Positions 1 to 34,623 of a stretch of DNA of 34,623 nucleotides are shown here, in pieces. The stretch covers positions 1-34,623 of the forward strand of contig JAENYU010000034.1 in the NCBI GenBank assembly GCA_016841625.1. The letters are read 5' to 3'. Position 1 is the first letter of the stretch. Every line of letters begins with the position of its first letter. This DNA is from Methanobacteriota archaeon (lineage in GTDB: Archaea; Halobacteriota; Methanosarcinia; Methanosarcinales; Methanosarcinaceae). Under the pieces are notes generated by a model, which ran no database searches, was not told the origin of the DNA, and saw nothing but the letters and a program-made list of their open reading frames with translations. The translations under genes and the position numbers were made by a program.

Positions 1-98
1 CAGCATTGAGTGTAGCAGAAAAATAAGTTAGGAGCAAAGGTAGCTGAATAATTACGAATTGTTCAGGAATTATTCAGGAACCATACGGGGGAATTCAG

Positions 99-536
99 AT
101 GGAACAGACAACATCCTACAGAGAAAACTTCTGGAACGCAGAAGCCTTTGCAATCATCACCGACAAAACAAAGCCCGCCATGAAATGGACTGCATCCGAA
201 CTTAAAAAGCGGGAGAAATACGTCTACCTCATAGACCTCTCCGATTCCCCGGAACCCGGCTCTCTGAAAAGCGTATCAGCCCTGCCCGTGGGAATCGACC
301 ATGTCGTGATCGGCCTAACAAAAAGCGAACCTGCAGACCTGCTCCCTGCCCTCAAAGAAAAAGGCGCAAAAATAATCTGGTTTCACTGGAGAACCGAAAC
401 CGAAAAAGCCCTTGCCGCCTGCAAAGAACAGGACCTCGAATGCGTGACCGAAAGGTGCCCGATGTTGTATATCGGAAGCGGGATAAGTATACACGGAGTG
501 CACAGGGCGATTGCGAAGATGACGGGGAAGTACTGA
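99..536 (+). CDS. CoA-binding domain protein (YccU-like)
   Basis: A 145-residue soluble protein that reads as a stand-alone Rossmann-type CoA-binding domain. Visible support is the order of segments: an alternating strand/helix pattern, the WFHWRTETEKAL stretch, and a conserved-looking ERCPMLYI segment near residues 118-125, which resembles the terminal Cys-Pro part of the YccU/CoA_binding_2 family. Length is normal for the stand-alone family. The ATG at 99 follows a G-rich ribosome binding site at 87-91. No signal peptide or membrane segment is seen. Members of this family bind CoA or nucleotide, but their biological role is generally unknown. Nothing in the neighbourhood specifies a partner; the next gene is convergent. 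The family assignment is fairly firm, the function is not. Confidence 0.75.
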   Translation: MEQTTSYRENFWNAEAFAIITDKTKPAMKWTASELKKREKYVYLIDLSDSPEPGSLKSVSALPVGIDHVVIGLTKSEPADLLPALKEKGAKIIWFHWRTETEKALAACKEQDLECVTERCPMLYIGSGISIHGVHRAIAKMTGKY

Positions 537-614
537 AGGAGGGGTGGATTATTCTCTCGTTCAGTTACCCCTTGAAACCGTTTTCGATTTACTTTTCGGG
601 CACCGATGCTCTCA

Positions 615-642
615 CCGGTCAGCTTGCTGACCGGCCTTTTCC
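615..642 (+). terminator. Hairpin terminator, family copy H1
   Basis: A perfect 9-bp stem (ccggtcagc at 615-623 with gctgaccgg at 626-634) is followed by CCTTTTCC. It lies 79 bases after the CoA-binding gene, between convergent genes, so termination is the simplest role. The flanks (TCACC before, CTTTTCC after) recur at three other places in the window, which makes it a member of a repeat family as well. Confidence 0.6.
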
Positions 643-727
643 ATAAGTGAATTTCATAATGAATTTAATAAACACCCCATAGGGGCAGTGAACTTCAGAA
701 ATTCATCTGAAATAAAAAAATAGTTTA

Positions 728-3700
728 TCATTTTGCCATTTTTTCGTAAAGAGAGATTAGTCTATTCATGATTTGCCCATAGGTAGGATGTGCAGGACCA
801 AGTTTCTTTTCGATAATATCAAGGGCTTGCTCAAATAAAAGAAGAGCTTCATCATATTTTCCAGTTTTACTATAAAGTGTTGCCAGATCAGTTAGAGCTG
901 TGGCTACATAAACATGCTCTGGTCCTAATGACTTGTGAAAAATGTCGAGTGCTCTTTTGAGGAGGGGCAATGCATCTGCATATTTTCCAGTACTCATGTA
1001 AAATCGTGCCGTAGTACCCAAAGTTATTGCAACAGATGGGTGTTGCGGCCCGAGCACTTTTTCCCGAATGTCAAGTGCCCGCTGATAAAGTGGGAGTGCT
1101 TTTTCGTAATCTCCCATCTGACGGTAGAGTCCTGCTAGATTGTTTAGTGTTGCTGCAACATCTGGATGTCCTGGTCCCAGAACTTTTTCTCGAATATTAA
1201 GTGCCTTTTGATATCCTGAAAGTGCTTTCTCGTATTCTCCCATATTCGTATAGAGTTCTGATAGGTTGTTCAACGTTGTTGCAACTTCTGGATGTTCTAC
1301 TGGGTGTATTTTGTCAACAATTTTAAGTGCTCGTTGGTATTTTTGCAGCGCTTTTTCATTATCTCCTATATCCGTATATATTCCGGCTAGATCGTTCAAC
1401 GTCATTGCAACATTAGGGTGTTCGGAACCTAATGTTTTTTCTCTTATCTCAAGAGCTCTTTGCAATCTTGGCAATGCTTCTTCATATTTACACATATGAC
1501 GATAGATTACTGCCACACTATTCAGATTTCTTGCCACATCTGGATGCTCTGAACCCAGAACCTTTTCTCGAATTTCAAGAGCACTTTGCGTTGTTTTAAG
1601 CGCTTTTTCATAGTTTCCAATATACTGATAGAGTTCGCCTTGATTGTTTAAAATTATTGCAACTTCTGGGTGTTCTGGTCCTAACGCTTTTTCAGCTACT
1701 TTGAAAGCTCTTTTGAAATTTGAAAGTGCTTCCTCATAGTTTCCTCTTAGCTGGTGAATTTTTGCTATATTGTTTAAAATAGGTGCGATATTGCGATGCT
1801 CGGTTCCTACTGTTTTTTCTTGAATTTCAAGAGCTCTTTGCAATCTTGGCAATGCTTCTTCATATTTGCCCATATGGCGGTAAATTAGTGCTAAATTGGT
1901 TGAAATATCTGCAACCAATGGGTCATCTGGCATCGACATTTTTTCAACTATCTCAAGAGCTTTTTGAGATTTTTGTAGTGCTTTTTCATAACTTCCAATT
2001 AATCTGTAGAGATCTGCTAGATTGTTCAGGGATATAGCAACATTGAGGTGCTCATCTCCCCAAATTTTTCTATCTATCATAATAGCTCGTTGAGATTTCT
2101 GTAGTGCTTTTTCATAATTTCCCATAAGCCTGTAAAGAACTACTAAATTGTTGAGGGCCACTGCAACATTTGGATTTTTTGTCCCGAGTTTTATCTCAAG
2201 AGTTTGTAATGTTTCTTCATACATTGGTGAAATTAATTGCCAGAATGCGGCTTTGTAAAACGGATCTGAGATAGAAATAAACCACTTGAATAATTCTTCG
2301 GCTTCGAGGGCTTCTTTTGCGTGGTAAAAAGCTTCGATAAGGGCGGTCTCGTGTTCTGGAGTTATAGATTTGATGTCGAGGTCTTTTATTTGGTTGCTGT
2401 AGTATTCAAGTACGGTTTTATGCACTCTTTTTACTGAATCGGGTTTTTCTTTTTCCTGGGTTTTTGTGAGGCATTCCTGCATCAAATGGTGCATTTGCAG
2501 ATTATCGTTCTCTGTACTGCCGATAAAGGAAAAATTGCATAAGTCTTCGTAGTCAGTTGTGGTGTAACCTGTATTAAATTTCGTCACAAGATGTTCGAAG
2601 AGGTCATAGTCCCAGAAACGAGGGATGGCAAGGACTTTAAGCGCCTTTTTTTCTTCCGGCGCCAAATATCTGAAAAATCTGGCTGCGATTTCCTGATGAT
2701 TGCCTCCAAAATCTTCAGGGGCTGGTTTCCTGTTTTCATTAGTGATTTCTTCGTAAATATAAACGGATAATTCCAGATAGTATGGAACGCCTTCACTCCC
2801 TCTGAAAATTACTTCCTGAATTTCTTTATCGGTTATTCCCATGACTTTCAGGTATTCCGTGCAGTAATTTTCCAGTAATTCCTCCACCTTATGCTGGGAA
2901 AGATTATTTTTCCATTTTTCTTCCAGAGATTCCCATTTCAGACTTTCTCTTCCGGAGATGACACACAAGACATTTTTTGTTAATCCTGGCACGAGTTCTT
3001 TCCTTATCCATTCGTCCCTGGAATGGCCGTCGCTTCTATGATTATCCCAAAGGGCTTCATACGTGTCTATGAAAATAACTGCTGATTCCGATGTGTGTTC
3101 AAGGTAATTTTCAAGGTCCTGTGCCCAGAAGTAAGGAAGTATTTCTTCAATTTCCAGGGCTTCCATTTCTGAAAGCTGCGATAGTTCGGCTTCTCCTTTA
3201 ATTTTCCACCATTTCCTGAGGTAGTCCGGGACATTTACCAGGGCTCTTGCAAAGGCAGGTACAACCTGAAAATAGGGGATCTGATCGACAGTTCCAAAAA
3301 AGCCATCTATGACATTGTCGCCTGCAAAAAAGAGGTAGTTTTCCTTTCTCAGAGGGATTTCGGGGTTTGCCTTTTTCCAGTAAATGGCATGTGCAATTTC
3401 AAAAGCTGGGAAGTTTATTTTGCGCCTGCCCTGCAAATTCTTTTGCAGCTCATTTTTCAGGGTTACTAAAAAGGTGGTTTTTTCCCTGTGTTTTTCCAGT
3501 TGCAGATCTATTGAAGCCCAGATAACTTCAGGGTGCTGGTATTCACGGTTATATTCCTCAAGGTACTTCGGGAGCTCTTTTCTTAAACTTGTCTTGCCGA
3601 TACCGGCTACCCCGTAGTAGACCAGAACGTTTAGGTCTTTTTGGCCCAGATTTTTCACAGCTTCTGTGAATGTCTGGATGTGGCCTTCCCTGTCAACGAA

Positions 3701-3739
3701 TTTGTGTTTTCTGAAGTGATTTTTTGGGGCGTTTACCAT
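728..3739 (-). CDS. STAND-type NTPase with C-terminal TPR array
   Basis: About 1003 residues. Residues 14-50 hold an FVDRE segment and a P-loop, GVAGIGKT at 43-50; a Walker B-like VIFID lies at 221-225. Then come helical regions and, from about residue 530, eleven full plus one partial 42-residue TPR units of the kinesin-light-chain type (consensus GPEHPxVAxTLNNLAxLY). This is the layout of STAND signal-transducing ATPases, where the TPRs sense a ligand and the NTPase oligomerises. No effector domain precedes the NTPase, which is unusual for defence-type STANDs. TTG (3757) and ATG (3748) starts are possible; I chose ATG 3739 because AGGATGG lies just upstream and the N-terminus then aligns with that of the fragment at 5873-6143. 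Role in conflict or regulation is inferred. Confidence 0.8.
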   Translation of the reverse strand: MVNAPKNHFRKHKFVDREGHIQTFTEAVKNLGQKDLNVLVYYGVAGIGKTSLRKELPKYLEEYNREYQHPEVIWASIDLQLEKHREKTTFLVTLKNELQKNLQGRRKINFPAFEIAHAIYWKKANPEIPLRKENYLFFAGDNVIDGFFGTVDQIPYFQVVPAFARALVNVPDYLRKWWKIKGEAELSQLSEMEALEIEEILPYFWAQDLENYLEHTSESAVIFIDTYEALWDNHRSDGHSRDEWIRKELVPGLTKNVLCVISGRESLKWESLEEKWKNNLSQHKVEELLENYCTEYLKVMGITDKEIQEVIFRGSEGVPYYLELSVYIYEEITNENRKPAPEDFGGNHQEIAARFFRYLAPEEKKALKVLAIPRFWDYDLFEHLVTKFNTGYTTTDYEDLCNFSFIGSTENDNLQMHHLMQECLTKTQEKEKPDSVKRVHKTVLEYYSNQIKDLDIKSITPEHETALIEAFYHAKEALEAEELFKWFISISDPFYKAAFWQLISPMYEETLQTLEIKLGTKNPNVAVALNNLVVLYRLMGNYEKALQKSQRAIMIDRKIWGDEHLNVAISLNNLADLYRLIGSYEKALQKSQKALEIVEKMSMPDDPLVADISTNLALIYRHMGKYEEALPRLQRALEIQEKTVGTEHRNIAPILNNIAKIHQLRGNYEEALSNFKRAFKVAEKALGPEHPEVAIILNNQGELYQYIGNYEKALKTTQSALEIREKVLGSEHPDVARNLNSVAVIYRHMCKYEEALPRLQRALEIREKTLGSEHPNVAMTLNDLAGIYTDIGDNEKALQKYQRALKIVDKIHPVEHPEVATTLNNLSELYTNMGEYEKALSGYQKALNIREKVLGPGHPDVAATLNNLAGLYRQMGDYEKALPLYQRALDIREKVLGPQHPSVAITLGTTARFYMSTGKYADALPLLKRALDIFHKSLGPEHVYVATALTDLATLYSKTGKYDEALLLFEQALDIIEKKLGPAHPTYGQIMNRLISLYEKMAK

Positions 3740-3796
3740 GCAATCCATCCTGGACAAGTTTATCCGGGGTCAAGTCTTGGATATAAAATTCCAGTC

Positions 3797-3829
3797 TGTA
3801 AATATGTTATGAACTTGCCTTATATTACA
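3797..3829 (-). promoter_or_regulatory. Shared STAND promoter/operator, copy A
   Basis: An imperfect inverted repeat, TGTAAATAT with TATATTACA at the other end, lies 58 bases upstream of the STAND start. On the gene's strand it holds AT-rich TATA-like sequence. Nearly the same element precedes the STAND fragment (6187-6219), and a close version precedes the TPR-only gene (9939-9969). The conserved ends and spacing suggest a bound dimeric regulator or the core promoter itself. Confidence 0.6.
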
Positions 3830-3881
3830 CTACCTAAATTCTTTAATTCTAAAATCTAGAAGTCTTCTCAGTTGCAGGTAG

Positions 3882-3908
3882 GGAAAAGCCCGAGCTTGCG
3901 CTCGGTGA
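3882..3908 (-). terminator. GCAA-loop hairpin, family copy H2
   Basis: On the minus strand a 6-bp stem CCGAGC/GCTCGG closes a GCAA (GNRA-type) tetraloop and is followed by GCTTTTCC. It sits upstream of the STAND promoter and reads in the same direction, so it could insulate the gene from incoming transcription. The same hairpin and flanks occur at 6273-6299. Confidence 0.55.
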
Positions 3909-4742
3909 AAAACAGGTTGAAGACAGCTATTCCGGCAGCTTCGCTTGAATTAAAAATCAACATCATCGGCGTCGGTTTACTCAAAATTATCCCTTGACCA
4001 GGACCGAAAAAAAATAAAAATATGAGGGTGTTTTATTGATTGGGAGTAAGTTGGACTTGTTTTGTTTTTGGAAGAAAAGCTTGCGTTCCCATCGGAATAA
4101 AAATAGAAATTCCGATCGGATTTTGTGTGGGGTCCGAATGGAAAGATTTTCCTTTTTTTGGGAAGAGGTATTGAAGTATTTGGCTCACGGGGGGGTGTGA
4201 GTTTCTCTTTCTTGCCTCTTCATTTTGTAATGGTTTTCGTGGTGTAGGTGTTTGCTGGAAGGTGTTAAAGAGATGAGAACGCAAGTTATACTAGGATCTC
4301 TACATATATATAATTTTTAACACAAAATCTTATTCATATAATAGTTCTTAGTTAATTGATCTAACATTTAGACCAATGGATTAACATTATATGACCTTAC
4401 TAACGGTGGGCTGTCGGCAAAAAGTTGAGCTTTTTCCAGGCGGCTGTACGATCCTATTTTTGTCTCTTTTTTGTCCTTTATCCGCCAGTCCGTGAGTTAC
4501 TGCGTAATTCTGGTAAACTGGCGCATCTACCCTGTTATTGAGTAATTCTGGTAAAACTGGCACATCTACCTTCTTTGCCTAAATTTGAAAACTATCGTTC
4601 TGTTTGCGGTTTTCAATAACTGATCCCCACGACCGGATTTTTAGCGAAGTACTGAATTAGTAATAATAGCACAATTAAGTTTCAAACGAAAGATATTTCG
4701 TAATAAAAAGCATTTATATCTGCTAAATGGGGAGGTGTTTAC
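3909..4742. other. AT-rich spacer without a convincing gene
   Basis: No reading frame here looks coding. Visible structure: an inverted repeat ATCGGAAT/ATTCCGAT at 4091-4098 and 4109-4116; a 27-28 bp direct repeat (about 4505-4531 and 4543-4570, beginning TAATTCTGGTAAA); and the promoter region of the next gene, with a TATA-like CATTTATAT near 4709-4717 and a strong GGGGAGG ribosome site at about 4729. The stretch 4380-4640 could be old mobile-element debris, but I cannot name it. Confidence 0.5.
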
Positions 4743-5582
4743 GTGAATAAAAAAGTTATTCGCAATATTGTTGTATTTATTGTTGTTGTTATTCTCAGTG
4801 GGTGGATAGGTGTTCTTGTAGACTCTGTCCTTACAGAGCAACCAGAGGGAGATTCTCTTGGTATGGGGATATGGTTGGTATTGCCCATGCTGACTGCAAT
4901 TGCAATCACTATATTTTCAAAGGGCAATTGGAATGATTTTGGTTTCAAGCCGAATTTCAAAGGAAACATAAAATGGTACTTGATTGCTGTTTTGATTTTT
5001 CCTGTTGTAACAGCAATCGTTCTGATAATCGGAGCTACAACAAAATGGATTGACTTATCAGCATTCGACCTCAGACCTTTTATTTTGCTGTTTTCCAGTA
5101 CTCTGTTATTTACTTTTATTAAAAATATTTTTGATGGGACTCCTTTTTATGGTTATCTAACTTCACAACTCATCAAATTAAATCTTAATGATTGGAAGAT
5201 ATATCTCATTGTTGGCAGTCTTTGGGGAATCTGGCATGCTCCATATTGTCTGGTCTTTTTACCCGAAACAGATATACAAGCAGTGTTACCTGTCAGTCGA
5301 GCTACATTATTCATTGTTCTTATTATAACAATGATATGCTGGTCGGTGATGTTTATTGAGCTTTTTAGGGTAACAAAATCAATTTGGCCGGGTGTTTTAT
5401 CACATATGGTAGAGGATTCGCTAGTAAATCCTTTAATTATATCAGGTTATATCAGCATTGCAGCAGGAAAAGAAATTCTTGTTTCACCAAGCCTTGGGAT
5501 TATTACTTCAATTCTTTACTTATTTGTTGGCTTAGGAATAAGAACTTATAGAAGACAGGCAAACCAAATGACCATTAGTTAA
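4743..5582 (+). CDS. CPBP/Abi-family membrane protease homologue, degenerate motif 1
   Basis: 279 residues, strongly hydrophobic, with about seven to eight membrane segments. The CPBP (CAAX protease/bacteriocin-processing, Abi) family is suggested by WGIWHAPY and by the later LSHMVED segment, matching the usual second and third histidine motifs. The first motif, normally EExxxRGYL, reads DGTPFYGYL: the paired glutamates and the arginine are missing, keeping only one acidic residue. The enzyme may be inactive, altered or act as a receptor-like protein. The start is GTG at 4743 after a GGGGAGG ribosome site. The gene is more AT-rich than its neighbours and sits amid rearranged DNA, which fits transfer. 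CPBP proteins are sometimes linked to immunity or abortive infection; that role is inferred here. Confidence 0.7.
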   Translation: MNKKVIRNIVVFIVVVILSGWIGVLVDSVLTEQPEGDSLGMGIWLVLPMLTAIAITIFSKGNWNDFGFKPNFKGNIKWYLIAVLIFPVVTAIVLIIGATTKWIDLSAFDLRPFILLFSSTLLFTFIKNIFDGTPFYGYLTSQLIKLNLNDWKIYLIVGSLWGIWHAPYCLVFLPETDIQAVLPVSRATLFIVLIITMICWSVMFIELFRVTKSIWPGVLSHMVEDSLVNPLIISGYISIAAGKEILVSPSLGIITSILYLFVGLGIRTYRRQANQMTIS

Positions 5583-5604
5583 TGGAAAATAATATTTTAG
5601 GACT

Positions 5605-5872
5605 GAATGTTTCCTACGGCTGGGCGCATGCTACGGTCCAGAGCCTGATCAAACAGGGGATTGTAACGAAAAAAGGGAATTATGTGAACATCTCGGACAC
5701 GAATAAGTAATTAGACGGGCTTGCCTGGGAGAGGCCCTTAAAGAACCTTCTTGCAGGGGAGATTATCACTGATTATGGGGATGTGACAGAAGCGGCTAAA
5801 GAGATCACCCATGTGTTGGAAAAGCAGGGAGTTAACTTTGCTTTCACCAGTTATACCGCAGGAGGACTTTAT
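5605..5872 (+). pseudogene. Partial copy of the AbiEi-like regulator gene
   Basis: These 268 bases match 6980-7247 of the downstream regulator with scattered substitutions and no length change. The copy covers the winged-helix region and the start of the C-terminal domain only. It has no start and carries an in-frame TAA at 5708-5710 where the parent has a Leu codon. The copy begins 23 bases after the stop of the protease gene and ends abruptly at the junction with the inverted STAND fragment. It is a non-functional scar of duplication. Confidence 0.9.
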
Positions 5873-6143
5873 TGTAAGGCTGCCTGTACTGTTCGGTGGC
5901 GAAGTCTATTGAAGTCCATATAGCTTTCCTGTGCCGGTCCGATTCGTTGTGTTCTTCGAGCAGGGACGGAAGTTCCTTTCGAAGGCTGGTTTTTCCGATC
6001 CCGGCAACGCCGTAGTAGACCAGGACACTGTAGTCCTTTTTACCTATGTTCCGGAAGGCGTTTTCAAAAGCTTCAATGAACTCTTTCCTGTCTACGAATG
6101 GGCATTCCACTTTTTCATCATAATTTGTAGGACAAACTGCCAC
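5873..6143 (-). pseudogene. Truncated STAND NTPase N-terminus
   Basis: About 90 residues on the minus strand match the N-terminus of the 728-3739 protein, including FVDRKEF and an intact P-loop GVAGIGKTS. Homology breaks where the partial regulator copy begins near 5873, after which only a few unrelated residues precede a stop. The GTG start at 6143 follows a good GGAGGGA ribosome site, and the upstream promoter element is preserved, so a short P-loop peptide could still be made. The NTPase core beyond the P-loop and all TPRs are missing. Confidence 0.85.
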
Positions 6144-6186
6144 CCTATCCCTCCAGCTTGAAAGCTTCAGCTTAAAATATCCAGTC

Positions 6187-6219
6187 TGTAAATATGTTTT
6201 GAACTTGCCTTATATTACA
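6187..6219 (-). promoter_or_regulatory. Shared STAND promoter/operator, copy B
   Basis: TGTAAATAT and TATATTACA ends with almost the same interior as the copy at 3797-3829. It sits 44 bases upstream of the GTG start of the truncated STAND gene. About 170 bases of leader (roughly 6178-6345) resemble 3788-3955, so leader and gene were duplicated together. Confidence 0.6.
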
Positions 6220-6272
6220 CTACCTAAATTCTTTCAATTCAAAAAAGTAGAAGTCTACTCCGTCTAAGACAA

Positions 6273-6299
6273 GGAAAAGCCCGAGCTTGCGCTCGGTGA
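6273..6299 (-). terminator. GCAA-loop hairpin, family copy H3
   Basis: The same CCGAGC-GCAA-GCTCGG hairpin followed by GCTTTTCC as at 3882-3908, at the same place upstream of the duplicated STAND promoter. Sequence outside the hairpin has drifted more than the hairpin itself. Confidence 0.55.
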
Positions 6300-6406
6300 A
6301 AAACAGGTTTAATACGGCTATTCCGGTTGTTTTGCTTTGATCCGAAATTTTCAAAAAACTTTCGTTTTTCGGAATTTTTATGAAATCTCTCAAACAACAT
6401 TTTCAA

Positions 6407-6480
6407 TTATCACTGATAACTATATCTAGTTATCACTTTTTAATGATACATATCACTGATAATTTTATATACTTATCATT
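6407..6480 (+). promoter_or_regulatory. Operator-like repeats and TATA box of the AbiEi-like gene
   Basis: Two copies of the near-palindrome TTATCACTGATAA (6407-6419; 6450-6462 reads ATATCACTGATAA) plus further TTATCACT and CTTATCATT half sites flank a TATA-like TTTTATATAC (6463-6472). The ATG at 6498 is about 26 bases beyond it and has no ribosome site, so the transcript may be leaderless. Repeats around the core promoter suggest autorepression by the downstream winged-helix protein, as known for AbiEi antitoxins. Confidence 0.6.
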
Positions 6481-6497
6481 ACATACTGATACTTTAC

Positions 6498-7532
6498 ATG
6501 TCAGAAACAGCGGCTTCAGAAACTGAGGAACTTCTTGAGATACTGCGTGCTAAGCTCGGCCTGCGCAAAAATGCGGGTGTAGAGGAGGAGCAGGTGTCGA
6601 TTGACAGCCGTTTGCCTTACACAGTGGACTTTGTGGTTAAGGATGAAGAAGAGACCTACTTTGTCGAGACCAAAAACAGGGCTAATGTTGACGAAATTGC
6701 TCAGTTTGTCCTGCTGAAAGAGTTGCTTAAAAAGGAAGGAAAAGAAAGCTCTGATTTCGTGCCGGTAATTGCTGCAAAAATAATCCCTCCGCGGGAAGAA
6801 GAGCTTGCAAAGGAGCTGGGCATAAAAGTAATCCAGCTTCCACGGTCTTTCAAGTTAGAATCTGGGAAATCTGCTGTGCCTAAGAAGAAGGTAAAAATCA
6901 GTTCGGAAAAGGCCTGGAAGGTAATTTCCCGCCTGCTAAGGGAAAAATTGACTTCCATCAGGCAGCTTTCCATTCTTGAGAATGTTTCCTACGGCTGGGC
7001 GCATGCTACGGTCCAGAGCCTGATCGAACAGGGGATTGTAACGAGAAAAGGGAATTATGTGAGCATCTCGGACAAGAATAAGTTGCTGAACGGGCTTGCC
7101 TGGGAGAGGCCCTTAAAGAACCTTCTTGCAGGGGAGATTATCACCGATTATGGGGATGTGACAGAAGCGGCTAAAGAGATCACCCATGTATTGGAAAAGC
7201 AGGGAGTTAACTTTGCTTTCACCAGTTATACTGCTGGAGGACTTTATACCGGTTATGCGGTCAGGCATGATGCTGTGTATCTCTATCTCAGAAAGGATGA
7301 CTTAGGTTTTTTCAGGGAAAGTTTTGGCAGGACTGAAGTCACGAAGGAGAGCGAAGGTAAAGGGGTAAAGGTCTACCTCTATATTCCGGACAGGGACGTA
7401 TTCAGTGATACCGGGAAGATAGAGGGAATAAACGTCGTGTCTCCGTCTCAGGTTTTGCTGGATCTTGCAGGTCTCGGATACAGCGGTATGGACATGGCAA
7501 AGGCGGTGTTGGAGAACTATGCTTCCTTATGA
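6498..7532 (+). CDS. AbiEi-like winged-helix regulator with nuclease-like N-terminus
   Basis: 344 residues in three parts. Residues 40-70 hold D44 and an E57-T-K59 signature within a strand-rich region, similar to PD-(D/E)XK endonuclease folds. Residues of about 135-205 form a winged-helix domain (ending VTRKGNYVSIS). The C-terminal part (FAFTSYTAGGLYTG and VVSPSQVLLDLAGLG) resembles the AbiEi C-terminal domain of type IV antitoxins. It overlaps the downstream nucleotidyltransferase frame by 14 bases, the typical AbiEi-AbiEii order. The expected role is antitoxin and autorepressor. The N-terminal nuclease-like part is not standard in AbiEi and could be structural or active. A partial copy lies at 5605-5872. 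The family call is moderately firm. Confidence 0.6.
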   Translation: MSETAASETEELLEILRAKLGLRKNAGVEEEQVSIDSRLPYTVDFVVKDEEETYFVETKNRANVDEIAQFVLLKELLKKEGKESSDFVPVIAAKIIPPREEELAKELGIKVIQLPRSFKLESGKSAVPKKKVKISSEKAWKVISRLLREKLTSIRQLSILENVSYGWAHATVQSLIEQGIVTRKGNYVSISDKNKLLNGLAWERPLKNLLAGEIITDYGDVTEAAKEITHVLEKQGVNFAFTSYTAGGLYTGYAVRHDAVYLYLRKDDLGFFRESFGRTEVTKESEGKGVKVYLYIPDRDVFSDTGKIEGINVVSPSQVLLDLAGLGYSGMDMAKAVLENYASL

Positions 7533-8262
7533 GAATCTGCAGATTATTGAATATTCCCTGAATGAACTGGAAGTTATTCTGGATTGGATAAGGGACAGGG
7601 AAAAGGATAGTTAAGCACCTGTAACTGTTCTCATAGGGGGCTGGGCTGTTGATGCCTATAATCCCTGGTACGGTTCCATTGACATCGACCTTGTAACAAA
7701 CCGCCGGACCAGGGATGCCTTAATGCTTTATTTGAGAAAAGAACGGGGGTATACACACTACCGGCTTCCGGGTGTCAGCAGTGTGGCAAAGGCTACCCCT
7801 GCAGGGAAAATAATCATCGATTTTGCATCTAAAGAGGGGCATTTTCTTTTCGAAGGAAGATCAGAGGAACTAAATTTTGATACCCTCGATGGACATACTG
7901 TTGAGAAGAAACTCAGGGGGAAAGTTTCTGTAAATGTTCCCGAAAGATCACTCTTGCTTCTGTTTAAGCTTAAGGCTTGCTGGGATAGGGAATACCGCAT
8001 AAGGCATGGAACTTCCCATGACCTTGAATGGGAACAGGGAAAACTGACTAAGGACTATGCGGATGTGCTTTCTCTTCTGGATCCTGCTCATGGTGGGAGG
8101 GATCTGAATCTTGAGTTTCTGGGAAGACAATTTACTGTTTTTGAATTCTTGAAGGGGTGTCTTGGAAACATTCCTGACAGGTATGACGGTCTTGAAAAAT
8201 ACGGAAAGCTGGATAGCGAAGACGCTAAGGAGATTGTTGAAACTTTACTGGCTCTTATCTGA
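7519..8262 (+). pseudogene. AbiEii-like nucleotidyltransferase interrupted by TAA
   Basis: Reading from ATG 7519, a continuous frame runs to 8262 except for one TAA at 7612-7614. After it come IGGWAVDAY and GSIDIDLV, the GG-W and D-x-D signatures of MNT-fold nucleotidyltransferases, and later a KLKACWDRE helix and a Lys/Asp-rich part. The first usable start after the stop (ATG 7723) lies beyond both motifs, so the 179-residue product would lack the active site. The gene overlaps the AbiEi-like regulator, as a toxin should. The lesion appears to silence the toxin while leaving its regulator intact. TAA is not a recoded codon in methanogens, so readthrough is unlikely; a sequencing error remains possible. 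Confidence 0.75.
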
Positions 8263-8305
8263 CTTTTTCAACTAAATGATTCACACAAAGCCTCTCACAT
8301 TTCTC

Positions 8306-8346
8306 CTTTCACTCCTTACCTTTCACTCCTTACCTTTCACCCCTCC
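8306..8346. repeat. 14-bp pyrimidine tandem repeat
   Basis: Two full units of CTTTCACTCCTTAC (8306-8319, 8320-8333) and a partial third lie between the convergent nucleotidyltransferase and TPR genes. Confidence 0.6.
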
Positions 8347-8352
8347 CCTCCT

Positions 8353-9891
8353 TCACTCCGCATGCCCGCCCCTCTCCATCTTCTCATACAGCGCCAGCAA
8401 ATTATTCCTGGTGATCTTGAAATAGGGGTGGTCAAGCCCGAGTTCCTTTTCAATAATTCCCAGCGCCCTTTCGTACATCTCGCTTGCGGTTTCGTATTCA
8501 CCCATGCTTTCGTGCAAGCCGGCGAGGTTGTTCAGGGTGGTGCCGACGTCCATGTGTTCGGAGCCGAGGGTTTTTTCGCTTATTTTGAGGGCGCGGGTGT
8601 AGAGAGGGAGAGCGTTTTTGTGTTCGCCCATCTGGCGGTAGAGTTCAGCAAGGTTGTTCAGGGTCTTGGCAACTTCGGGGTGCTCTTCCCCGAGGAGCTT
8701 TTCCCGGATGGAAAGGCTCTTTTCATAGAGTTTCAGGGCTTCTTTGCACCTGCGCTTCTGGACATAGACGCCTGCCAGGTTGTTCAGGGTGTTGGCGTAG
8801 CCCATGTGTTCGGTTTTTCCGAGATTCTCGAAGATTTCCAGGGCACGGGTGTAGAGGACGAGGGCTTTTTCGGGGCTGCCGGTGTCGTAGTAGAGCAGGC
8901 CCAGGTTGTTCAGGGTCTGGGCTACCTGGGGATGGTCAGGACCGAGGGACGTTTCCTGGAGCTTGAGGGCTCTTCCGTAGATTTCCTCTGCCTCATCCTT
9001 CCTGCCCATTTCCTCCGAAAGCAGGACGCCCAGGTTGTTCAGGGTACCTGCGGTGTAAGCCTGGAACTTTACGTTTTCCGGGGAAGCTTTCCGGAGTATT
9101 TCCAGGTGGTCGAGAGCCCGGCGGTACAGGGCTTCGGCTTTTTCCGGCTCGTCCGTGCCCCTGTAGAAAAACGCCATCCTGTTAAGGGTCCTGACAACTT
9201 CCAGGTTTCCGGGGTGTTCGGGATGTTCGGGATGTTCGGGATGTTCGGCGCACTCGGCGTACTCAGCGTTCTCAGCGTTCTCAGGGTATTTGGAGTGATC
9301 GGTATGCTCGGTATGCTCGGAGTAAAAGGCCTTTTCATGGATTTCAAGGGCTCGTTCATAGAGGGGGAAGGCTTCGGCTTTTTTGTCCATGAAAAAGTAG
9401 AGGGATGCAAGGTCACAAAGGGTGTTTCCGGTCTCAATGTTCTCGGAGCCCGGTTTCTTTTCCCTGATTTCGAGAGCCCGGGTGTAGAGGGGGAGAGCTT
9501 CTTCATACTTCCCGAGGTACCTGTAAATTCCCGCAAGGCCGTTCAGGGCTGTTGCTGTAGCCGGATGCTCGGGCCCGAGCTTCTCTTCGGCTATATCCAG
9601 AACCTGTTCATACATCGGGGACAGTAGTCTCCAGGATGCGGACCTGTAAAAGGGCTCGGCATATTGGGTGAACCAGTTGACCAGCTCTTCCGGGCCAAGC
9701 TCCCCCTTTGCACGCCTGAAAGCTCTTATCAGGACGGTTTCGTTTTCAGGGGTGATCAGTTCGGGATCAAGGTCTTTTAGCTGGTTGCTGTACTCTTCAA
9801 GGCTCTTCAGATCTTCTTTTTTTACTATTCCCCTGACTTTCACTCTAACTTTTCTCTTCCCGGTTTCCGTGCTCTCCGTTGAATCATTCAT
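8353..9891 (-). CDS. TPR-repeat protein, STAND paralogue lacking the NTPase
   Basis: 512 residues. After about 25 charged residues comes the helical segment that links NTPase and TPRs in the 728-3739 protein (shared EEYSNQLKDLD and LLSPMYE-like stretches), then roughly eight 42-residue TPR units with the same GPEHPxxAxTLNNLA consensus. The NTPase is absent, so the protein looks like a free sensor or adaptor that could bind the same ligand or the STAND protein; this is inference. Between the second and third TPRs an insert of about 12 three-residue repeats (EHP, EHT, ENA types) replaces the short loop. ATG 9891 is chosen over TTG 9894 because AGGAGGGG lies seven bases upstream. The gene is clearly richer in GC than the STAND gene. 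Confidence 0.85.
   Translation of the reverse strand: MNDSTESTETGKRKVRVKVRGIVKKEDLKSLEEYSNQLKDLDPELITPENETVLIRAFRRAKGELGPEELVNWFTQYAEPFYRSASWRLLSPMYEQVLDIAEEKLGPEHPATATALNGLAGIYRYLGKYEEALPLYTRALEIREKKPGSENIETGNTLCDLASLYFFMDKKAEAFPLYERALEIHEKAFYSEHTEHTDHSKYPENAENAEYAECAEHPEHPEHPEHPGNLEVVRTLNRMAFFYRGTDEPEKAEALYRRALDHLEILRKASPENVKFQAYTAGTLNNLGVLLSEEMGRKDEAEEIYGRALKLQETSLGPDHPQVAQTLNNLGLLYYDTGSPEKALVLYTRALEIFENLGKTEHMGYANTLNNLAGVYVQKRRCKEALKLYEKSLSIREKLLGEEHPEVAKTLNNLAELYRQMGEHKNALPLYTRALKISEKTLGSEHMDVGTTLNNLAGLHESMGEYETASEMYERALGIIEKELGLDHPYFKITRNNLLALYEKMERGGHAE
9213..9321 (-). repeat. 9-bp coding repeat (EHP-type tripeptides)
   Basis: About 12 nine-base units, several identical (GGGATGTTC on the plus strand), expand the loop between two TPRs into repeated Glu-His-Pro, Glu-His-Thr and Glu-Asn-Ala tripeptides. 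The unit resembles the GPEHP loop of each TPR, from which it probably arose by slippage. Confidence 0.8.
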
Positions 9892-9938
9892 CAATTAGCC
9901 CCTCCTGAACAAAAAAAATAAAACGTTGAATTCTCAAG

Positions 9939-9969
9939 TGTAAATATTTCGAAGCAATCCTATATTACA
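9939..9969 (-). promoter_or_regulatory. Shared STAND/TPR promoter/operator, copy C
   Basis: TGTAAATAT and TATATTACA ends separated by a 13-base spacer of different sequence from copies A and B. It lies 48 bases upstream of the TPR-only start. Conservation of the ends in otherwise different leaders marks these bases as functional. Confidence 0.6.
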
Positions 9970-10053
9970 GTATCACGTTCAAGATCTTTGAAGTTTGATA
10001 AAACCCCGGCAACCATCGACTTCCATATTCCATGCCCACCCACGACTCTGGTA

Positions 10054-10097
10054 CAAAATCCAGTGATTTTTTAGTTTGCCCCAATCACTGGATTTTG
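10054..10097. promoter_or_regulatory. Perfect 15-bp inverted repeat upstream of alkaline phosphatase
   Basis: CAAAATCCAGTGATT (10054-10068) and its exact complement (10083-10097) enclose a 14-base loop. It lies between the divergent TPR and phosphatase genes, about 20 bases before a TATA-like TTTAAATATT (near 10119-10128). It could be an operator, a hairpin terminator or a small mobile-element end. The other bases of 9970-10236 show nothing gene-like. Confidence 0.6.
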
Positions 10098-10236
10098 GAA
10101 CTGAGTTATATGTGACACATTTAAATATTTCTGCTTCCTTTTTCGAACTTACAATCTAAAAATCATGGGTATGGTCTGAGGAAACCTGCATTCAAAAACT
10201 TTTTTAATAAGTTGTACTCAATTTTGAGGTAATTTC

Positions 10237-11961
10237 ATGAAGACCAAGAAATCACATATTCTGTTGACCCTATCAATCATCTGCCTGCTGCTTCTCGGAA
10301 GCGTTGCTCTGGCAGTGGCATCAGGCGATTTTCTGAAACAAAATGCCGCTTTCAGTTTCAGTGCCATTTATAAACCTTCGGAAGCCCAGGAGGTCAAAAT
10401 CAAAAACGTTATTGTCCTTGTCCCTGACGGGTGTTCCCAGAGTTTACAGACCCTTTCCCGATGGTACAGCGGGAAACCTTTGCAGCTTGATGAAATGATA
10501 GCTGGGACAGTGTCCACTTATAGTACTGATTCTGTTATCACGGATTCCTCTTCTGCTGCAACGGCATTTGCTACAGGCTATAAAACAACAAATGGGTTTG
10601 TGAGCGTCGGTCCTGCCGGTGATCCTGTGTTAAGCACACTGGAAATCCCTTCCGAAGAATTGCAATACAGCCCCCTCGCAACAGTGCTTGAAGGTTCAAA
10701 GCTTGAAGGCAAAGCTACCGGGCTTGTGGCAACCACTCGTGTCACCCATGCCACACCTGCAGCTTTTGCTTCTCATGTAGATTACAGGGATAAGGAAAAT
10801 GAAATCATGGAACAGATGGTTTACGAAGACATTGATGTGGTCTTCGGGGGGGGTTCCCGTCATCTTGTGCCAGTGGCTGAAGGAGGAAAAAGGACTGATG
10901 GAGAAAATCTGACAAAAGTGCTTCTTGACAGAGACTACCAGTTTGTTGACAGCAGAGATGAAATGTTGAACCTTAACTCCGGCAAAACCTGGGGGCTTTT
11001 TTCCAGCACTCACATGGCGTCGGACATTAATCGTCCCTTCCTTGCACCTGATCAACCCACTCTTGCAGAGATGACTGCAAAGGCTGTCGAGCTGCTCTCC
11101 CAGGACAAAGATGGCTTCTTCCTGATGGTTGAAGGCAGTCAAATAGACGGGGCAACCCACGCAAATGACCCTATCTATGCTGTCACCGAGTTCCTGGCTT
11201 TTGACGAAGCTGTTAAGGTCGCAGTTGACTTTGCTGAAAAAGACGGGCATACTCTTGTGCTGGTCTTCCCGGACCATAATACAGGAGGCATGATTATTGG
11301 CAGTTACTCCGATTCCGAATACGACTCCACATCCGTTGAAGACGTTATTGGGCCTCTCAAAGGCATGAAGCTCAATTCCATAGGGGTTGCAGCAAAAATA
11401 GGAACAGACCTCTCTCCCGAAAATATCAAAACCCAGCTGAAGACATTGTGGGGAATTGATGCAACTGATGATGATGTCACTGAAATTCTCGAACTTTACA
11501 ACGATGGGAACGACCTCCCACTCAACTATGCTATCAGCGAGGTAATCAGCCGAAATCATACCGTTATCGGATGGACTACTCATGGGCACTGTGCTGAAGA
11601 TGTCCCTCTATGGGCTTATGGTCCTGATCACCCCGCAGGTTACATGGATAATACCGAAATTGCGGGATATATCGCTGAAAAAATCGGTTTCGACCTGAAT
11701 GAAACTAACAGGTGTCTGTTTGTCGAAGTAGGGGAGTTTTTCTCCATAGACAATGGAGACGGGCAACTGGATGAAAACGAGTATTTGCTGGATATGACAG
11801 ACTCTTCAAACCCTGTACTGAAAATCGGAGACTCCGAACTGCCAGTGAATAAGAACCTTCTTATCAAGGACGGAGTTACTCATGAACTCGAGGGAATAGT
11901 TGTCTATGCTCCAGTAACTGACAAAGTCTATATTCCTGTCGAAGTGCTTTCACTCGTCTGA
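10237..11961 (+). CDS. Secreted alkaline phosphatase
   Basis: 574 residues with an N-terminal signal peptide (hydrophobic residues about 8-28, ending LAVASG). The catalytic set of the PhoA family can be followed: D64 in VPDG; S104 in TDSSSAATAFATG as the phosphorylated nucleophile; E299 in MVEGSQID; D346-H347 in FPDHNTGG; and H451 in HGHCAEDVPLWAYG. It should hydrolyse phosphate monoesters outside the membrane using two zinc ions and one further metal. A C-terminal addition of roughly 80 residues after the catalytic core includes a DNGDGQLDENE stretch, similar to a dockerin or EF-hand calcium loop. The ATG is preceded by a weak TGAGG site. A T-rich run after the stop (about 11976-11988) may end transcription. 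The gene stands alone. Confidence 0.9.
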   Translation: MKTKKSHILLTLSIICLLLLGSVALAVASGDFLKQNAAFSFSAIYKPSEAQEVKIKNVIVLVPDGCSQSLQTLSRWYSGKPLQLDEMIAGTVSTYSTDSVITDSSSAATAFATGYKTTNGFVSVGPAGDPVLSTLEIPSEELQYSPLATVLEGSKLEGKATGLVATTRVTHATPAAFASHVDYRDKENEIMEQMVYEDIDVVFGGGSRHLVPVAEGGKRTDGENLTKVLLDRDYQFVDSRDEMLNLNSGKTWGLFSSTHMASDINRPFLAPDQPTLAEMTAKAVELLSQDKDGFFLMVEGSQIDGATHANDPIYAVTEFLAFDEAVKVAVDFAEKDGHTLVLVFPDHNTGGMIIGSYSDSEYDSTSVEDVIGPLKGMKLNSIGVAAKIGTDLSPENIKTQLKTLWGIDATDDDVTEILELYNDGNDLPLNYAISEVISRNHTVIGWTTHGHCAEDVPLWAYGPDHPAGYMDNTEIAGYIAEKIGFDLNETNRCLFVEVGEFFSIDNGDGQLDENEYLLDMTDSSNPVLKIGDSELPVNKNLLIKDGVTHELEGIVVYAPVTDKVYIPVEVLSLV

Positions 11962-12093
11962 TGAAAGCGCTCCTTTTCTTTTTTTTCAGTCGAATACCCC
12001 GTAGCTTGCTGCGGGATGCGCCAACGAAACTTTGATTTCCGAGATTCTTTTCTATCAATTTGATATTTTTTGATAGATTTTGAAAGGAAATAT

Positions 12094-12225
12094 ATGTCAC
12101 CTCGTTCCCAGGCTCCTCTCTATGATTCTCTTCGGGAACTGTTTCCCGAAAAGTGGTTAAGGCAAAATGCCGAAGAAACTGGTCTTATAATACGTGAACG
12201 TAAAATTAATCCCGTCGTCATCTAA
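12094..12225 (+). pseudogene. IS4-family transposase N-terminal remnant
   Basis: A 43-residue frame (PLYDSLRELFPEKWLRQ, then AEETGLIIRERKINP) resembles the N-terminus of IS4-type transposases common in Methanosarcina. It ends at a TAA straight after the conserved KINPVVI part and the catalytic core is absent. Upstream, 11998-12016 forms a hairpin of CCCGTAGC and GCTGCGGG that may be part of the element's left end. The following 290 bases (12226-12515) contain no recognisable remainder of the element. Confidence 0.6.
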
Positions 12226-12515
12226 CAACAGCAATACCGATTCACACTTAGAAAAATGTGCGTATGGGCCTGTTTTTGTTCCGACAATTTGCAACTTAAC
12301 TGACTCTGCTTCTGATTTTTCAGCGTCTTCTTTTTGAATTACTGCCTGCTCAAGCCTCGCTTCCGCTCGGACAGGAACGACGGGAATACAACTAATTCCG
12401 GCTGCCTCGTTTTTGTAAGAAGTTTGAAAAATCCCCACCTCAAACTGCTCCAAATATCTTCACAAAGCCCGAAAAGCACTTCTTTTTTAAGCCATAACTT
12501 CCTTATCAGACCAGC

Positions 12516-13313
12516 ATGCCAGAACCCGAAAAAGAGCCCGAAAAAGCCCAAAAAAATGAGCAAAAAAAAGAACCCCTCATCAAACCCGCCAGAACCCCCA
12601 TCAAAGAACACTTCCAGCTCAAGGAAACCATTGTAACAATCGCAGCTGACGAGCAATCCCACATCGAAGCTGCAAAAGAAGCTATCCGCTTCCACCGCTC
12701 AGCCCTTGAGACCTACATCTTCTCAGACCCTTTTTTCAAGCTCACCCTCGAACCCCATACCTGTCCCTCAAACGCCCCTGAAATCGTCCGGCGGATGGTA
12801 AGAGCCGGGAATACCATGGGAATCGGGCCCATGAGTGCGGTTGCAGGCACGGTATCGGCACTTGCCGTGGAAGCCATGGTCGAAGCCGGAGCCTCGTATG
12901 CGATAGTGGACAACGGAGGAGACATTGCGATGATCAATGACAGGCCTGTAGTGGTAGGGATTTATGCGGGGCAGTCCTCGGTCAGGAACCTGGGTTTCGT
13001 CTTCGAGCCGCGAGACTCGATCACCGGGGTCTGTACCTCAGCCGGGACGGTGGGACCTTCAATCAGCTTTGGAATGGCAGATGCAGCTGTTGTTTTTTCC
13101 GATGACGTATCCCTGGCGGACTCGGCTGCAACGGCGCTCGGGAATGCCGTGGACGTGGGAAAAGAAGCTGTGGAGAAGGCTTTTGACGTGGTGAAAGGAA
13201 TTTCCGGAATCAAGGGGGCGGTTGTTGTCCAGGGGGAGTACATCGGCATGTGGGAAAAGGTGCCGAAAATCATGCGGGCGGATGTCCGGTACGAGTGCAT
13301 CACCAAGGCGTGA
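12516..13313 (+). CDS. UPF0280 family protein (ApbE-like fold)
   Basis: 265 residues. The core from about residue 35 ([14 protein letters not shown]) through [34 protein letters not shown] and [18 protein letters not shown] is typical of the UPF0280 family, which is widespread in methanogens and related in fold to ApbE flavin transferases. The biochemical role is not established. The first 30 residues are rich in Glu, Lys and Pro and look like a low-complexity extension. No ribosome site precedes ATG 12516, and the region before it is IS debris, so the true start may be further in. No membrane segment is seen. Confidence 0.85.
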
Positions 13314-13351
13314 ATACGTTTATTAAGGAACTTCCACATAATAATATTCGA

Positions 13352-13360
13352 GTATATATT
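13352..13360 (+). promoter_or_regulatory. TATA-like box of the oxidoreductase operon
   Basis: GTATATATT is the best TATA-like sequence between 13314 and 13616. If used, transcription would begin near 13385 and the mRNA would carry a leader of about 230 bases that contains the 12-bp repeat array. Confidence 0.4.
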
Positions 13361-13479
13361 CAACTTATTCAACTGCATATCATGTTCAGATTCATAACCT
13401 AAAATTGACTCTTTGTATCGGTCCGGCAGACACTTTTACAGTGTGTAAACGGGGACATGCCGGAAAAATTGAAGAACTT

Positions 13480-13595
13480 GTTCAAGAGCTCATTCAAGGG
13501 CTCATTCAAGGGCTCATTCAAGGGCTCATTCAAGGGCTCATTCAAGAGCTCATTCAAGGGCTCATTCAAGAGCTCATTCAAAAACTCGTTCAGGA
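13480..13595 (+). repeat. 12-bp tandem array before the oxidoreductase
   Basis: Nine full units of the type ATTCAAGGGCTC / ATTCAAGAGCTC plus a partial tenth. Because the unit is 12 bases, a frame through it stays open and would encode repeated ELIQ/GLIQ; the frame from TTG 13405 ends at TAA 13597-13599, 17 bases before the oxidoreductase start. I see no independent evidence that it is translated. Confidence 0.9.
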
Positions 13596-13616
13596 CTAAT
13601 TAAATGGAGGATTTAC

Positions 13617-15440
13617 ATGTTGGGTGGTTATGTAGGAAAAATTCTGGATGTTGACCTCGAGAACGGAACGCTTAAAGACCTGCCTCTTGATGAAGAGATG
13701 GCAAAGATGTACCTGGGAGGAAAGGGGCTTGGCCTGAAGCTCGTATACGACGAGTTCAGGGCGGACATGCAGCCTTTTGACCCTGACAACCTGCTGGTTT
13801 TTGCAACCGGACCTGCCACAGGAGCGAAGATTCCGACCAGTGGACGCCACCATGTCGTCTGCAGCAAATCCCCGCAGACCGGGACCGTCGGGAGTGGAAA
13901 CTCAGGCGGGAAATGGGGAGTCTACCTGAAGTTTGCTGGCTACGACGTGGTCATAGTCAGGGGGATTTCGAAGGAGCCGGTCTACCTGGAAATTGTTGAT
14001 GGGAAAGCCAGGCTTGTGAAAGCCCCGGAACTCTGGGGCATGACGGTCCATGCGGTCACGGATGAGCTGACCGAAAGGACCGGGAACCCTAAGAAAACCT
14101 CCGTTGCCTGCATCGGGCCAGGGGGGGAAAACCTGGTCCCCTTTGCCGGCATCATGAACGACAAGTACAGAACCGCAGGCAGGACGGGGCTTGGGGCTGT
14201 CATGGGGAGCAAGAAGTTGAAGGCGATTGTGGTTTCCGGGAGTCAGAAGGTTGAGCCTGCAAACCCTGAACTTTTGAAGGAGAGAGTCGAGGATTCCAGG
14301 GCAAAAATCAAGGAAAACCCGGTTACGAGCCCCGACGGAGGGCTTCACACCTACGGGACCGCAATCCTTGTGAATATCATCAACGAAAGCGGGGCCTACC
14401 CTACCCGAAACTTCCAGGAAGCTTACTTCCCCGAAGCCGACGAGCAGAGCGGGGAGACCCTTGTCAAAAAATACCTGACAGGCCGTGGGGGCTGCTGGGG
14501 CTGCTCGATTATCTGCGGGAGGAGGTCCGATGTGCCTGAAGGTCCCTACAGCGTCCGGGATACCGAAGGCCCGGAGTACGAGACCATTTTTGCCTTTGGT
14601 TCCGACTGCGGAGTAAAGGAGCTCGACGCCCTGGTAAAGGCCAACCACCTCTGCGACGAGCTGGGACTTGACACCATCTCCATGGGAGGCACGATTGCCT
14701 GTGCCATGGAACTCGTGGAGAAAGGAAAAATCCCGGCAGAAAAACTGCACGGCATGAACCTGCGCTTCGGAGACCCCGGCTCAATGATCGAAGCCATCTG
14801 GAGGACCGCCTATCGCGCCGGGATCGGGGCTGACCTTGCCCTCGGCTCAAGAGCACTTTCAGAAAAATACGGGGCTCCGGAATTCTCCATGGCTGTCAAG
14901 GGCATGGAACTGCCCGCCTATGACCCCCGGTCCATCCAGGGGATAGGCCTGAACTACGCGACCGCAAACCGGGGAGGGGATCACGTTTATGGCTACATGA
15001 TCTCCCCCGAGGTCCTGGGGCTGCCCTTAAAACTCGATCCCTACGCCACCGAGGACAAACCCAAATGGACCATCATCCTTCAGGACCTTACCTCGGCAAT
15101 CAATTCGTCGGTTGTCTGCCTCTTTTCCTCGTTTGCCCTGGGCCTTCCCGAGTACGCGGGGATGCTGGCAGCAACCACGGGCTTTGACCTTGACGCCGAC
15201 AAACTCCTGAAACTCGGGGAAAGGGTCACAAACCTGGAACGGCTGATGAACAACATGTACGGGCTTGACCGGAATGAAGATATCCTTCCAAAGCGCCTTA
15301 CTGAAGAGCCGATCCCCGAAGGTCCTTCAAAAGGCCAGATTTCCCAGGTCCCGGAAATGATCAATGAGTACTACGCACTCCGGGGCTGGGTTGACGGAAA
15401 GCCCACGGAAGAGAAGTTGAAGGAACTCGGGATTGCCTGA
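13617..15440 (+). CDS. Tungsten-type aldehyde ferredoxin oxidoreductase
   Basis: 607 residues, the normal length for the AOR family. It would oxidise aldehydes to carboxylic acids with a bis-pterin tungsten (or molybdenum) cofactor and one [4Fe-4S] cluster, passing electrons to ferredoxin in the cytoplasm. The cluster ligands are visible as C293-x2-C296-x3-C300 (GCWGCSIICG) and C501 (SSVVCLF), spaced as in the Pyrococcus enzyme. N-terminal GGYVGKILDVDL and GGKGLGLKLVYDE segments and GRHHVVCSKSP are characteristic pterin-domain sequences. The ATG at 13617 follows a GGAGG site at 13606-13610. A MoaD-like carrier and a cysteine hydrolase follow on the same strand. The aldehyde substrate cannot be told from sequence. 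Confidence 0.9.
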   Translation: MLGGYVGKILDVDLENGTLKDLPLDEEMAKMYLGGKGLGLKLVYDEFRADMQPFDPDNLLVFATGPATGAKIPTSGRHHVVCSKSPQTGTVGSGNSGGKWGVYLKFAGYDVVIVRGISKEPVYLEIVDGKARLVKAPELWGMTVHAVTDELTERTGNPKKTSVACIGPGGENLVPFAGIMNDKYRTAGRTGLGAVMGSKKLKAIVVSGSQKVEPANPELLKERVEDSRAKIKENPVTSPDGGLHTYGTAILVNIINESGAYPTRNFQEAYFPEADEQSGETLVKKYLTGRGGCWGCSIICGRRSDVPEGPYSVRDTEGPEYETIFAFGSDCGVKELDALVKANHLCDELGLDTISMGGTIACAMELVEKGKIPAEKLHGMNLRFGDPGSMIEAIWRTAYRAGIGADLALGSRALSEKYGAPEFSMAVKGMELPAYDPRSIQGIGLNYATANRGGDHVYGYMISPEVLGLPLKLDPYATEDKPKWTIILQDLTSAINSSVVCLFSSFALGLPEYAGMLAATTGFDLDADKLLKLGERVTNLERLMNNMYGLDRNEDILPKRLTEEPIPEGPSKGQISQVPEMINEYYALRGWVDGKPTEEKLKELGIA

Positions 15441-15513
15441 AAAGAACAACTGAAAAGGCTCTCAATTAGAGCTTCAGGCAACCTTTTACCCTTTCTCACT
15501 TTATATTTCCTGC

Positions 15514-15558
15514 TTCAAATTCCCGATTCAAATTCCCGATTCAAATTCCCGATTCAAG
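15514..15558 (+). repeat. 13-bp tandem repeat
   Basis: Three units of TTCAAATTCCCGA and a partial fourth, in the spacer before the MoaD-like gene. A weak stem-loop (GCTCT/AGAGC near 15459-15473) lies upstream of it. Confidence 0.8.
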
Positions 15559-15577
15559 ACCCCTGGAAGGAATACGC

Positions 15578-15862
15578 TTGAAAGTACTTGTAAAATTCCT
15601 TGCCTCTATCCGGCATGTCACAGAAGAACCAGAAATTCTGTTTAAAATCCATCCCAGAGAGACCGTTGAAGTGCTGCTCAGAGCCCTAAAACATCATTAC
15701 GGAGAAGGATTCAGGGAAGCTGTGGGCAGGCCTTTCGAGGACGAAAGCCCGAAAATCAGGTTCCTGGTGAACGGAAGGGATATCGACTTCCTTAAAGGCT
15801 CCGAAACCGAACTGGAAGACGGGGACGTTGTGGTACTGTTTCCGCCGATTGCTGGCGGATAA
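15578..15862 (+). CDS. MoaD-like sulfur carrier protein
   Basis: 94 residues with a ubiquitin-like fold pattern, ending in the required Gly-Gly (FPPIAGG). MoaD proteins carry sulfur as a C-terminal thiocarboxylate for building the dithiolene of molybdopterin or tungstopterin. Its position 137 bases after the AOR gene suggests it serves that enzyme's cofactor. The start is TTG at 15578 with GGAAGG about eight bases upstream. No MoaE or MoeB gene is present in the window. Confidence 0.88.
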   Translation: MKVLVKFLASIRHVTEEPEILFKIHPRETVEVLLRALKHHYGEGFREAVGRPFEDESPKIRFLVNGRDIDFLKGSETELEDGDVVVLFPPIAGG

Positions 15863-15938
15863 TACTAAAGTATATTCATGAAGTGTGTTCCTGAAGTAAG
15901 TACCCAAAATAAGTCCCGAAACTAAAAAGGGTGAAAGC

Positions 15939-16520
15939 TTGAAAGCACTGGTTATCATAGACATGACTAATGACTTTGTGTTTGAGAAATACAAACATGA
16001 AGGCGAAGAGTATGAGGGGCAGCTCGCAGCTCCGCTGGGGAAAACAATCATTGACCCGATAGTTGAACTTGTGGAAAAGGTTCTGAGCAGGGGAAATGCC
16101 GCGGTGCTCAGGCTTCCGAAAGACCATTACAACGCCTTTACAAACCCGGCGCTTGAACTGGAGCTTTCGGAACTGGGCATTAACGAGGTGTTCATGACAG
16201 GCCTGGTCGACGAGGTCTGTATCTACCACAACGCTCTCAGCTTTCTTGAGAGGGGCTTTCGGACGAATATAGTAAAGGGCTGCACCGTCCCCTTTGATGA
16301 AGCGAAAGGTAGAGAATCCCTGGGAGAACTCAAAGCCTGCGGGGCAAGGATGGTAGACGACATACCTGATGACGTGAAACTGATCATGCGGCTCGAAGAC
16401 GAGCACGACGAAAACTCAGAAGAGATAAAATCCGGGGACTGGCCGCCCCATAACATGAAAGGTACCCCCGGTGCCCTTACGGTTAAGAAAATCAGGGACG
16501 CCCTTGAAAAAGGAAAATAA
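15939..16520 (+). CDS. Isochorismatase/nicotinamidase-like cysteine hydrolase with relocated metal-binding segment
   Basis: 193 residues, TTG start at 15939 with GGGTGAAAG upstream. The expected catalytic triad is visible: D8 in VIIDMTNDF, K61 in RLPKDHYNAF and C94 in GLVDEVCIYHNAL. In nicotinamidases and relatives, a DxH...WPPHC..GTPGA segment that binds the metal lies between the Asp and the Lys. Here that segment is absent from its place and a matching one occurs at the C-terminus: D154-x-H156 (EDEHDENSEE), then H171 in DWPPHNMKGTPGA. The fold therefore seems rearranged, as in a segment swap or circular permutation. It follows the AOR and MoaD genes at a 76-base gap, suggesting a role in aldehyde or cofactor metabolism, but the substrate is unknown. 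Confidence 0.8.
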   Translation: MKALVIIDMTNDFVFEKYKHEGEEYEGQLAAPLGKTIIDPIVELVEKVLSRGNAAVLRLPKDHYNAFTNPALELELSELGINEVFMTGLVDEVCIYHNALSFLERGFRTNIVKGCTVPFDEAKGRESLGELKACGARMVDDIPDDVKLIMRLEDEHDENSEEIKSGDWPPHNMKGTPGALTVKKIRDALEKGK

Positions 16521-16539
16521 GAGCGGAAATTCCCGCTCT
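16520..16539 (+). terminator. Hairpin terminator after the hydrolase
   Basis: A 7-bp stem AGAGCGG/CCGCTCT around a 6-base loop directly overlaps the end of the hydrolase gene, with a T-rich stretch some 15 bases later. Confidence 0.5.
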
Positions 16540-16573
16540 CGACCTACTTTGACCATTTTTCATTTCATAATCG

Positions 16574-16742
16574 GTTCAATTGCGTAACCTTTTAGGTCAA
16601 TTGCGTAACCTTTTAGGTTAATTGCGTAACCTTTTAGTTCAATTGCATGACCTTTTAGGTTAATTGCATAACCTTTTAGTTCAATTGAACAACCTTTTAG
16701 TTCAATTGAACAACCTTTTAGTTCAATTGCGTAACCTTTTTA
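16574..16742. repeat. 21-bp tandem array at a convergent gene junction
   Basis: Eight units of roughly TTCAATTGCGTAACCTTTTAG (21-22 bases) with small variants, some reading AATTGAAC so that a GTTCAATTGAAC palindrome forms. The last unit runs into the stop codon of the MscS gene (16740-16742). Confidence 0.92.
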
Positions 16743-17600
16743 ACCCTCACTTTCAGCAAGAAGCTCCTCAACATTCTCATTCACCCGTTCCGAATCTCCT
16801 GTAAAGTGCAGCACACGCTGCGGGAAAGGCACTTCTATGCCGTTTTCTTCCAGGGTCTTTTTTATGGTCCAGAGTATTCTGGTTTTCAGGTCGAACCACT
16901 CGCTCACCGGTGCCCAGACCCTCACACTGATGTTTACCGAGTTGTCTCCCAGCTCGTTTACAAAAACTGAAGGGGATGGGTTCTGGAGGGCAAAGGGTTC
17001 CTTATCGATCAGGTATTTTATCAGGCGGATAGCTTCGTCAGCGTCGTCGCTGTAACGGATCCCGACAGTGTACTCGAACCTGCGGACCGGGTGTCCTACG
17101 AGGTTAGTGATGTTTGTGGTGAAGACCTGCTCATTCGGGATGCGGACCAGAAGCCCGTCATAGGTCCTGACAAGGGTGGAGATGATGCGGATATCACTGA
17201 CGTAGCCTGAGATTCCGTTGACTTCTACCTGGTCCCCGATTTTAATGGGCCGTTCAATCATCAGGAAGAAACCTGAAACAAGGTTTCCCACAATGTTCTG
17301 GCTCGCAAAACCGATTACAATACCGGCAACTCCTCCAGCCAGCAGCAGCCCTGAGGGGTCAAGTCCTATAAGAGGAAGGATTGAGATGAAGACAACTCCC
17401 ATGGCGCCGTAATACAGGAGCTTGATTACGGCTTCGGTGACGTCCTTGCTCACCCTGTCCTGAAGAGACCTGCGCAGGTAAATTGTAAAGATCCTTGCAG
17501 CAACTACCGATAGGGAGAGGACGAAGAAGAACTTTAACAGGGCACCCAGGGTAACATCGGCATTTGTTGTCCTGTAAAGGATAATCTCGAAGAAGTTCAT
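16740..17600 (-). CDS. MscS-family mechanosensitive channel
   Basis: About 286 residues. Three membrane segments are followed by a cytoplasmic beta-rich domain. The pore helix (GLLLAGGVAGIVIGFASQ) and IERPIKIGDQVEVNG are classic MscS features. It opens under membrane tension to release solutes. ATG 17600 starts eight bases after the stop of the DUF432 gene, so the two are likely translationally coupled; GTG 17621, overlapping that gene, is an alternative. The 3' end abuts a 21-bp tandem array. Family assignment is firm. Confidence 0.92.
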   Translation of the reverse strand: MNFFEIILYRTTNADVTLGALLKFFFVLSLSVVAARIFTIYLRRSLQDRVSKDVTEAVIKLLYYGAMGVVFISILPLIGLDPSGLLLAGGVAGIVIGFASQNIVGNLVSGFFLMIERPIKIGDQVEVNGISGYVSDIRIISTLVRTYDGLLVRIPNEQVFTTNITNLVGHPVRRFEYTVGIRYSDDADEAIRLIKYLIDKEPFALQNPSPSVFVNELGDNSVNISVRVWAPVSEWFDLKTRILWTIKKTLEENGIEVPFPQRVLHFTGDSERVNENVEELLAESEG

Positions 17601-17608
17601 GTCCGGGA

Positions 17609-18343
17609 TCACAGCCCCCACCCCATGTAAAACTTGAGAGGTACCAGGCCCAGTTTCCGGATGCCGTAAACCCCGAAAGCTTCTTTCCGGCTTTTAAAGA
17701 GAGATCCTTGCCTGTCCCCGTTCGACGGCAGGGCCTCAAAAGATGTCTCAGCCGAGTTCCTGTTCAGGATGTCCATGCGGGCTTTCATGAAGACACCTCC
17801 GTCATAATAGAGTTTCATCCCGTAAGCGCTAAAAACGACTTTTGAGATCTTCGCCCATTCGGAGGATGAATTTCGAAGCGTCAGTTCCAGGACCCCTTCC
17901 TGAAGGGGGTTCAGGTCAGGGGGAGCCGTGTAAACCCTGCTTTTCCAGTACTTACAGACCACGCCGTTCGAAACCTCCCCGTAGAGAGTAAACTTCTGCC
18001 CCACGAGGCTCAGCACGTCAAGGATTTCAAGGTTCTTTTTTGTTTTTCCCGAAATGAAAATCCCGATCTCAACCGGGAAGGTCAAAAAGACCTGCTTTTT
18101 CTCCCCTGCTCCGATAAGCAAAGTTTTTTCAAACTCTATCAGCAGGTTGGGAGTGATTTCCTTTGGAGTGTTCAGAGGCTCCACCGGATTAATTATGAGG
18201 CACTTATCATCGCCCAGGATGAGCTTTTCGACTTCCTCGTCCCCGAATTTCCTCCTGTATACCCACTGTTCTCCTAGCTTTTCCATGGAGATCGAAATGC
18301 CTTCTTCCTCCACATCAACAGGAAGATCATGATAGCCGTACAT
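17609..18343 (-). CDS. DUF432 domain protein
   Basis: 244 residues, beta-strand rich, without signal or membrane segment. It resembles the archaeal DUF432 family (starts MYGYHDLP, ends LKFYMGWGL). Function is unknown. It is directly upstream of, and nearly overlaps, the MscS gene, so the pair is probably an operon and the protein may modulate or respond to the channel; that is inferred from position only. The ATG follows GAAGG at a good distance, and an AT-rich promoter-like region lies near 18421-18445. Confidence 0.75.
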   Translation of the reverse strand: MYGYHDLPVDVEEEGISISMEKLGEQWVYRRKFGDEEVEKLILGDDKCLIINPVEPLNTPKEITPNLLIEFEKTLLIGAGEKKQVFLTFPVEIGIFISGKTKKNLEILDVLSLVGQKFTLYGEVSNGVVCKYWKSRVYTAPPDLNPLQEGVLELTLRNSSSEWAKISKVVFSAYGMKLYYDGGVFMKARMDILNRNSAETSFEALPSNGDRQGSLFKSRKEAFGVYGIRKLGLVPLKFYMGWGL

Positions 18344-18538
18344 GTGTAAACCTTCGTTTTTATTTCAGTCGAATCTTTGATTCTCTCATGTATGGCACAA
18401 CCATTATAAAAAAATTACATTTTAATATATTTAATTTATAAGGTGAAGAAGGGGTAAGATGCCGGAGATAAAACAGATATTCCAGGCTCTCAGGACCCGA
18501 AAAAAATAAGGATAAAAAATAAAAATCTTAATCCTTCC

Positions 18539-19621
18539 TTAAAACCATTTCTTATTCTTAAAGTAGGCGAACATGAAGATCCCGATTAAAATCATGAAAG
18601 TCATTACTGCCGGGTAGCCCCAGTGCCATCTTAGCTCGGGCATATATTCGAAGTTCATGCCGTAAACGCCTGCTATGAAGGTCAGGGGGATGAAAATCGT
18701 GGCAATGATGGTCAGGACTTTCATGATGTCATTCATTTTGTTGCTCACGCTGGAGAGGTAGACGTCGAGCATGGAAGAGAGGATGTCCCGGAAAGCCTCA
18801 ATGGAATCGATGACCTGGATGCTGTGGTCGTAGACGTCCCGCAGGTAGACCTGGGTCGACTCTTTAATGAGTCCTGATTCCAATTTCTGCATTCCATTAA
18901 TCATTTCCCGGAGAGGCCAGACAGATTTCCGGAGCAGGATCATATCCCTTTTATATCTCTGGATAGTGTGCAGGGTTTCAGGCCTCGGGTTGCTTATCAG
19001 TTCTTCTTCAAGGTCTTCGACCTTTTCCCCGAAATTTTCGAGTATCACGAAGTAATAATCGATAATGGCATCGGTAAGGGAGTAAGCAAGGTAATCGACT
19101 CCGGACTTGCGGATCCTTGAATCAGGTTTCCTGAGCCGCTCCCGGATAGGGCCAAAAACATCCCCATTCCTTTCCTGGAACGAGAGGAGGAAATTGGGGC
19201 CCAGGATGATACTAACCTGGTCAACGATTATTTCTTCCAGGTCTTCTTCCCCGTTTTTGGAAAGGAGCATCATCTTCAGGACGGTATAGATATAAGAGTC
19301 GTAATCCTCCATCTTGGGCCGCTGCCCGGTATTAAGGATGTCTTCCAGGGTAAGGGGATGGATTCCGAAACAGTTCCCGAGTTTTTCTATAACCTCGACC
19401 CTGTCAAGCCCGTCAACGTTGATCCATACATTAAGGTCGGGCATGTCCTTGAAAACCAGACACTCCTCGACGGTTTCCAGTTCTTTTTCTATCAGCTCGC
19501 TCTTATTGTAAGCCCAGGCCCTGACCACAACTCTCTCGGCTTTTTTTTCCCCCACGTGTACCAGCGTGCCGGGAGCCAGGCCTACCTTCGATTTCTTTCT
19601 GTCAAACATCCTGACTTTCAC
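18539..19621 (-). CDS. corA: CorA-family divalent metal transporter
   Basis: 360 residues. A large cytoplasmic N-terminal domain (QRPKMEDYDSYIYTVLKM), a long helical stalk and two C-terminal membrane segments separated by the signature YGMNFEYMPEL, which gives the selectivity loop of CorA magnesium/cobalt channels. The lysine-rich tail KNKKWF is also typical. GTG 19621 is preceded by GGGGA and is preferred; ATG 19609 is possible. It is transcribed alone. Family assignment is firm, the exact metal is not. Confidence 0.93.
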   Translation of the reverse strand: MKVRMFDRKKSKVGLAPGTLVHVGEKKAERVVVRAWAYNKSELIEKELETVEECLVFKDMPDLNVWINVDGLDRVEVIEKLGNCFGIHPLTLEDILNTGQRPKMEDYDSYIYTVLKMMLLSKNGEEDLEEIIVDQVSIILGPNFLLSFQERNGDVFGPIRERLRKPDSRIRKSGVDYLAYSLTDAIIDYYFVILENFGEKVEDLEEELISNPRPETLHTIQRYKRDMILLRKSVWPLREMINGMQKLESGLIKESTQVYLRDVYDHSIQVIDSIEAFRDILSSMLDVYLSSVSNKMNDIMKVLTIIATIFIPLTFIAGVYGMNFEYMPELRWHWGYPAVMTFMILIGIFMFAYFKNKKWF

Positions 19622-19964
19622 TGTTTTATCCCCTGTTCCTGAATGAAATTGACGCTGAAATTAGTTTAAGTTTCTGTTTAAAGAATTTTGCACAAGTCCC
19701 GGATTTTTCCTTGCCGGACTCCCGGATCATACCTGCCACTTTCAGCTCTCAGGATAAACCGTATTTGCCCCTCAAACCCGGATTCGTACGGATAAGCCAG
19801 CTTAAAAAACATCCCCTCTGCAAATCTCAAAAAAATATGTCTAGCACATACAGGATAATATAATATGAAGAATATATATGAAAGATAATTCTCCTAAAAA
19901 GGGGTAGCTGGAGAAATTATCTTGAGAAATTTTCTTTTAATATAAAATATTGGGAGTGGTTATT
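19622..19964. promoter_or_regulatory. Divergent promoter region, corA and TM-helix gene
   Basis: No gene. AT-rich TATA-like stretches lie near 19858-19885 (ATAATATAATATG, AATATATATG) and 19938-19949 (TAATATAAAATA), the second too close to ATG 19965 for a long leader. GGGAGTGG at 19952-19959 is the ribosome site. Confidence 0.4.
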
Positions 19965-20885
19965 ATGGTTGAATCGGAAATCATGAATAGTTTACTCAAT
20001 GTTGTAGACCAGTTTATTGCTTTTATTCCGACCCTTATAGTGGTTATCCTCCTTCTCATAATTGGGAAGATCGTAGGAGGGATTCTCGGTAACATCGGAG
20101 CGAAGGTCCTGGATAAGATAGGGCTTGATGACCTTATAGATAAAACTGCCATAGGAGGCATGATTAAAAAAGCGGACATGAGTACTGTGGCCTTCTTCGC
20201 AGCCGTGATCCGGTGGTTCATTTACATCATCTTCGCGGTGATAATTATAGATCTGCTGGATATCCAGATAGTAGCAGACTTCATCACCCAGGTCATCTAC
20301 TATATCCCGCTGGTAGTCTCAGCTTTCCTTGTCCTGCTCATAGGACTGTTAATCGTTGATTTCATCAGCGACACGGTAAAGAAGCTGCTCGTTGCAACCG
20401 GGGTTGACGATAAATTCGAGAGTACCCTCTTCGGGGCTTCATTGAAATCAGGTGGTTTAACAGCTTCGGGGATCATAGCCGGGTTGATCAGGCTCTTCGG
20501 GTACCTGCTCTTCATTACGGCTGCAGTGGACATTTTGAGGCTGCCTATGTTCACGGTACTCCTGATAGACATAACCCAATACCTGCCGCGTCTTCTGATC
20601 GGGATTTTGATCCTCATGATAGGGGTTCTGACCATTGACATTATCATGGACTACCTGAGCAACATGGTAAAGGATATGGAAATAGAGGGAGCGAATATCA
20701 TAATTCCCCTCCTGAGAGGCTTTTTGTTCCTGATCGTGGTCCTTCTCGCCCTGGACACGATGCTCATTGACACCAGCATCCTCTACCTCTTCTTCGGGCC
20801 GCTGGCATGGGGAATCGCGTTCGTTGTAGCCTTTAAGTATGGAGTCAAGGACGCAATAGTTGCGTATGCGAAGGAAAGAAAGTAA
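19965..20885 (+). CDS. Conserved TM-helix repeat membrane protein (MscS-related)
   Basis: 306 residues from ATG 19965, chosen because GGGAGTGG lies just upstream; a TTG at 19950 is unlikely. About six to eight hydrophobic helices. The IIGKIVGGILGNIGAKVLDKIG and LFGASLKSGGLTASGIIAGLIR types of segment repeat in the two halves, like the TM_helix repeats found in some mechanosensitive channel relatives, but no MscS cytoplasmic domain follows. A role in membrane tension or channel formation is inferred. A hairpin AATCCG/CGGATT (20912-20932) after the stop may end transcription. Confidence 0.75.
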   Translation: MVESEIMNSLLNVVDQFIAFIPTLIVVILLLIIGKIVGGILGNIGAKVLDKIGLDDLIDKTAIGGMIKKADMSTVAFFAAVIRWFIYIIFAVIIIDLLDIQIVADFITQVIYYIPLVVSAFLVLLIGLLIVDFISDTVKKLLVATGVDDKFESTLFGASLKSGGLTASGIIAGLIRLFGYLLFITAAVDILRLPMFTVLLIDITQYLPRLLIGILILMIGVLTIDIIMDYLSNMVKDMEIEGANIIIPLLRGFLFLIVVLLALDTMLIDTSILYLFFGPLAWGIAFVVAFKYGVKDAIVAYAKERK

Positions 20886-20974
20886 CCCCCTTCCTTCCAT
20901 TTTATTTCCTGAATCCGGCTTAAAAACGGATTAAATACGGCCTTCATTTTCTCTGCTTACCCGAAGGTTTGCCA

Positions 20975-21072
20975 CCTCTTCGATTATTCTCTCAACTATC
21001 CTCTTCGATTATTCTCTCAACTATCCTCTACATTTTTCTCTCAACTATCCTCTACATTTTTCTCTCAACTTT
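20975..21072. repeat. 25-bp tandem array beside the TnpB element
   Basis: Four units: two of 25 bases beginning CCTCTTCGATTATTCTCTCA and two of 24 beginning CCTCTACATTTTTCTCTCA. It ends just before the structured left side of the TnpB element. Confidence 0.9.
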
Positions 21073-21222
21073 ATCTCCGAAGGCGGGAAGACTCCTCCCT
21101 CGGAGGCCGCAGGCCGACAGGTGGGAGATGGGAGCCGTCAACTTCCCAACAATACAATAAAATAACTCTCTATAAATTATATAAGAATCTCCTTATATAA
21201 TTTCAAAACAATTAGTAATGTT

Positions 21223-22395
21223 ATGAAAAGGGGGAACGTGTACCGGATCTATCCGGATGATGAACAAAAGACGCTTATCGAAAAGCATATCGGTTGCGTT
21301 AGATTCATCTATAACCGTTTCCTCCACATCAAAAAGGTTTTCTACGACAAATTCAGGATCAACATTTCCCTGAGTCAACTTGACAAGTACCTTCCCATGT
21401 TCAAGGAAATCTATCCCTGGCTCAAAGAGGTCAATTCACAGTCTCTTCAGGAAGCCAGAAAAAACCTGCACGATGCCTACACCCGGTTTTTCAGAGGTCA
21501 AAACGGCTTTCCTCAACGGAAAACGAAGAAGGACAATAACAAGTCTTTCCAGATCCCGCAGAGGTACAGGCTCAACCTGACCACTTCGCAGGTGTTTCTT
21601 CCGGGAATCGGCTGGATGAAAATTAAGATGCACAGGGACCTGTTCAGTCCGGAGTTTTTCGAGAACCTGATAGAGACTACCGAAGTTAACGGGGAAGTCA
21701 TTGTCGAAAAGGACATTAATGCCGAATTTTTGAGAACGGCAACCGTGAAAAGGACCCCTACAGGAAAGTACTACATTTCCATCCTGACAGAAGACAGGGA
21801 AAAGTACCCGGAAATACAGGAATACTCAGAGGATAGCACAGTCGGGGTTGACCTCGGGATCAAGGACTTTGCGATCCTTTCAACCGGGGAGAAGATAGAG
21901 AACCCTAAGTTCCTGAAAAAGTCTTTGAAACGCCTGAAAACTCTCCAGAGGAGGGTCAGCAGGAAACAGAAAGGGTCCAGTAACCGAAGAAAAGCCGTAA
22001 AACAGCTTGCTAAACTTCATGAGAAAATCTCCAACCAGAGACACGATTTCCAGCATAAAGAGTCAAACACTCTTTTGAGCGACAACCAAGCCGTTGGAAT
22101 CGAGACGCTAAACATTAAGGGGATGAAGAAAAACCATAAACTTGCTCAGGCTATCAGTGATTCGGCATGGGGAAGCTTTGTTTCGAAACTGGAATATAAG
22201 GCTAAAAGGCTCGGCAAAACCGTTATTAGGATCGGGATGTGGGAGCCTTCCACAAAAACCTGTAACGTTTGCGGATACCACAACAAGGACATAACTCTGG
22301 CTGTCCGGGAGTGGGAATGCCCTGCCTGTGGAACGTTCCATGACAGGGACATTAACGCCGCTATCAACATCAAAAAGTTTGCACTGGCAACTTGA
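21223..22395 (+). CDS. tnpB: TnpB RNA-guided nuclease (IS605 group)
   Basis: 390 residues, full length for compact archaeal TnpB. The RuvC residues are all present: D210 in GVDLGIKDF, E294 in GIETLNIKG and D376 in HDRDINAA. The zinc ribbon has C347, C350, C366 and C369. Near the N-terminus YRIYPDDEQ and CVRFIYNRFL match the usual TnpB start. TnpB cuts DNA guided by an RNA from the element's right end and helps the element persist. The start ATG 21223 has GTAATGTT before it but no clear ribosome site. The next gene begins 176 bases after its stop, so the element may also affect its expression. Confidence 0.93.
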   Translation: MKRGNVYRIYPDDEQKTLIEKHIGCVRFIYNRFLHIKKVFYDKFRINISLSQLDKYLPMFKEIYPWLKEVNSQSLQEARKNLHDAYTRFFRGQNGFPQRKTKKDNNKSFQIPQRYRLNLTTSQVFLPGIGWMKIKMHRDLFSPEFFENLIETTEVNGEVIVEKDINAEFLRTATVKRTPTGKYYISILTEDREKYPEIQEYSEDSTVGVDLGIKDFAILSTGEKIENPKFLKKSLKRLKTLQRRVSRKQKGSSNRRKAVKQLAKLHEKISNQRHDFQHKESNTLLSDNQAVGIETLNIKGMKKNHKLAQAISDSAWGSFVSKLEYKAKRLGKTVIRIGMWEPSTKTCNVCGYHNKDITLAVREWECPACGTFHDRDINAAINIKKFALAT

Positions 22396-22512
22396 TTCAA
22401 AATCACCCGTGGGACACGGGGAAGAGCCTGTGGATTCGTGGAGGTTGCTCCGGAATATGAAGCAGGAAGCCCCTTCCTCGCTTTCATCAGAAAGCAGGTG
22501 GGGGGAGTTCAC
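22300..22512 (+). ncRNA. Candidate omega/reRNA of TnpB
   Basis: The 3' part of tnpB and the right end form stable hairpins (22406-22420, 22470-22505) and finish in GGAGTTCAC, the expected place for the scaffold end, so the guide would begin near 22513 (TCAAAGCTTGCC). Position and structure fit known TnpB guide RNAs; the 5' limit is a guess. Confidence 0.55.
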
Positions 22513-22571
22513 TCAAAGCTTGCCTTACTAACACTATACCCGATACCCGGATACAAAACAGAGGTCTGGAA

Positions 22572-23444
22572 ATGCCCGTATTAAGTATCATCGCCTGCGG
22601 AATGTTTGAAGACGAACTTGCTTATGTTTTATCGAGAGACCACGAACTCAAACAACTGATCTTTGTGGATAACAGGGAGTGTATGGGGCTTATCCACAAA
22701 CTTAAATCCGCAAACTATGTTCCCAGGAAAGCACCCCTGGACAGGATCCCTTTCTTCCTTAATTCCGGGCAGGGCTCGGGTTTCAGGATTCTGACAAAAC
22801 CCCTTATGCTGTTTCCTTTTTTCCGAAAACTGCATGAAGATATGAAATTCAGGGTGGGGCAAAAAGTAACTGTGGTGGTAAATGTGCTCAAGCTTGCCCT
22901 GCATGTCGACCTGGAACTCCTTAAATCCGAAGTCCACAGGAATATCAGGGAAATGGCTGCTTTTTCGGACGGGATACTCATCTTTTACGGCAGCTGCGGA
23001 CATGCTCTGGGAAAACTGGAAGAAGATTTTGCAGACCTCGGATGTCCCCTTTATTTTCTGAAGGACTGTTCCGGGGAGACCGTTGAAGACTGCATAAGTG
23101 TCGCCTTTGGGGGAAACGACGCATATGCGGAGGCAATGCTGAGCTGCCGGGGAACGGGGGCTATTTACCTGACTCCCATGTGGGCTTCGAGCTGGAATCA
23201 GATGGAAAAGGAAGGCAAAGGTTCCGTTGATTTTGACAGCAAATATCTGAAAGACCCGAAATACTGCGTTGCCGCAAAACTCGATACTGGCCTTGCATAC
23301 GACCCGGATTTCCATAAAAATGTCAGGGAATTTGCCTGCAGGTTCAACATGGAAGTCAGGGGCATGAAGGGAAGTGTGGAAGTTGCGAAGCAGTCTTACG
23401 AGCATGCCCGGAAAGCTGTTATCGGGATTCACAGTTGTAAATAA
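22572..23444 (+). CDS. DUF1638 domain protein
   Basis: 290 residues, soluble. The opening IIACGMFEDELAYVL, the central LIFYGSCGHALG and a later PMWASSWNQM fit the DUF1638 family, which is frequent in Methanosarcina and other corrinoid-methyltransferase-containing organisms. The function is unknown; several conserved cysteines (C9, C in GSCG, KDCSGE) could bind a metal or cofactor. No methyltransferase gene is nearby. The ATG follows a weak GGTCTGGAA. The TnpB element lies just upstream and may separate this gene from its original promoter. Confidence 0.75.
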   Translation: MPVLSIIACGMFEDELAYVLSRDHELKQLIFVDNRECMGLIHKLKSANYVPRKAPLDRIPFFLNSGQGSGFRILTKPLMLFPFFRKLHEDMKFRVGQKVTVVVNVLKLALHVDLELLKSEVHRNIREMAAFSDGILIFYGSCGHALGKLEEDFADLGCPLYFLKDCSGETVEDCISVAFGGNDAYAEAMLSCRGTGAIYLTPMWASSWNQMEKEGKGSVDFDSKYLKDPKYCVAAKLDTGLAYDPDFHKNVREFACRFNMEVRGMKGSVEVAKQSYEHARKAVIGIHSCK

Positions 23445-23460
23445 TTAAAAATAATTGGAA

Positions 23461-23790
23461 GTAGAAAAGCTGCTCAGCAATGCTATCAATTTCTCTCTCT
23501 GAAAAGGAGTTATAGAGGTGAATGCAGCCCTGAGGGGGATATGGCAAGGATCGGGATAAGGGACAACGGGATTGGTATCGAAAGGGAAGGCCGGGAAAGG
23601 CTGTTCAAACCTTTCAGTCAGATCGATTCATTTAAGGCAAAAAAATACCGGGGGGAACAGGCCTTGGGCTTGTCCTGTCCTTGTGAAGAAGATTGTGCAG
23701 CTCCATGGCGGATACGTGTGGTTTGAAAGTGAAGCTGGAAAGGGCAGTACCTTTGTTTTTCCATCCCCTGAAAACCGGGAGAAAAGAAAG
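23461..23790 (+). pseudogene. Histidine-kinase ATPase domain remnant
   Basis: The DNA still encodes, in shifting frames, the N box (VEKLLSNAINFS), the G1 box (DNGIGI), LFKPFSQID, GTGLGL and VQLHGGYVWFESEAGKGST of a HATPase domain. A TGA stands at 23500-23502, and frame changes fall in G runs near 23534-23538 and around 23649-23690. It resembles the C-terminal domain of the complete kinase that follows 175 bases later, and is probably what is left of a tandem paralogue. Confidence 0.85.
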
Positions 23791-23964
23791 CTGAGCCGGT
23801 TTTTTGTGGGAAATCTGGGTGTGAGATCATATGTTATAAGGTACTTTCGTACATATAAAAAATTATTTAATCTTTTTATAATTGGCTAACAAATTTTATA
23901 TATTTTTACTTCATCTATAACTATAGCCAGTTAGGGTCCCAACCCTCCAAAATAATTCTTACTG

Positions 23965-26187
23965 GTGAACTTAATACCCCAAAGCAGCCTCGAGGTGCCC
24001 AGCACGGATATCAGTAAAAAAGTACTCATCATAACCCTTTTGATTTTTGCAGTTTTAATTACTGCAGTTACGTTTACCCATAATATACAGATATCGAACT
24101 TTTTAGAGCTTGAAACGGTGGATACACTGGAGAATGTAGAGAGGGTTCAAAACGCCGTTGCCACCAAGCAGGGATATCTTGCTTACAGTGTTCAGGATTG
24201 GGCTTGCTGGGACGATACCTGCCAGTTTGTCGAGGACCAGAACCAGGAATACATCGAAGTGGACCTGCAGAACGAGACCCTGGCAGGAATCGATGTTAAC
24301 CTCATGCTTTTTGTTAACGAATCCGGGACCCTTGTATATACAAAATCCATAGACATTGAAACCGAGGAAGAGGTGCCCGTACCTTCCAGGCTACTGGAAA
24401 TGATTGAAGACGGCACTCTCCTTTCAGAAGATGAGGATGATAAGATAAGCGGCTTTGTTTTACTTGACGAGAACCCGATGTTTATTGCGTGCCACCCGAT
24501 CCTCACTACAAAATATGAAGGGCCTTCGAGGGGGACCCTTATTTTCGGGAGGTACTTAGATAGCGATCTCATAAAACATTTTAAAGAAGTTACATGTTCT
24601 TCCCTGCTCATGTATAGGGTTGATGAGGAAATGCCTCCGGATTTTCTGAATGAATATTCCCTGGTTACGGAAGTCCCCGGGAGGATCGTTGTAGAACCCC
24701 TCAGCGAAGAAAGGATAGCTGGTTATTTTGAATTGAATGATATTGCAGGGGAACCTGCTCTTATTGTCAGGGCGGATTTCCCGAGGAACCTTTATTCCCA
24801 AAGCAAGAAAACACTTGATTACATGTACTTTTTCCTGTTGCTGACAGGACTTTTGACCGGAGTAGGAGTCAAACTCGCGCTGGACCGTCTCTTTGTTTCA
24901 AGGTTAACCGAGATTGACGATTTCGTGACAAATGTCAGGGCTGAAAAAGACCTTTCCAAAAGGCTGGAGCTCAAAGACAACGATGAACTGTTCAGGCTGT
25001 CCCGTGAGATTAATGGGATGTTGAACGAAATCGACCTGGCGGAACAGGAACTTAAAACCCAGGAACGGGAGAAGAAGGTCATCCTTGATTCCCTTAACGA
25101 ACCGGTCGTTTTTGTAGACCCCGACCTGTATATTATCTGGGCCAATAAGGCTGCTCTGGAACATATGGGAATGGAGCTTGAAGAGGCAGTTGGGCTTTCC
25201 CAGAAAGTTGCACCCGGAGTTAACAGCCAGGCCGTTGAATACCTCCACCTGGAAGACGCCTTTGCAAAAGAGGAAAAAAAAGCCGGGGAACTTTCGGCGG
25301 GTGACGGGACGGTATGGTCTATCCAGGCTGTTTCTGTGACCGATGACACCGGAAAAATCCTGGGCATCCTGGAGACCTGGAGGAACATTACGGAAAGCAA
25401 GAAGGCCGAGAAGCTCTTTCAGGAAAAGCAGATTGCCGAGGCTGCAAACCGCACCAAGAGCGAATTCCTGGCAAATATGAGCCATGAACTGCGGACCCCC
25501 CTTAACTCGATCATAGGGTTCTCGGACCTCCTGCACGAGCAGATCTTCGGGGAACTGAACAAAAAACAACTGAGGTATGTAGGGAACATCTCCAAGGGTG
25601 GAAAACATCTGCTGAACCTTATCAATGACATCCTGGACCTCTCAAAAGTAGAAGCCGGAAAGATGGAGTTGAAGTACAGCGAATTCGAACTTGCCGGTAA
25701 GCTTAACAGTGTAAAGTCCCTGATGGCCCCGATCGCCTCCCGGAAAAACATCGAAATCAAAATCGATGTGGACAGCGGACTTACCACTATCTATGCTGAT
25801 GAAGCCCGCTTTATGCAGGTCCTTTATAACCTCCTGGACAACGCCATAAAATTCTCAAACGAAAAAGGAATTGCAAATGTCGAGGCGAAACGAAAAGGGG
25901 AAATGGTGGAAATAAGGGTTACTGACACTGGAATCGGCATCGAAGAAAAGGATCAGAGTAAACTCTTCAGGGCTTTTTCCCAGGTCGATTCATCTTCCTC
26001 CAAAATATTCCAGGGTACCGGGTTGGGCCTTTCCCTCGTCAAGCAGATTGCCCAGATGCACGGCGGGTATGTCTGGTTCAGGAGCAAGCCCGGGGAAGGT
26101 AGCACCTTTGCTTTTACATTGCCGATAAAGGGCAAAAAAGGCGCCGTCTTCAATGAGGAAGTAAGGGAAGGGGAAGGAGATGACTGA
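23965..26187 (+). CDS. CHASE4-HAMP-PAS sensor histidine kinase
   Basis: 740 residues. Membrane segment at about 20-38, an extracellular CHASE4-like sensor (DWACWDDTCQFVED and later VNESGTLVY), second membrane segment at about 288-308, HAMP linker, PAS domain (about 365-480), HisKA with H507 in NMSHELRTPLNSI, and HATPase with LLDNAIKFS, DTGIGI and GTGLGLSLV. It should sense an extracellular or membrane signal and autophosphorylate on H507. No response regulator is nearby, as is common in Methanosarcina. The start is GTG 23965 with no ribosome site; a TATA-like TTTTATATATTTTT lies near 23893-23906. A decayed paralogue sits directly upstream. Confidence 0.92.
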   Translation: MNLIPQSSLEVPSTDISKKVLIITLLIFAVLITAVTFTHNIQISNFLELETVDTLENVERVQNAVATKQGYLAYSVQDWACWDDTCQFVEDQNQEYIEVDLQNETLAGIDVNLMLFVNESGTLVYTKSIDIETEEEVPVPSRLLEMIEDGTLLSEDEDDKISGFVLLDENPMFIACHPILTTKYEGPSRGTLIFGRYLDSDLIKHFKEVTCSSLLMYRVDEEMPPDFLNEYSLVTEVPGRIVVEPLSEERIAGYFELNDIAGEPALIVRADFPRNLYSQSKKTLDYMYFFLLLTGLLTGVGVKLALDRLFVSRLTEIDDFVTNVRAEKDLSKRLELKDNDELFRLSREINGMLNEIDLAEQELKTQEREKKVILDSLNEPVVFVDPDLYIIWANKAALEHMGMELEEAVGLSQKVAPGVNSQAVEYLHLEDAFAKEEKKAGELSAGDGTVWSIQAVSVTDDTGKILGILETWRNITESKKAEKLFQEKQIAEAANRTKSEFLANMSHELRTPLNSIIGFSDLLHEQIFGELNKKQLRYVGNISKGGKHLLNLINDILDLSKVEAGKMELKYSEFELAGKLNSVKSLMAPIASRKNIEIKIDVDSGLTTIYADEARFMQVLYNLLDNAIKFSNEKGIANVEAKRKGEMVEIRVTDTGIGIEEKDQSKLFRAFSQVDSSSSKIFQGTGLGLSLVKQIAQMHGGYVWFRSKPGEGSTFAFTLPIKGKKGAVFNEEVREGEGDD

Positions 26188-26306
26188 GCCTGGAGTTGCT
26201 TCCTTCTACCTTCTCCGGTCGTTTTCTCTTCCCCATTCAGGTTTGGGCTGGGAGAAACAACCTTCCTGCAGTTTAGGCTCCTGAGGAAAGCTTTCTGTCA
26301 TGAAAG

Positions 26307-26966
26307 TTAAACCATGAGCCCTTCAATTTCCATTTTGGAATAGATCTGCAGGCGCTCAGCTCCCGAATCGCCCTTCTGCAGGTCCAGCAGTTCTTTCAGG
26401 GAAAACACTTCACAGGGGTTTTTACCTCTCCTGTGTTTTTTCAGCTGGTCGTAGTCAAAGCAAAGGTCATCGTAACTCGCTACGTACCTGAACCACTCCG
26501 CCGGAACAGGAAGGGCTAAAAAAAGAGGTATAGCAGCTTCGAAATAACTCCTGCATTCTTTTTTCATCGATAGCTGACACCAGCTGTCTATTATGAAATT
26601 AACTCTTTCACCCTCAACTTTGAAAACAACAGGATAGATCTTGCAAAGGATGGGCTTAAATTCCCGGCATCCGCACTCTTCGGTTTCTCTGTTCAAAAAA
26701 GGACATAACTTTCCTAATTTTAATACATCAATCCGGGTTCCGTCGTCCATTTCCAGGAAATCCAGGTATCGGCCCTTAAATTCTGAGACACTTATGCCCA
26801 GCTTTGCGGCCATATACTCTTTTTCCCCGGGCAGAAGGGTCCCGATTTTATTATGTTCGCATTCCCCTCCGCATCCCCTGCAAATATTGAAGGTTTTTTC
26901 AGTACTTCCGCTAAATGTATTATGGAAATTTTCGCACATGTGGATAGGTATTTTTGTTAAAATCAA
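26307..26966 (-). CDS. YkgJ-family cysteine cluster protein
   Basis: 219 residues. Cysteines are arranged as CRGCGGEC near the N-terminus, then CPFLNRETEECGC, and LCKIYPVVF, as in the YkgJ family that is predicted to bind zinc or an iron-sulfur cluster. The function is unknown. The TTG at 26966 follows an eight-G run (26974-26981 on the plus strand as C8) that can act as ribosome site; ATG 26939 is the alternative and has no ribosome site. The gene is convergent with the kinase. Confidence 0.8.
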   Translation of the reverse strand: MILTKIPIHMCENFHNTFSGSTEKTFNICRGCGGECEHNKIGTLLPGEKEYMAAKLGISVSEFKGRYLDFLEMDDGTRIDVLKLGKLCPFLNRETEECGCREFKPILCKIYPVVFKVEGERVNFIIDSWCQLSMKKECRSYFEAAIPLFLALPVPAEWFRYVASYDDLCFDYDQLKKHRRGKNPCEVFSLKELLDLQKGDSGAERLQIYSKMEIEGLMV

Positions 26967-27016
26967 ACTGGGACCCCCCCCAAATAATTCTAAAGTTACA
27001 TTACTAATATTTTTAC

Positions 27017-27060
27017 TAACCCATATATATATCTATGTTTCCTGCGCGCTTTATGGGTTA
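27017..27060. other. 8-bp inverted repeat in spacer
   Basis: TAACCCAT (27017-27024) and ATGGGTTA (27053-27060) enclose 28 bases that include ATATATATAT. It could be an operator or the mark of a lost element. The rest of 26967-27142 shows no gene. Confidence 0.35.
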
Positions 27061-27142
27061 ACTTGAAAATAAATCAAAAGGCCTCTTTAAAAATATATGC
27101 CAATAGTTAAAATAGTAAAAACAATGAGAAATGTAAAAAACG

Positions 27143-27997
27143 GTGAGAATTCTGAGAATAGTGAGAATTCTCCTCCCGGACGGAAGCCCTGCGGTGCTAA
27201 GGCCCTACACTGACAATGCGGGAAACTGGCCTGCCGGTTTCATGTTCTCGAACGTAAACGAGCTCTCGCGCTTTGCAATCGCTTTCATGAACGAGGGCAA
27301 ACTTGAAGGAAAAGAGGTCCTTTCCCCTTCAGCCATAAACAAACTTTCCACTCCTTACAGCCCTGTCATAAGCAGCTATGATTCCGGAAGTTACGGCTAT
27401 GGGCTCTTCATACACAACTCCCGCGGAGTTCAGGTAGTTGAGCATCCCGGAGGCATGGAAGGTTTTACCTGCCAGTTCCTGATGGTCCCTGAGCACCGCT
27501 TTGCAGTTATCATCCTGAGCAACACCTACGGCACAAAGTTCCCAAAAAGCACTGAAAAAGCAATGGAACTCTTCCTGCCCCTTGAAGCAGAAATGGCGGC
27601 AGATCCGGAGATGAACGTTTCGCTTCCCATACCCGAGGAAGCCATAAGTGAGGAAAAAATGACTGAGGAAGAGATTACTGAGGAAGAGACGGTTGAAGAG
27701 GTCATGAACGAGGAAGAGATGAGTGAGGAGGGGATGACCGCTTATGTGGGCCACTATTCCAATTCTCCCGAACTCTATCTGAACATTGTCAAAAAAGATG
27801 GCGGGATATTCCTGAAAATAGGTGAACTTGAGGCACCGGTTACAAAAATCGGGGAAAACCGCTTCTTAGCAACTAATCCCTTCCTGGGCCAGCCACTGGA
27901 ATTCATACTGGTCCCGGGAGAGGACGGGGAACCCGGGTACCTGCACATGTCCCACCGTGCCCTGAAAAAAGTCCGGCAGGTGCAGGTCGGCAGGTAA
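27143..27997 (+). pseudogene. Serine beta-lactamase-like protein, N-terminus missing
   Basis: The 284-residue frame matches the C-terminal part of the beta-lactamase/PBP-like (PF00144) hydrolases: GNWPAGFMFSNVNELSRFA, then YGYGLFIHN and VEHPGGMEGF, the last being the HxG equivalent of the KTG motif. The SxxK nucleophile and the YxN motif, which lie earlier, are absent. Homology begins at about 27170, straight after two copies of GTGAGAATTCT (27143-27153, 27161-27171) that supply an artificial GTG start. A Glu-rich linker (residues about 168-198) precedes a small C-terminal beta domain. The gene is probably a decapitated remnant rather than an active enzyme. Confidence 0.75.
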
Positions 27998-28014
27998 CGG
28001 GGAAGTAACCGGAA

Positions 28015-28118
28015 GATCCTTTTCTTTTCCCTTTTCCTTTTTCTCCTTTCCTTTTTCTCCTTCCCTTTTTCCCTTTTCCTTTTTCTCCTTTCCTTTTCCT
28101 CTCTTATCTTTCCCCTTT
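28015..28118. repeat. Polypyrimidine tract
   Basis: About 100 bases almost wholly C and T on the plus strand, with repeats of TTTTCTCCTTTCC, between the convergent beta-lactamase remnant and the permease gene. It may act as a bidirectional transcription end. Confidence 0.8.
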
Positions 28119-28149
28119 TTTTCGGATAGGCAGGTTCTATCTTTTCAGA

Positions 28150-29409
28150 TTACTCATACCTCAGGGCATCCACGGGTTTCAGTTTCGAAGCCCTGTATGC
28201 AGGGACCGCTCCCGAGATCACCCCGATCAGGACGGCGAGGCCAAGCCCGAAAGCCATCAGGTCGGGAGAAAGGCCTGTAACTGTCCCGCTTCCTCCCTTC
28301 ATTAAGGTCACGCCCAGATAGGGGAAGAGGGTGGAAACAAAGCCACCAAGCATCACTCCGAAGATGCCGCCTACGAATCCGACCATTGCGGAGTTGACGA
28401 TAAAGATCATCAGGATGTCCCTGTTTTTGGCTCCGATGGCTTTCATTGTGCCGATTTCCTTTGTCTTTTCAAGCACCGAGGTAAACATCGTGTTTGCAAT
28501 CCCAACGGCTCCTACAAGCAGGGAAACGGCTGCAATGGCTCCCAGGAAAAGGGTCATGGCACTGGTCATCGCGGTTACCGACTCGACCAGGGACAGCGAG
28601 GAGGATACGCTAAAGTCCCTGTCTTTTTCCTGGTGGATCTGGCGGGAGACCATTAGCTTCTCTTCGATTTCTTCGACTGTGGGGTTCACGAGATCTTCAC
28701 TTTCGACCTTGACAACGATGGAATCGAAGACGTCCTCTTCAGCATCCTCAATCAGGTCGACTGCCGAATCAATAGGCATGTAGATCCTCTTATCTTCCCC
28801 CCCGCCTTCCTCTTCCAGGATTCCGACAACACGCACTGACTTGCCGTTGACCGTTATCACCTGGTTGACCCCTATGTCCTGGTCGAAAATTTCCGTGGAA
28901 ATACTGTTTCCTATGACCGCCACGTTCTTATCGGCAGGCTCGAGCAGCCTTCCGGACTCCACTTCCAGGCTGTTCATGTACTGCCAGACCTGGGGGTCCA
29001 CTCCCGTTATGAAAAGAGTTGCCGTTTCTCCGGCGTAGTCTACTTCTTCACTCCCTGAGATCTGGGTGTCGATGTACAGTATACCATCTATCCCCTGGAG
29101 TGCATCAACGTCATCGTCGGTAAGTTTGGTATCTGTGGACGAAGAACCACCTCTGCCTTCCTCTCCGCCATGCCCCGGTGGCCCGCCCATCCTTGATTGG
29201 GCACCTGAGTATCCTGGGCTTATGGTAATTTTTGCCAGGTCCAGGTCGGAAAGTCTGCTCTGGACCTGGGCTTCCATGGCATCCCCGAGGGAGACAATCC
29301 CGACCACAGCTCCGACTCCGATGACTATCCCGATGATTGTCAGCCAGCTCCGCAGTTTGCTGTGCAGAAGCATGTTAAGGGCCATTTTAACGCAGGTTGC
29401 GTTTCTCAT
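28150..29409 (-). CDS. FtsX/MacB-type ABC transporter permease
   Basis: 419 residues: one N-terminal membrane helix (SWLTIIGIVIGVGAVVGIVS), a large extracytoplasmic MacB-like domain of about 230 residues with a Gly/Ser-rich linker (around 66-92), and three C-terminal helices (about 285-315, 335-362, 385-410) ending SGAVPAYRASKLKPVDALRYE, the classic end of this family. It should act with the ATPase at 30916-31821 in mechanotransmission or export of a lipoprotein or peptide. The ATG follows GGAGGG. It is the last gene of a three-gene minus-strand operon. Confidence 0.92.
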   Translation of the reverse strand: MRNATCVKMALNMLLHSKLRSWLTIIGIVIGVGAVVGIVSLGDAMEAQVQSRLSDLDLAKITISPGYSGAQSRMGGPPGHGGEEGRGGSSSTDTKLTDDDVDALQGIDGILYIDTQISGSEEVDYAGETATLFITGVDPQVWQYMNSLEVESGRLLEPADKNVAVIGNSISTEIFDQDIGVNQVITVNGKSVRVVGILEEEGGGEDKRIYMPIDSAVDLIEDAEEDVFDSIVVKVESEDLVNPTVEEIEEKLMVSRQIHQEKDRDFSVSSSLSLVESVTAMTSAMTLFLGAIAAVSLLVGAVGIANTMFTSVLEKTKEIGTMKAIGAKNRDILMIFIVNSAMVGFVGGIFGVMLGGFVSTLFPYLGVTLMKGGSGTVTGLSPDLMAFGLGLAVLIGVISGAVPAYRASKLKPVDALRYE

Positions 29410-29457
29410 TTCGCATCCCTCCGGTTTTCACTGGTTTTCATAGTCCCTTTTCATAGT

Positions 29458-30816
29458 TTACTTATTACGAATTCCGAAGCTGTACTTTCCTTTCCCGGAT
29501 TCGTTTTCTTCGGAACCTTTCTGACTCTGCTTCTGCCTGCGGTAGAGGAAGACTCCCGCGCCTGCAACTATAATTACCAGGGCATAGTAAACGTATGAGC
29601 TGATCCCGCTGCTTGTACTTGTTTTTGCTCCCCTTCCGGTTCCATCGCTGGTTCCCGTGGGGGATGTCATCTGGACCTGGACGTCTTTTAGAACAGTGAT
29701 CCTTTCTCCCTTTGCGTCCGTGTATTCAATCTGAACTTTCAGGGACGGGCGGGCGCCGAAACCTTCAGCTTTTGCTGTCCCGGTATCGGAAGACTCATCG
29801 GATTCCCCAGCTGAGGCTTTTGTGCCCATAACGTTGAAAGATGTGATTGTGTAGTCTCCTTTCTCAAGGTTTCCCACAATTGTGGAGGGACTTCCGCTTA
29901 CCCTGAAGTTTTCCTGCTCCGGGATCGATACCTTTACGGAGTATGCCTGGTTGTTGCCCACATTTGCAACGGAAAGGGAGATTTCCCCGGCGTCACTTTC
30001 CGAGAAGGAAACGTCGAAATCGGTTTCCCCGCCCACAAAGAGCCCGGCTGTGGTCTCAATGGTGTTGATATTGGAATCGTAGTCTTCAAAGGTCAGGTTT
30101 ATATTGAGGGTATAGAGCCCGGGGACAGCATTGACGTCTGCCATGACCGTATAGGCAACTGTTACAGATTCATCGGGTTCGAGGTACTTGATGTACTTGG
30201 TGTTGTCCGAGTAGACCGGCAGGATCACACCTTCGGGGTCTTCCCAGGAAATGACCATGTTTTTCAGGGGAGAGTTCCCGGTATTGGTAACAATGAACTC
30301 AAGGGGCTCTTCCGTTGCCAGGTCGATGTTTGCTTTGTTGATGGTCAAGATCTGGGCGTATTCTTTGCCCCTGACCTCAAGCAGGATGGTTTTTGTGGTG
30401 GTGACGGTTTTTTCATCACTTGTGGCAGTGGTGGTGACATCAAGTTCGTAAGTGCCTTCGGAAGCGCCGGAATCGGTCATGAGCTTGAACTTCAGGACGG
30501 CTGCGTCACCATCATCCTGACGGGCATTCAGGTAAGAGATCTTTTTTTCAAGTGCCTCTCCGGAGATCTTTGTGAAAGGGTATTCAGGCTCGATTTCGAC
30601 AGCTATATCCTTCAGGTCATCGTACCCATCGTTTTGCACGCTGAAGGTAAGTTCCACAGGTTCTCCCGGGCGGGCAGCTTCAGGGTTCTGTTTTGTCAGG
30701 TCGATCTGGATTGAAGCCGAGTCTATTAATCCGGTGGAAGCCAGGGCTGTCCCGGCATTCAGAGGTATGATTGCCGAAAGCACCAGCAATATCATCAGTA
30801 ATGGGAGCTTTTTCAT
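29458..30816 (-). CDS. Secreted CARDB/S-layer-like protein (COG1361 type)
   Basis: About 452 residues. Signal peptide (MKKLPLLMILLVLSAIIPL), then several immunoglobulin-like domains with repeated phrases such as PVELTFSVQNDGYDDLKDI, EFIVTNTGNSPLKNM and ISLSVANVGNNQAYSV, a low-complexity Ser/Thr/Gly stretch and a C-terminal membrane anchor (YYALVIIVAGAGVFLYRR). Similar proteins are called COG1361 S-layer-like. ATG 30816 is chosen because GGAGG lies directly upstream. Placed between the ATPase and permease genes, it probably forms the surface adaptor of that ABC complex, replacing the MacA-type adaptor of bacteria; this is inference from order. Confidence 0.85.
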   Translation of the reverse strand: MKKLPLLMILLVLSAIIPLNAGTALASTGLIDSASIQIDLTKQNPEAARPGEPVELTFSVQNDGYDDLKDIAVEIEPEYPFTKISGEALEKKISYLNARQDDGDAAVLKFKLMTDSGASEGTYELDVTTTATSDEKTVTTTKTILLEVRGKEYAQILTINKANIDLATEEPLEFIVTNTGNSPLKNMVISWEDPEGVILPVYSDNTKYIKYLEPDESVTVAYTVMADVNAVPGLYTLNINLTFEDYDSNINTIETTAGLFVGGETDFDVSFSESDAGEISLSVANVGNNQAYSVKVSIPEQENFRVSGSPSTIVGNLEKGDYTITSFNVMGTKASAGESDESSDTGTAKAEGFGARPSLKVQIEYTDAKGERITVLKDVQVQMTSPTGTSDGTGRGAKTSTSSGISSYVYYALVIIVAGAGVFLYRRQKQSQKGSEENESGKGKYSFGIRNK

Positions 30817-30870
30817 TAGGTTTCCTCCATAGCACATCGCGTTTTTTACAACTTTGTAGAACTTATTACA

Positions 30871-30920
30871 AATTTTTACAAATTTTTACAAATTTTTACA
30901 AATTTTTACAAATTTTTACA
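30871..30920. repeat. 10-bp phased A/T-tract repeat
   Basis: Five exact copies of AATTTTTACA, with degraded copies back to 30841. The period equals about one helical turn, so the T-tracts are in phase and the DNA should be bent. The array includes the stop codon of the ATPase gene (30916-30918) and lies directly upstream of the secreted protein's gene. Confidence 0.95.
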
Positions 30921-31821
30921 ACTTGCAAAAATTCCCTTCAACTTCATCGATTTTTTCAATTTCGCCGTCTTTAATGTGCACGACCCTTGTCGCATACTTT
31001 ACCGGGGTCATATCGTGGGTTACAATGATGACTGTCTTGCCTTCCTTCCGGTGAAGCTCATCTAAAAATTCGAGGATATAGTTCCCGGTCTTGCTGTCCA
31101 GGTTTCCGGTAGGCTCGTCAGCCAGGAGCACCGGCGGGTCTACGGCAAGGGAACGGGCAATCGCAACTCTCTGCCGCTGCCCTCCTGAAAGCTGAGAAGG
31201 CAGGTTGTGGTGTTTGTCCGAAAGCCCGACGATTTCGAGCAGGTACTCGGCCCTTTCCCGCGCCCTTGAGGACTCTTCTTCCTGGAATTCCAGGGGCAGG
31301 GTCACGTTTTCCAGGGTATTCAGCGTGGGGATCAGGTTGAAACTCTGGAAAATGAAGCCAATCATCTGCCCCCTGATCTGGGCCAGTTCCGATTCATCCA
31401 TTCTGGAAATGTCCCGGGAGTTAAGCGAAACGGTTCCATGGGAAGGTATGTCCAGACAGCCGAGCAGGTTCATAAGCGTACTTTTCCCGCTCCCGCTAGG
31501 ACCGAGCACAACCACGAACTCCCCTTCGTAGATCTCCAGGTCGACTCCCTTCAGGGCCGCAAACTCCACTTCGCCCATCTGGTAGACCTTCCAGACATCG
31601 GTCAGTTTGATAAGGGGAACTTTTCCGTTTCGGGAGCTCTTAACCGTGTCCGAGTTGCCAGTACGCTCCTCATGTAGCTCCGGATCCGAATCATTTTCCG
31701 AATCATAGCCTGTGCCATTGCCTGTAGAGCTATTGCCCGGATCTGCATCTCCTTTCAGGGAGTTCAGGGTTTTTCTGGGGTCTAATTTTGTCCTCAATGT
31801 GTCTGCAATTTCCATGAGCAT
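30916..31821 (-). CDS. LolD/MacB-type ABC transporter ATPase
   Basis: 301 residues. All ABC motifs are present: Walker [10 protein letters not shown] at 107-115, Q-loop FIFQSFN, signature LSGGQRQR, Walker [10 protein letters not shown] and switch THD. The sequence is of the LolD/MacB/FtsE type. The first 67 or so residues are a low-complexity Asp/Ser/Asn/Gly-rich extension not found in the usual family, perhaps a disordered tether. The start ATG 31821 follows GAGGT. It is the first gene of an operon with the secreted protein and permease, and powers that complex from the cytoplasmic side. Confidence 0.93.
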
Positions 31822-31930
31822 CGAATAAACCTCAAAATATTACGCACCTCCTCCCGGTAACAGAAGTCAGGTCCGTGTCTTTCGTCTATTTTTCGTCACA
31901 TCTTTTTGCTGTGGATTTTTTTATGAATAG

Positions 31931-32006
31931 GTGATTTCATCGTGAATTGGTGATTTCATCGTGAATTGGTGATTTCATCGTGGATTGGTGATTTCATTGT
32001 GAATTT
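31931..32006. repeat. 19-bp tandem array
   Basis: Four units of GTGATTTCATCGTGAATTG, the last with changes, upstream of the ABC operon. Confidence 0.9.
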
Positions 32007-32033
32007 TATTATGAGCTGATGGATTATAAACTG

Positions 32034-32070
32034 ATGAGGCACCTGCGAGGTGTAAGGTGCCTCATTTTGG
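32034..32070 (+). terminator. 11-bp hairpin
   Basis: ATGAGGCACCT (32034-32044) pairs perfectly with AGGTGCCTCAT (32055-32065) and is followed by TTTGG. A related, imperfect hairpin occurs at 32184-32216. Confidence 0.55.
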
Positions 32071-32183
32071 TTGTACCAGGGGTTGTTCTTGTTTTTGACT
32101 GCTTTCTCCTTCCCTCCTCGCCGTTATTTTGTGGAGATGGCCTGGAGACAGCATGGTTTCTTTTCCTCGCTTTACTCACCAGG

Positions 32184-32230
32184 ATGAGTCACCTGCCGAG
32201 GTAGTAGGTTGCTCATTCGAGGGTTTTTTT
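32184..32230 (+). terminator. Degenerate copy of the 11-bp hairpin with T7 run
   Basis: ATGAGTCACCT and AGGTTGCTCAT pair with two mismatches; the loop resembles that of the hairpin 150 bases upstream. A TTTTTTT run starts near 32225. Confidence 0.5.
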
Positions 32231-32840
32231 GGGTGGAGTTTCTTACTGGCTGCGCAGGAGGGGTAGTTCGAGGCAGTCAACCCCTTCATTGGCATTTAAT
32301 AATAAAAGCATGCTTAAAGGAAATGAGGAAATTTGAGGATTATATTTAGCAATGAAGCTTTTCTGAGGTGTTTATGAAATATTTATTCTTTAATAGGTCT
32401 TAAAAATAAGATTAAACTCATGGTAAAGTTTTATAGTCCGAATACGTCCGGTCAATTCATTTTCAGGGCGGCTTGTTTTGTTAGAACTCAGAGCCGAGTG
32501 CCGCTTTTCCTGCTCATTTTCAGGTACCGACGTACTCACCGGTCGTCGGAGACGACCGGCTTTTCCCAAAAATGATTAAAAAGATAAATCGGTACAAAGA
32601 GCACTAACCGTTAATTTTAATTTATAAGCATGCGTGACCGCATTTACAGTTTTTCCATTTTTCAGCTTATATTTCTATGAATTGATTTTCTCACTCACTA
32701 TTTATTTTCATTTTTTGAGAACGGCCGTTCACTTCGTGAACGGAGGGTTCGTAGATATTAGAGTATGGAAGGAACCCTGGATTAGTTCTTGAAAAACGAA
32801 CAAAGTTCCATCGAAGTCTCATATCTAAATAAAAGTAAAA
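32231..32840. other. Spacer without a convincing gene
   Basis: Part of a region of nearly 1.2 kb between the ABC operon and the winged-helix protein. It contains the hairpin H4 and a further stem CCGTTCAC/GTGAACGG (32727-32745). I see no frame with convincing protein character. A small RNA cannot be excluded. Confidence 0.5.
32534..32566 (+). terminator. Hairpin, family copy H4
   Basis: CTCACC, a perfect 9-bp stem (CCGGTCGTC at 32539-32547, GACGACCGG at 32551-32559) and CTTTTCC. Flanks match those of copy H1 at 615-642, including an upstream ACCGA(C/T)G. No gene on this strand ends just before it, so its role is less clear than for H1. Confidence 0.55.
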
Positions 32841-32924
32841 GGTTATTGGGATACCTATAAAGGTTATAGCGATACCCATAACAGTTATGCTAATACCTAT
32901 AAAGGTTATGGAAATACCCATAAA
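32841..32924. repeat. 21-bp tandem array
   Basis: Four units of the type GGTTAT......ATACCTATAAA with alternating variants. A minus-strand frame through it would read repeated GIxITxx, but this follows from the 21-base period and is not evidence of a gene. Confidence 0.85.
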
Positions 32925-32983
32925 AGTTGGGCAGATAGATATGCATGAAAAAAAGAGATGTGGAAGTCAGATCTCTGGAAGTT

Positions 32984-34135
32984 TTAACGCTCCATGTCCT
33001 TTATTATGACCACATTTCCGCGGCCCCGCTTAAATTTCTCGACCAGCCCTCTCCTTTCAAGGTCAGTAAGCATAAGACTTACCTTCCCTTCGGAGTACTT
33101 CAGCCTGCTGCGAAGCTCTTTCTGCGTGATCCTTCCTCCCTGGCCCCGGATTATGTCCATGATTTCCTGAAGGTCGGCGGGGAGGGGGAGCTTCTTTATG
33201 GCATCAGAGGTATCCTCTTTTTCTTCGGGTTCTTCGCCGGGTTCTTCAGCTGATTCTTCGGCTGATTCTTCGGCTGATTCTTCGGTGGTTTCCTTAGTGG
33301 GTTCCTCGTCCGATTTTTCAGAGTATTTTTTCGGAGATCCCGGAGAGTTTTTAGCAGAAACTGATTCTGTTTCCGGCATGGAATCCTTTTCCTTATCCTC
33401 TTCTTCAATTTCTACAGGGACTTTTCTTTTAGGAATGTCGGATTCGAGTTCTACTACTGGCTTTTCCGCTGGTTCAGGGTTGGGGGTCGTTACTGAAACC
33501 TTTGAATGAAGCTGTCTTTCTCCTGTTTTTTCTTCTGCCACCGACTTTTTCTCTCCGTTTTTTTGTTTCAGGGAGAGCCGGTATCCTCCGGCAAGCAGGA
33601 GAACGAGCAGGAAGGCTGCAAGCAGGTGGATTGTGGTAAGGGAGAAAGAGGATTCACTTTCACTGGCTGAAATCCCACCGGTTTCTTCTGCGTCCGGTTC
33701 TGCATCCGGTTTTACATTCTCGATGCCGGATGATTGGCTTTCCGTGCCAGTTACCGGAGTTTCGGGTAATTCGCCTGTGTCGGAACTGTCCATAAGTTCT
33801 TCGGAATAGACGGGGAGAAGAAGGAGGTCAAGGACGTAGTTGCCTTCGCTATCGACTGTGATGGATTCTTCTGCTGAGTAGGTAAGGGTGCTGTTCTGGT
33901 AATAGCTGGCTTTGATAGTGTAAGCTCCGGGGACCAGTTCAAAGGAATAGATGCCGTATTTTGCCACCATGGACTGGGAGGGCGTGGAGTTCACCTCGAC
34001 CACGGCGTTGTCCAGGGGTTCGAAGGTGTCCCAGCTGTAAACTACCCCGTGAATGGTGGCGGGAATGTCTGCTGCGCCAGGTCCGGCCAGCATAAGTACA
34101 GCGGCAATGCAGATGATATAAAGCCTCATATTCAT
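32984..34135 (-). CDS. Membrane-anchored winged-helix regulator with extracellular Ig-like domain
   Basis: About 383 residues. Signal-like start (LYIICIAAVLMLAGPGAA), an extracytoplasmic domain of the carboxypeptidase-regulatory type (ATIHGVVYSWDTFEPLDNA, GAYTIKASYY), a membrane helix (TIHLLAAFLLVLLLAGGY), a charged linker with SAEE repeats, and a C-terminal winged helix (GGRITQKELRSRLKYSEGK, DLERRGLVEKFKRGRG). This is the layout of a one-component, membrane-bound transcription regulator that would carry an outside signal to DNA. ATG 34135 is chosen because it begins the signal peptide; ATG 34210 would overlap the upstream gene and adds a basic leader. No clear ribosome site is seen at either start. 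Confidence 0.75.
   Translation of the reverse strand: MNMRLYIICIAAVLMLAGPGAADIPATIHGVVYSWDTFEPLDNAVVEVNSTPSQSMVAKYGIYSFELVPGAYTIKASYYQNSTLTYSAEESITVDSEGNYVLDLLLLPVYSEELMDSSDTGELPETPVTGTESQSSGIENVKPDAEPDAEETGGISASESESSFSLTTIHLLAAFLLVLLLAGGYRLSLKQKNGEKKSVAEEKTGERQLHSKVSVTTPNPEPAEKPVVELESDIPKRKVPVEIEEEDKEKDSMPETESVSAKNSPGSPKKYSEKSDEEPTKETTEESAEESAEESAEEPGEEPEEKEDTSDAIKKLPLPADLQEIMDIIRGQGGRITQKELRSRLKYSEGKVSLMLTDLERRGLVEKFKRGRGNVVIIKDMER
33228..33292 (-). repeat. Glu-rich coding repeat
   Basis: Short repeats of 12 bases (ATTCTTCGGCTG on the plus strand) encode consecutive SAEE units in the cytoplasmic linker before the winged helix. They probably set the length of a flexible tether. Confidence 0.7.
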
Positions 34136-34193
34136 GGTATCAGAAAACAGGGGGTTGCGGTTTCTTTTGTTTTCCTGGGGGTTCCGGGGTGGT

Positions 34194-34526
34194 TTAAGGG
34201 TGCCACTCATTAAATCTTTTTGTGTCAGGTGTGGGAGTCCCAGGCTCAGGTAAATGAGCTCCGGTCCTTATGTCCTCTGCCCTCTCAAAACCCGGTCTAT
34301 CCGGCGCGAACCTACCCGGGCCTCTCATTTCAAAGGGCGCGCTTGCCCAGCTTTCTTCTCTCTTCGTCCCGTCGGCGCCTTCAATGGTGTACGTGCCGTT
34401 TCCAAAGAAAGTCGCGGCTCCCCTCCCTTCGGCTGCAGTAAGGGAGATGTTTTCGGCACTGAGCATGACTGTCTTGGAGGAGCCGGGAATTTCTATGTCC
34501 GCCGAGCGTATATTGTACAGGAGCAC
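34194..34526 (-). CDS. Unknown beta-rich protein, possibly N-terminally incomplete
   Basis: 110 residues from GTG 34526 with AAGGAAGG ten bases upstream. I do not recognise it. Its first part alternates strands (DIEIPGSSKTVMLSAE, GNGTYTIEG) and its end is Pro/Gly-rich. The frame continues upstream with protein-like sequence (GDYTFEEQKEG) to a TAG at 34599-34601 without another start codon, so either GTG is the real start or the gene is broken. It overlaps the alternative start of the winged-helix protein, so the two may be co-transcribed. Confidence 0.45.
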   Translation of the reverse strand: MLLYNIRSADIEIPGSSKTVMLSAENISLTAAEGRGAATFFGNGTYTIEGADGTKREESWASAPFEMRGPGRFAPDRPGFERAEDIRTGAHLPEPGTPTPDTKRFNEWHP

Positions 34527-34623
34527 ATTGTGAGGGCCTTCCTTTTGCTCTTCAAATGTGTAATCCCCTTTTATCCTAAATTTGACAGATTTCGATAACT
34601 AATACAGTGCAAAATTGCAAAAA

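Follow-up and report, generated by a model that had tools for sequence, protein, structure and literature searches.

The window, which is the whole stretch of 34,623 nucleotides analyzed here, encodes a nicotinamidase-like cysteine hydrolase whose segments follow each other in the order A-C-B instead of A-B-C: the module made of beta2, the metal loop and alpha2 (DxH...WPPH..GTPGA) comes after the last core strand. Judged from the sequences, this rearrangement is a non-cyclic segment permutation of a nicotinamidase-type enzyme, and it is real and lineage-specific. About 30 full-length orthologues share the A-C-B order, all of them in two genera of the Methanosarcinaceae. We are fairly confident that the protein is a metal-dependent nicotinamidase-type cysteine hydrolase that was rearranged once, from A-B-C to A-C-B, in the ancestor of Methanosarcina and the window's genus.

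The ORF translation has D8, K61 and C94 where an earlier note on this DNA had placed them, in the order of the family. It also bears out the remark that the metal segment is gone from between D8 and K61 and stands after C94, in the form of D154-E155-H156 and, at residues 167-179, DWPPHNMKGTPGA. The same note had offered a segment swap or a circular permutation as the simplest reading. The swap is strongly supported by the reinsertion test described below, whereas a circular permutation was rejected because it would need the order B-C-A or C-A-B, and A-C-B is no rotation of A-B-C.

The gene and its product

The gene, its parts and its upstream neighbors are listed in Table 1. The TTG start and a GGTGA-like site were found again in nearly all orthologues. 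The residues D8, K61, C94, D154, H156, W168 and H171 are invariant across the permuted family, and the first three are kept in at least 90% of the permuted and normal-order members taken together. Y64, which corresponds to the KxHY tyrosine in the Streptococcus pneumoniae nicotinamidase (SpNic), varies among orthologues (Y, F, L, P, V or A), and the residues before the cysteine are [DE]-E in the permuted family versus the usual T-[DN]; hence, the substrate may differ. The register of the fourth metal ligand in the permuted family is uncertain. Between beta1 and alpha1 lies a hairpin (residues 15-30; positions 15981-16028) that is variable and longer than in most normal-order relatives, with strands predicted at residues 17-20 and 23-26.

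Table 1. Coordinates in the window of the hydrolase gene, its segments and key codons, and neighboring genes
Feature	Position	Strand	Remarks
Permuted nicotinamidase-like cysteine hydrolase gene	15939..16520	+	193 aa, TTG start
Ribosome-binding site GGGTGA	15929..15934	+	4 bases 5' of the TTG start
Segment A, residues 1-54	15939..16100	+	beta1 with catalytic D8, variable hairpin 15-30, alpha1
Catalytic D8 codon	15960-15962	+	segment A, beta1
Segment C, residues 55-141	16101..16361	+	beta3 with K61, KxHYxAF, beta4, C94, beta5, beta6
Catalytic K61 codon	16119-16121	+	segment C, beta3
Nucleophile C94 codon	16218-16220	+	segment C
Residues 142-148, linker reaching into the beginning of the moved strand	16362..16382	+	
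Segment B, residues 149-193	16383..16517	+	moved beta2 - metal loop - alpha2 module; WPPHNMKGTPGA
D154 codon	16398-16400	+	segment B, metal-motif residue
H156 codon	16404-16406	+	segment B, metal-motif residue
H171 codon	16449-16451	+	segment B, metal-motif residue
Aldehyde ferredoxin oxidoreductase (AOR)	13617..15440	+	neighbor, no constant partner
Archaeal MoaD/SAMP1-type ubiquitin-like carrier	15578..15862	+	neighbor, no constant partner
PRK04334 (UPF0280), weak ApbE similarity	12516..13313	+	adjoins the hydrolase where AOR-MoaD is absent, in some genomes

Evidence that the segment moved

We built an HMM of the normal order from 14 of the 36 relatives described below and scored the window protein with its tail moved to every position. 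The one-domain score rose from 51.8 bits in the order found to 113.6 bits when the tail (from residue 149) was placed after residue 54, the top score among all placements tried. Shuffled tails inserted at residue 54 gave a mean of 69.5 and a maximum of 88.0 bits (500 trials), and reinsertion gained 56-64 bits in each of the 16 orthologues tested. The Pfam model PF00857 matches the native order in two stretches, with 61.6 bits (above the cut-off of 27), and the restored order in a single stretch (2-171 of 175), with 78.5 bits. Similarly, the best PDB match has E = 3e-11 over residues 54-141 in the native order and E = 9e-16 over residues 2-176 once the order is restored, with the nicotinamidases of B. 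subtilis and streptococci on top. The tail alone (50 aa) had five matches at E<=10 among all PDB sequences; four of these are nicotinamidases or pyrazinamidases aligned at their internal metal module, and the first is the nicotinamidase of P. horikoshii (E = 0.093). The E-values of the tail alone are singly weak, yet all lines of evidence from sequence comparison agree.

The relatives of normal order complete this picture. With an HMM we read 36 relatives from genomes of the same phylum, which were retrieved by similarity to segment C and so were not chosen for their order. The internal metal segment stands between alpha1 and the catalytic lysine in all near-complete relatives, that is, in all but one (L081), whose match runs only from the catalytic lysine onward. 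None of the 36 has a metal segment after the cysteine and, conversely, no permuted member keeps an internal copy. Each of the three segments of the permuted protein has its homologue in these enzymes. This answers the refutation that the earlier note had envisaged, namely homologues with the normal internal segment and a tail that is an unrelated addition: relatives of normal order do exist, but it is with their internal segment that the tail shares homology. Fusion of the gene with an unrelated tail was rejected because the tail matches the missing segment.

Distribution and selection

The search of archaeal genomes for the same order that the earlier note had proposed brought up about 30 genomes. 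Exact peptide patterns, which detect close relatives only, were scanned against 84,980 species genomes. They matched 13 complete copies and 2 partial ones, every one from Methanosarcina or its close relatives, as well as one distant protein with the normal order. In a profile search of 393 genomes of the phylum, full-length matches were confined to two genera of the family. Within the family, the permuted gene is carried by all four genomes of the window's genus and by 26 Methanosarcina genomes, in one of which it is broken across contigs; several Methanosarcina genomes lack it. The viral contigs searched contained no relative, and the plasmids searched gave only partial matches of low identity. 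Bacteria may still have a more remote homologue of permuted order that the peptide-pattern scan would miss.

The moved module is the best-conserved part of the protein and is under the strongest purifying selection. The median dN/dS among 23 orthologues is 0.189 for segment A, 0.110 for segment C and 0.055 for the tail core (residues 149-185); synonymous sites are near saturation, which makes the absolute values rough and leaves the ranking clear.

Predicted structure and placement of the tail

With 16 close sequences, AlphaFold2 gave a weaker model (pLDDT 74.6, pTM 0.78). With 44 sequences, normal-order relatives included, the best model reached a pLDDT of 90.4 and a pTM of 0.88, and the mean pLDDT of all five models was 87-90; the fold prediction is confident for segments A and C. 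The best Foldseek matches of the predicted model are nicotinamidases. Against the pneumococcal enzyme (3o90) it has a TMq of 0.62 and an rmsd of 2.1 Å, and by the TM formula this TMq corresponds to at most about 139 aligned residues, close to the 141 residues of A and C. In the prediction these two segments superpose on 3o90; the placement of the tail is inferred. Beta3 with K61 is also assigned by homology (AVLRLPKDHYNAF versus RVFWMDKRHYSAF). In the DSSP line, the strand predicted at residues 146-154 has 9 residues and beta6 has 3. Since a beta6 of 3 residues cannot be its sole pairing partner, this strand probably lies on the side of beta1 and beta3, at the unoccupied beta2 slot.

Arranged in this way, the rearranged chain would still assemble the same kind of active site. 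Segment A would bring D8, segment C would bring K61 and the nucleophile C94, and segment B would bring beta2, the metal loop and the helix, with D154, H156 and H171. In the PncA of M. tuberculosis, the ends of beta1 and beta3 carry the aspartate and the lysine, respectively, and a helix has the cysteine at its N-terminal end (PMC3025910). In SpNic, zinc is bound by D53, H55, E64 and H71 and was proposed to orient the substrate and to activate water for the hydrolysis of the thioester (PMC6271260). Among these ligands, D, H and H are invariant in the permuted family. D8, K61 and C94 would make a thioester with an amide substrate, possibly nicotinamide or a close amide, and a metal held by the tail would, as in SpNic, put both the substrate and the hydrolytic water into place. 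A conventional active site despite the permutation is probable but unproven.

The tail strand would fill the vacant beta2 slot either in its own subunit or in a neighboring one. The linker from beta6 to the moved strand has only about 7 residues, and a rough estimate from sheet geometry puts the direct distance at 21-22 Å, so that insertion into the same subunit would be tight unless beta6 is displaced. With such a tight linker, there may be a domain swap instead: the tail would fail to reach the beta2 slot of its own chain and enter the neighboring subunit, making the enzyme an obligate oligomer with every active site formed by two chains. The C-terminal helices of the related YcaC touch the neighboring monomer (PMC4519933), and the catalytic and the metal residues are both invariant, as such a swap would have it. 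Still, the single-chain model is confident throughout, including the tail strand, which suggests packing within the same chain without proving it; the swap deserves to be taken seriously, even if we find it unlikely. A natural non-cyclic permutation within one catalytic domain combined with exchange of the metal strand between subunits, which would turn an otherwise self-contained active site into one shared by chains, is unlikely on the whole. The tail could also lie elsewhere, e.g., outside the sheet, with DxH...H acting as a structural or regulatory metal site and the core being metal-free like that of YcaC or biuret hydrolase. Many isochorismatase-family members work without a metal motif, and the pocket residue Y64 varies. 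However, the ligands, W168 and GTPGA that are kept are those of a catalytic metal module and belong to the most constrained part of the protein, and, with the tail elsewhere, the core, which superposes on a nicotinamidase, would be left without a strand in the beta2 slot. Such a location of the tail is, in our view, improbable.

For a catalytic module that moved within a nicotinamidase-type enzyme, which is the reading we prefer, the likely route would be a tandem duplication, after which the first copy lost B and the second lost A and C. An intermediate with two copies of the module (A-B-C-B) was not found among the distant homologues read.

Genomic neighborhood and possible function

The earlier note suggested that the hydrolase may be tied to the pathway of the AOR and MoaD genes that precede it in the window, and this link does not hold in general. 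We surveyed the 25 loci whose upstream sequence extends over 1.28 kb or more. In 8 of them, the window included, AOR-MoaD lies just upstream of the hydrolase, separated by 79-609 bp. AOR-MoaD is absent from the 6 kb upstream of the hydrolase in five genomes, and in loci without these genes the hydrolase is near a gene for MscS, CorA or PRK04334. The survey rejects an obligate partnership. The 8 loci could still suggest that the hydrolase acts in an AOR-MoaD pathway, and not in NAD salvage or general amide hydrolysis, but the absence of the genes from the other 17 loci and from the five longer upstream regions, together with the variable spacing, makes such a role improbable. In one genome (G001), the intact hydrolase copy stands apart and a degenerate copy with three stops (L009 1501-1764, contig 40) lies beside AOR-MoaD; the association seems to reflect an earlier location of the gene and not a pathway. 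This degenerate copy is also what could be held in favor of an assembly error, a frameshift or a pseudogene. Yet about 30 genomes, complete ones included, have this order in an open frame that is under purifying selection, and the chance of such an artifact is negligible; as for assembly or sequencing errors, the identical order in about 30 independent genomes rules them out.

Three short tandem arrays, at 16574-16740 (21 bp x 8), 13481-13581 (12 bp x 8.4) and 15507-15557 (13 bp x 3.4), sit in the gaps between the genes of the hydrolase block. A putative TnpB-like ORF of an IS200/IS605-type element is found at 21223-22395. In another genome (G002), a further MoaD-like gene is upstream of PRK04334 (L011 1513-1761).

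The likeliest role of the protein is that of a metal-dependent nicotinamidase-like amidase. It is a candidate for the nicotinamidase that feeds PncB, a tentative assignment to which we give somewhat less than an even chance. The window's genome has a PncB-type NAPRTase, which is consistent with nicotinamide hydrolysis. It also encodes two other proteins of PF00857, neither of which has the DxH metal motif, leaving the permuted protein as its only member with that motif; in three related genomes (G001, G308 and G191), the permuted protein is the sole PF00857 member found. In five genomes, no more than about 10-20 kb separate the NAPRTase gene from the hydrolase, which is a loose hint. Co-occurrence with NAPRTase was rejected as proof of a nicotinamidase, since most Methanosarcinaceae have this gene with or without the hydrolase, and it also occurs in genera that lack the hydrolase. 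We looked for a metal-type PF00857 replacement in genomes without the permuted gene and found none. Some Methanosarcina thus have neither, and the permuted gene is not essential. The variation of Y64 speaks against a nicotinamidase that feeds PncB, and so does the score with the NCBIfam nicotinamidase equivalog PRK11609, 25.9 bits against a cut-off of 174, although a shortfall is what one would expect of a permuted protein.

Relation to known systems

The normal-order archaeal homologues of the same phylum (L045-L057, L064-L083 and L025) share 24-37% identity after gapping and the same catalytic residues, but, where nearly complete, have their own segment between alpha1 and the lysine, where the window protein has it after the cysteine. 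The best matches in sequence and fold are the PncA of S. pneumoniae, S. mutans and B. subtilis (3o90, 3s2s and 5zn8). They share with the window protein the catalytic D, K and C, a KxHYxAF-like motif after beta3, and the DxH + PPHN.xGTxG module. In these enzymes, however, the metal module lies between alpha1 and beta3 and not after beta6; furthermore, they have T-D before the cysteine and the tyrosine of KxHY, whereas the permuted family has [DE]-E and a tyrosine position that varies. The pyrazinamidase/nicotinamidase of Pyrococcus horikoshii (1ilw/1im5) is archaeal and metal-dependent and is the top match to the isolated tail, with DxH...WPxH..TPGA, but unlike the window protein it has the normal order. 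The branch of YcaC, biuret hydrolase and CSHase has the same fold and D-K-C triad, and the window protein scores weakly against the NCBIfam models of that branch, far below cut-off. To our knowledge, this branch has no DxH metal motif of the kind found in the permuted protein.

We found no paper joining isochorismatase with circular permutation, and papers that pair nicotinamidase with permuted, or nicotinamidase or isochorismatase with Methanosarcina, look unrelated in the parts accessible to us. As far as sequence can tell, the permuted hydrolase seems to be one of the rare cases in which the segments of a functional catalytic domain were reordered in nature. It combines plain sequence homology, a bounded lineage, normal-order relatives, and catalytic parts on both sides of the break, and with this one small protein, questions on the order of folding, the assembly of the active site and the path of the rearrangement become testable. 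It also shows that annotation depending on motif order may get an enzyme wrong, given the two fragments seen by Pfam and the failure of the NCBIfam nicotinamidase model. The question of natural non-cyclic permutation of folded domains has been approached chiefly through engineered proteins and distant similarities of structure (PMC2096629). The earlier cases, the engineered Arc repressor and AML1/CBF versus riboflavin synthase, resemble the window protein in that their rearrangement goes beyond circular permutation (PMC2096629). They differ from it in that the former was engineered and the latter is a remote structural similarity over 42 residues, whereas here the homology is clear and lies within one enzyme family.
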